DNA of 37,462 nt from Streptomyces murinus (GTDB lineage Bacteria > Actinomycetota > Actinomycetes > Streptomycetales > Streptomycetaceae): positions 1 to 37,462 of the forward strand of contig NZ_MUNF01000059.1 of assembly GCF_002154555.1 (NCBI RefSeq), written 5' to 3'. Made by a program: the position numbers and the translations under genes. Shown here in pieces: positions 1 through 37,462 of the stretch. Every line of letters begins with the position of its first letter. Position 1 is the stretch's first letter. The notes beneath the pieces were generated by a model. It worked only from the letters and a program-made list of their open reading frames with translations. It ran no database searches and was not told where the DNA came from.

Positions 1-1368
1 CCCGGGGAGCGGGGCGCGGCCGAGGGGCGTGGCGCGGCCGAGGGGTGGGAGGCGGCGGCCCGGCGGCTGGCCTCCTCCCGGGTGCTGGACGTCGACGCGC
101 TGCTGGACGACCAAAAGACGCGCATCGTGGTGTGCTGCGGCTCCGGCGGCGTCGGCAAGACGACCACCGCGGCCGCCCTGGGCCTGCGCGCCGCCGAGCG
201 GGGCCGCAAGGTGGTCGTGCTCACCATCGACCCGGCCCGCAGGCTGGCCCAGTCGATGGGCATCGACTCCCTCGACAACGTCCCCCGCCGGGTCAAGGGC
301 ACCGACGGCGGCGGAGAGCTGCACGCCATGATGCTCGACATGAAGCGCACCTTCGACGAGGTCGTGGAGGCGCACGCGGACCGCGAGCGGGCGGCCGCGA
401 TCCTGGCGAACCCCTTCTACCAGTCGCTCTCGGCGGGCTTCGCGGGCACGCAGGAGTACATGGCGATGGAGAAGCTGGGCCAGCTGCGGGCGCGGGACGA
501 ATGGGACCTGATCGTGGTCGACACCCCGCCCTCCCGCTCGGCCCTGGACTTCCTGGACGCCCCCAAGCGGCTCGGCTCCTTCCTGGACGGCCGGCTGATC
601 CGCCTGCTCACCGCCCCCGCCAAACTGGGCGGCCGCGCGGGCATGGCGTTCCTGAACGTCGGGATGTCGATGATGACCGGCACCCTGGGCAAGCTGCTCG
701 GCGGCCAACTCCTCAAGGACGTCCAGACGTTCGTGGCCGCGATGGACACCACCTTCGGCGGCTTCCGCACCCGCGCGGACGCCACGTACAAGCTGCTCCA
801 GGCGCCCGGTACGGCGTTCCTGGTGGTGGCGGCCCCGGAGCGGGACGCGCTGCGCGAGGCCGCGTACTTCGTGGAGCGGCTGGCCGCGGAGGACATGCCG
901 CTGGTGGGGCTTGTGCTCAACCGGGTGCACGGCAGCGGCGCGGGCCGGCTGTCCGCCGAGCGGGCGCTGGACGCCGCGGAAAATCTTGCGGACCCCGGCA
1001 TTGTGGATCAGGGGGACGGGAAAGCTGGACTTCGTAACTCTCCCGAAACGTACGGCAGTTCAGAACCTCGCGCAGCCGAGGCCGCAACCGGTACCGACGC
1101 ATCCGGCACCTCCCCCGAAGGCTCCCCCGCCGACGAGGAACGTTCCGTCGACCGGCTCGCCGAGGGCCTGCTGAGGCTGCACGCCGAACGCATGCATCTC
1201 CTGGCGCGCGAGCAGCGCACGCGTGACCGCTTCACCGCCCGCCACCCCGAGGTGGCGGTGGTCGACGTACCCGCCCTGCCCGGCGATGTGCACGACCTCA
1301 CGGGCCTGCGCGACATCGGCGACCGCCTCGCGGCGGGCGCGCCCACGGAGCGTCCGGAACCGTCGTAG
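1..1368 (+). CDS. ArsA/Get3-type ATPase, 5' end outside window
   Basis: P-loop ATPase of the ArsA/Get3 (anion-transporting ATPase) family. The frame is open to base 1, so the true start may lie upstream; the first good internal start is GTG at 82, giving 428 residues. Counting from that GTG, the deviant Walker A motif GSGGVGKTT is at 20-28 and the DTPPSRSALDFLDAP switch region follows at about residue 155. Streptomyces carry paired soluble ArsA-like ATPases next to wblA (SCO3578-SCO3579 in S. coelicolor, from memory), so the partner gene should lie just upstream. The substrate is unknown; no arsenite pump gene is visible, so a role in arsenic resistance is not supported. A low-complexity Ala/Thr/Pro stretch around residues 335-360 separates the ATPase core from a C-terminal helical part. 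Confidence 0.85.
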   Translation, partial: PGERGAAEGRGAAEGWEAAARRLASSRVLDVDALLDDQKTRIVVCCGSGGVGKTTTAAALGLRAAERGRKVVVLTIDPARRLAQSMGIDSLDNVPRRVKGTDGGGELHAMMLDMKRTFDEVVEAHADRERAAAILANPFYQSLSAGFAGTQEYMAMEKLGQLRARDEWDLIVVDTPPSRSALDFLDAPKRLGSFLDGRLIRLLTAPAKLGGRAGMAFLNVGMSMMTGTLGKLLGGQLLKDVQTFVAAMDTTFGGFRTRADATYKLLQAPGTAFLVVAAPERDALREAAYFVERLAAEDMPLVGLVLNRVHGSGAGRLSAERALDAAENLADPGIVDQGDGKAGLRNSPETYGSSEPRAAEAATGTDASGTSPEGSPADEERSVDRLAEGLLRLHAERMHLLAREQRTRDRFTARHPEVAVVDVPALPGDVHDLTGLRDIGDRLAAGAPTERPEPS

Positions 1369-1468
1369 CGGACGCGGCCCGGCACAGCGGACGCGATCGC
1401 GCTCGCCCTGGGCTCTCGGCCGAACCCGAGGCGCGTGGGCGGCGAGGTCTGCGGGACCTACGGCGCCT

Positions 1469-1548
1469 GACCTGCGGTGTGCTTGATATGCGGTGTGGTT
1501 GACCTGCTGCGTGCTTAACCTGCCGCGTGCTTGGCCTGCTGTTTGCTG
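1469..1548. repeat. Five tandem imperfect 16-bp repeats
   Basis: Five head-to-tail 16-bp units lie between the convergent ATPase and wblA genes, at 1469, 1485, 1501, 1517 and 1533. They follow roughly GACCTGCNGYGTGCTT and each ends in a GCTT- or GTTT-like tail. No unit is a hairpin and no gene covers the stretch. Function unknown; it lies just past both stop codons. Confidence 0.75.
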
Positions 1549-1566
1549 GGTCCGCGCTCGCGGTCC

Positions 1567-1905
1567 TCAGCTCACGGCCGCGTAGTTCTCGTACACCTCG
1601 TCGCTGTCGAGGCTCACGAACCCGGAGCCGCGCTCGTACTCCGAGCGGGCCGTCTCCAGCAGCCTGCGCCAGGAGGTCACGGTGGGCCGCCGGCGCAGCA
1701 GAGCGCGGCGCTCCCGCTCGGTCATGCCTCCCCACACGCCGAACTCGACGCGATTGTCCAGCGCGTCGGCCAGGCACTCGGTGCGTACCGGACATCCGGT
1801 GCACACCGCCTTGGCTCTGTTCTGCGCTGCTCCTTGAACGAACAGTTCATCCGGATCGGTAGTGCGGCAGGCAGCCTGCGCACTCCAGTCGGTTACCCAG
1901 CCCAT
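1567..1905 (-). CDS. wblA: WhiB-like regulator WblA
   Basis: WhiB-like iron-sulfur protein of 112 residues. Four cysteines (C13, C35, C38, C44) are spaced as in cluster-binding Wbl proteins, followed by the GVWGG turn and a basic stretch (ERRALLRRRPT) that contacts DNA or sigma factor. The start at 1905 (MGWVTDW) gives the length I remember for WblA; an in-frame ATG at 1962 would add 19 non-conserved residues. WblA is a pleiotropic regulator in Streptomyces, needed for aerial hyphae to sporulate and generally repressing antibiotic production. It stands alone, convergent with the ATPase gene and divergent from the penicillin-binding protein gene across a long upstream region. Confidence 0.95.
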   Translation of the reverse strand: MGWVTDWSAQAACRTTDPDELFVQGAAQNRAKAVCTGCPVRTECLADALDNRVEFGVWGGMTERERRALLRRRPTVTSWRRLLETARSEYERGSGFVSLDSDEVYENYAAVS

Positions 1906-2399
1906 ACCGGCGCCGTCCTCTCCCGAATCGAGGCTCCCCCACGGCGGCAGCGGCATATTCACCGCCGCCAGTTGAGGACGTTACGGAAGGTGGGCACAGC
2001 GCAACACCCCCGTCGGGCCCAATCTTGAATGGCCCGAACGGACTATGGGTAAGCGGCAGATCACCCGCGGGAGTGAGCTGGCGACATATACGACTATCCC
2101 GGCAAACCAGGACAGCTACGGTGCGCCACAGCGGGCACCAGGTGACACACGCGGCGCAATCGGACACGTCTCGGGGTGCGACACGGGTGGTTCGCGACGG
2201 TTCCGAAAGCCGGACGGAGTGCTACGGGGCCGCACTGCCGTGACAGTTGGGAGCAGCTTAGGCCAAGGGCTGCACGCCTGTCCGGGAAATGGAAACGTAG
2301 GCAGGTCAGGGGGCACGCGGGGACTCGTACCGGTTACGGAACATCCCGAAGGCAAGCCGCTCCCTCAAAACGCTCAGGAGTACGGATTAGGCTGCCCCC
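1906..2399. other. 494-bp divergent upstream region of wblA and the PBP gene
   Basis: No convincing gene here: the reading frames are short and lack codon bias. It must hold the wblA promoter (leftward) and the PBP promoter (rightward). Just before the PBP start the sequence GGATTAGGCT offers a -10-like element only 7-8 bases from ATG 2400, and the only AGGAG is about 20 bases upstream, so the PBP transcript may be leaderless. Confidence 0.5.
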
Positions 2400-4733
2400 A
2401 TGCCAAAGAAGCGCTCGGGCGGTGGTCTGTCGCCGTTGCAGCAGGCCGCGAAGTTCCTCGGTGTCAGTGTGCTCGCGGGAGCCGTGATGGCGGGCATCGC
2501 GCTGCCCGCGGCCGGCGCTCTGGGCCTCGCGGCCAAGGGCTCGGTCCAGAGCTTCGACGAGATCCCGGCCAACCTGAAGAGTCCCCAGCTCAGTCAGCGC
2601 ACGACGATCCTGGACGCCAAGGGCGGCCAGATCGCGAGCGTGTACAGCCGGGACCGTACGGTGGTCGACCTCAAGGACATCTCGCCGTACATGCAGAAGG
2701 CGATCGTCGCGATCGAGGACTCGCGCTTCTACCAGCACGGCGCGATCGACCTCAAGGGCGTGCTGCGCGCCCTGAACAAGAACGCACAGGAGGGCGGGGT
2801 CGCGCAGGGCGCCTCCACGCTCACCCAGCAGCTGGTGAAGAACTACTTCATCGAGGAGGCCGGCGACGACCCGACGAAGGTCGCCGAGGCCACCCAGCAG
2901 ACGATGGGCCGCAAGGTCCGCGAGCTGAAGTACGCGATCCAGATCGAGGAACAGCTCGGCAAGAAGAAGATCCTCGAGAACTATCTGAACATCACCTTCT
3001 TCGGTGAGCAGGCCTATGGCGTGGAGGCCGCCTCCGAGCGGTACTTCTCCAAGCACGCCAAGGACCTGAACCTCCAGGAGTCCGCGCTGCTGGCCGGCAT
3101 CGTGCAGTCCCCGAGCCGCTACGACCCGGTCAACGACGAGGCGGAGGCCACCAAGCGCCGCAACATCGTGCTCCAGCGCATGGCGGAACTGGGCGACATC
3201 TCCCCGCAGGAGGCCGCCCAGGCCAAGCGCCAGCCGCTCGGACTCAAGCCCAGCCAGCCCAAGAACGGCTGCATCACCGCGGTCCAGGGCGCCGGGTTCT
3301 TCTGCGACTACGTGCGCGAGGTCTTCCTCACCGACCCGGCCTTCGGCAAGACCAAGGAGGCGCGCGCCAAGCTGTGGAACCAGGGCGGTCTGACGATCCG
3401 TACGACGCTCGACCCGCAGTCCCAGCAGTCCGTGCAGAACTCCATCAAGAACCACGTCTACAAGTCCGACCAGGTGGCGACCGCCGCGACGATCGTCGAG
3501 CCGGGCACCGGCAAGATCCTCGCCATGGGCCAGTCCCGGCCGTACGGCTTCGGCACGAACGAGACGCAGATCAACCTGTCGGTGAACCAGGGCATGGGCG
3601 GCGGCGCCGGCTACCAGCCGGGTTCGACGTTCAAGCCGATCGTCGCGGCGGCCGCGATCGAGGGCGGCAAGTCCCCGGCGCAGCAGTACCCGTCGCCGTA
3701 CGAGATGCCGTACCCGAGCCCGGTGGCCGCCTGCAACGGCAAGACCTGGCGCAACGACCCGGCCAAGCCGGCCAAGCTGACCAATGAGAACGAGTCGGAG
3801 CACGGGCCGTACGGCATGAAGGAGGCGACCGCCAAGTCGGTCAACACCTACTACGTGCAGCTGATCAGCGACATCGGCATCTGCCCGGTGATCGACATGG
3901 CGAAGAAGATGGGCGTGGCGCGCGCCGACGGCCGCCAGATCGACCAGGCCCCCTCGATCGCGCTCGGCACCCAGGAGATGTCCCCGCTGACGATGGCGAA
4001 CGCGTACGCCACCTTCGCCTCGCGCGGCATGTACTGCACCCCGGTCGCCATCGAGTCGGTCACCCAGACGACCGGCAGCCGGGTGAAGTCCCTTCCGGTG
4101 CCGCGTTCGACCTGCTCGCGCGCGATGTCCGAGAAGACGGCGGACACCGTCAGCACGCTCCTCAAGGGCGTGGTCGAGGACGGCACCGGCCAGGAGGCGG
4201 GCCTCGGCGACCGGCCGAGCGCGGGCAAGACCGGTACGACGGACGAGCGCTTCGCCGCCTGGTTCGTCGGCTACACCCCGAACATGGCGGGCGCGGTCTG
4301 GGTCGGCGACCCGCGGCACCAGCGCAAGATGATCAACATCACCATCGGCGGCATCCCGCACGACAAGGTCTACGGCGGTGAGGTCCCCGGCCCGATCTGG
4401 CGCGACATGATGAACGGCGCCCTGGAGGGCAAGCCGACGGAGGACTTCAACCTGGTCGACATCCCGGACGACAACGGCTCCGGCGACAACCACCAGGGCC
4501 AGGGGCAGGGCACCGGCGGTCAGCACGGCGGCGCCAACGGAGGCGGCCACGGACAGCTGATCGGCGGCCTGCTCGGCGGTCTGACCGGCGGCGGCGCGAC
4601 GGGCGGCGGCGCGACCGGCGGCCCCGGCGACATCGGTGGCACGGTGCCGACCGCGCCCGGCACCATCATCCAGGGGCAGACGAACGGCGGGGCGAACGGC
4701 CGGGCGGTCGGGGGGACCGGCGGTCGCCGCTAG
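2400..4733 (+). CDS. Class A penicillin-binding protein (bifunctional peptidoglycan synthase)
   Basis: Bifunctional glycosyltransferase/transpeptidase that polymerises and cross-links peptidoglycan outside the membrane; 777 residues. After a short basic N-terminus, one membrane anchor spans about 18-45. The GT51 glycosyltransferase domain shows EDSRFY at 106-111 (catalytic Glu) and QGASTLTQQLVKN at 136-148. The transpeptidase domain has the SxxK serine in PGSTFKP near residue 408, SVN near 480 and KTGTT near 610. A Gly/Asn/Gln-rich tail of about 90 residues ends the protein, as often in actinobacterial PBPs. It is transcribed alone and ends in a strong shared hairpin. The position next to wblA matches the Streptomyces chromosome. 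Confidence 0.95.
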   Translation: MPKKRSGGGLSPLQQAAKFLGVSVLAGAVMAGIALPAAGALGLAAKGSVQSFDEIPANLKSPQLSQRTTILDAKGGQIASVYSRDRTVVDLKDISPYMQKAIVAIEDSRFYQHGAIDLKGVLRALNKNAQEGGVAQGASTLTQQLVKNYFIEEAGDDPTKVAEATQQTMGRKVRELKYAIQIEEQLGKKKILENYLNITFFGEQAYGVEAASERYFSKHAKDLNLQESALLAGIVQSPSRYDPVNDEAEATKRRNIVLQRMAELGDISPQEAAQAKRQPLGLKPSQPKNGCITAVQGAGFFCDYVREVFLTDPAFGKTKEARAKLWNQGGLTIRTTLDPQSQQSVQNSIKNHVYKSDQVATAATIVEPGTGKILAMGQSRPYGFGTNETQINLSVNQGMGGGAGYQPGSTFKPIVAAAAIEGGKSPAQQYPSPYEMPYPSPVAACNGKTWRNDPAKPAKLTNENESEHGPYGMKEATAKSVNTYYVQLISDIGICPVIDMAKKMGVARADGRQIDQAPSIALGTQEMSPLTMANAYATFASRGMYCTPVAIESVTQTTGSRVKSLPVPRSTCSRAMSEKTADTVSTLLKGVVEDGTGQEAGLGDRPSAGKTGTTDERFAAWFVGYTPNMAGAVWVGDPRHQRKMINITIGGIPHDKVYGGEVPGPIWRDMMNGALEGKPTEDFNLVDIPDDNGSGDNHQGQGQGTGGQHGGANGGGHGQLIGGLLGGLTGGGATGGGATGGPGDIGGTVPTAPGTIIQGQTNGGANGRAVGGTGGRR

Positions 4734-4743
4734 CCCTTCCGGA

Positions 4744-4798
4744 GGTACGACGATGGGGCCGCACCCTGTGTTCCGGGGTGCGACCCCATCGTCGTACC
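4744..4798. terminator. Long hairpin between convergent genes (bidirectional terminator)
   Basis: A nearly perfect inverted repeat with arms of about 24 bases (4744-4768 and 4775-4798, one or two mismatches) starts ten bases after the PBP stop and ends before the YqeY-family stop. No long U-tract follows on either side, as usual for Streptomyces. It serves both converging genes. Confidence 0.85.
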
Positions 4799-4832
4799 GT
4801 CGTGCTGTCGTACTGCTTTCCCGGTCCCGGGG

Positions 4833-5300
4833 TCAGCCCTGGAGGAGCTTCTTCACCGCGGCGGCGACGCGGCCGCCCTCGGCCTGGCCGGCCACCTTGG
4901 GGTTCACGATCTTCATGACGGCGCCCATGGCCCGCGGCCCCTCGGCACCCGCCGCCCTGGCCTCCGCGACGGCCTGGGCGACGATCGCGTCCAGCTCGTC
5001 GTCGGACAGCTGCTGGGGCAGGTACTCGGCGAGCACCTCGCCTTCCGCCTTCTCGCGCTCGGCCGACTCGGCGCGGCCGCCCTTCGTGAAGGCATCGGCC
5101 GCCTCGCGGCGCTTCTTCGCCTCGCGGGTGATCACCTTGAGGACCTCGTCGTCGGACAGCTCACGCTTCTGCTTGCCCGCGACCTCCTCATTGGTGATCG
5201 CCGAGAGGGTCAGCCGGAGCGTGGAGGAGCGGAGCTCATTGCGCTCCTTGATCGCGGCGTTGAGGTCGTCCTGAAGCTTCGACTTGAGCGTGGTGGTCAT
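4833..5300 (-). CDS. GatB/YqeY domain protein
   Basis: YqeY-family protein of 155 residues, related to the C-terminal tRNA-binding domain of the amidotransferase subunit GatB. The N-terminal helices (KSKLQDDLNAAIKERNELRSST), the charged middle and the C-terminal GAVMKIVNPKVAGQAEGGRVAAAVKKLL stretch are typical, and length is normal. Exact function is not known; a tRNA-related role is inferred from the fold. It is divergent from the metallophosphoesterase gene with 94 bp between starts. Confidence 0.9.
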   Translation of the reverse strand: MTTTLKSKLQDDLNAAIKERNELRSSTLRLTLSAITNEEVAGKQKRELSDDEVLKVITREAKKRREAADAFTKGGRAESAEREKAEGEVLAEYLPQQLSDDELDAIVAQAVAEARAAGAEGPRAMGAVMKIVNPKVAGQAEGGRVAAAVKKLLQG

Positions 5301-5394
5301 GTGGTCGATTGTCTCAGGTGCGGGGCCCGGGGTGCCTGCCGATTTAGCGGGCGGGCGGTCCCGGGTGGCGGGCGCGGTCTGACACGATGGTCAT

Positions 5395-6321
5395 ATGCGC
5401 GCGCGATACGGAATTCCCCTGGGAATCATGGCGGCAGGCGCCGCCGGTCTGGCGTACTCGGTGGGCTTCGAGGCCCGCTCCTTCCGCCTGCGACGAGTGA
5501 CCGTCCCCGTCCTGCCGCCGGGCATGCATCCGCTGCGTGTGCTCCAGGTCTCCGACATCCACATGGTCGGCGGCCAGCACAAGAAGCAGCGCTGGCTGCG
5601 CTCGCTGGCGGGCCTGCGCCCGGACTTCGTGATCAACACCGGCGACAACCTGTCGGACCCGGAGGGCGTGCCGGAGGTGCTGGACGCACTGGGCCCGCTG
5701 ATGGAGTTCCCCGGCGCGTACGTCTTCGGCTCCAACGACTACTACGGCCCCAAACTCCGCAACCCCGCCCGCTACTTGCTGGAGAAGACGAGCGGCCGCC
5801 ACGGCCTGAACGGCAACGCGCCGGCGGTCGGCGCGATCCACAACCCGTGGGAGGACCTGCGGGACGGCTTCGACGAGGCGGGCTGGGTGAACCTGACCAA
5901 CACCCGCGGCGCCCTGAAGATCGAGGGCGTGTCGATCGAGCTGACCGGCCTGGACGACCCGCACATCAAGCGCGACCGCTACGCCAAGGTGGCCGGCGGG
6001 CCGACGGAGTCCTACGACTTCTCGCTCGGCGTGGTCCACGCCCCCTACCTGCGTGTCCTGGACGCCTTCACCGCGGACGACTACCCGCTGATCCTGGCCG
6101 GCCACACGCACGGCGGGCAGCTGTGCATCCCCTTCTACGGCGCCCTGGTCACCAACTGCGACCTGGACACGGACCGGGTGAAGGGCCTGTCCACGCACAC
6201 GGCGGAGGGCCGTACCTCCTATCTGCATGTCTCGGCGGGCTGCGGCACCAACCGCTACACCCCGGTCCGCTTCGCCTGCCCCCCGGAGGCGACGCTGCTG
6301 ACGCTGGTGCCGAGGTCGTAA
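5395..6321 (+). CDS. Membrane-associated metallophosphoesterase (YkuE-like)
   Basis: Calcineurin-like phosphoesterase of 308 residues. One N-terminal hydrophobic segment (about 6-24) would anchor or export it. Metal-ligand motifs come in the expected order: SDIH (D54, H56), GDN (83-85), GSND (112-115), a VVHAP histidine near 210 and GHTHGGQ near 235. The order fits the YkuE/LpxH-like subgroup acting on phosphomonoesters or phospholipid-type substrates; the real substrate cannot be read from sequence. ATG 5395 follows a short leader. The next gene begins 77 bases downstream on the same strand. Confidence 0.9.
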   Translation: MRARYGIPLGIMAAGAAGLAYSVGFEARSFRLRRVTVPVLPPGMHPLRVLQVSDIHMVGGQHKKQRWLRSLAGLRPDFVINTGDNLSDPEGVPEVLDALGPLMEFPGAYVFGSNDYYGPKLRNPARYLLEKTSGRHGLNGNAPAVGAIHNPWEDLRDGFDEAGWVNLTNTRGALKIEGVSIELTGLDDPHIKRDRYAKVAGGPTESYDFSLGVVHAPYLRVLDAFTADDYPLILAGHTHGGQLCIPFYGALVTNCDLDTDRVKGLSTHTAEGRTSYLHVSAGCGTNRYTPVRFACPPEATLLTLVPRS

Positions 6322-6398
6322 GACGCCGGTGCCCAGGTCGTAACCCGCCTGGCGTAGCCCGCATGGCCCGCACGCGCGCCCCTTCCTAGCGTGAGGGC

Positions 6399-7127
6399 AT
6401 GACCGCCCAGATACCCAGGGAGATCCCGGGCCTGCCCCCGGTCCCGGCGTCGCCCCTGCTCCCGCGTTCCCCGGCGCCGGCCAGGGCGGTACTGGCCCCG
6501 TCCCACCGCCCCGGGGCCGCCGTGTATCGCCTGCTCACGGCGCTGATCGCGGCGGCGGGCGTGGCCCTCGCCATCCTGCGGAGCACTCCGGCGCACGCGC
6601 TGAGCTACTTCGGTGTGCAGGCGGGCGCGATCCTGGCCGTGACGATGCTCCTGTCGGCGTCCCGCGCATGGCGCGGCCACCGCGTCCTTCCCTCGTGGCT
6701 GACCGGCGCGGCCCTGCTGTACGCCCTGGTGTCCGCGCTGACGTACCACCTGCTGCTGGCCAGGACCTCCTTCTCGATGACCGCGCTCTCGACACCCCCG
6801 GAGCGCTGGCACACCCAGTGGATCACCCTCCAGCTCCTGCACACGGTGGCTCCCGCGGCGGCCCTGCTGGACTGGCTGTGCCTGACCCCGGCGCCCCGGC
6901 TGCATCTGCACCAGGCCACGACCTGGCTCCTCTACCCCCTGGCCTACCTGGCCTTCTACCTCGCCCGCGGCGCTCCCTACCTCTACCCCTTCCTGGACCC
7001 CGCCGCCCACGGCTACCGCGTCACCCTGGCCAACGCCCTCCTCCTGGGCCTGGCGACCTACGCCCTGGCCACCCTCCTCGTGGCCCTCGACCACGCCCGC
7101 CCGACCCCGATCCAGCGCCACCTCTGA
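6399..7127 (+). CDS. Pr6Pr-family integral membrane protein
   Basis: 242-residue membrane protein with a Pro-rich cytoplasmic N-terminus (about 45 residues) and about six hydrophobic helices. Intramembrane His and Tyr residues (SALTYHLLLA, LLHTVAPAAALLDWL, YPLAYLAFYLARG) match the Pr6Pr/FAR-17a-AIG1-like family, which includes eukaryotic hydrolases of hydroxy fatty acid esters; the bacterial members are uncharacterised. It is the last core gene before tRNA-Pro. Confidence 0.75.
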   Translation: MTAQIPREIPGLPPVPASPLLPRSPAPARAVLAPSHRPGAAVYRLLTALIAAAGVALAILRSTPAHALSYFGVQAGAILAVTMLLSASRAWRGHRVLPSWLTGAALLYALVSALTYHLLLARTSFSMTALSTPPERWHTQWITLQLLHTVAPAAALLDWLCLTPAPRLHLHQATTWLLYPLAYLAFYLARGAPYLYPFLDPAAHGYRVTLANALLLGLATYALATLLVALDHARPTPIQRHL

Positions 7128-7194
7128 ATCGGATTTCGTTTCCTGGCCCCCAGTGGGCTAAAGTAAACGACGTCGCCGCGACAAGCAGTGACAT

Positions 7195-7268
7195 CGGGGT
7201 GTAGCGCAGCTTGGCAGCGCGCTTCGTTCGGGACGAAGAGGTCGTGGGTTCAAATCCCGCCACCCCGA
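7195..7268 (+). tRNA. tRNA-Pro (anticodon CGG)
   Basis: A full cloverleaf is visible: acceptor arms CGGGGTG (7195-7201) and CACCCCG (7261-7267), discriminator A at 7268, a GCGC D-stem, anticodon stem CTTCG/CGAAG around loop TTCGGGA with anticodon CGG at 7229-7231, and a T-arm with TTCAAAT. The 3' CCA is not encoded in full. Its 3' half is the expected integration target of the element to the right, and it remains intact. Confidence 0.97.
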
Positions 7269-7283
7269 CAGAGAAATACCAGG

Positions 7284-7319
7284 TCAGGCCCGGTGCTGAG
7301 AGATCAGCACCGGGCCTGA
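7284..7319 (+). terminator. tRNA-Pro transcription terminator
   Basis: Perfect 16-bp arms TCAGGCCCGGTGCTGA (7284-7299) and its complement (7304-7319) enclose a GAGA loop and are followed by TTTGCTTT. It starts 15 bases after the tRNA and should end its transcript. Confidence 0.9.
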
Positions 7320-7340
7320 TTTGCTTTGTGGCCCCGTTTT

Positions 7341-7389
7341 GGGAGCCGTTTGGGAGCCAACTTCCAGAAACCGGCTCCCGGCGGCTCCC
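7341..7389. promoter_or_regulatory. Candidate integrase arm-type sites
   Basis: GGGAGCC occurs directly at 7341 and 7352, 11 bp apart, and its inverse GGCTCCC at 7373 and 7383, 10 bp apart. The two pairs face each other across 14 bp, so each pair shows the same face of the helix. Lying just inside the tRNA target, they suit arm-type sites for a tyrosine integrase or excisionase. Function is inferred. Confidence 0.5.
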
Positions 7390-7493
7390 AGCGAGCGGCC
7401 GTCCGCCGTCCAGCCCGCCCTTTGCCGCTCACGCTGGGACAGGATCATCCCTACGGTTGTGCGAGGCCGATCACAGGCGGTACGACGATCGCC

Positions 7494-9140
7494 ATGCACC
7501 GATGGTCTCCGTTAAACGACCGGCAGCTAGCACTCCTCACCCGCATCGGGGACGGAGCCGACCCCGTCACGTCGGACAGCCCAGAGTTCGCCCTCACCGC
7601 CCGCGCGCTCAAGGAGCGGCGTCTGATCACCATGCCCAAGCAGGATGGGAAGTGGCAGGCTGAGATCACTGACGCGGGGCGCTTCTACCTGGAACACGGC
7701 CATCACCCGGACCGGCCGGAACCGACGCCGCGCAAGCAGCGGTCGGCGGGTTCCGAGCAACGGACACGGCCGGCCTCTCCTACGCAGAAGCAAGACACAG
7801 CTCCGTCCACGACGAAGCCGGCGCCGCAACGCGCCGCCAAGCCCCCGCAGGCGTCGTCGGCGGAAATCGGGGCCGCCTTGATCGCGGAAGTACAGCAGGC
7901 TGGGCGGTTCCTCCGGATCCCGAACCCCAGCGACCAGGAGCGAGCCCGCTACCGCAGGGCCTTCGACGCAGCCCGGCAGTGTGCGCCCGAGGGGTACCAC
8001 CTGAAGTACAGCGGCCGGGCGAAGGGGGACTTCTTCCTCGGACTGCTCAGGGTGTCGGGTGAGGACGACACCGAGTGGAACCGGATCCGGCTGGCGCGCA
8101 GCCGGGTGATCAGCGATGTCGAGGACGTGATCGCCGCTGTCACTGCGGACCACAGCGCCTTCGAGATCTCGGAGGAGGTCCTGCCCCGAGTCCTCTCGCT
8201 GCTCCGGCTCCTCGCCGAGCAGGCACTCGGCCGCCACGGCGAGATCACTGTGTCCAAGAAGCGCAAGCAGCCGAGGCCCCTGCTCACCGTTCACGGCAGG
8301 ACGTACGAGGTCGGCTTCCGCGAACGGCAGAAGCAGGTCCGGTACGTGCCCAAGCAGCCGGGCCGCCGCACGTACGACTGGCAGCGGGTGACGCCGGCGC
8401 ACAGGTTCGAGCCGTCCGGTGAGCTGGAACTGCTGATCAGTGAGCACTCGGGCTACGGCTACGGCCACAGCTACGGCTGGAAGAAGGAATGGGCCGACAC
8501 CACCAAGAAGCCGTTGGAGGAGCAGGTCGGTTCGGTCTTCCGGGCGTTGAAGGCGCGCGCGGGGGAGCAGGAGCGGGCTCGGCTGGAACGGGAGGCCGAA
8601 CAGCGGCGCCTGCGAGAGGAGCGGGAACGGCAGGAGGAGGAGCGTCGGCGTCTGGAAGCGGAGCGGGAGGAGCGCGAGCGGCGGGAGTGGGAGTCGGCAG
8701 TCAGTGCCGCCTCGATCAAGGCGGTGCACGCCGTACGGGCGGAGCACTTCGGCACAGCCCTTGAGCAGTGGAAGGTGGCCGGAGAGATCCGAGTGTTCTG
8801 CGGCGCACTGGATGAAGCCGCCGCAACGTCGGACAACGCAGCCGAAGCCGAGAGGCTGCGAGAGTGGTCGGCTTGGGGGAAGGCGGAGGCCGACCGGCTG
8901 GACCCCACCATGAACGGCAGGGGCCTGGCCGCGCTCGACTTCCACGCGGAGCCGACGGGAGATCAGCTACGGCCCTTTCTCGGCGGCTGGAACCCGCACC
9001 GGCCGGAGAGGGAGCAGCCTGCGGCACGGTCCGAGCCGCCGAAGCCGGCCCCGGAGCCGTGGCGCGGCTCTATCGACGGACGTCAGGATCAAGGCCGGCG
9101 ATATGGACGCCAAGGTCGCGCTCAATGGTGGAGGCGATGA
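7494..9140 (+). CDS. Hypothetical protein: winged-helix-like N-terminus, charged coiled coil
   Basis: 548 residues from ATG 7494 (MHRWSPLNDRQ); no family of known function recognised. Residues 1-65 look like a winged helix (LNDRQLALLTRIGDGADPV...ALKERRLI...ITDAGRFYLEHG). A Pro/Lys/Gln-rich linker reaches about 120, then comes a globular middle with aromatic stretches (TYEVGFRERQKQVRYVPKQ; YGYGHSYGWKKEW). An Arg/Glu-rich coiled coil occupies about 355-402, followed by a helical region and a disordered tail. Its 3' end overlaps the opposing gene by 71 bp. Similar proteins occur, to my memory, as accessory genes in Streptomyces mobile elements, sometimes labelled PE-PGRS without basis. Codon use is less GC-biased than in the core genes. 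Confidence 0.8.
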   Translation: MHRWSPLNDRQLALLTRIGDGADPVTSDSPEFALTARALKERRLITMPKQDGKWQAEITDAGRFYLEHGHHPDRPEPTPRKQRSAGSEQRTRPASPTQKQDTAPSTTKPAPQRAAKPPQASSAEIGAALIAEVQQAGRFLRIPNPSDQERARYRRAFDAARQCAPEGYHLKYSGRAKGDFFLGLLRVSGEDDTEWNRIRLARSRVISDVEDVIAAVTADHSAFEISEEVLPRVLSLLRLLAEQALGRHGEITVSKKRKQPRPLLTVHGRTYEVGFRERQKQVRYVPKQPGRRTYDWQRVTPAHRFEPSGELELLISEHSGYGYGHSYGWKKEWADTTKKPLEEQVGSVFRALKARAGEQERARLEREAEQRRLREERERQEEERRRLEAEREERERREWESAVSAASIKAVHAVRAEHFGTALEQWKVAGEIRVFCGALDEAAATSDNAAEAERLREWSAWGKAEADRLDPTMNGRGLAALDFHAEPTGDQLRPFLGGWNPHRPEREQPAARSEPPKPAPEPWRGSIDGRQDQGRRYGRQGRAQWWRR

Positions 9141-9912
9141 CGCCGTGCCCACGGTCGCGTAGGGCCTTGACCGCCTTCTCCACCAGCTGGCCGAGCCTGA
9201 TGACCTCGGCGCGCAGTGCGACCAACTCGTCGTAGCGTTCAGCCTTGTCCTCGCCGCACCACACCCGGACAGTCCGCAGAACGGCCGCCTCCGCATCCAA
9301 CTTGCGGTCGTCCCGACGACGGTACGAGTACCAGGAGGGCTGTGCGCGCTCCTGCTCGATGTCCTGCTGCTTGCGGTCCACCTCCGGGAGAATCTCGTCG
9401 GCGAGACGGCCCGCCACCTGACGGGCGACGCGCTCGGTGACCGGCCAGCCGGCCAGGCACATGCCAGCGTGGTTCTCGTGCACCATCGGGTCACTGCGGA
9501 GCGCGGTGGCGTCCATTCCGATGAGCGGCGCCGTCTCGTCGAGTCGGCTCAGTTCCAGAACTCCCGCGTCCGCCACCCCTCGGCGGAGGCGCAGCCTGTT
9601 CTTCGGCTGGACGAACCCGAGGATCAGGCGCGCGGCCTCGAAATCCGTGCTGCCCCGTACGTGGCGTGATACCTCGGTCAGTCTGAGCTCTGCCTCATCA
9701 TCCGCGCGGAACGCATCGACGTCTGGCCACGGTGCTACGAGGCAGCCGGGACTGACCCATTCCTGCAGCCCGGCGTCATCCCCTTCCAGGAACCGGACAT
9801 GGACCCAACCAGACCTGCCACGGCCGCCCACCCGAACGATCTCCACCCGCCTGACAGGGCTGCCCAGTTCCTTCGGTCTCGCGCGGTATGCCCAGTGCTC
9901 GCCACTCTCCAT
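9070..9912 (-). CDS. Hypothetical protein, partner of the preceding gene
   Basis: 280 residues from ATG 9912 (MESGEHWAYRARPKELG); the frame stays open upstream but loses coding character, so the 9912 start is chosen. The N-terminal half has an SH3-like beta pattern (VRRVEIVRVGGRGRSGWVHVRFLEGDDAGLQEWVSPGCLVAPW). The C-terminal half is helical and charged and ends in a likely coiled coil (ELVALRAEVIRLGQLVEKAVKALRDRG). No catalytic motif is seen. It converges on and overlaps the 7494-9140 gene by 71 bp, and the two look like an evolutionary pair in the cargo slot between the attachment site and int. Function unknown. Confidence 0.75.
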   Translation of the reverse strand: MESGEHWAYRARPKELGSPVRRVEIVRVGGRGRSGWVHVRFLEGDDAGLQEWVSPGCLVAPWPDVDAFRADDEAELRLTEVSRHVRGSTDFEAARLILGFVQPKNRLRLRRGVADAGVLELSRLDETAPLIGMDATALRSDPMVHENHAGMCLAGWPVTERVARQVAGRLADEILPEVDRKQQDIEQERAQPSWYSYRRRDDRKLDAEAAVLRTVRVWCGEDKAERYDELVALRAEVIRLGQLVEKAVKALRDRGHGVIASTIERDLGVHIAGLDPDVRR

Positions 9913-10023
9913 GTACCTATTGAGCCAGGTCCGTTGGCCCCGTTGCTTGGCAATCGTCGTAACTGCTGGAGTGAGACGACCGCGCGGAGTTGACGCGGCC
10001 TCGCGGAGGCATTGGGGGTACGG

Positions 10024-10058
10024 CTGTGCCCTCCGGCAGTGGTCGCCGGAGGGCACAG
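10024..10058. terminator. Terminator downstream of int
   Basis: Perfect 14-bp arms CTGTGCCCTCCGGC (10024-10037) and its complement (10045-10058) with a 7-base loop lie 11 bases past the integrase stop. The T-rich CACTTTTATT is on the right flank, so it could also stop rightward transcripts before they enter int. Confidence 0.85.
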
Positions 10059-10069
10059 CACTTTTATTG

Positions 10070-11599
10070 CTACGACTTGACGGGCACCCGTGACACCTCG
10101 CGTGCCCGCAGGAGATCACTCAGCACGCGCACTGGTGACGTGGCACTCATGGCCAAACGCGCGTCGAGTGCTGCCTCCCACTGCTCGGTCAGCCCCAGCA
10201 TGAGGCGCTTGCGCATGCCTGGGGTGACGTGGGCGTAGCGCGCCGAGACTGAGCCGTCGATGTGGCCCATGCGTTCGTCCATGAGCACCTTCTCGGTTCC
10301 CAGGTCCTCCATCATCGTCCGGTGGGTGTGGCGAAGGCCGTGGGGCGTGAGCCCCTTGGCTATCGGGAGCCAGCAGGCGTCGGCCCGTTCGCTGGCACCC
10401 CGACCCCGTGCCGGGACACCGGGCCACGGCTCGCCGAGCAGGGGCACCGGCCGTGGCTCCTGTGGTGCCTTCTTCGGGTACCAGCCGGAGACCGCCGGCG
10501 TGAACAGCCAGGTTGCGAAACCGTTCCTGCGCCAGTGGGCGGCATGCTCCGGCACGACGCCGCCCCGCACGAACCCGAGGTCCGCGATGGCCTGCTCGAC
10601 CTTCGCTCGCGTGGCCTCGGTGACGCGTTCGGGGTGGTTGAGCACGTTGGACACCGTGCCGGTCGAAACGTCGGCACGACGGGCGACGTCGACGAGCTTC
10701 GCGCCCTGGTGGCCCCCGGTACGGGCCGCGCCCTGTCCTCGGAAGACGTAGGTCTTGCCGTGACAGAGGCACGGCTTGGGCTTCGTGCGGGCGATGTGGT
10801 TCGCGACCAGCGCGGACAGCCAGTCCATCGAGTCGATGGTGCGGTAGCTGTCGTCCTTCGGCGGGCAGCGCACCAGCTCCCCCGTGTCGAGCTCGTACAG
10901 CTGCCACTCGACCCGGACGGCTCCAGGGCGGACGAACGCGGTCTCCAGGCCCACGATCTCGCCCCAGCGCATGCCGGTGTACCCCTTGAGGACCACGGCG
11001 ACGAACTCATCGTCACGGCCGGAGAGCAGGGCGGCGCGCTCGGCGGTCAGCAGGATGCCGAGCGCGTCGGTGACCACCTTCTCCGGACCACGGTCTCGGG
11101 AGCGGCCGGCGCGCTTACCCCGTCCGCGCCGCCGAGCGGCCGGGTTGGATGTGATCAGGCCCTCGTCGATCGCGTCCTCGAAGATCAGGTGGAGTGTCGA
11201 GCGCCAGGTCTTGACGCTGGAGGCCGCGTATAGGGCCTTCTCCTTCTTCTCCCATAGGTCGACGTCCGTGCGCAGGATGCCGGCGAGCGCCTTGTCCTCG
11301 AACTCGGGGAGCAGGTGCTCCTCGATGTGGCGCTTGTAGTTCTGCATGGTCGAGGCCGCCAAGTCCTGGGCCTCATACCAGCGGTTCGCGTACTCGCCGA
11401 AGGTCTCCTGGCCGAGCGCCGGGTCGCGCCAGTCGCCGCGACGGTACTTGTTCTCGGCCTCGGCCGCTGCCCGTTGGGCCTCGCCCTTGGTGGCGAACCT
11501 GATCGCCTTGCCGTTCTCGTCGACGACCGTGTTGTGCTTGCCGGGCGCGACCTTGTACCGGCCGCGCCAGTAGTTTCCGCGCTTCTCCGCGAAACCCAA
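10070..11599 (-). CDS. int: Tyrosine integrase with embedded LacI-type helix-turn-helix
   Basis: 509-residue site-specific recombinase that should integrate the element at tRNA-Pro. The start is TTG 11599 (MGFAEKRGNYW) behind GGGGGA. An arm-binding N-terminus (1-60) and SAM-like core-binding domain (65-155) precede the catalytic domain: TGMRWGE (R211), HGLRH (H420, R423), GHID (H446) and nucleophile Y455 in SARYAHV. Between R211 and the HxxR box there are about 210 residues, far more than usual. Residues 300-345 of this stretch (AKLVDVARRADVSTGTVSNV, then LNHPERVTEATR) are a clear LacI/GalR helix-turn-helix with its hinge-side helix. All catalytic residues are present, so it is not simply broken. 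It lies 51 bases downstream of the xis-like gene. Confidence 0.95.
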   Translation of the reverse strand: MGFAEKRGNYWRGRYKVAPGKHNTVVDENGKAIRFATKGEAQRAAAEAENKYRRGDWRDPALGQETFGEYANRWYEAQDLAASTMQNYKRHIEEHLLPEFEDKALAGILRTDVDLWEKKEKALYAASSVKTWRSTLHLIFEDAIDEGLITSNPAARRRGRGKRAGRSRDRGPEKVVTDALGILLTAERAALLSGRDDEFVAVVLKGYTGMRWGEIVGLETAFVRPGAVRVEWQLYELDTGELVRCPPKDDSYRTIDSMDWLSALVANHIARTKPKPCLCHGKTYVFRGQGAARTGGHQGAKLVDVARRADVSTGTVSNVLNHPERVTEATRAKVEQAIADLGFVRGGVVPEHAAHWRRNGFATWLFTPAVSGWYPKKAPQEPRPVPLLGEPWPGVPARGRGASERADACWLPIAKGLTPHGLRHTHRTMMEDLGTEKVLMDERMGHIDGSVSARYAHVTPGMRKRLMLGLTEQWEAALDARLAMSATSPVRVLSDLLRAREVSRVPVKS

Positions 11600-11650
11600 G
11601 TCCCGCTGTCCCCCTATTCTTTGTCCTCGGCTACGGCAGATGCGATCGGG

Positions 11651-12031
11651 TCACGCGACAGTGCTGTACTGCTGCTGTCGACGCGGCGGGCGGGCCCGCA
11701 GGCGAGTCGCCGGCGCCACGGCAGGGCGGCGACGTGGTGCGGAGTCGGTCTGCGTAACGGGCCCAGAGAGCGGCTCGGTCGCCCGGGCGGTTATCTGCGC
11801 AGGCTGTGCCGGCCGCTCCTCGTAGAGGCGGATGATCTCGGCGAGGTGCTCGGCGGTGAAGCGGTAGGCGCGGCCGACCCGGGTGTGCGGGATCAGACGC
11901 CGTCGCGCTCGGTCCTTGACCCACCAGGCCGAGCAGCCGAGGGTGTCGGCGATCTCCTCGGGACGGTAGAGGCGGGGTGGAGGGGCGTCGGACGGCCTGT
12001 GGGGGATGGGCGCGGGCGTGGGTCGGTGCAA
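11651..12031 (-). CDS. Excisionase-like MerR/HTH_17 DNA-binding protein
   Basis: About 126 residues from TTG 12031, placed 8 bases after AGGAG; upstream residues of the open frame are Pro/Ser-rich and overlap the next regulator's gene. The core (about 20-75: RLYRPEEIADTLGCSAWWVK, then DRARRRLIPHTRVGRAYRFT) is a winged helix-turn-helix of the excisionase family. The tail is basic and Arg/Pro-rich. It sits between the XRE regulator and int in a leftward block, the usual place for Xis, which steers int toward excision. No activity can be proven from sequence. Confidence 0.85.
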   Translation of the reverse strand: MHRPTPAPIPHRPSDAPPPRLYRPEEIADTLGCSAWWVKDRARRRLIPHTRVGRAYRFTAEHLAEIIRLYEERPAQPAQITARATEPLSGPVTQTDSAPRRRPAVAPATRLRARPPRRQQQYSTVA

Positions 12032-12077
12032 GGGGGCGGCTCCTGGTCGCGAGGGCGAGGACGGATGCGTGAGCGGC

Positions 12078-12335
12078 TCAGGTGGCGCCGGGGCCCTGGA
12101 GGAGGGCGAGGGGCGATACCTGCAGGGCTTCGGCGATGGCGACGAGGTCGTCGATATCGCATCGCCGCTTGGCGAGTTCGATGCGGGACAGCATCGTGTT
12201 GGACATAGGACGGCCCAAAGCGGTACACCGCGCGGCGAGTTGGCGCTGCCCAAGGCCGCGTTCCGTGCGGAGGCTTTCAATGGTGCGAGCCGCCAGCATT
12301 CCTGCGGGCCCTATTTCCAGAGATCGTGCTGCCAT
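12078..12335 (-). CDS. XRE-family phage-type repressor
   Basis: Cro/CI-like helix-turn-helix protein of 85 residues from ATG 12335 (MAARSLEIGPAG); an in-frame ATG at 12356 would add seven residues. HTH spans about 15-70 (RTIESLRTERGLGQRQLAAR ... MSNTMLSRIELAKRR). Neither ATG has a well-spaced ribosome site, and TACAAC seven bases before ATG 12335 may be a -10, so translation may be leaderless. It begins the leftward regulator-xis-int block and faces a palindrome at 12358-12378 that overlaps a rightward promoter-like element. It is therefore the best candidate switch between integration and replication/transfer; this is inference. Confidence 0.85.
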   Translation of the reverse strand: MAARSLEIGPAGMLAARTIESLRTERGLGQRQLAARCTALGRPMSNTMLSRIELAKRRCDIDDLVAIAEALQVSPLALLQGPGAT

Positions 12336-12357
12336 GGCTCCAGTTGTAGCGTGCATT

Positions 12358-12398
12358 CGCCGGTTTGGTTAACCGGCGATCGTCGGCTATGTTGCGCC
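12358..12398 (+). promoter_or_regulatory. Operator/promoter module, copy A
   Basis: On the + strand TTGGTT (12365-12370), a 17-bp spacer and TATGTT (12388-12393) form a plausible rightward promoter. The -35 lies inside a palindrome with arms CGCCGGTT and AACCGGCG (12358-12378). The part at 12377-12398 is an exact inverted copy of 18338-18359. It lies between the XRE gene and the rightward rep/mob genes. Binding by the XRE protein is inferred. Confidence 0.6.
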
Positions 12399-12844
12399 GC
12401 GCTCAATCGGCGAGCGAGGCGGTCGGGATTCCGCGAAGGGCCGGGCCCCCGAACGGGCCCCAACACCAGAGACCCTCTCTGACATGGGGTGTTGTGTTGT
12501 AGCTTCGTCGCTCGCAGGACGTCAACGGCTTGCCGATGTGATCCTTCTGGCTCGGGATGCAGGGCAACTATTTGGTCAACCGCCGATCGTGCCCTACCGT
12601 TTTCGCACCGCCCTCTCCGTCTCGATTTCCAGCGGCATTTCTGCCGTGAGAGATTGCGCCGGATAGGGCTGGACTTGCGCGCCGTGGGTGTGGCTATGTT
12701 GACGACACCCCGGAAAGCGCGAGCGGCCATCAACGTTCCCGCGTCAACGGCCGGACATCCCCGCTCTTCACACCCGTCTCCGCCCTGACCGACGGTGAAC
12801 CGTGGGCGCCCAGCCCACCGGCCACCGAGTGAGGACCGCCCCTC
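12399..12844. other. Non-coding leader before the replication genes
   Basis: About 445 bp with no frame showing coding bias. It holds promoter/operator copy B, a GGGCCC-type inverted repeat near 12445-12462, and a second GGCTATGTTG (near 12691) like the -10 region of copy A. A long leader or an untranslated RNA is possible, but nothing recognisable is seen. Confidence 0.45.
12572..12600 (+). promoter_or_regulatory. Operator/promoter module, copy B
   Basis: TTGGTC (12572-12577), a 17-bp spacer beginning AACCGCCGATCGT, then TACCGT (12595-12600): same layout and orientation as copy A, with the spacer core conserved but the -10 weaker. It could be a second promoter or operator for the rightward genes starting at 12845. 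Confidence 0.5.
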
Positions 12845-13777
12845 TTGGCACGAATCCGCACCATCAAGCCGGAAGCCTTCGTCTCCGAGTCCCTGGCAGC
12901 CGTCTCCCTGACCGCCGAGCGCACCTTCTTCGGCCTGCTCACTCAGGCTGACGACCAGGGGCGCCACCGCGACCACGCCGCGATCATCGCCGGGCAGCTG
13001 TGGGTACTGCGCCCGGAACACACGCCTGGCGCTGTCGAGCAGGACCTCGCCCAGCTCGCCGACGCCGGGCTGATATGCCGCTACAAGGGCCCGGGCGACA
13101 AGCGCTACCTGCACATCGTCACCTGGCGGCAGCATCAGAAGATCAACCGCCCCAGCGCGAGCCGTCTTCCCGCCTGCCCGCACCACGACACGCAGACTCG
13201 CACCGCGCCCGGCGTCGGCGCGCCGGCTGCGGGAGTCGGCATCACGGAGCCCGCACCGCAGCCTCACGGAGCCCTCCGTGAGGACTCCGGGCGAATACGC
13301 GAGTCTGCGGTGAATCCGGTCGCCGATGCTGATACAGCAGGTCAGAGCGATCTCCGTGAGCCCTCCGTGAGGCAGCGGGGAGGGCTCAGTGAGGGAGCGG
13401 TGACACCTCAGCGTCCGGATCTAGGACCTAGGATCATGGATCTAGGAAATACCCCTTCGGGGGGCGCGAGCGCCCCCGCACCCCACACCGTCTCGGCCAA
13501 CGAGCTCATCGCCGAGTACGCCGCCGCTTGCACACACCGTCCGCCCAAGGACGTCCTGGGCCATCTCGCTCGCGAGGTGCGCAAGCTGCTCGGCGAGGGC
13601 ATCGCCCCCGCCCACATCCGGGCCGGCCTGGAACGGCACCGCACCAAGGGCCTCCACCCCAGCACTCTGCCGAGCCTCGTGCACGAGGCCATGAACGCAG
13701 CCCCCGCCGCACCGGTTGTCCACAGGGCGTGGACAAACCCCGCCGATGTCGAAGCCGCCTACGGAGGTGACCTCTGA
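12845..13777 (+). CDS. Replication initiator-like protein (phage replisome-organizer type)
   Basis: 310 residues from TTG 12845 behind GTGAGGA. Residues 1-110 (MARIRTIKPEAFVSESLAAV ... FFGLLTQADDQGR ... LHIVTWRQHQKINRP) are the winged-helix N-terminal domain of phage- and plasmid-type replication initiators. Residues about 125-210 are a low-complexity linker whose DNA holds iteron-like repeats. The C-terminal domain (about 215-290) is helical and DnaD-like. The product should bind the origin and recruit the loader encoded next, whose start overlaps this stop by four bases. This gives the element theta-type replication in place of the RepSA/RepAM/Prim-Pol initiators common in AICEs. Family assignment rests on the N-terminal motif and context. 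Confidence 0.75.
   Translation: MARIRTIKPEAFVSESLAAVSLTAERTFFGLLTQADDQGRHRDHAAIIAGQLWVLRPEHTPGAVEQDLAQLADAGLICRYKGPGDKRYLHIVTWRQHQKINRPSASRLPACPHHDTQTRTAPGVGAPAAGVGITEPAPQPHGALREDSGRIRESAVNPVADADTAGQSDLREPSVRQRGGLSEGAVTPQRPDLGPRIMDLGNTPSGGASAPAPHTVSANELIAEYAAACTHRPPKDVLGHLAREVRKLLGEGIAPAHIRAGLERHRTKGLHPSTLPSLVHEAMNAAPAAPVVHRAWTNPADVEAAYGGDL
13263..13455. repeat. Iteron cluster and A+T-richer segment inside the rep gene (candidate origin)
   Basis: CTCCGTGAG occurs directly at 13274, 13352 and 13363 and inverted at 13263. Neighbouring copies are 11 bp apart, and the longer GAGCCCTCCGTGAGG is exact at 13269-13283 and 13358-13372. About 45 bp on, 13417-13450 has three CTAG-containing repeats (GATCTAGGA twice, CCTAGGATC once) in a locally A+T-richer stretch; CTAG is scarce in this genome. 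The order (iterons, then easily melted DNA, in the linker-coding part of the initiator gene) resembles the lambda O origin. Origin function is inferred. Confidence 0.6.
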
Positions 13778-14475
13778 CCGCCACCCTCACCCGCGAGCCC
13801 CACCGGGTCGGCCCGCTCGCCGACCGGCTCAACGGCATCCTTGCCAGTCGCGGCATCGACCTCGCCACCGCCGCCGTCGAGGACGGGCACGCCGAGCCCG
13901 TCACCGCGCTGGAACTCGCCGACGCCAGGATCCCCGCCCGCTACCGCCGAGCCCTGGCCGACCACCCGAAGCTCACCGCCTGGGCCGACGAGATCGCGCG
14001 CGCCGGACGCCCCGGCCCCGGCGGGCCGGGCATCGCCGAAGGCCCGTCGCTGCTGATCGCCGGCCCCACGGGCACGGGCAAGACGTACCAGGCGTACGGC
14101 GCCATCCGCACCCTGCTCGCCCGAGGGGTCCGTCTGCGCTGGGAAGCGACCACCACCGCCGACTTCCACGCGCGCCTGCGCCCCCGCGCCGGCCACGACG
14201 CCGAACGTGACCTGCAGACCCTGGCGCGCTGCCCGCTGCTGTTCCTGGACGACCTCGGCGCGGCCAAAACCAGCGAATGGACCGAGGAGCTGACCTACCG
14301 GCTCATCAACCACCGGTACGAGCACATGCTCCCCACCCTCATCACCACCAACCTTCCGATGGAGCAGCTGCGCGTCACCCTCGGTGACCGCGTCGCATCC
14401 CGCCTCGCTGAGATGACGGAGCGCGTCATCCTCGACGGCCCCGACCGACGACGCCGCACAGCCCCCGCCACCTGA
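13774..14475 (+). CDS. DnaC/IstB-like ATPase, probable helicase loader, CTG start
   Basis: 233-residue AAA+ ATPase. Walker A is GPTGTGKT (97-104), Walker B LLFLDD (155-160), followed by a sensor-like LITTNLP and a C-terminal RVASRLAEM arginine region. The frame has no ATG, GTG or TTG near its 5' end. The likely start is CTG 13774, four bases after a perfect GGAGGTGA and overlapping the upstream TGA as CTGA, so it should be translationally coupled to the initiator. An in-frame TGA at 13768 rules out earlier starts, and the next in-frame ATG lies beyond Walker A. With the upstream initiator it forms a pair like phage O/P or DnaD/DnaI, delivering the host helicase to the element's origin. Confidence 0.85.
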   Translation: MTATLTREPHRVGPLADRLNGILASRGIDLATAAVEDGHAEPVTALELADARIPARYRRALADHPKLTAWADEIARAGRPGPGGPGIAEGPSLLIAGPTGTGKTYQAYGAIRTLLARGVRLRWEATTTADFHARLRPRAGHDAERDLQTLARCPLLFLDDLGAAKTSEWTEELTYRLINHRYEHMLPTLITTNLPMEQLRVTLGDRVASRLAEMTERVILDGPDRRRRTAPAT

Positions 14476-14705
14476 CTGGCCGCCTCAGCGCCCTCTCCTG
14501 GCCGGGCCCGCCGCATCACCTGCGCTCACACCAGCCCTGCCCGCGCAAGCCACTCGCGTAGGCGGTAGCTCAGCGGCTCCGTCGATTCGCCCTTCGCCCT
14601 CATTCCTCGACGCCTTGGAGCCCCCTCCTGCCTCCTCTCAGCCCCGTCCCCCTCGCCATACGGATCAGCGGCACGCCGCTCCTCCCTGACTGGGCCACCT
14701 CCCCG

Positions 14706-15998
14706 GTGATGACCGTGGCGCTCCTCATCCCGCCCGTGCTGCTCGGCCTGCTCGCCGGGTGGCTGATCCGCCAGCAGCGCCGCCGGCGGCATCACACCAA
14801 CCGCTGGCGTGGAACCGCCGCGGTGCCGGTCGCGGCCGTGGCCGCGCTCGGCTGCACCGCGTACAGCGCGGACACCAGCTGGCGGTTCGCCGCCGACTAC
14901 CTCGACATGGGCGGCACCGCCGAGCGCGTCGCGATGTTCGCCGCCGCTGAGCTGGCCCTGTTCGCCACCGCCCTGATGGCGCGGCAGAACCTCAACGGCC
15001 CGAAGCAGGCTCCCGGCCTGCCCGGCAGCCTCACGTGGGTCATCACCGGCGTCCAAGTTTTGCCCGCCTACGCCGAGTCCGGGCTGGTCGGTGGCACCGT
15101 GCGGGCCTTCGTCGGCCCCGTCATGGCCGCGATGCTGTGGCACTTGGCCATGGGCATCGAGCTGCGCCACCGCGCCCCCGACGCCGCCTCACGCGGGCTG
15201 GCCGCTGTCCTCGTCCGCCAGGCACGCGAACGCCTCCTGGCCCGGCTCGGCATCGCCGACCAGGACGCCGATGCCGCCCGCCTCATCCGCGACCGCGCAC
15301 TGAGCGAAGCCGTCGCCCTCATCCTGCGCGCCGAGTCGATGACCGACCGCCAGCGCGGAAAGCGGCGGCAACGACGCCTGACGGAACGCCTGCACGAGGC
15401 CCTGGAGCGGGCCGACGTCGACGGCGACCCGCTCCAGGACGAGATGCTGCTGCGCAAGCTCGCCACCCGTAAGCAGGCTGTCGGCCTCGCCTCCATCACA
15501 CTGCCGCCGCGCTGGCAGATTCCGGCCTCCAACCCCGCCCGTGGATCCGGGCACAGCCGCCCGGGCGCCGCCCGCCCGGCACCACTGCCGCGGGCAGAGG
15601 AGGACGTTGCCCGCACGCACCCGTCAGACCCGGGCGACGACGAGGTCCCTCCGCCTGCCCGCCCGCAGCCTGCCCGCCCGGGGCCCGGGCTGCCCGCACG
15701 GGCAGAAACCGATGACAGCCGGGCGCTCACGGGCAACAGCTCGGGCAGCCCTTCGGGCAGGCGCGAGCGGAAGGCGGCTGCCCGGAAGAAGCGCGATGCC
15801 AGCAAAGCCCGTGCCTCTGACGAGGTCATCCTCAAGCACGCCCGCCGCATCTACGAGGAGACCGGCAGCGTCGGACGCGACCGGGTCGAGGACGCCCTGC
15901 GCGCCGCCGGCTACACCGTCTCCAGCGACGGCGTCGGACGAGTCGTACGCGAGTTCAAGGCCCAGCTCAAAGCCGCAGCCGGCCATCCACCCCGCTAA
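14706..15998 (+). CDS. Membrane protein with cytoplasmic helix-turn-helix-like tail (DUF2637/Spd-like)
   Basis: 430 residues from GTG 14706 or ATG 14709; no good ribosome site precedes either, and the frame stays open upstream, so the start is uncertain. The N-terminal 165 residues have about four to five hydrophobic helices and a SWRFAADYLDMGG stretch resembling DUF2637/Spd-type membrane proteins of Streptomyces plasmids. A charged helical part (170-270) and a Pro-rich disordered part (275-350) follow. The tail (365-425: DEVILKHARRIYEETGSVGR ... GVGRVVREFKAQL) resembles a helix-turn-helix. It sits between replication and mobilization genes, so a role in spread or partition is plausible but unproven. 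Confidence 0.7.
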   Translation: MMTVALLIPPVLLGLLAGWLIRQQRRRRHHTNRWRGTAAVPVAAVAALGCTAYSADTSWRFAADYLDMGGTAERVAMFAAAELALFATALMARQNLNGPKQAPGLPGSLTWVITGVQVLPAYAESGLVGGTVRAFVGPVMAAMLWHLAMGIELRHRAPDAASRGLAAVLVRQARERLLARLGIADQDADAARLIRDRALSEAVALILRAESMTDRQRGKRRQRRLTERLHEALERADVDGDPLQDEMLLRKLATRKQAVGLASITLPPRWQIPASNPARGSGHSRPGAARPAPLPRAEEDVARTHPSDPGDDEVPPPARPQPARPGPGLPARAETDDSRALTGNSSGSPSGRRERKAAARKKRDASKARASDEVILKHARRIYEETGSVGRDRVEDALRAAGYTVSSDGVGRVVREFKAQLKAAAGHPPR

Positions 15999-16046
15999 TC
16001 CCCACAGCACCAGCGCTCCCGGCCACACCCCGACCCGAAAGGCCCC

Positions 16047-16667
16047 ATGCAGACCCCGCACCACGAAGACCCCATGCCCCCCGAGGGATCCCTGCCGTCC
16101 AATCCTGCCCCAGGCGGAGCAAGTTGTACCGGGAGCAATGCTCCCGAGTCTCCCGCCCCGGGGGTGGCGGGAGCGGCCCGGCGCCAGGGGGCACCAGGCC
16201 GACAGGCAGCGGCCGAGGGCGGACCGCAGCCAGAAGGGAGTTGGCAGGCCGAGTCGCTTTCGCGTAAGCGTCAGCGCGCCCGTCAGCCAAAGCCGCTCAA
16301 GCGCCTGCACCAGCCCAGTTGCCGCATGAACGACGCCGAGTACAAGCGTTTCACCGACGCAGCCGCCCGGTGCCAGATGACCAACGCCGCCTTCCTCGCC
16401 TACGCCGTCGACAAGGCCGCCCGCGACCTGAACCGCACCGCCGCCGAGATCGCCACCGAACGGGAAGTCATAGGCGAGCTGTTCGCCGCCCGCCGGCACC
16501 TCGGCTGGATCCACGGCCTGTTCAACCAGGTAGCCAAAGCCCTCAACTCCGGCGCCGACGCACCCCACCTGGACTCCGCGGCCAAGGCCGTGCAGAGCGC
16601 GGCCCGCCGTATGGAGGACGCCGCCGATGCCCTGCTCGCCCACCGCGACGGCGGTGCCGCCGCGTGA
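16047..16667 (+). CDS. mobC: MobC-like relaxosome accessory protein
   Basis: 206 residues from ATG 16047 (AAAGG five bases upstream); ATG 16074 is an alternative. The recognisable part begins about residue 72: a basic stretch (SRKRQRARQPKPLKRLHQPS), a ribbon-helix-helix-like MNDAEYKRFTDAAARCQMTN, then FLAYAVDKAARDL and a helical tail with ARRHLGWIHGLFNQVAKALN, which is typical MobC. The first 70 residues are low complexity and overlap two hairpins that may be the transfer origin, so their translation is doubtful. Its stop overlaps the relaxase start by four bases (GTGA). MobC helps the relaxase open oriT. Confidence 0.85.
   Translation: MQTPHHEDPMPPEGSLPSNPAPGGASCTGSNAPESPAPGVAGAARRQGAPGRQAAAEGGPQPEGSWQAESLSRKRQRARQPKPLKRLHQPSCRMNDAEYKRFTDAAARCQMTNAAFLAYAVDKAARDLNRTAAEIATEREVIGELFAARRHLGWIHGLFNQVAKALNSGADAPHLDSAAKAVQSAARRMEDAADALLAHRDGGAAA
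16131..16173. other. Candidate transfer origin (oriT)
   Basis: Two adjacent hairpins lie just 5' of the conserved part of mobC: GGGAGCAATGCTCCC (16131-16145, 6-bp stem) and CTCCCGCC / GGCGGGAG (16150-16157 and 16166-16173, 8-base loop). Inverted repeats next to mobC-relaxase genes are the normal place for oriT. No known nic consensus was recognised, so this is a candidate only. Confidence 0.45.
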
Positions 16668-18349
16668 TCCCCAGCATCCACAAGCGCGGCACCAAGACGG
16701 TCGGGCTGATCCGCTACCTGTATGGGCCCGGCACCCACGAGGAGCACATCGACCCGCACCTGGTGGCCGCCTTCGACCCGCTCACTCCCGACCCCGGCCG
16801 CGACCCGGACGTCACCTTCGGTCAGTTGCAGCGGCTGCTCGACCAGCCCGTCAACGCCCTGCCCGCCGGCCGCCGCCCGAAGAAGCACGTGTGGCACCTG
16901 TCCGTGCGGGCCAGCCCGGAGGATCCGATCCTGTCGGACGAGGACTGGGCGGCCATCGCCCGCCGCATGGTCGCCGCCACCGGCATCGCCCCCGAAGGCG
17001 ACGAGGCCGCGTGCCGGTGGGCGGCGGTCCGGCACGCCGACGACCACATCCACATCATCGCCACCCTGGTCCGCGACGACGGCCGCCGGCCCCGTCTGCA
17101 CAACGAGGCCCGCCGCGCCCAGGCCGAATGCCGCCGCATCGAAGCCGACTACGGTCTGCGCCGCGTCGCGCCTGGAGACGGCACCGCCGCCAAGCGCCCC
17201 ACCAGCGCCGAACGCCGCAAAGCCGAACGCCAGGGCCGGGAGCGCACGGCGCGCGAGGAACTGCGGGAGACCGTACGGCGCGCGGTCGCCGGCGCGACGA
17301 GCGAGGAGGAGTTCTTCGACCGGCTGGCCGCCGCGGGCCTGCTGATCCGCAAGCGCTTCGCGCCCTCAGGTGACCTGCTCGGCTACAAGGTCGCGCTGCC
17401 CGACGACCGCAATGGCGAGAAGGAGCGGGTGTTCTACGCGGGCTCCGCGCTCGCACCCGATCTGTCCCTGCCCCGCATCCGCGAACGCTGGACGCTTCCC
17501 GCGGAGGCCGCTTCGGCGGACGGCTCTGGGCGGGAGCAGCCCGTCCTGCCGGACGTGACAGGTCCCGCGTTCGCGCGGCGTCGGGCCAGCGCCGCCACCT
17601 GGCAGGCGCTGCTGATCATCGACCAGGGCGACGACGGTGCAGCAGCGGCCCAGATCGCCGCGGCGGGAGAGGTCCTGGACGCGCTGGCCAAGACCTCCGC
17701 CGCCCACACCCGCGCTGAACTCCGAGAGGCAGCCTTCGCATTCGAGCGGGCCAGCCGCTCCCACGTGAAGGCCGTACGCGGGCACGACCGCGCCCTGCGC
17801 CAGGCCGCCCGCGACCTCGTCCACAGCGGACCCGCCCTCGGCCGAGGGGAAGACGGCGCCACCACCGCCATGCTCATCGACATGGCCTTCTTCCTCGCCA
17901 TCGCCGCGGCGAACTGGCACGCGAAGAAGGAGCACGCGCAGCAGGCCGCCGCAGCCCAGCAGGCAGCCGAACACCTCCGCGCCGCCTACCAAGCCGCAGC
18001 AGCCCACCCCATGGCCAACCTCCGGCAGCGAGGCCAGCGTCTGGCGCCGCGTGTTCGGCAACGGCACGCCGCCCTGGTCCAACAAGTGCTGCCGGAGCTG
18101 GCCGAGCGAATCCGCGCCGAGGCCGGCTGGGCCGCCCTGGCCGCCACCCTCGACGACGTCCGGAAGGCCGGCCACGACCCGGCCGTTCTGCTGGCCGACG
18201 CCGCCCGACGACGTGAGCTCGACACCGCCGACTCCATCAGCGACGTCCTCGTATGGCGCCTGCGCCGCAGCGCCCACCACGCAACCGGCCACCAGCGCAG
18301 CGAACAACTCCCACCGTCGGCGCTGACCCCAGAAACGGGCGCAACATAG
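16664..18349 (+). CDS. MOB relaxase (mobilization nuclease)
   Basis: 561-residue relaxase from GTG 16664 (MIPSIHKRGTKTVG), translationally coupled to mobC. Residues 1-30 hold the candidate nucleophile tyrosines Y18 and Y20 (IRYLYGPG). HVWHLS at 75-80 and HADDHIHI at 124-131 form the three-histidine metal site of MOBP/MOBQ-type relaxases. A basic segment (200-240) and a long helical Ala-rich C-terminus (300-540) with likely coiled coils follow. It should nick oriT and lead single-stranded DNA into a recipient. No coupling ATPase is encoded nearby, so transfer would need a conjugation machine from elsewhere. The stop codon lies inside operator copy C. Confidence 0.9.
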   Translation: MIPSIHKRGTKTVGLIRYLYGPGTHEEHIDPHLVAAFDPLTPDPGRDPDVTFGQLQRLLDQPVNALPAGRRPKKHVWHLSVRASPEDPILSDEDWAAIARRMVAATGIAPEGDEAACRWAAVRHADDHIHIIATLVRDDGRRPRLHNEARRAQAECRRIEADYGLRRVAPGDGTAAKRPTSAERRKAERQGRERTAREELRETVRRAVAGATSEEEFFDRLAAAGLLIRKRFAPSGDLLGYKVALPDDRNGEKERVFYAGSALAPDLSLPRIRERWTLPAEAASADGSGREQPVLPDVTGPAFARRRASAATWQALLIIDQGDDGAAAAQIAAAGEVLDALAKTSAAHTRAELREAAFAFERASRSHVKAVRGHDRALRQAARDLVHSGPALGRGEDGATTAMLIDMAFFLAIAAANWHAKKEHAQQAAAAQQAAEHLRAAYQAAAAHPMANLRQRGQRLAPRVRQRHAALVQQVLPELAERIRAEAGWAALAATLDDVRKAGHDPAVLLADAARRRELDTADSISDVLVWRLRRSAHHATGHQRSEQLPPSALTPETGAT

Positions 18350-18371
18350 CCGACGATCGGCGGTTGGCCAA
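18338..18371 (-). promoter_or_regulatory. Operator/promoter module, copy C
   Basis: On the minus strand TTGGCC (18371-18366), a 17-bp spacer and TATGTT (18348-18343) repeat the layout of copy A. The 18338-18359 part is an exact 22-bp inverted match to 12377-12398. A 16-bp palindrome GCGGTTGGCCAACCGC covers the -35. It overlaps the relaxase stop and lies about 70 bp before the 18442 gene. It may fire antisense into the relaxase gene or serve as operator for the 18442 gene. Confidence 0.55.
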
Positions 18372-18441
18372 CCGCTCGTTTCTCCGGACGATTAATGCCC
18401 TACCCCCACCCGACTCCGGTAAGGAGCTGAGGAGCACCCGT

Positions 18442-18822
18442 ATGCCCAAGACCCAAGCCCGACCCGACATCGTCCGCCTGCTCTGCGACGCGGACTACGA
18501 GCTCCGACGTGAAACCCGCACATGGGTCCACCGCGACGGACGACCGTTCAGCAAGGAGGAACAGGCCCTCGTCTCCAGTGCCACCCGCGCCGAATTCGAA
18601 GAGATACAGGAACAGTTCACGCGGTACCGGGAGTACCGACGCATGGTGGACGAAGCGCCGGAGGCTCTGCGGCGCTTCCTCGCCCCGTTCATGGCACAGC
18701 TCACCGAGAAGAACCTCGGCAACGCCCACGAGCTGATGAACGAGGACGAACGAACCGAGTTCGGCCGGCTGCTCAAACTCACCATGGCACCGTTCCGTTC
18801 CTTCGCTCCGTACGCCTTCTGA
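18442..18822 (+). CDS. Small charged hypothetical protein of the element
   Basis: 126 residues from ATG 18442 with AGGAG seven bases upstream. Acidic and highly helical (EEQALVSSATRAEFEEIQEQ; EYRRMVDEAPEALRRFLAPF; HELMNEDERTEFGRLLKLTM), with no signal peptide or membrane segment. No family recognised. Operator-like copy C lies about 70 bp upstream, so it may be co-regulated with the replication genes. Followed after about 200 bp by a strong terminator. Confidence 0.75.
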   Translation: MPKTQARPDIVRLLCDADYELRRETRTWVHRDGRPFSKEEQALVSSATRAEFEEIQEQFTRYREYRRMVDEAPEALRRFLAPFMAQLTEKNLGNAHELMNEDERTEFGRLLKLTMAPFRSFAPYAF

Positions 18823-19026
18823 CCGGGGCCCGCGTCCATGCATGACCGACGTGGCGATGACCGGCTCCCAGGACAGAGCCGGGATCTCGCACAGAGGCGT
18901 GGGCGTTCCAAGCGGTAGCCGACTCAGCGCGCCGCGTTGAACGAAGCTCCGGGCGCAGAAACGGTCTGCTCCCAGCAGCCGCGGTCCGCGACGCCACGGA
19001 AACGCCGGCCAAGGCAGAGCAGCAAG

Positions 19027-19059
19027 AAGCCGGGCGTCCCTGCAGGGGACGCCCGGCTT
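19027..19059. terminator. Strong bidirectional hairpin
   Basis: Perfect 14-bp arms AAGCCGGGCGTCCC (19027-19040) and its complement (19046-19059) enclose TGCAG. It lies between the rightward 18442 gene and the leftward DUF317 gene and ends both. The preceding stretch 18823-19026 shows nothing else. Confidence 0.9.
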
Positions 19060-19076
19060 CGATGCGTTAGACGCCC

Positions 19077-20059
19077 TCAGCCGGCCGGAGCGCGCAGGAG
19101 CCGGTCGCGTGTACTTTCGGGCAGCATCCGGCGCAGGACCGGTGCGCTGGAGCTGAGGGAGTCGGCGAACGCGGCGACGAGGTCGTGCGGCACGCTGACG
19201 CTGAACGAAGCCGCCCACAAGTAGCCCGCGCCGAGCACAGGCTCGGCCCACGCCTGCCACCCGGCCAGGGCCGCCTCGTCCGCCTCAGCCACCAGCGCGA
19301 GTGGGTCGCCATCCTGGATGAGGGGCGGCACCTCGCCGAGGCGGATGTGGGAGGCGAACGTCGGATCCACCGCGCCCGACCCGGGCTGGTCGCCGTCACG
19401 CAGCCAACCGTGCGCCGTAACGGCGTCGAGGACCAGCTCGGGGCCACCGCACGGCAGGGCGGGCTGATCGCGGGCGTCGAGCGCGGCCAGGAAGCCAGCG
19501 AGGATCTCCCCCGGGACCTCGGGGGTGAAGTAGGCCGACCACTGGGCGAGCGGGCTGCTCGGGTCCGTACGAGCGGACACTTGCCAGGCGATCGGCAGGT
19601 TCCCCAGGTGGAACGGCTCGTCCGGCAGGACCCACTGCGCCCACCGCAGGGAGTCTGGGCTGATGTGCAGGACGGTGCTGCGCAGGACCTGGCGGTCCTC
19701 CGGCGCCTCGTCCGGCTCCTGGCGCCCGCGGACGATCGTCAGGCTCGTCCAGCCCAGGCCGGCGAGCGTGTCAGCGACGGCGTCGTACAGGCGTCCGTCG
19801 TCACCGGCCAGGTGCCGCGGACCGACCCAGTACGCGGAGGGGACACCAGCCGGAGCAGGTGGATCGATCGAGAAATCGGGATGCAGGTACGCCTCCAAGA
19901 AGTCGGGGGGCTTGATGCCGCCAGCGGTACGTAAAGCTGGATGGAGGTGCCGGGCCGCCCCGGCGGCGACCTCGGGTGGCAGGTAGCCGGGCTACCCCGT
20001 CTCGCCTTCACCACGTAGACGACGGGTTCCTGCAGGGGCGCCGACTCGAGCCGCTGCAT
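19077..20059 (-). pseudogene. DUF317 protein gene with apparent 5' frameshift
   Basis: The body is an uninterrupted frame of 273 residues or more (VPSAYWVGPRHLAGDDGRLY ... LRWAQWVLPDEP ... WSAYFTPEVPGEILAGFLAAL) with two DUF317 repeats; these are uncharacterised Streptomyces proteins common in mobile elements. ATG 20059 sits one base after the upstream gene's stop and begins MQRLESAPLQEPVVYVVKAR. That frame then turns to nonsense while YLPPEVAAGAARHLHPALRT continues sensibly in the body's frame after a TAG, so a frameshift near 19990-20005 is likely. If it is real and uncorrected, only a shortened protein from an internal start such as TTG 19898 is made. The recovered part includes a rare TTA leucine codon near 19929, possibly bldA-dependent. 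Confidence 0.6.
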
Positions 20060-20060
20060 G

Positions 20061-20414
20061 TCACACGCGCTGGGAGGTCTCCAGCACGCGAGTGACCGCA
20101 GCGGCGACGACGTCGGCCGGCGTCTCGGTGTCGAAGGACATCTGATAGCCGCGTACCTTGGCCGTACCGGTGACGGCGATCTTCCACCCCTCGCCGTCGG
20201 TACCAGGACGGCCGGACGGAAACCATCCGAGATAGAAGGATCCATCCTTCGAGTTGACGTGTACGTCTGCGCGGTCATCAACGACCAGGATGAAGTCGTC
20301 GGCGGAGAACTGATCCATCACGAGCGTGGCCTGGCCCGGCCCGAGCAGCCACTCACGCAGCCGCAGGGCCTCGACGGTGGTGGAGAATCCGGGACCCGGG
20401 GACCCCGCTGCCAC
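20061..20414 (-). CDS. Small DUF317-type protein
   Basis: 117 residues from GTG 20414 (AGAGAGG nine bases upstream); TTG 20420 is an alternative. One DUF317-like alpha/beta unit: REWLLGPGQATLVMDQFSAD, FILVVDDRADVHVNSKDG, SFYLGWFPSGRPG, WKIAVTGTAKVRGYQMSFDT, and a final helix ADVVAAAVTRVLE. It is directly followed by ATG 20059 of the larger DUF317 gene, so the two form an operon and probably one functional unit. Role unknown. Confidence 0.75.
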   Translation of the reverse strand: MAAGSPGPGFSTTVEALRLREWLLGPGQATLVMDQFSADDFILVVDDRADVHVNSKDGSFYLGWFPSGRPGTDGEGWKIAVTGTAKVRGYQMSFDTETPADVVAAAVTRVLETSQRV

Positions 20415-20605
20415 GGGCAATCACCTCTCTGACCTGGTGTTTTGCGAGAAGGTCGTCCAGGTTCACATGCCCTTGCGGCTTTGACCAGTCATTCGTGGAT
20501 CTTTGCTGTCTGCCCCCGGCGAACTGAGACGCAGAGCGCGAGACCTCGCTGTCCAGCTGCGAGAAACGGCGTGCGCCCGGTGTGGGCAGTGCTGATAGTT
20601 GCCCC

Positions 20606-21310
20606 ATGGAGGCGATCGAGGCCGCACGCGCCGTCGTAGATGAACAGCACCCCAAAGCGCGCGCCGCGTTCCTGGGCGGCAGCGTCGTCACAGGCCGCCG
20701 AACGGCCACGTCGGACCTCGACATCGTCGTCCTACTCCACGGAGCCCCAGCCCCATACCGCGCAAGCCTCCAGTACGCCGGCTGGCCGGTAGAGATGTTC
20801 GTGCACACCGAAGCGACGTGGCACGCGTACGTCGAACGGGAACTAGGCAAGCGCCGGTCACCGCTGCTGTGGATGTGTGCCGACGGGCTGCTGCTCTTCG
20901 ACACCGATGGACTCGGAGCCCGCCTCGCCGCAAAGGCCCGGAAGCTGACCGCCGCCGGACCACCGCCGGCGTCGACGGAAGAGATCGACGACCGCCGCTA
21001 CGCGATCACCGACCTCCTCGACGACCTCGCGGGAAGCAACGACCAGAGCGAGCGTCTCTTCATCGCGACCGAACTGGTCCGACGCACCGGTGAGCTGGCG
21101 TTGGCCGTTGGCCGTTCGTGGGGTGGCGGTGGGAAGTGGCTGGCACGCCGTCTTGAGACAACCGCGCCAGGGCTCAGCACACGCCTCCACCACGGCCTAC
21201 AGGAGGTACTGGGCGGGAGAGTCGAGCCCCTCGTGGCCGTCGTTGATGAGGTGCTCGGGCAGGCCGGTGGCCGGTTGTGGGTTGGCTACAAGCGTGCCGG
21301 GGCGCCCTGA
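20606..21310 (+). CDS. Pol-beta-type nucleotidyltransferase
   Basis: 234 residues from ATG 20606. The active-site signature is GGS (24-26) followed by DLD (37-39) in GGSVVTGRRTATSDLDIVVL, as in minimal and antibiotic nucleotidyltransferases; a helical C-terminal domain follows (150-225: RYAITDLLDDLAGSNDQSER ... GELALAVGRSW). It would transfer a nucleotide from an NTP to an unknown acceptor. No ribosome site is seen, but GATAGT lies six bases before ATG, so a leaderless transcript is likely. It is divergent from the DUF317 pair. Alternatives are an antibiotic-modifying enzyme or a HEPN/MNT-type toxin-antitoxin component, though no HEPN partner is evident. Confidence 0.8.
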   Translation: MEAIEAARAVVDEQHPKARAAFLGGSVVTGRRTATSDLDIVVLLHGAPAPYRASLQYAGWPVEMFVHTEATWHAYVERELGKRRSPLLWMCADGLLLFDTDGLGARLAAKARKLTAAGPPPASTEEIDDRRYAITDLLDDLAGSNDQSERLFIATELVRRTGELALAVGRSWGGGGKWLARRLETTAPGLSTRLHHGLQEVLGGRVEPLVAVVDEVLGQAGGRLWVGYKRAGAP

Positions 21311-21341
21311 GCGGTTCTCAACGCGTACGCGGAGTACGCGC

Positions 21342-21557
21342 TCAAGGGCTGCTGGTCTGCGAAAGGCTGTGGGCGAGCTGGCCCACGGCGTTGAGAATGC
21401 CTTGCCCGAAGCTGGTGGGTGCGATCAGCACGCCGAACACCAGCACGATGACCACGGTCAGCTTCTCATCGAACCGGCTGCGGGCATGCGTACGTCGGCG
21501 CAGCCGCACGATGATGACGACAGCCAGCAGAACTGCCACGTTGATACTCAGAACCAC
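21342..21557 (-). CDS. Small two-helix membrane protein
   Basis: 71 residues from GTG 21557, nine bases after GGAGG. Two hydrophobic helices (LSINVAVLLAVVIIV and LTVVIVLVFGVLIAP) flank a basic loop (RLRRRTHARSR), and a short polar tail follows. Similar small membrane proteins recur in Streptomyces plasmids and integrated elements. Function unknown. Confidence 0.65.
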   Translation of the reverse strand: MVLSINVAVLLAVVIIVRLRRRTHARSRFDEKLTVVIVLVFGVLIAPTSFGQGILNAVGQLAHSLSQTSSP

Positions 21558-21781
21558 CTGGCCAGCCCTCCCGCGCACAACGCTCTGACCCGCCTTCCTG
21601 CATAGCCGGAACTCGACAGCACCACGTTTCGATCACCGGTGATTGGCGACGGAGTGCCTGGTCAATGGCTGGATTGGGGCAGCTGCGCCGAGCGACAGCA
21701 GCGTCACCTGCCCCATCGGCCGCCGGGGCGGACGGGCCCCGGCCCTCGGCCTCCGTCGCACTGGCCGCCCTGCCCTGCGCG

Positions 21782-22477
21782 TCAGGACAGGGCGGTGGGG
21801 CGGCGAGGCGGCGGGATGCGGTCCAGCAGATTCCACAGAGGGCGCGAGCCGGCTGCCCATTCACCCAGCAGTCGGCGGTCCACGAGGTGTATCCGGTGCT
21901 CTGCGCCCCAGGGGATGGCCTTGGAGGAGAAACGGCCATTGGTGAGCACGACCGCGACGTCCGCTCCGTGGATCTGCCGTGCGGTGCCGTTGACCTGCTG
22001 CAGGACACCGACGCCGACGGCGGAGCCGCGGTCCCCGTCCCGGCGGTGCTTGCACTGGATGGCCCAGACGCGCCCCATGGGATCGACGGCGCGCACGTCG
22101 CAGGCGTTGTCGCCGGCACCGCCGAGCTGCTCCGCCTGGCAGCCGTCCCGTCGCATCAGGTCCCGTATGGCGAACTCGAACGCGCGGTGGTCCAGGGCAT
22201 CCAGCTCCGCGATCCGCATGCGCAGAGCGCGGGCACGCACACGCTCCCACTCCGCCCGCTGCCGCGCCTGCTGCAGCCAGAAGCCACCGGCCACCGCGGC
22301 GATCACGGCGGCGATGAGGAGGATCCACCAGTGCACCAGCAGCCAGTGCACGACGGTGATCACCAACCCAATCGCCAGAACCCCAGCCCCCAATAGGGCC
22401 AGCTGGCCGTCCTGCTTCTTGGAACGGCGGGCCGGCCGACGCCGTGCAGGACGCCGCGCCGGACGTCGGCCGCTCAT
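21782..22477 (-). CDS. Membrane-anchored Mrr-like restriction endonuclease
   Basis: 231 residues from ATG 22477. A very basic N-terminus (RRPARRPARRRPARRSKK) is followed by two membrane helices (about 27-45 and 47-68). Residues 85-215 are an Mrr-type PD-(D/E)xK nuclease: E101 in the first helix, acidic residues in the GAGDNACDVRAVD strand (123-132) and QCK at 141-143. Mrr enzymes cut modified or foreign DNA. A membrane-tethered form could act on DNA at entry, or not be a defence enzyme at all. The upstream TATAAG near 22530 is a possible -10 for this leftward gene. Confidence 0.8.
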   Translation of the reverse strand: MSGRRPARRPARRRPARRSKKQDGQLALLGAGVLAIGLVITVVHWLLVHWWILLIAAVIAAVAGGFWLQQARQRAEWERVRARALRMRIAELDALDHRAFEFAIRDLMRRDGCQAEQLGGAGDNACDVRAVDPMGRVWAIQCKHRRDGDRGSAVGVGVLQQVNGTARQIHGADVAVVLTNGRFSSKAIPWGAEHRIHLVDRRLLGEWAAGSRPLWNLLDRIPPPRRPTALS

Positions 22478-22800
22478 CGAGCCGTCCCCGGCTCAACCGG
22501 CAGACTGCGCTCAGCAGACCGGGCGACGACCCTTATAGGGACAGCGACCCACTCGCGCGCCTCCATCCGTACCGCCATGAAGGAACTCCCCCCTATCCAC
22601 AGGCTGTTGACAATCCCCTCGCAGGTTATGAGAGCACGCACCACTGACAGCGGGTCTAGATGCGATCACCTGGAGTGAACGGTTTTCGGTCAGCGCCGGC
22701 CGCTTCCCGCTGCGGCTGGGCACCGACAACCTGGGGTTTTCGGTACTCGCCCGACATGCTTCAGCCGTTTCGCGGCAAGCGCCGGATCCAACCACTCCTC
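22478..22800. other. 323-bp gap between the Mrr gene and the permease gene
   Basis: No coding frame is convincing. Seen here: TATAAG on the minus strand near 22530 (possible Mrr promoter) and an exact 10-bp direct repeat GGTTTTCGGT at 22681 and 22735, 54 bp apart. No tRNA fragment or terminal repeat marks an element boundary. Confidence 0.45.
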
Positions 22801-24327
22801 TCAGCGGACGCCGGCCCTCCCACCGGCATCCGTCCGATCCAGGGTGGAGTTGCGCGGGTGCGCAGGGTTGAGGAACCACTTGCGCGCGGAGGCCAGCCAC
22901 CAGATGCCGCAGAAGGCGATGACGACGCCGACCGCGACGGGCGCGTAGTTGAAGGTGTTCGCGGTGACTGGTGAGGTCTGCGGCAGCATGAACAGCACGG
23001 TGATCACCAGAACCCAGGCAACGGCGATCGTGCCGACGACGGGGGACCAGGAGCCGAGGTGCCAAGGACCACGCTCGAACCGGCTCCCCTGGCGGAGCCG
23101 GAGGTACGTCGGGATGACATAGGCGATGTACAGGCCGATGGTCGCGATCGAGGTGACGGCCGCGTAAGCGGTGGTGTTCCACAGGTAGGGCAGGCCGAGC
23201 GCGAAGGCGCCCCCAGTGGCGAGCCATACGGCGTTGGTGGGCGTGCGGGTGGCGGGGTTCAGCTGGTGCCACACCTTGGAGAAGGGCAGGGCGCCGTCGC
23301 GGGAGAAGGCGTAGATCATGCGGGAGTTGGCGGTGACGGATGCCATGCCACAGAAAAGCTGGGCGACGATGACAACCAGCAGCAGCCACTTGCCGGCCGC
23401 CGCGCCGAGGGCGTCTATCAGGATCTGCGCCGGGGGCACCCCGGTCCCTGAGCCGAGTGCGCCGGCGTAGGACTGGATGGCGTAGGTGAAGCCGAACAGC
23501 AGGATGAACCCGGCGGCGAGGGAGACGAGGATCGAGCGGACGATGCCCTTGGGGCCGGCGGTGGAGGCGTCGATGGTCTCCTCGGTCATGTGGGCGGAGG
23601 CGTCGTAGCCGGTGAAGGTGTACTGCGCCATCAGCAGTCCGATCAGCACCACGTAGGTGCTGGAGGAGAAGCCGGTGTTGTTGACGAACTCGCCGAAGAC
23701 GAAGCCGGTCGACCGGTGGTGGTCGGGCACGAGCACCAGGGCGCCGCAGATGACCACGACGCCCAGGATGTGCCACCAGATGGAGACCTCGTTGAGAAAG
23801 GCGACGATGCGGACCCCGAAGGTGTTCAGCACGCCGTGCAGCACGAGGATGATCCCGAACAGCGTGATGGTGTGACCGGGCGTGGCCGCGAAGTCGAACT
23901 GAAGATCGAGCAGGGCGTTGAGGAAGGTCGCGGCGCCGAAGTCGACGCCCGCGGTCACCGCTATCTGGCCCAGGGCGTTGAACCAGCCGGTGAACCACGC
24001 CCAGGCCGCGGCCGTTCTCGCGGGGGCCATGCGGTGGGCCCAGAAGTACAGGCCGGCGCTGGTCGGGTAGGAGGAGCAGACCTCGGCCATCGACAGGCCG
24101 ACGAACAAGGTCATCAGGCCGACGAACAGCCAGCCCCACATGATCACGGCCGGGCCGCCGGTATTCATGCCGTAGCCGTACAGGGTCATGCAGCCGGACA
24201 GGATCGAGATGATCGTGAAGCTGACACCGAAGTTGGCCCGGCCGGACATGGAGCGGGCGAGCGTCTGCTGGTAGCCGAGCTGCTTCAGGCGTTCCTCGTC
24301 GGAGACGCGGGAGACGTCAAGAGGCAT
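22801..24327 (-). CDS. Amino acid permease (APC superfamily)
   Basis: 508-residue transporter with twelve membrane helices, of the amino acid/choline (GABA-permease-like) group of APC transporters. The N-terminal RSMSGRANFGVSFTIISILS, TM3 region YPTSAGLYFWAHRMAP and the conserved TGYDASAHMTEETIDASTAGPKGI loop near 250-275 match that group. Substrate is a guess: an amino acid, polyamine or GABA. It is transcribed leftward; the 309-residue gene upstream (24373-25302) has the same orientation with 45 bp between, so they may be co-transcribed. Confidence 0.92.
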   Translation of the reverse strand: MPLDVSRVSDEERLKQLGYQQTLARSMSGRANFGVSFTIISILSGCMTLYGYGMNTGGPAVIMWGWLFVGLMTLFVGLSMAEVCSSYPTSAGLYFWAHRMAPARTAAAWAWFTGWFNALGQIAVTAGVDFGAATFLNALLDLQFDFAATPGHTITLFGIILVLHGVLNTFGVRIVAFLNEVSIWWHILGVVVICGALVLVPDHHRSTGFVFGEFVNNTGFSSSTYVVLIGLLMAQYTFTGYDASAHMTEETIDASTAGPKGIVRSILVSLAAGFILLFGFTYAIQSYAGALGSGTGVPPAQILIDALGAAAGKWLLLVVIVAQLFCGMASVTANSRMIYAFSRDGALPFSKVWHQLNPATRTPTNAVWLATGGAFALGLPYLWNTTAYAAVTSIATIGLYIAYVIPTYLRLRQGSRFERGPWHLGSWSPVVGTIAVAWVLVITVLFMLPQTSPVTANTFNYAPVAVGVVIAFCGIWWLASARKWFLNPAHPRNSTLDRTDAGGRAGVR

Positions 24328-24372
24328 GGGGGTGCCGTCCTTCGTACATCGGAGGGAGTGGTGTCAGGGTGG

Positions 24373-25302
24373 TCAGGGGTGCCGGCGTCGCGGCGGGCTG
24401 TAGGCCCAGGCTCGGTGCCGCAGGAACAGATCTTCCGGCTGGCCGCAGTAGGACCACGGGACGCGGGTGGCATAGGGGCCGATCGCGTCGAAGACCTCCG
24501 CCGCTTCGCTGTGGCGGTTGGCGAACGACAGGGCGTGTGCCAGGTAGTTGGCGTCATCGGCGAAGCAGGCGTGCGGGCCAGGTGCGCGGTAGCGCCACCA
24601 GCGTTCCAGCACAGGGTCGATCTGCGGGCAGTCGATCCAGGGGTGGATGGTCAACCCGTACGCCGTCTGGTCCTTCTCCTGACGGGATCGGTGGGCCTCG
24701 GCGATCACGACCAGAGGCAGGACCGCGATCGGCAGCCCCTGCGGGGCGATGGACGCCTGCTCCTCGGCCCACCACATCGCCTCCCCCGGCCGACCGTGGT
24801 ACCGCTGGAACAGATAGGTGACGACTTCGTGGTGGGCCTCGCGATTCCACGGGTCACGCTGCTTGATCTCCGCCCACACATGCCGCAGGGTCGACCGATC
24901 CGGTGCGTGCGTCCGCAGCAACGCGAGCATCACCACCAGGGGCGCAACGTCGTGCGGCCACACTCCCAGCGCGGTACGGCAGGTGGCCCAGGCTTCCTCC
25001 ATCAGTGACCGGCCGCTGGTCCGCCCGGCGATCATCGCGCGGAGGGCTTGTACATTCGCGAGCAGGGCCAGTGCGTGCGGCGAGCGGGGCTCTGCCTTCG
25101 CCCAGGTGTCGGCGAACCGCAGCCGCGCACCCGCCTCGGCCAGCACCTGGAGGCGGAAAATCCGCCGGTCCCAGTCCGCGCCCGTAGAGGCCAACAGCTG
25201 CTGCGGCCCCTCCCAGCGCCCCATGGAGGCATCTTCCAAGGCCCGCCGCAGTGCTTCGTCACCCCGTGCTGGGCGCGTGTCGAGGGGCTCTCCGGTTCTC
25301 AT
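24373..25302 (-). CDS. Helical-repeat (TPR-like) hypothetical protein
   Basis: 309 residues from ATG 25302 (MRTGEPLDTRPARGDEALRR); upstream in-frame sequence looks non-coding. Repeated amphipathic helix pairs suggest a tetratricopeptide-like solenoid (LRRALEDASMGRWEGPQQLL; RIFRLQVLAEAGARLRFADT; NREAHHEVVTYLFQRYHGRP). The C-terminus has ADDANYLAHALSFANRHSEA. No membrane segment or catalytic motif. Leftward, 45 bases from the permease gene. Function unknown; it may be a scaffold. Confidence 0.75.
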   Translation of the reverse strand: MRTGEPLDTRPARGDEALRRALEDASMGRWEGPQQLLASTGADWDRRIFRLQVLAEAGARLRFADTWAKAEPRSPHALALLANVQALRAMIAGRTSGRSLMEEAWATCRTALGVWPHDVAPLVVMLALLRTHAPDRSTLRHVWAEIKQRDPWNREAHHEVVTYLFQRYHGRPGEAMWWAEEQASIAPQGLPIAVLPLVVIAEAHRSRQEKDQTAYGLTIHPWIDCPQIDPVLERWWRYRAPGPHACFADDANYLAHALSFANRHSEAAEVFDAIGPYATRVPWSYCGQPEDLFLRHRAWAYSPPRRRHP

Positions 25303-25737
25303 CCCTTCTTGACCCCGTCCACCCGCGACTGGACAAGGCGGTCTTCCCGCCAAGCTGCGCACCCGTAGGCGGTGGGTCCAGAAGTTCCGATGCAGAGAGC
25401 GGGGGATGGCGCGCTGATCATCGGAGTACGGACCTCCTGTGATGACGTGTGGGTAGCGTCTCCCGGAACCTGGCTTGGTCACGGCAGCGCAGCGGCTACC
25501 GTCGAAGGGCGGTACGAGCGCCCAGTGCCGCGCCTTCATTTCAAGCGCGCTCGGACCGGGAAGCTGTGGCTCGGGGCGCCGGGCATCGACCGCCTCAAGT
25601 CACAGCTCAACCATGGCCGCGCACTCCCCGGATGCTCATGCGTGTTTATGAGCACGTGCGACCGGAGGGCGATCGGCCGCCCGTCGGCCCACTTTCAGCT
25701 ACCGGTTCCAGCACCTCGTCACTGGGAGGATGGAGGG
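25303..25737. other. 435-bp divergent intergenic region
   Basis: No credible gene. It separates the leftward helical-repeat gene from the rightward nucleotidyltransferase gene and contains the motif at 25634-25653 listed separately. A long frame crosses it but lacks codon bias before GTG 25738. Confidence 0.45.
25634..25653 (-). promoter_or_regulatory. Shared operator-like motif, copy 1
   Basis: On the minus strand this reads GCTCATAAACACGCATGAGC, an interrupted palindrome with GCTCAT/ATGAGC arms. It matches 17 of 20 bases of the motif at 29508-29527 in front of the radical-SAM operon. It lies 84 bp upstream of GTG 25738. The bound regulator is unknown; the zinc-ribbon XRE protein at 27893-29455 is a candidate. 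Confidence 0.55.
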
Positions 25738-26361
25738 GTGAATGCTGACGAATTGGGGCGCTGGGCACCTGAGCGTCCAGAAGACATGGCTGACCTTTTC
25801 GCCAAGGCGGTCTTCCCATGGTGGATCGCCGGCGGGTACGCGATCGAACTCGCGGTCGGTCGTGAGCTGCGCCCGCACGGCGACCTCGACGTCCTAATCC
25901 TCCGCCGCGACCAAGCCCTCCTACGTGATCTTCTGGCTGGCTGGGATCTGTCCGTAGCTGATCCGCCTGGTCTGGGGCGATTGCGTCCGTGGCATTCTGG
26001 GGAGGTTCTTCAGCCGCCCCTCCACGACATCTGGTGTCGGCGTACGCCGGAGGCACCCTGGTCGGTGCAGCTCATGCTGGACGAGTCTGAGGGTCACGAG
26101 TGGGTCTCGCGGCGCACCCCGCAGATCCGGCTTCCGATCGAGCGGGTGGGGCGGACGAGCGCAAGCGGCATTCCCTATCTCGCACCCGAGGTGCAGCTCT
26201 TCTATAAGGCGAAGGCGACGCGGGACAAGGACGAGACCGACTTCGAGGCGGTTCTGCCGCTGCTGGAGGAGGGACAACGCGTCTGGTTGGCGGAGGCGAT
26301 CAAGGTGATCGCGCCGGACCACCCCTGGCTTCGCCGACTCCTGCCGGTCAGCCGAACGTGA
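25738..26361 (+). CDS. Aminoglycoside-adenylyltransferase-like nucleotidyltransferase
   Basis: 207 residues from GTG 25738 behind GGAGG. The signature WWIAGGYAIELAVGRELRPH then GDLDVLILRRD (G32-G33, D49, D51) belongs to the ANT(2'')/LinB-like group of antibiotic nucleotidyltransferases; a later DIW aspartate may complete the triad, and APEVQLFYKAKATRDKDETD is a typical C-terminal motif. Many Streptomyces members have no known substrate, so resistance should not be assumed. Its 3' end overlaps the convergent PPC gene by 14 bp. An operator-like motif upstream links it to the radical-SAM operon. Confidence 0.85.
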   Translation: MNADELGRWAPERPEDMADLFAKAVFPWWIAGGYAIELAVGRELRPHGDLDVLILRRDQALLRDLLAGWDLSVADPPGLGRLRPWHSGEVLQPPLHDIWCRRTPEAPWSVQLMLDESEGHEWVSRRTPQIRLPIERVGRTSASGIPYLAPEVQLFYKAKATRDKDETDFEAVLPLLEEGQRVWLAEAIKVIAPDHPWLRRLLPVSRT

Positions 26362-26806
26362 GCAGCGGAACGTCGTAGAGGTCGGGGTTCAGGGGCCGGG
26401 TCATCATGGGCGACGTGACCTCCACGATCAGCAGTTCGCTGAGGAACTGGACCTTGGCGCTGAGGAGGTGGCTGGTCCTGCCGTCGGCCGACTGGGCCTT
26501 CAGACCGGCGGAGACGTGGATGTGCGGGAGTATTCCGCCGGTGGCGGGGTCATGGGCAAGGGTGCCGGCGCCGAACGCCTCGACGTTGGTGACGTACGTC
26601 TTCGCCCAGACCGGTGCGTCCGGGTCCGCGAGCTTCTCGCAAGCACCCACGATCTCAGCCTCCGCGAAGGCTCCGATGAACGAGGGGATATAGCCCTGCC
26701 GGACGCCGTTGCCCCGGCAGAAGGCGGACAGCGCCTCGAAGAAGTCCTCCCCGTGGTCGAAGGTGACGCCGAAGGTACGACCGACGGTCAGCTCGTGAGC
26801 ACGCAT
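26348..26806 (-). CDS. PPC (DUF296) domain protein
   Basis: 152 residues from ATG 26806 (GGAGA upstream). A single PPC/DUF296 domain, the plant-prokaryote conserved fold, with the usual order: strand ELTVGRTFGVTFDHGEDFFE, helix, GYIPSFIGAFAEAEIVG, ILPHIHVSAGLKAQSADG and LLIVEVTSPMMTRPLNPDLY. Bacterial stand-alone members are trimers of unknown function; the histidines in PHIH may bind metal or ligand. It lies 26 bp downstream of the asparaginase gene and is likely co-transcribed with it. Confidence 0.88.
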   Translation of the reverse strand: MRAHELTVGRTFGVTFDHGEDFFEALSAFCRGNGVRQGYIPSFIGAFAEAEIVGACEKLADPDAPVWAKTYVTNVEAFGAGTLAHDPATGGILPHIHVSAGLKAQSADGRTSHLLSAKVQFLSELLIVEVTSPMMTRPLNPDLYDVPLLTFG

Positions 26807-26832
26807 GTGCGGGTGTCTCCTCAGAGGTGGGA

Positions 26833-27834
26833 TCAGCGGGCGGAGGCGGTGGTGAAGGTCTCGCGGACCGTCGCTCCGTCGGCGCCCTGGGCGAGCAGAG
26901 CGTGCAGGAGGAGCCGCGCCTGGTACGGGCCGAGGTCTCCGGCGCCGATGAGCCCACGGCCGAGGAGGTCCTTCTCGGAGCCGGGGAAGCCGTACGTGTC
27001 GGACAGGACGGGGCCGTTGCCGATGCGGGAAGCGAGGACCACGGGGATACGGGACGCGAGCTTGGTGAGCCCTTCGACAAGGCGCTCCGGGACGTGGCCG
27101 ACACCGAAGGCCGCGACCACGAGTCCGTCGCAGTTGCCGTCCCACAGGTCGAGCAGGGTGCCGTCGTCGCCGAGGGTGACGGTGTAGAGACCGACGCGCG
27201 CCTCACGGTCGGGGGCGCCGACCAGCGGTCCGCGGGACGGCAAGCCGCCCACCATCCGCACCCGGTTCTCCGCGATTCGCGCGATCGGGCCGCTTGCTGG
27301 TGAGGTGAAGGCGGCGGGGCTGGTGGTGTGGGACTTGCGGACGGTCCGGGCGGAGTGGACCTCGTCGCCGAGTACGACGAGGCAGCCGACTTCGCTGAGT
27401 CCAGGGTCGGCGGCGGCCAGGACGGCGGCATGGAGGTTGGCCGGGCCGTCGGCGCCGGGCAGGGTGGGGTTGCGCATCGCGCCGGTGACGACAACCGGCT
27501 GCTCGTGGCCGTGGTAGAGGTCGAGGAGGAAGGCGGTCTCCTCGATGGTGTCGGTGCCCTGCGTGATGACGACCCCGTTGACCTCTCCGGTCTCCAGCTC
27601 CGCCGCGATCGCGGCCGACAGTGCGGTGAGGTCCTCGAAGGTCAGGGAAGCGCCGGGCAGGCGTCGGAAGTCCCGCACCTTGAGACCGATGCCACTCGTG
27701 GCCAACGCGGGTACCGCGGCGAGGAGTTCATGGGCCGAAAGCGCCGGCACGACGCCTCCGGTGGTGGGATCCGTGGTCATGGCGATCGTGCCGCCGAGGG
27801 AGAAGACCGCCACGTTCCTGACCGACTCCGTCAT
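26833..27834 (-). CDS. Asparaginase family protein
   Basis: 333 residues from ATG 27834 with GGGGAG seven bases upstream. The two threonine motifs of L-asparaginases are present: GGTIAM with T16 and QGTDTIEE with T94-D95. TGAMRNPTLPGADGPANLHA and SARTVRKSHTTSPAAF supply the remaining active-site region. There is no signal peptide, so it is cytoplasmic, releasing ammonia from asparagine or a related amide. It sits 58 bp downstream of the zinc-ribbon regulator and 26 bp upstream of the PPC gene on the same strand, suggesting a three-gene leftward unit. Confidence 0.93.
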   Translation of the reverse strand: MTESVRNVAVFSLGGTIAMTTDPTTGGVVPALSAHELLAAVPALATSGIGLKVRDFRRLPGASLTFEDLTALSAAIAAELETGEVNGVVITQGTDTIEETAFLLDLYHGHEQPVVVTGAMRNPTLPGADGPANLHAAVLAAADPGLSEVGCLVVLGDEVHSARTVRKSHTTSPAAFTSPASGPIARIAENRVRMVGGLPSRGPLVGAPDREARVGLYTVTLGDDGTLLDLWDGNCDGLVVAAFGVGHVPERLVEGLTKLASRIPVVLASRIGNGPVLSDTYGFPGSEKDLLGRGLIGAGDLGPYQARLLLHALLAQGADGATVRETFTTASAR

Positions 27835-27892
27835 TCCCCTGCTCCCCTGTCCGGACGCCGCCGAGCACTGCCTCACGAGTGGTTCACGCAGG

Positions 27893-29455
27893 CTATCGGG
27901 TCGGCGCCGTCCGGGTACGCGGAATGATCACCATCTGCTCGGCCACGAACCGGCAGGCGGCCTCCAGCCCTTCGAGGCCGAGCAACCGGCTGCGCGGCCG
28001 GGCAAGCCGCTCCGTACCGGCCACCGACAACTGTGCGCACCGGCGACCGAGCCAGGAGGCGTCGAGGCCGAGGTACTCCGCCGTTGCCGCAAGGCGCTGC
28101 CCTGCCTGCCCTGCCGCCGTGGCCGAGTGCTGGCTGACGTGGCCCGTCACATCGGCGAACGTCCGCAGGGCTCCCGGCCGCGCGGTGACCGCGAGGCGAG
28201 ACGCCCCCTCGGTCCGTACCCATGAGGCGATAACGGCCCGGCGCCCGTGGGAGAGCGCGAAGCCGTCGGTGTGAGCGAAGCCTCCGTCGTCGGTCACCCA
28301 GGTGCGGATGCCGAAGGACTCCATGAGCGCGATGGCGAGGAAGAGCAGAACGCGCTCGTACGCGGGTGAGGAGGCGACAGCACTCTCGGGGATGCAGAAC
28401 CCCCGGCCGCTGGTACCGCCCGGACTCCGGGGTGCCATTCGTTCGAGGTAGCGGTATTTGTGCCGGAAGAACAGCCACGTGGCAGCCTCTTCACCGCGCT
28501 GCTCCCTGGTCCAGAAGACGGGCGCGTCGCCCAGGTGGTCACGGTGGCCCAGGATGTACCGGGCCGCGGTCTCCGAGCCGATCAGCATCCGGGACACTTC
28601 GGTCAGGCTCTGGTCGGAGGCGGCTGGTGAACCTGGGGAAACGGTGAGCGACGCCAGCGATGTGTGCAGGGCTTGGTCGTCGCCGAGAAGTGCCGCCTCG
28701 AAGCCGGACACGGCCCAGAGGATGCCGTAGGTCAGATCGTCCAGTTCGTACGCGGCGGGGATGTCGAGCGGGGTGGAGGCGGTAGCGCGTACGCCGCTCG
28801 ACCGGGCGTCGGTGACGAACTGCCGGACCGCCCCGTCCACCGTGCGGTTCGCGACGACGAGCGCGCGCATCGGCATGGCGCGCCAGGCATCCAGCTCCGG
28901 GCGGGAATCGAGCCTCAGGCTGTCCCCGAGGAAGGAGGCCGCGGGAAGGGACAACGCAGGAAGCGCCGTCGTCGGGACGGACCGGCCGGCGGGTAACAGA
29001 AGCTGACCCGGCCCTTCGGACAGCGTTGCATACCCACGGGCTCCGGTACCCGCCGTTCCCGGCCGGCCCGTGGAGTGCGGGATGTGCGGATCGGCCGTGG
29101 GCAGGAGCCCGAGCAGCTCCTCCGGGACTCCGAGCGCATCGGTCCACTGGACGAACTGCCGTCGGTCGCGGATCTGTTTGAGCCCTCGTTCCAGTCTGCT
29201 GACCTCGGCCTGGTCGATGCTGACCATCCGCGCCACGCCGGCCTGGGAGAGGCCCGTGTGCTTCCGGAACAGCTTGACGACGGTGCCGAGGTCCCATGCA
29301 GCCACGGCTCGCCGGACCGTCGGATCACGCCAGAAGGCCGGGTCGGCCCGTCGGGCGGCCGGCCCGCCCTGGCACGAGGCGCATCGTTTACCGGCATTGA
29401 AGCGGCTGAGAAGGGCACCGCAGCGCGTACACCGCCGCTGTCCGCTGTCGACCAT
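27893..29455 (-). CDS. Zinc-ribbon plus XRE-type transcriptional regulator
   Basis: 520 residues from ATG 29455; ATG 29464 is also possible. A four-cysteine knuckle at the N-terminus (CTRCG and CASC: C9, C12, C25, C28) precedes an XRE helix-turn-helix at about 56-110 (KHTGLSQAGVARMVSIDQAE, VSRLERG). The remaining 400 residues form a helical sensor-like region (DIPAAYELDDLTYGILWAVS; ATWLFFRHKYRYLERMAP; LALMESFGIRTWV). It is divergent from the radical-SAM operon, with 156 bp between starts holding an operator-like motif, so it is the likely regulator of that operon and of itself. The ligand is unknown. Confidence 0.85.
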   Translation of the reverse strand: MVDSGQRRCTRCGALLSRFNAGKRCASCQGGPAARRADPAFWRDPTVRRAVAAWDLGTVVKLFRKHTGLSQAGVARMVSIDQAEVSRLERGLKQIRDRRQFVQWTDALGVPEELLGLLPTADPHIPHSTGRPGTAGTGARGYATLSEGPGQLLLPAGRSVPTTALPALSLPAASFLGDSLRLDSRPELDAWRAMPMRALVVANRTVDGAVRQFVTDARSSGVRATASTPLDIPAAYELDDLTYGILWAVSGFEAALLGDDQALHTSLASLTVSPGSPAASDQSLTEVSRMLIGSETAARYILGHRDHLGDAPVFWTREQRGEEAATWLFFRHKYRYLERMAPRSPGGTSGRGFCIPESAVASSPAYERVLLFLAIALMESFGIRTWVTDDGGFAHTDGFALSHGRRAVIASWVRTEGASRLAVTARPGALRTFADVTGHVSQHSATAAGQAGQRLAATAEYLGLDASWLGRRCAQLSVAGTERLARPRSRLLGLEGLEAACRFVAEQMVIIPRTRTAPTR

Positions 29456-29507
29456 GGTCGGCATTCTCCCTCGCTCTGTGATCACCCGGGCACGTTCCGC
29501 TGATGGG

Positions 29508-29527
29508 GCTCATAAACACTCATAGGC
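29508..29527 (+). promoter_or_regulatory. Shared operator-like motif, copy 2
   Basis: GCTCATAAACACTCATAGGC, 17 of 20 bases shared with 25634-25653 on the other strand. It lies in the 156-bp divergent region between the regulator and the biosynthetic-looking operon, about 85 bp before GTG 29612 and 53 bp before the regulator start. CATA is directly repeated at 10-bp spacing within it. Confidence 0.6.
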
Positions 29528-29611
29528 GTGGGCCTTCGTGGCGGCCATCGTGGTGGAGCACCGCCGACCGGAGCCGCGTGCCGCGACTCCCCGGACGTGA
29601 GGATCCGACCT

Positions 29612-30373
29612 GTGACCTCCTTGACCCTGCCACCCCGGCCCCCCGGTTCGCCGCCGCTCGCCCATGCCTGGCAGACGCTGGCGGACGGGCTGCTGACCCA
29701 GCGGCTCCATCTCCACCTTGACGAATGGCGGGCTGCCGTCGCCGAGGAAAAGACGCTGCCGGACGTGCCAGGCGCCGATGTCTCCGCGCTGGCCCAACGC
29801 CCGTCTCCGCTGCCGGCAAGTGACGAGTCCGCGATGGCGCTGCTGGGGGACGCCGGGCTCGGCTTCTGGTGGGAGCTGCCCCAGAGGCATGGAGTGGAGT
29901 CGCGGAACCAGCGCGGGGCGCTCCACCGCGCCGCCGACACCGCTGCCCAGAATCTCCTCGTCGAGCAGTCCGGGGCGTCCTGGTCCGACGCTGTGATCGC
30001 CGTCAGCGGCGCCGCCGCGTGGTGGGTGGGCTTCTTCGCGGTCATCCGCCACCGCGGGGTGCACCACATCACGCTGGAGCCGCACCCGAGCCCGGTCCAT
30101 GAGCAGGCCCTGGGCACCGCCGTGAGCGTCGTGGCCCACGGCATGGCCACGCGGGTGCTGGAGACGGCGCTGCGCGACTCCGCCGACGACCAGGCCCTCC
30201 GCGCCACGTACTGCCGGGCCATCGAGGTCGGTATCTGCGCCGAGCCCGAGCTACCGCGCCTCGTCGACGAGTTGGCGGAGCTGCGGCTGGTGGACCTGGT
30301 GTCCACCACGGCCCGCTGGCGCGGCCGTTTCACCAAGTACGCCGGCGGCACGGGGGCGGGGCAGGTCGAATGA
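29612..30373 (+). CDS. Unrecognised protein, first gene of the radical-SAM operon
   Basis: 253 residues from GTG 29612, eight bases after GTGAGGA. Mostly helical and soluble. A Pro-rich N-terminus is followed by LAHAWQTLADGLLTQRLHLH, a middle with aromatic residues (GLGFWWELPQRHGVESRNQR; SGAAAWWVGFFAVIRHRGVH) and a charged C-terminus. No cofactor-binding signature seen. It ends in an ATGA overlap with the kinase-like gene, so the two are translationally coupled. Confidence 0.75.
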   Translation: MTSLTLPPRPPGSPPLAHAWQTLADGLLTQRLHLHLDEWRAAVAEEKTLPDVPGADVSALAQRPSPLPASDESAMALLGDAGLGFWWELPQRHGVESRNQRGALHRAADTAAQNLLVEQSGASWSDAVIAVSGAAAWWVGFFAVIRHRGVHHITLEPHPSPVHEQALGTAVSVVAHGMATRVLETALRDSADDQALRATYCRAIEVGICAEPELPRLVDELAELRLVDLVSTTARWRGRFTKYAGGTGAGQVE

Positions 30374-31056
30374 ACCACCGCTATCCGTTCATCGTCATCG
30401 AGGGGCTCGACGGCACCGGCAAGACGACGCTGCGCAAGGGCCTGTTCCGGCTCTGGGAGGGGCTTTACGGCGTCACCCCGCTGTGCGTGCTCACCACCAA
30501 CTTCCTCGCCGCCGACCAGGCCGCCGCCATCGTCACCGGTAAGTACCAGCCGAACGCCGGGAACCGTGACGCCTACCTGTCCGCGATCGCGTCGGACAAG
30601 CGGGCCACGCTGGATCGCCTTGTGCTCCCTCAGCGACCGGCCCGGCCCGTGATCGCGGATCGCTGGCTGCTCAGCGAGCTGGCCTTCTTCGCCGTGAAGC
30701 ACGGCATGAGGGCGTCGGAGACGTACGAGACGCTGGCCGCGCACCTCACCGTGGCCCCCGATCTCACGCTCGTCCTGGACCTGGAGACCGACGCCTCGAT
30801 GAGCCGGGCGCAGGCCCGACAGGGAGACGCCGTCCGAGCCGACTGGGACGTGCACGACGTGCAGAGCCGGGTTCGTGAGACCTATGAGGCCGTGGTCACG
30901 AAGCCCGACCAGTTCCCGCTCCTCGGCGACGTGGTCCGCCTGGATGCCCGCCGCCCCCGGTCCGAGGTGCTGCTCGCCGCCTGGGACGTACTGCGCGATC
31001 GACAGCTGGTACCGCCCATCGGCGCCCACACGGAAGGAGGAGAGACCCGTGACTGA
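30370..31056 (+). CDS. Thymidylate-kinase-like P-loop kinase
   Basis: 228 residues. The N-terminus FIVIEGLDGTGKTTLRKGLF (Walker A 12-20) and VIADRWLLSELAFF (DR motif near 97) match thymidylate kinase. VAPDLTLVLDLETDASMSRA then QARQGDA corresponds to the LVLD strand and lid region. A housekeeping tmk is expected elsewhere, so this copy probably phosphorylates a pathway-specific nucleotide or other acid. The 31056 stop overlaps the next gene's GTG by eight bases. Confidence 0.88.
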   Translation: MNHRYPFIVIEGLDGTGKTTLRKGLFRLWEGLYGVTPLCVLTTNFLAADQAAAIVTGKYQPNAGNRDAYLSAIASDKRATLDRLVLPQRPARPVIADRWLLSELAFFAVKHGMRASETYETLAAHLTVAPDLTLVLDLETDASMSRAQARQGDAVRADWDVHDVQSRVRETYEAVVTKPDQFPLLGDVVRLDARRPRSEVLLAAWDVLRDRQLVPPIGAHTEGGETRD

Positions 31057-31918
31057 CGGCACGAAGGCGAGGCGTCTGCGCGAGGCCCTCGACGACAGCG
31101 AGCGGAAGCACCCTCTCCTGGCGATCGGTGCGGTGAACGCACTCGCCGCGCATGTCGCGGCGGAGGCGGGCTTCGACGCCCTGTGGGTGAGCGGTCTGGA
31201 GGTGTCCGCCGCCTCCGGGCTACCGGACGCCAACGTCCTGGGTCCCCGGGACCTGTCCGACGTGGTCGCCTCCCTCGGCCGCGTCACCGAACTGCCTGTC
31301 ATCGTCGACATCGACAACGCGGGCGGCTCGGGGCGCACGGCGGAGCGGTTCGCGTACGACCTGATGCGCGCCGGAGCCGCGGCAGTGTGTGTCGAGGACA
31401 GCGCGTACCCCAAGTGCAACAGCTTCGCGGCCCACCGTGCCCAGAGCCTCGCCGACCGGGACCTGCTGTGCGAGCAGGTGGGGCGCATACGGAAGACCGC
31501 CGATGACGGCCTCGTGGTCGTGGCTCGCACCGAGGCCCTGATCGCCGGCGAGGACATGACCACGGCGATCGCCCGCGCCGAGGCGTACGCCGAGGCCGGA
31601 GCGGATGCGATCCTCATCCACTCCAAGGACGCGACCGGTGATCAGGCGCGGGCCATCGGACGGGCTTGGGACCACGGCGTGCCGCTGGTCAGCGTGCCCA
31701 CGGCGTTCCCCGACCTGAGCGCCGCCGAGCTCGGCGAGGCCGGCTTCCGCCTCTGCATCTACGCGAACCAGCTCAGCCGTGCCGCCCTTGCGGGTATGCG
31801 CACCGCCGCTCGTCAGTTCCAGCGCGGAGGGAGCTTCCGCTCCACCGGCGCGGGGTCCCTCGCGGAGGTCGGCGACCTGATGCGCGTCGGCGAACCGGAG
31901 GCGCTGTCATGCCTCTGA
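31049..31918 (+). CDS. PEP mutase/isocitrate lyase superfamily enzyme (PEP-mutase subgroup)
   Basis: 289 residues from GTG 31049 behind GGAAGGAGG. A TIM-barrel enzyme most like phosphoenolpyruvate mutase, which makes the C-P bond of phosphonates: ALWVSGLEVSAASGLPDANV (active-site loop), VIVDIDNAGG (two Asp for Mg), EDSAYPKCNS, VVARTEAL (Arg) and ILIHSKD (His). Methylisocitrate and isocitrate lyases would have KKCGH instead. The PEP-mutase signature is EDKxxxxxNS; here the Lys is Ser, while the second Lys and the NS pair remain. It may be a mutase, a phosphonopyruvate hydrolase or an enzyme with a new substrate. Confidence 0.85.
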   Translation: MTDGTKARRLREALDDSERKHPLLAIGAVNALAAHVAAEAGFDALWVSGLEVSAASGLPDANVLGPRDLSDVVASLGRVTELPVIVDIDNAGGSGRTAERFAYDLMRAGAAAVCVEDSAYPKCNSFAAHRAQSLADRDLLCEQVGRIRKTADDGLVVVARTEALIAGEDMTTAIARAEAYAEAGADAILIHSKDATGDQARAIGRAWDHGVPLVSVPTAFPDLSAAELGEAGFRLCIYANQLSRAALAGMRTAARQFQRGGSFRSTGAGSLAEVGDLMRVGEPEALSCL

Positions 31919-32379
31919 CGCCCGAACTGCCTCGGATCAGCGTCTCCGTGAAGGCGGCGATCGTGCGCGACGGTGCCGTCCTGCTCCTGTCATACGTCGA
32001 CGAGGCCGGGTTCCACTACAACCTCCCCGGCGGCAAGGCGCAGGTCGGCGAGGACCTGCGCCAGGCCGTGAACCGCAAGGTCGCGCAGGAGACCGGCCTC
32101 CAGGTCATGGCCCGGCGTCTGCTGTGCGTCGTCGAGTACGTCCCCGAGTCGTGGCAGGGCGAGTTCGGGGACGTACAGAAGGTTCAGTTCAACTTCCTCG
32201 CCGAGCAGGTGGACGACGCCGAGCCGCGCATGCCGGAGCCGCCGGACCCCATCCAGGTGGGCTTCGAGTGGGTTCCGCTGGAACGTCTGGGCGACGTGTA
32301 CCTGCTGCCCCGGATCAACCACCCGCTGTCGGCGGCGTTGAACGGGGAGCTCGCCGACCCCTTCGTGGACAGGTGGTGA
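31909..32379 (+). CDS. Nudix-fold protein with degenerate Nudix box
   Basis: 156 residues from ATG 31909, overlapping the preceding gene by 10 bp. The fold is recognisable (ISVSVKAAIVRDGAVLLLSY; FHYNLPGGKAQVGEDLRQAV; NRKVAQETGLQVMARRLLCV). The canonical REUxEE helix reads RKVAQE, losing two glutamates that normally bind the metal. It may not hydrolyse a nucleoside diphosphate linkage and could be a binding subunit or use altered chemistry. Co-transcribed in the radical-SAM operon. Confidence 0.85.
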   Translation: MPLTPELPRISVSVKAAIVRDGAVLLLSYVDEAGFHYNLPGGKAQVGEDLRQAVNRKVAQETGLQVMARRLLCVVEYVPESWQGEFGDVQKVQFNFLAEQVDDAEPRMPEPPDPIQVGFEWVPLERLGDVYLLPRINHPLSAALNGELADPFVDRW

Positions 32380-32384
32380 CCCTC

Positions 32385-33050
32385 ATGGATCCGACGTTGA
32401 AGGATCTGCGGGAGTGGCTGCTGCGGGAGCACTCCGGGACGGTCTGTGCCGACCGACTCAGCGTGATCGCCGACGAGCTCGCCGACATGACCGCACGCGG
32501 TCTGCCGGGAGCCGTAGTGGAACTCGGCTGCTACAGAGGCGCGACGGCCCTCTGGATCCGTAGCGTGCTCGACTCGCTGGGCGACTACGACCGCGAGATC
32601 CACGTTTACGACTCCTTCCAGGGCATGCCCGCGCCCGGCGCCGAGGACTCGGACCATCTGGCAGCGGGCGAGCTCCGGTCATCCCCGGACGACGTGCGCG
32701 CCACGCACGCGGCCTGGGGCAGGCCGACGCCGGTCATCCACCCAGGATGGTTCGACGAGACCCTTCCCAAGGAGCTGCCCAACGAGATCGCGTTCGCCTA
32801 CCTGGACGGCGACTTCTACGACTCGACCCTTACGGGACTCACGCACTGCGTCACCCGCATGACGCCGACGGGCGTGCTGCTCGTCGACGACTACGCGGAC
32901 GCCGCGGTCAATCCACGGGCCTGGGACGGACTGCCGGGGGTGAAGCGCGCCTGTGACGCGTACTTCGGCGCGCCGTCGCCCGTGACCGTCGTCGTCGGCG
33001 AGGGTGATCTCGCCTACGGCCGGTACGAGAAGCCAGGTTCCCTCGGATGA
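32385..33050 (+). CDS. TylF/MycF-like SAM-dependent methyltransferase
   Basis: 221 residues from ATG 32385, eight bases after AGGTGG; GTG 32376, overlapping the Nudix stop, is an alternative. The SAM motif VVELGCYRGATALWI (near 44) and the family's HVYDSFQGMPAPG, AFAYLDGDFYDST and LLVDDYADA (metal-binding Asp residues) identify the macrocin O-methyltransferase family, Mg-dependent sugar O-methyltransferases. The substrate here need not be a sugar. It is coupled to the next gene through ATGA. Confidence 0.88.
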   Translation: MDPTLKDLREWLLREHSGTVCADRLSVIADELADMTARGLPGAVVELGCYRGATALWIRSVLDSLGDYDREIHVYDSFQGMPAPGAEDSDHLAAGELRSSPDDVRATHAAWGRPTPVIHPGWFDETLPKELPNEIAFAYLDGDFYDSTLTGLTHCVTRMTPTGVLLVDDYADAAVNPRAWDGLPGVKRACDAYFGAPSPVTVVVGEGDLAYGRYEKPGSLG

Positions 33051-33970
33051 GCGCAGTCCTCGTGGTGCGCGGAGCGGCGGATGCGGGTGCGATCCGCCGC
33101 GCGCTGCCCGACGTCCTCGTGCACGATTTGCTGGACCTGAACTGGCCTCTGCCAGCCGACGCGGCCGTGGTCGTCCTGCGTTCCGGTGTCCGACTCGGCG
33201 AGCGGGAGCTCGACGCACTTCCTGGCCTGCGGCACGTAGTACGGACCGGCTCCGGCATCGACCACATCGACGTGAGCGCACTCCAACGCCGTGGGATCAC
33301 GCTGCACCGCAACGCCGAGGCCGGGGCGGCCGCCGTGGGCGAGTGGGTCCTCGCCGCTGCTCTCGCCCTGGCCCGGCGGATCCCCCTGGGGCAGCACGCG
33401 CTCATGCTCGGCCGCCACGAGAAGGAGGCGTGCATGGGTGTCTCACTCGGCACCCTGGCGGTGGGCGTCTGGGGCGCGGGTCCGGTGGGGCTGGCCGCCG
33501 GCCGGGCCCTCGCCCCACATGTGGCGCGCACGGCCTACGCCGCATGGCCGTCGAATCCCCCCGGTCTGCGGGAGGTGTCGCAGGCGGCGCTCATGGAGCA
33601 GTCGCAGGTGCACGTGGTCGCCCTGCCACTGCGTGCCACGACCCGACAGTTCATCGGCGAGGAATTCCTGGCACGCGTCGCTCCGCAACAGCCCCTGCTG
33701 ATCTGCGCCGGGCGGCTGGAGACCTTCGATATCGCCGCCTGTCTGCGGGCGTTGGCGGACGGCGGACTCTCGGGCCTCGCACTCGACCCGGTCGAGCGGG
33801 AGCACCTGCCGCTCCTCACCGGCTCCACGGTGCCGCTCAACCTCTTGGCCTCGCCCCACATCGGCGCCCAGCGGTCCGACGTGCGCGGCGCGCTCGACCG
33901 ATGGGCCGTCGATCTCCTCAGGGAGATCACCGCCGACGACGAGATCCTCATCGAAGGAGGCCGCTGGTGA
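33047..33970 (+). CDS. D-2-hydroxyacid dehydrogenase-like protein
   Basis: 307 residues. An N-terminal catalytic-domain half (GLRHVVRTGSGIDHIDVSAL), the NAD-binding GAGPVG at 143-148, then LLICAGRLETFD (catalytic Arg), LALDPVEREHLPLL (Glu region) and SPHIGAQ (catalytic His) give the layout of D-isomer-specific 2-hydroxyacid dehydrogenases. The acidic residue that usually selects NAD after the second strand is not evident, so cofactor choice is unclear. Next to a PEP-mutase-like enzyme, reduction of phosphonopyruvate or another 2-oxoacid is an attractive idea. It overlaps both neighbours by four bases. Confidence 0.85.
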   Translation: MSAVLVVRGAADAGAIRRALPDVLVHDLLDLNWPLPADAAVVVLRSGVRLGERELDALPGLRHVVRTGSGIDHIDVSALQRRGITLHRNAEAGAAAVGEWVLAAALALARRIPLGQHALMLGRHEKEACMGVSLGTLAVGVWGAGPVGLAAGRALAPHVARTAYAAWPSNPPGLREVSQAALMEQSQVHVVALPLRATTRQFIGEEFLARVAPQQPLLICAGRLETFDIAACLRALADGGLSGLALDPVEREHLPLLTGSTVPLNLLASPHIGAQRSDVRGALDRWAVDLLREITADDEILIEGGRW

Positions 33971-34833
33971 ACTCATCAGCACAGCTGCGCCGGGAGATCG
34001 CTGACGGAGTCGCCCGGGAGCTACTCGTCTCCGGCCTGGCTCGTGAGGTCTGGCTGGAGGGAGCGCTCGCCTGCGGCTTTGCCCACGCGGCCAGCGATAT
34101 CGACCTGCGCGGCATTGTGGACGGCGACCTTCCGACATGGGAGTCGCGCATCGTGGACGGCGTCCGTGTCGACCTCCAGGCGGCGGCGCCGCAGCGGGCG
34201 GAGGAACTCCGTCACCTGCTCCGCTCCTTCGACGTCCGCCGCGGCGACCTCGGATTGTTCCGCCGAGTACGCGCCTCGATGCACGACATCATGTGTCTGC
34301 GCACCGCTCTCTCATACGGCTCCGGACGCTGGGACCCGGTGCTCGATGCCGGGGAGCGCCAGGGCTACCGACGCTGGGCGGTCGCCGACCAGGCGGAGGT
34401 CGCTGCGAGTCTCGCCGAGGACCTGACCGGTCTCGTCGAAGACGGCCTGGCCGAACCCGCCCAAGTCGTGTGCCGGAAGCTGGAGACCTGCCTCACCGCG
34501 CTCGAGTGCGCGGCGGCTGGTCATCCGGTCCTGGGCGACAAGTGGCTGCCGCTGCTTGCCGGCGCTCCGTTCGGTCCGCCGATCGAGCCAGCCCACACGG
34601 AGACGTGGGAGTGGTTCCGCCCCGTTCAGCGACGCGTGGCCAGAGCGCTCCTGGGCTGCTGGCCCGTCGACGACCCCCTGCAGAAACCTCCCAACCTGGT
34701 TGCCCCTGACTCCGGCTGGCTACCGCAGCGGTACGCCGACGGGTGGTTCCTTCGCCGCGGCGACGTTCACATCCCCATCACCGGCGGACAGCTTCTCGGG
34801 TGGCTGTCCACGGTCTCCACCGATGGCGCGTAG
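33967..34833 (+). CDS. Pol-beta-superfamily nucleotidyltransferase-like protein
   Basis: 288 residues from GTG 33967 (GTGA overlap with the dehydrogenase). WLEGALACGFAHAASDIDLR shows the GS(x)nDxD layout with the Ser replaced by Ala (G32-A33) and Asp pair D44/D46; VRVDLQ adds the third Asp at D69. The rest is helical, with a Trp-rich region near 215-240 (TETWEWFRPVQRRVARALLG). The intact Asp triad suggests catalysis, perhaps nucleotidylation of a pathway intermediate. A gap of 30 bp separates it from the radical-SAM gene. Confidence 0.8.
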   Translation: MNSSAQLRREIADGVARELLVSGLAREVWLEGALACGFAHAASDIDLRGIVDGDLPTWESRIVDGVRVDLQAAAPQRAEELRHLLRSFDVRRGDLGLFRRVRASMHDIMCLRTALSYGSGRWDPVLDAGERQGYRRWAVADQAEVAASLAEDLTGLVEDGLAEPAQVVCRKLETCLTALECAAAGHPVLGDKWLPLLAGAPFGPPIEPAHTETWEWFRPVQRRVARALLGCWPVDDPLQKPPNLVAPDSGWLPQRYADGWFLRRGDVHIPITGGQLLGWLSTVSTDGA

Positions 34834-34863
34834 ACCGCGCCTCTCCTCCTCAGGAGTCCTCTG

Positions 34864-36723
34864 ATGCCCGTCACCCGCACCGCCCCCATCGACATGGAGA
34901 GCCTTTACGCCCCGCTGTCGAGCACCGGGCCGGACACGGCCGTCTCCGTCATCCTCAAGCTCCGCGGGGAGACCTGCGACATCGACTGCCTGTACTGCTT
35001 CGAAAAGCGCAAAGAGTCACCGGGCGGCGCCCGGATCAGCGCGGCACAGGTCCACCGCCTCGGTTCGATCTTCTCCGGGCGTCCGCTCAGCGTCGAACTC
35101 CACGGCGGGGAGCCCCTGACCGCCGGCCGGGAACGGATCGCGGAGATCCTGGACGCGCTCGCCACACAGCCGAACGTCATCCGCGTGAGCCTCCAGACCA
35201 ACGGCCTCCAACTCGACGACTCCTGGCTGGACCTGTTCGAGCGGCACTACCCGGAACTGGAGATCGGCATCTCCCTCGACGGGGACGCGCTGGGGAACTC
35301 GTGGCGAGTGGGCTACGACGGCCGCCCCACCTACCCGCGAGTGGTCGAAGCCCTGAAGCTCCTCGGCCGTCGGGAACGCCGCGCCGGCGTCATCTGCGCC
35401 GTCACCCCGTACGTCCTCGGCCGGGCCTCCGAGGTCATGGAGCACCTCGCATCCTTTCCCGCCGTGACGACGGTCAGCCTTGTGCCGTGCTTCGACGCGG
35501 CGGTCACCCGGTCGACCGCAGTGGTCGGATCTCGTGCGCCGACCAGTCGGGCACTCCAGCGAAGGGCCATCGGCCCCACCGGCCCGGCCTGGGCCGTCAC
35601 GCCTCGTCAATACGCCGACTTCGTGTTGGAGGCCGCCCACCACTGGGTCGCCGACGGCGTGTTCCGCCGCGTCAAGCTGGAGCCCGTCGTGTCCGTCATC
35701 CGCCGTCTGAAGGGTCTGGGGACCCGTTCCTGTCACTTCTCCGATTTGAAGTGCGACCATGTCCTCACCCTCTATCCCGATGACCGCCTGGGAAGCTGTG
35801 ACGAGCTGCCCTGGCCGCAGGCCGGCCTCGCCTCTCTCGGCGACGTCCACACCGAGGCGGACGTGGCCAGCGCCCAGGGCGGCTCTGCCTTGCTCCAGCA
35901 GGCACGCTCCCTGGTCACGAAGTGCACGACCTGCGACTACCGCGACACCTGCGGCGCGGGCTGCCCGGCGGTCCGGGTCCGCTTCGCCGCCGTCGGCGAC
36001 GAAGACGCGTACTGCGACCACCGCATGCGCCTGATCGACGGCGTCGCCGCCCTCCTAGCCCAGCCAGACCTCCCGCCCGGTGCCGCATGCTCCCGGTTGC
36101 GCTGGCGTCCCGTCCGCCCCAACAACATGCACCACGTCTCCGCCTTCCTGGCTCGCTGGGACGACCCCACCGCTCCCCGCTCGCCCGCGCGTCTCCAGGT
36201 CAGCGCCAACGGGAACATCAACACGGTCGGCCTCCCCGGCGTGCACGAGGCAGACGATCTCGACCCCCACCATCCCCAGTGGTACGAGGGCATCGAGCCC
36301 GGCATCCGCCCGGTCGTCGACGCGCTCACCTCAGGCTGGAACACCGTCACCTACGACAGCTGCCAGGGCCACGCCTACGCCGACCTCCACGGAGCCGAGC
36401 CCCGGTTCCTCTCGGTCGGCATCCTGCCGCGCGACCCCGCCGAGTACGCGCGTACAGCGGCGCGCCTGTGCCATGCCGCCAGCCGAGCCGAGTCCTCCCT
36501 GCCCGGGGCGTGTTCGCTGGTCCTCGGTCGCAGCGAACTCACGTGCCGCACCACCGGCCGGGTGTATCCGACGCTCGACCTCTATCTCGTGCCCGAAGCC
36601 GGCACCACGTCGGCCGAGTACTTCGAGGACCTCGCCCAAGCGGTGCACGTACTCACGGTGGCCCTGGCCGAAGCCGCCTTTGCCCCGCCCTCCACCTCCT
36701 GCGCGTGCGGAGGCGGGCAATGA
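34864..36723 (+). CDS. Radical SAM/SPASM enzyme with extra C-terminal domain
   Basis: 619 residues from ATG 34864 (TCAGGAG upstream). The radical SAM cluster motif is CDIDCLYC (C38, C42, C45); VELHGGEPL is the SAM-binding GGE. A SPASM-type region has CHFSDLKCDHVLTLYP, SCDELPWP and a run of cysteines in CTTCDYRDTCGAGCPAVRVR and YCDHR, suited to two auxiliary clusters. Such enzymes often modify ribosomal peptides, but no precursor gene is seen. Residues about 400-619 are a fused domain that I do not recognise, with NNMHHVSAFLARWDD, NTVTYDSCQGHAYADLHG and FLSVGILPRDPAEYA. Coupled to the oxygenase gene by ATGA. Confidence 0.9.
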   Translation: MPVTRTAPIDMESLYAPLSSTGPDTAVSVILKLRGETCDIDCLYCFEKRKESPGGARISAAQVHRLGSIFSGRPLSVELHGGEPLTAGRERIAEILDALATQPNVIRVSLQTNGLQLDDSWLDLFERHYPELEIGISLDGDALGNSWRVGYDGRPTYPRVVEALKLLGRRERRAGVICAVTPYVLGRASEVMEHLASFPAVTTVSLVPCFDAAVTRSTAVVGSRAPTSRALQRRAIGPTGPAWAVTPRQYADFVLEAAHHWVADGVFRRVKLEPVVSVIRRLKGLGTRSCHFSDLKCDHVLTLYPDDRLGSCDELPWPQAGLASLGDVHTEADVASAQGGSALLQQARSLVTKCTTCDYRDTCGAGCPAVRVRFAAVGDEDAYCDHRMRLIDGVAALLAQPDLPPGAACSRLRWRPVRPNNMHHVSAFLARWDDPTAPRSPARLQVSANGNINTVGLPGVHEADDLDPHHPQWYEGIEPGIRPVVDALTSGWNTVTYDSCQGHAYADLHGAEPRFLSVGILPRDPAEYARTAARLCHAASRAESSLPGACSLVLGRSELTCRTTGRVYPTLDLYLVPEAGTTSAEYFEDLAQAVHVLTVALAEAAFAPPSTSCACGGGQ

Positions 36724-37439
36724 TCCACATCGCCGAGACTCTGTCCATCCGTACTGTGGAGGGCTTCCTCAAGCCGGACGAGATCGAGCGACTCAGCCGC
36801 GTCATGGACGACACACTCGGCTCCCTCGGGCGCGACCGGTACGGCACGGCCCGCCGCACCACCATTCACGAGATCCCCGGTCACTCCCCCGCCGAGGCGC
36901 AGGACGTCTACGAGCCGGCCGGCCGGATCGAGATGACCGAGATCCCGTACGAGGCGACCGCCCTCCTCGACCAGGCCCTGAAGCTCCACATGGTCGCGAT
37001 CACGCGCACGCTGCCGTCGGTCACCGGCCACCGGCCGTGGATCTACCTCGAATATGGGGCCGGCCAATACATCACCGCGCATGCCGACGGTATCGCCCCC
37101 GATCCCCTCACCCGTCCCCGCCAGATCGCCGCCGCGACGGTCACGCTCACGGACATCCACGACACCGGCGGCGCGTTCTACGTGGAGACCACGGGCAGCG
37201 ACGCCGTCTGGACCGCCGACGAGGCGCCGACCGGGGCGGGTTACGCCCAGGGGATGCGTTTCGCACACGACGGGACGGACATGTCCTCCCGCTGGTTCCG
37301 CACCCTGCCCCGCACCCGATGGAGCGTCGCACCCGCTCCCGGCACGCTCGTGGTCTTCGGCAGCCAGCTCGTCCACGGCACCGAACCTGTCCGTGCTGGC
37401 CGCGTTCGCAAGTTCCTCACGCTCCTCGTCTCCGAGTAG
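36720..37439 (+). CDS. 2-oxoglutarate/Fe(II)-dependent oxygenase
   Basis: 239 residues. The facial triad is HAD (H121, D123) in QYITAHADG and the distal His near 219 in LVVFGSQLVHGTEPV; the Arg in RAGRVRKF binds 2-oxoglutarate. WIYLEYGAGQYI and AATVTLTDIHDTGGAFYVET match the prolyl-4-hydroxylase-like branch. The product is probably a hydroxylated or desaturated intermediate of the same pathway as the radical SAM enzyme. It overlaps the upstream gene by four bases, and the next gene begins 14 bases downstream. Confidence 0.9.
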   Translation: MIHIAETLSIRTVEGFLKPDEIERLSRVMDDTLGSLGRDRYGTARRTTIHEIPGHSPAEAQDVYEPAGRIEMTEIPYEATALLDQALKLHMVAITRTLPSVTGHRPWIYLEYGAGQYITAHADGIAPDPLTRPRQIAAATVTLTDIHDTGGAFYVETTGSDAVWTADEAPTGAGYAQGMRFAHDGTDMSSRWFRTLPRTRWSVAPAPGTLVVFGSQLVHGTEPVRAGRVRKFLTLLVSE

Positions 37440-37453
37440 GAGGCTTCGCCGCC

Positions 37454-37462
37454 ATGACCGGC
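37454..37462 (+). CDS. Start of a further operon gene (truncated by window end)
   Basis: ATG 37454, ten bases after GGAGG, begins MTG before the window ends. Orientation and spacing say the operon continues. Nothing can be said of the product. Confidence 0.55.

Follow-up and report, generated by a model that had tools for sequence, protein, structure and literature searches.

The operon at positions 29612-37439 of the analysed DNA, a stretch of 37,462 nucleotides from Streptomyces murinus that is called the window below, is very probably a peptide (RiPP-type) cluster, and the explanation favoured here, which we regard as probable, is that it represents a new RiPP-type cluster that also carries a phosphonate-type module. 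The RiPP assignment follows from a precursor-like peptide gene (P) and a peptide hydroxylase gene (Z), both located past the end of the contig, together with a radical SAM/SPASM protein (H) encoded in the operon.

Operon layout and gene families

The window sequence holds nine complete same-strand operon genes (A-I), and the operon is cut off by the contig end. The initial annotation had counted at least ten genes; the ATG at 37454 was considered as the start of a tenth and rejected because in relatives its frame does not match that of the conserved peptide ORF P. The features of the region are as follows.

N, 25738..26361, + strand: second nucleotidyltransferase-like gene (PF10706), found in 27 of 54 loci, the distant L054 and L113 among them
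PCC/DUF296-domain protein, 26348..26788, - strand: adjoins R in 24 of 34 clusters with C
Asparaginase-family protein, 26833..27876, - strand: adjoins R in 25 of 34 clusters with C
R, 27893..29485, - strand: divergent XRE-type regulator of 530 aa, in 26 of 34 clusters with C
A, 29612..30373, + strand: 253 aa, no family; helical body and unstructured C-terminal tail WRGRFTKYAGGTGAGQVE
B, 30370..31056, + strand: thymidylate-kinase-like P-loop kinase (PF02223, 43.7 bits)
C, 31049..31918, + strand: PEP-mutase clade enzyme in which EDSAYPKCNS replaces EDKx5NS (PF13714, 154 bits)
D, 31909..32379, + strand: Nudix-fold protein with degenerate Nudix box (PF00293, 44.3 bits)
E, 32376..33050, + strand: TylF-family O-methyltransferase (PF05711, 104 bits)
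F, 33047..33970, + strand: D-2-hydroxyacid dehydrogenase family, candidate phosphonopyruvate reductase
G, 33967..34833, + strand: pol-beta-type nucleotidyltransferase-like protein, three Asp retained
H, 34864..36723, + strand: radical SAM/SPASM protein whose C-terminal domain looks TYW3-like
I, 36720..37439, + strand: 2OG-Fe(II) oxygenase (2OG-FeII_Oxy_3 / PhyH)
Contig end, 37440..37462, + strand: 23 bp past gene I; P and Z come next in relatives

Overlaps of 4-10 bp, as originally described, were found at seven of the eight junctions (A/B 4, B/C 8, C/D 10, D/E 4, E/F 4, F/G 4 and H/I 4 bp), the exception being G/H with a 30-bp gap. N probably belongs to the cluster as well. No protease, exporter or aminotransferase was found among A-I, P and Z.

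Pfam and NCBIfam scans agreed with the families first assigned to B (thymidylate kinase-like), C (PEP mutase), D (Nudix), E (TylF), F (2-hydroxyacid dehydrogenase), H (radical SAM/SPASM) and I (2OG-Fe(II)), and A, annotated as an unknown protein, gave no family match over cut-off. The assignment of G as nucleotidyltransferase-like also held, though no Pfam or NCBIfam match over cut-off was obtained: D44, D46 and D69 are invariant in an alignment of 13 rows, giving a DxD and a third Asp. GA or GP stands in G where the usual nucleotidyltransferase motif carries GS, and its structural-database match was weak (1wot, E 0.034). The Nudix box of D is indeed degenerate, the canonical GX5EX7REUXEEXGU occurring in 0 of 48 D proteins, relatives included. 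A P-loop pattern was present in all 52 B proteins, GxGxxG and [SP]H[IVL]G patterns in 34 of 34 F proteins, and a loose HxD pattern in 45 of 45 I proteins, with the distal HGTxPVxxG in 41 of the 45; a search of I against the PDB returned nothing at E<=0.1.

The model of A has a mean pLDDT of 81.7 and falls below 50 solely at 240-253. The tail is nevertheless the most conserved stretch of the protein, with a mean column identity of 0.83 at 236-253 versus 0.46 at 14-235; its pattern occurs in 37 of 37 A proteins, with invariant Trp, Phe and Tyr and a fixed C-terminal Glu. Foldseek gave no match for A at E<=0.001. Two candidate relationships of A were rejected: similarity to 22ob (SjiH; best VIA Z 6.7) lies within the noise stated for helical models, and kinship with Z, suggested by an HxxxHH motif in A, met with loss of the motif in L108-L113 and an hhalign probability of 0.1.

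Precursor-like peptide and peptide-modifying enzymes

In relatives, I is followed by two further genes, P and then Z; the genome of the window has both on contig C447, across a gap of 18 bp as sized by reference to a relative. Reading past position 37462, which the initial annotation had proposed, therefore revealed both genes and overturned its statement that no precursor peptide is present; they had been missed because the contig stops there.

P is a precursor-like peptide of 46-58 aa with the invariant core T-x-H-[TS]-S-x6-W. An HMM built from nine seeds detected P at E<=1e-3 in 48 of 49 clusters, the 49th being L092 (E 0.0093), and also recovered non-seed loci (L054, E 9.5e-11; L134, E 1.2e-7), with the first match outside the clusters at E 0.64. 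Weak matches in L062, L090, L059 and L082 (second place), at E 0.64-0.94, were dismissed as chance. No Pfam or NCBIfam family was matched by P over cut-off; RefSeq annotates it as a 46-aa CDS (WP_153471719.1) on a Kitasatospora cathayae plasmid. The dN/dS values of P were mixed (0.11-1.32, 14 pairs), and the signal for the peptide is taken to be its invariant core, not this ratio.

Z was identified as an aKG-HExxH-type peptide beta-hydroxylase (TIGR04267, 58.3-73.4 bits against a cut-off of 40, in all six proteins tested), with HExxH in 49 of 49 proteins, and on the K. cathayae plasmid RefSeq names it 'HEXXH motif-containing putative peptide modification protein'. Z adjoins H in 49 loci, both with and without C.

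The best NCBIfam matches of H were sulfatase and cyclophane peptide maturases, and its best PDB match was ChlB (E 7.6e-12). CX3CX2C was found in 50 of 51 H proteins, the frame of L049 being broken, and SCxGH in 49 of 49; the SPASM model TIGR04085 was barely passed (27.7 bits, cut-off 27). The best VIA fold match of the C-terminal domain was 2qg3, titled TYW3 methyltransferase-like (Z 7.2, below 8; rmsd 3.5, 128 aligned), followed in rows 2-5 by PH1069 and an Aeropyrum protein (Z 7.2-5.5), which we take to be TYW3-like, and then by a row at 4.6; Foldseek gave no match for this domain at E<=0.001. In L054, L092 and L093 the two parts of H are separate genes. These comparisons place H among radical SAM/SPASM proteins of the peptide-maturase kind; it has in addition a domain of TYW3-like appearance. 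The locus thus has a short conserved precursor gene by its modifying enzymes, with Z and H as the peptide-modifying enzymes.

PEP-mutase-like enzyme and distribution of the clusters

TIGR02320 was the best NCBIfam model for C (204.1 bits, under the cut-off of 319.55), and the best PDB match was PEP mutase 5unc. Of 37 C proteins, 36 have EDSx5NS and the remaining one is truncated, while EDKx5NS occurs in none; the K of EDK, K116, is Ser in all 36 readable proteins. Aligned with the PEP mutase of mussel (1m1b) and with phosphonopyruvate hydrolase (2dua), window C retains K120, N122 and S123, 2dua having Thr at the N122 position, and also counterparts of Asp58, Asp85, Asp87, Arg159 and His190, which we take to be the catalytic residues. 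The C family is, on sequence grounds, a distinct clade of the PEP mutase family, with a long stem in the tree (1.62 changes per site), and the EDS variant is shared by a Bradyrhizobium protein named aepX, PEP mutase, in RefSeq. It appears likely that C makes phosphonopyruvate.

A member nested in the C clade with support 99/95, L055, has none of the operon (no A, H, P or Z), and its C adjoins a phosphonopyruvate-decarboxylase-like gene pair that matches TIGR03297 (63.3 and 58.1 bits), and an annotated aepY; sulfopyruvate decarboxylase models match the pair as well (54.5 and 27.4 bits), with no cut-off reached in either case. In 53 of the 54 loci searched, L055 being the exception, a decarboxylase-like gene is absent, as the initial annotation had reported for the window, and F accompanies C in 33 of 34 clusters (missing in L054). 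Its suggestion that a PEP mutase and a 2-hydroxyacid dehydrogenase could yield phosphonolactate is in keeping with this absence and with a route in a 2026 preprint, where phosphonolactate formation is one way to pull phosphonopyruvate forward (PMC12871164). A published phosphonate screen requires a perfect EDKx5NS match (PMC12723261); since the C clade has EDSx5NS instead, a motif screen of this kind would miss it, and such a filter leaves an entire clade of PEP mutase relatives out of sight.

The genes stay together elsewhere: 34 distinct clusters with C keep all or part of their order. C and H were cross-tabulated in the same 392 genomes of the genus, an unbiased sample of related genomes: all 15 genomes with C also have H, and C occurs in 15 of 25 genomes with H and 0 of 367 without it (Fisher p 7e-21; 2e-6 after a rough hand collapse of close relatives). 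The operon gene set is linked far beyond chance. The presence table is non-random, its loci having been found via C, H, A, P and plasmid matches of H and C; five of its 54 rows lie outside the 49 clusters, namely the window (Z on another contig) and L055, L094, L107 and L113 (without H or Z).

A, C and G occur together in all 34 clusters with C and in none of the 15 without C. E is present in 31 of the 34, and both E and I are absent from three (L110-L112), so neither performs a core step. P, H, Z and B recur together in several cluster types, including clusters without C, B being present in 49 of 49 clusters and in every type, and the phosphonate-type genes (A, C, G and usually F) are therefore read as a module added to a peptide system. 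L113 contains A and B without P, H or C, and genome G087 (L107) contains A, B and a truncated C below the threshold of the genome search, with no H in the stretch read.

Among 396 genomes of the phylum, A was found in two and P in one, both within the genus; among 200 genomes of the family, A was found in 10 and P in 13. Clusters of the window type are present in Streptomyces, Kitasatospora and Virgisporangium. Plasmid-borne examples are a window-type cluster in Kitasatospora cathayae and a cluster of type 2, which lacks C, in Streptomyces clavifer; tests can therefore draw on named strains.

Proposed pathway, alternatives and known systems

In the proposed pathway, P would be translated, with its N-terminal half serving for recognition, H would form a C-C bond in the core, for which the invariant candidates are His and Trp, Z (and I where present) would hydroxylate the core, and the TYW3-like domain or E would methylate. 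In the window type, C would turn PEP into phosphonopyruvate and F would reduce it to phosphonolactate, a reduction that would make the uphill C step run forward; B and G may then activate or transfer the phosphonate (or a phosphoryl or nucleotidyl group), most likely onto the hydroxylated peptide, while A may act as a scaffold or carrier via its conserved loose tail. Window-type members of the new RiPP family would thus carry, or be built with, a phosphonate. That the phosphonate ends up on the peptide is given slightly less than an even chance. Still more tentatively, these may be the first ribosomal peptides with a biosynthetic phosphonate, in which an EDS-type PEP mutase clade leads to phosphonolactate and a kinase/nucleotidyltransferase pair loads it onto a radical-SAM-modified, HExxH-hydroxylated peptide of a new TAHTS...W family.

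It is possible, but unlikely, that the cluster makes a RiPP without phosphonate, with C repurposed (e.g. as another lyase or hydrolase acting on a 2-oxo acid) and A, C, F and G making another small group for the peptide. The change from EDK to EDS in every readable C protein, the score of C under the curated PEP mutase cut-off, the long stem of its clade, and the lack of a decarboxylase-like gene in the clusters and of an aminotransferase are consistent with such a change of function, whereas the retained active-site counterparts with K120, N122 and S123, the EDS in the Bradyrhizobium aepX protein, and the coupling of the C clade to decarboxylase-like genes in L055 argue for a phosphonate enzyme. 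A free small-molecule phosphonate pathway, with P and Z forming an unrelated neighbouring operon, is very improbable. All nine window genes could work on a small molecule, TylF, nucleotidyltransferase and 2OG enzymes being common in phosphonate clusters, and L055 has C without A, H, P or Z; but Z adjoins H in 49 loci and P is found in 48 of them, with and without C, H is of the peptide-maturase kind, and among the 392 genomes none that lacks H reached the C threshold, although in the stretch read of G087 a truncated C is found with no H. Because a precursor-like peptide gene and a peptide hydroxylase gene lie past the contig end, a peptide pathway that includes a phosphonate module is favoured over a purely small-molecule one.

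The modified substrate could also be the C-terminal tail of A, with P as a second substrate or guide, which we consider distinctly unlikely. In the model the tail lacks structure, yet no part of A is more conserved, with its invariant aromatic residues and terminal Glu; besides an A whose tail is Gly-rich, L054 has YcaO and TfuA, which match McrA-glycine thioamidation models below their cut-offs. A is, however, absent from 15 of the 49 clusters with H and Z, so these enzymes cannot depend on it, and the tail may merely dock a partner. PADLOC matched B to PDC-M51B (47 bits) and VakA, H to pVip (31 bits), I to 2OG, and the type 2 kinase K to PD-T4-6 and other kinases, with no match for A, C, G or Z; these matches may indicate a defence role, a reading that was set aside because of P and Z.

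The RiPP-type cluster with a phosphonate-type module would connect ribosomal peptides with C-P bond phosphonates, two worlds of natural products, and offers a precursor family and a tailoring gene set that are directly expressible. Literature searches found no description of a pathway with this gene set, as first stated, nor of a pairing of RiPP and phosphonate-type genes.

In ChlBH-type RiPPs, a radical SAM protein fused to an aKG-HExxH hydroxylase forms a cyclophane and then beta-hydroxy Asp/His (PMC12636437). The present clusters resemble them in combining a radical SAM/SPASM protein, whose best PDB match is ChlB, with an aKG-HExxH hydroxylase and a short precursor in which a His is invariant, and a type 2 Z weakly matches 22nu and ChlH (E 0.02 and 0.05); they differ in that H and Z are separate genes, H has an extra domain, the precursor falls outside Pfam and NCBIfam families, and PEP-mutase-type, kinase, nucleotidyltransferase and Nudix genes are added. 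Valinophos-type phosphonate clusters reduce phosphonopyruvate to phosphonolactate and likewise pair a PEP mutase family enzyme with a 2-hydroxyacid dehydrogenase and no decarboxylase, whereas here the motif is EDS, not EDK, and the genes lie within a peptide-modifying operon. The cyclophane maturases FxsB, YhhB and AmcB share the radical SAM/SPASM architecture of H and are among its best NCBIfam matches, but H scores far under their cut-offs (98.9 of 370, 94.7 of 445 and 87.1 of 425 bits), the first of these scores being for the FxsB model TIGR04269. TYW3 is represented by 2qg3, the best fold match of the C-terminal domain of H, but with Z below 8 and a sequence identity of 9-16%, and in H the domain is fused to a radical SAM/SPASM protein.

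Conservation of the operon

The operon at the right-hand end of the window, on contig C637 of a 7.95-Mb draft genome, comprises nine complete genes (A to I) rather than the ten or more counted in the initial annotation. The features considered are as follows.

29612-37439, + strand: genes A to I, nine complete genes
25738-26361, + strand: N, a second nucleotidyltransferase-like gene (PF10706); 27 of 54 loci, the distant L054 and L113 among them, have it close to the cluster
26348-27876, - strand: asparaginase-family and PCC/DUF296 genes, accompanying a divergent regulator

Seven of the eight A-I junctions are overlaps of 4-10 bp, and G and H are separated by 30 bp. Family scans gave the same labels as those assigned earlier for B (thymidylate kinase), C (PEP mutase), D (Nudix), E (TylF), F (2-hydroxyacid dehydrogenase), H (radical SAM) and I (2OG-Fe(II) oxygenase), and likewise placed A in no family. 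The label of G as a pol-beta nucleotidyltransferase was backed in part: G had no match in Pfam or NCBIfam, but the three Asp residues of such enzymes are kept in an alignment of 13 relatives. Further upstream, an ORF at 10070-11599 (- strand) resembles a tyrosine-type integrase by eye and may mark a mobile region.

The gene-neighbourhood comparison proposed with the initial annotation indicated that the order A-B-C-D-E-F-G-H-I is kept in many Streptomyces, with identity down to about 40-60% in loci painted with the window proteins. The locus of Virgisporangium ochraceum (L054) is a rearranged outlier in which F is missing and H is split in two. A search of named genomes with C returned 34 loci, 22 of which carry the operon (L037-L054, L056-L058 and L067), among them L038 of Streptomyces sp. 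NRRL S-1022; the remainder were L055, which has C alone, and 11 loci with only distant relatives of C. H was found in 25 of 392 genomes of the genus and C in 15, every one among the 25 with H, while none of the 367 genomes without H yielded C at the search threshold (Fisher p 7e-21 for co-occurrence; 2e-6 once relatives were roughly collapsed by hand). In one of these 367, G087 (locus L107), the stretch read contains A and B together with a truncated C but no H.

The precursor-like gene P and the types of cluster

Reading beyond position 37462 through relatives, also proposed earlier, revealed two further genes. One is Z (about 300 aa), located after I or H. Each of the six Z proteins scanned scored above the cut-off of 40 for TIGR04267 ("aKG-HExxH-type peptide beta-hydroxylase"), with 58.3-73.4 bits, and the HExxH motif is present in 49/49. 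A conserved short ORF, P, sits in the roughly 300-bp gap upstream of Z. A profile built from nine P sequences recovered P in the clusters, including the non-seed loci L054 (9.5e-11), where P lies between C and D, and L134 (1.2e-7), where it lies directly after Z; the best match beyond the clusters had only E 0.64. Twenty P sequences have in common Phe10, Thr26, His28, Ser30 and Trp37, with constant Thr-to-Trp spacing. In the RefSeq annotation of the Kitasatospora cathayae plasmid NZ_CP115451, P is a hypothetical protein of 46 aa and Z a putative peptide modification protein; in that of the Streptomyces clavifer plasmid NZ_CP107794 (a type 2 cluster, see below), a short hypothetical protein, confirmed as P, stands ahead of the same Z product. 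The dN/dS values of P were mixed (0.11-1.32 over 14 pairs) and were not taken as proof.

In the genome of the window itself, Z and P are located at the end of contig C447, and in an alignment to L037 the ends of C637 and C447 are 18 bp apart. The precursor peptide reported as absent from the window is thus present in the same genome and was hidden by an assembly break. The interest attached to the operon was justified, but its key feature is the peptide gene concealed by the contig end.

H and Z together are carried by 49 of 54 distinct loci, among which were counted B in 49, P in 48 (the 49th, L092, at E 0.0093 only), the C-terminal domain of H in 48, D in 46 and I in 44. C occurs in 34 of these clusters, A and G in exactly the same 34, F in 33 (absent from L054) and E and I in 31 (absent from L110-L112). 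These counts define a constant set of P, H, Z and B, to which a module of A, C, G and usually F is added. The 34 clusters also include an asparaginase-family gene in 25 cases and a PCC/DUF296 gene in 24, some loci stopping too early to tell.

The 15 clusters without C are twelve of type 2, L092, L093 and L134, the last of which has E. Type 2 clusters have instead a protein-kinase-fold gene K, with HRDVxxEN in 12/12, and a gene Y; examples (L084, L082, L130-L133, L136) share the precursor family, H, Z, I and the thymidylate-kinase-like gene and have no PEP mutase. The family scan of L092 found an APH-type phosphotransferase, an AICAR-transformylase-like gene and others around the weak P; L093 was placed with it through matching gene order. 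By eye, this type also has a UDP-sugar-dehydrogenase-like gene, and L092 ABC-transporter-like genes. In type 2, L092 and the window type, B is accompanied by another gene resembling a phosphotransferase or nucleotidyltransferase (K, APH and G, respectively). This hints, short of proof, that the peptide receives a phosphorus group in all three. L054 has additional YcaO and TfuA genes, whose matches to McrA-glycine thioamidation models are under the cut-offs.

At L113:5996-8165 only N, A and B occur; P, H and C are missing from the stretch read, and the tail of A is more divergent. This locus may be a remnant or a separate system. In L081:8004-11523 (- strand), the radical SAM gene is broken into two parts about 1.6 kb apart; single broken frames in L044, L049 and L050 are possibly sequencing errors.

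The PEP-mutase-like protein C

The best NCBIfam model for C was PEP mutase (204.1 bits, below the cut-off of 319.55), and its closest PDB relative is 5unc, a PEP mutase. In alignment (mussel numbering), C keeps K120, N122 and S123, N122 being Thr in the phosphonopyruvate hydrolase 2dua. Of the 37 C proteins, 36 have Ser at K116, the Lys of EDK, as the only change in that motif, and the remaining one is truncated. C proteins formed one clade in a maximum-likelihood tree (support 100/100), on the mutase side under midpoint rooting with moderate support (89/85), and the L055 protein was nested within it (99/95). A Bradyrhizobium protein annotated by RefSeq as aepX PEP mutase (L138:2911-3768) likewise reads EDS rather than EDK and falls outside the clade, a hint that the substitution had more than one origin. 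PMC12723261 defines PepM through a perfect EDKx5NS match, and the C clade would escape screens of that kind.

The earlier statement that no phosphonopyruvate decarboxylase is seen in the window held: an annotated aepY (L137) matched both genes that follow C in L055 and nothing else across the 54 loci. That pair matches halves of phosphonopyruvate decarboxylase TIGR03297 (63.3 and 58.1 bits) and, more weakly, sulfopyruvate decarboxylase (54.5 and 27.4 bits), all below cut-offs. The usual drivers of the mutase reaction named in PMC12871164 are a decarboxylase, an aminotransferase or a 2-hydroxyacid dehydrogenase, the last yielding phosphonolactate; F fits this role as a candidate.

Proposed pathway and related systems

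CX3CX2C is present in 50 of 51 H proteins, and the SPASM match is marginal; the closest curated families, sulfatase and cyclophane peptide maturases, scored far under cut-off. The C-terminal domain of H, encoded separately in L054, L092 and L093, has an SCxGH motif in 49/49. The top fold match of its model (mean pLDDT 71.0) was the TYW3-like protein 2qg3 (Z 7.2, 128 aligned, rmsd 3.5), followed at ranks 2-5 by archaeal proteins (Z 7.2-5.5), which we take to be TYW3-like, and then a drop to 4.6. The TYW3 likeness is suggestive only.

The model of A is helical (mean pLDDT 81.7). Its pLDDT falls to near 60 at residues 1-10 and 151-160 and to under 50 only at 240-253. Residues 236-253 are its most conserved part (0.83 versus 0.46; next-best 18-residue stretch, 0.72), and a conserved, loose tail of this kind would be expected of a substrate, a carrier or a docking peptide.

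Gene content, order, linkage and motifs were read directly from the sequence, and from them we infer that P would be cross-linked by H, hydroxylated by Z and I, and methylated by E or by the TYW3-like domain. C and F would make phosphonolactate, which B and G would activate or transfer, with A carrying or presenting a substrate. A peptide pathway is very probable and formation of phosphonopyruvate by C fairly probable, while attachment of the phosphonate to the peptide is a tentative proposal, with the odds slightly against it.

The cluster is real and conserved, and apparently undescribed: among the open-access matches listed in PMC, no description of the operon, the precursor family P or a phosphonate-bearing RiPP was found. 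Valinophos is one comparison for the cluster. A further likeness is to ChlBH, a radical SAM-fused HExxH enzyme with which, according to PMC12636437, Asp and His are hydroxylated after cyclophane formation; given the invariant His and Trp of P, a cyclophane followed by hydroxylation would be the natural guess here as well.
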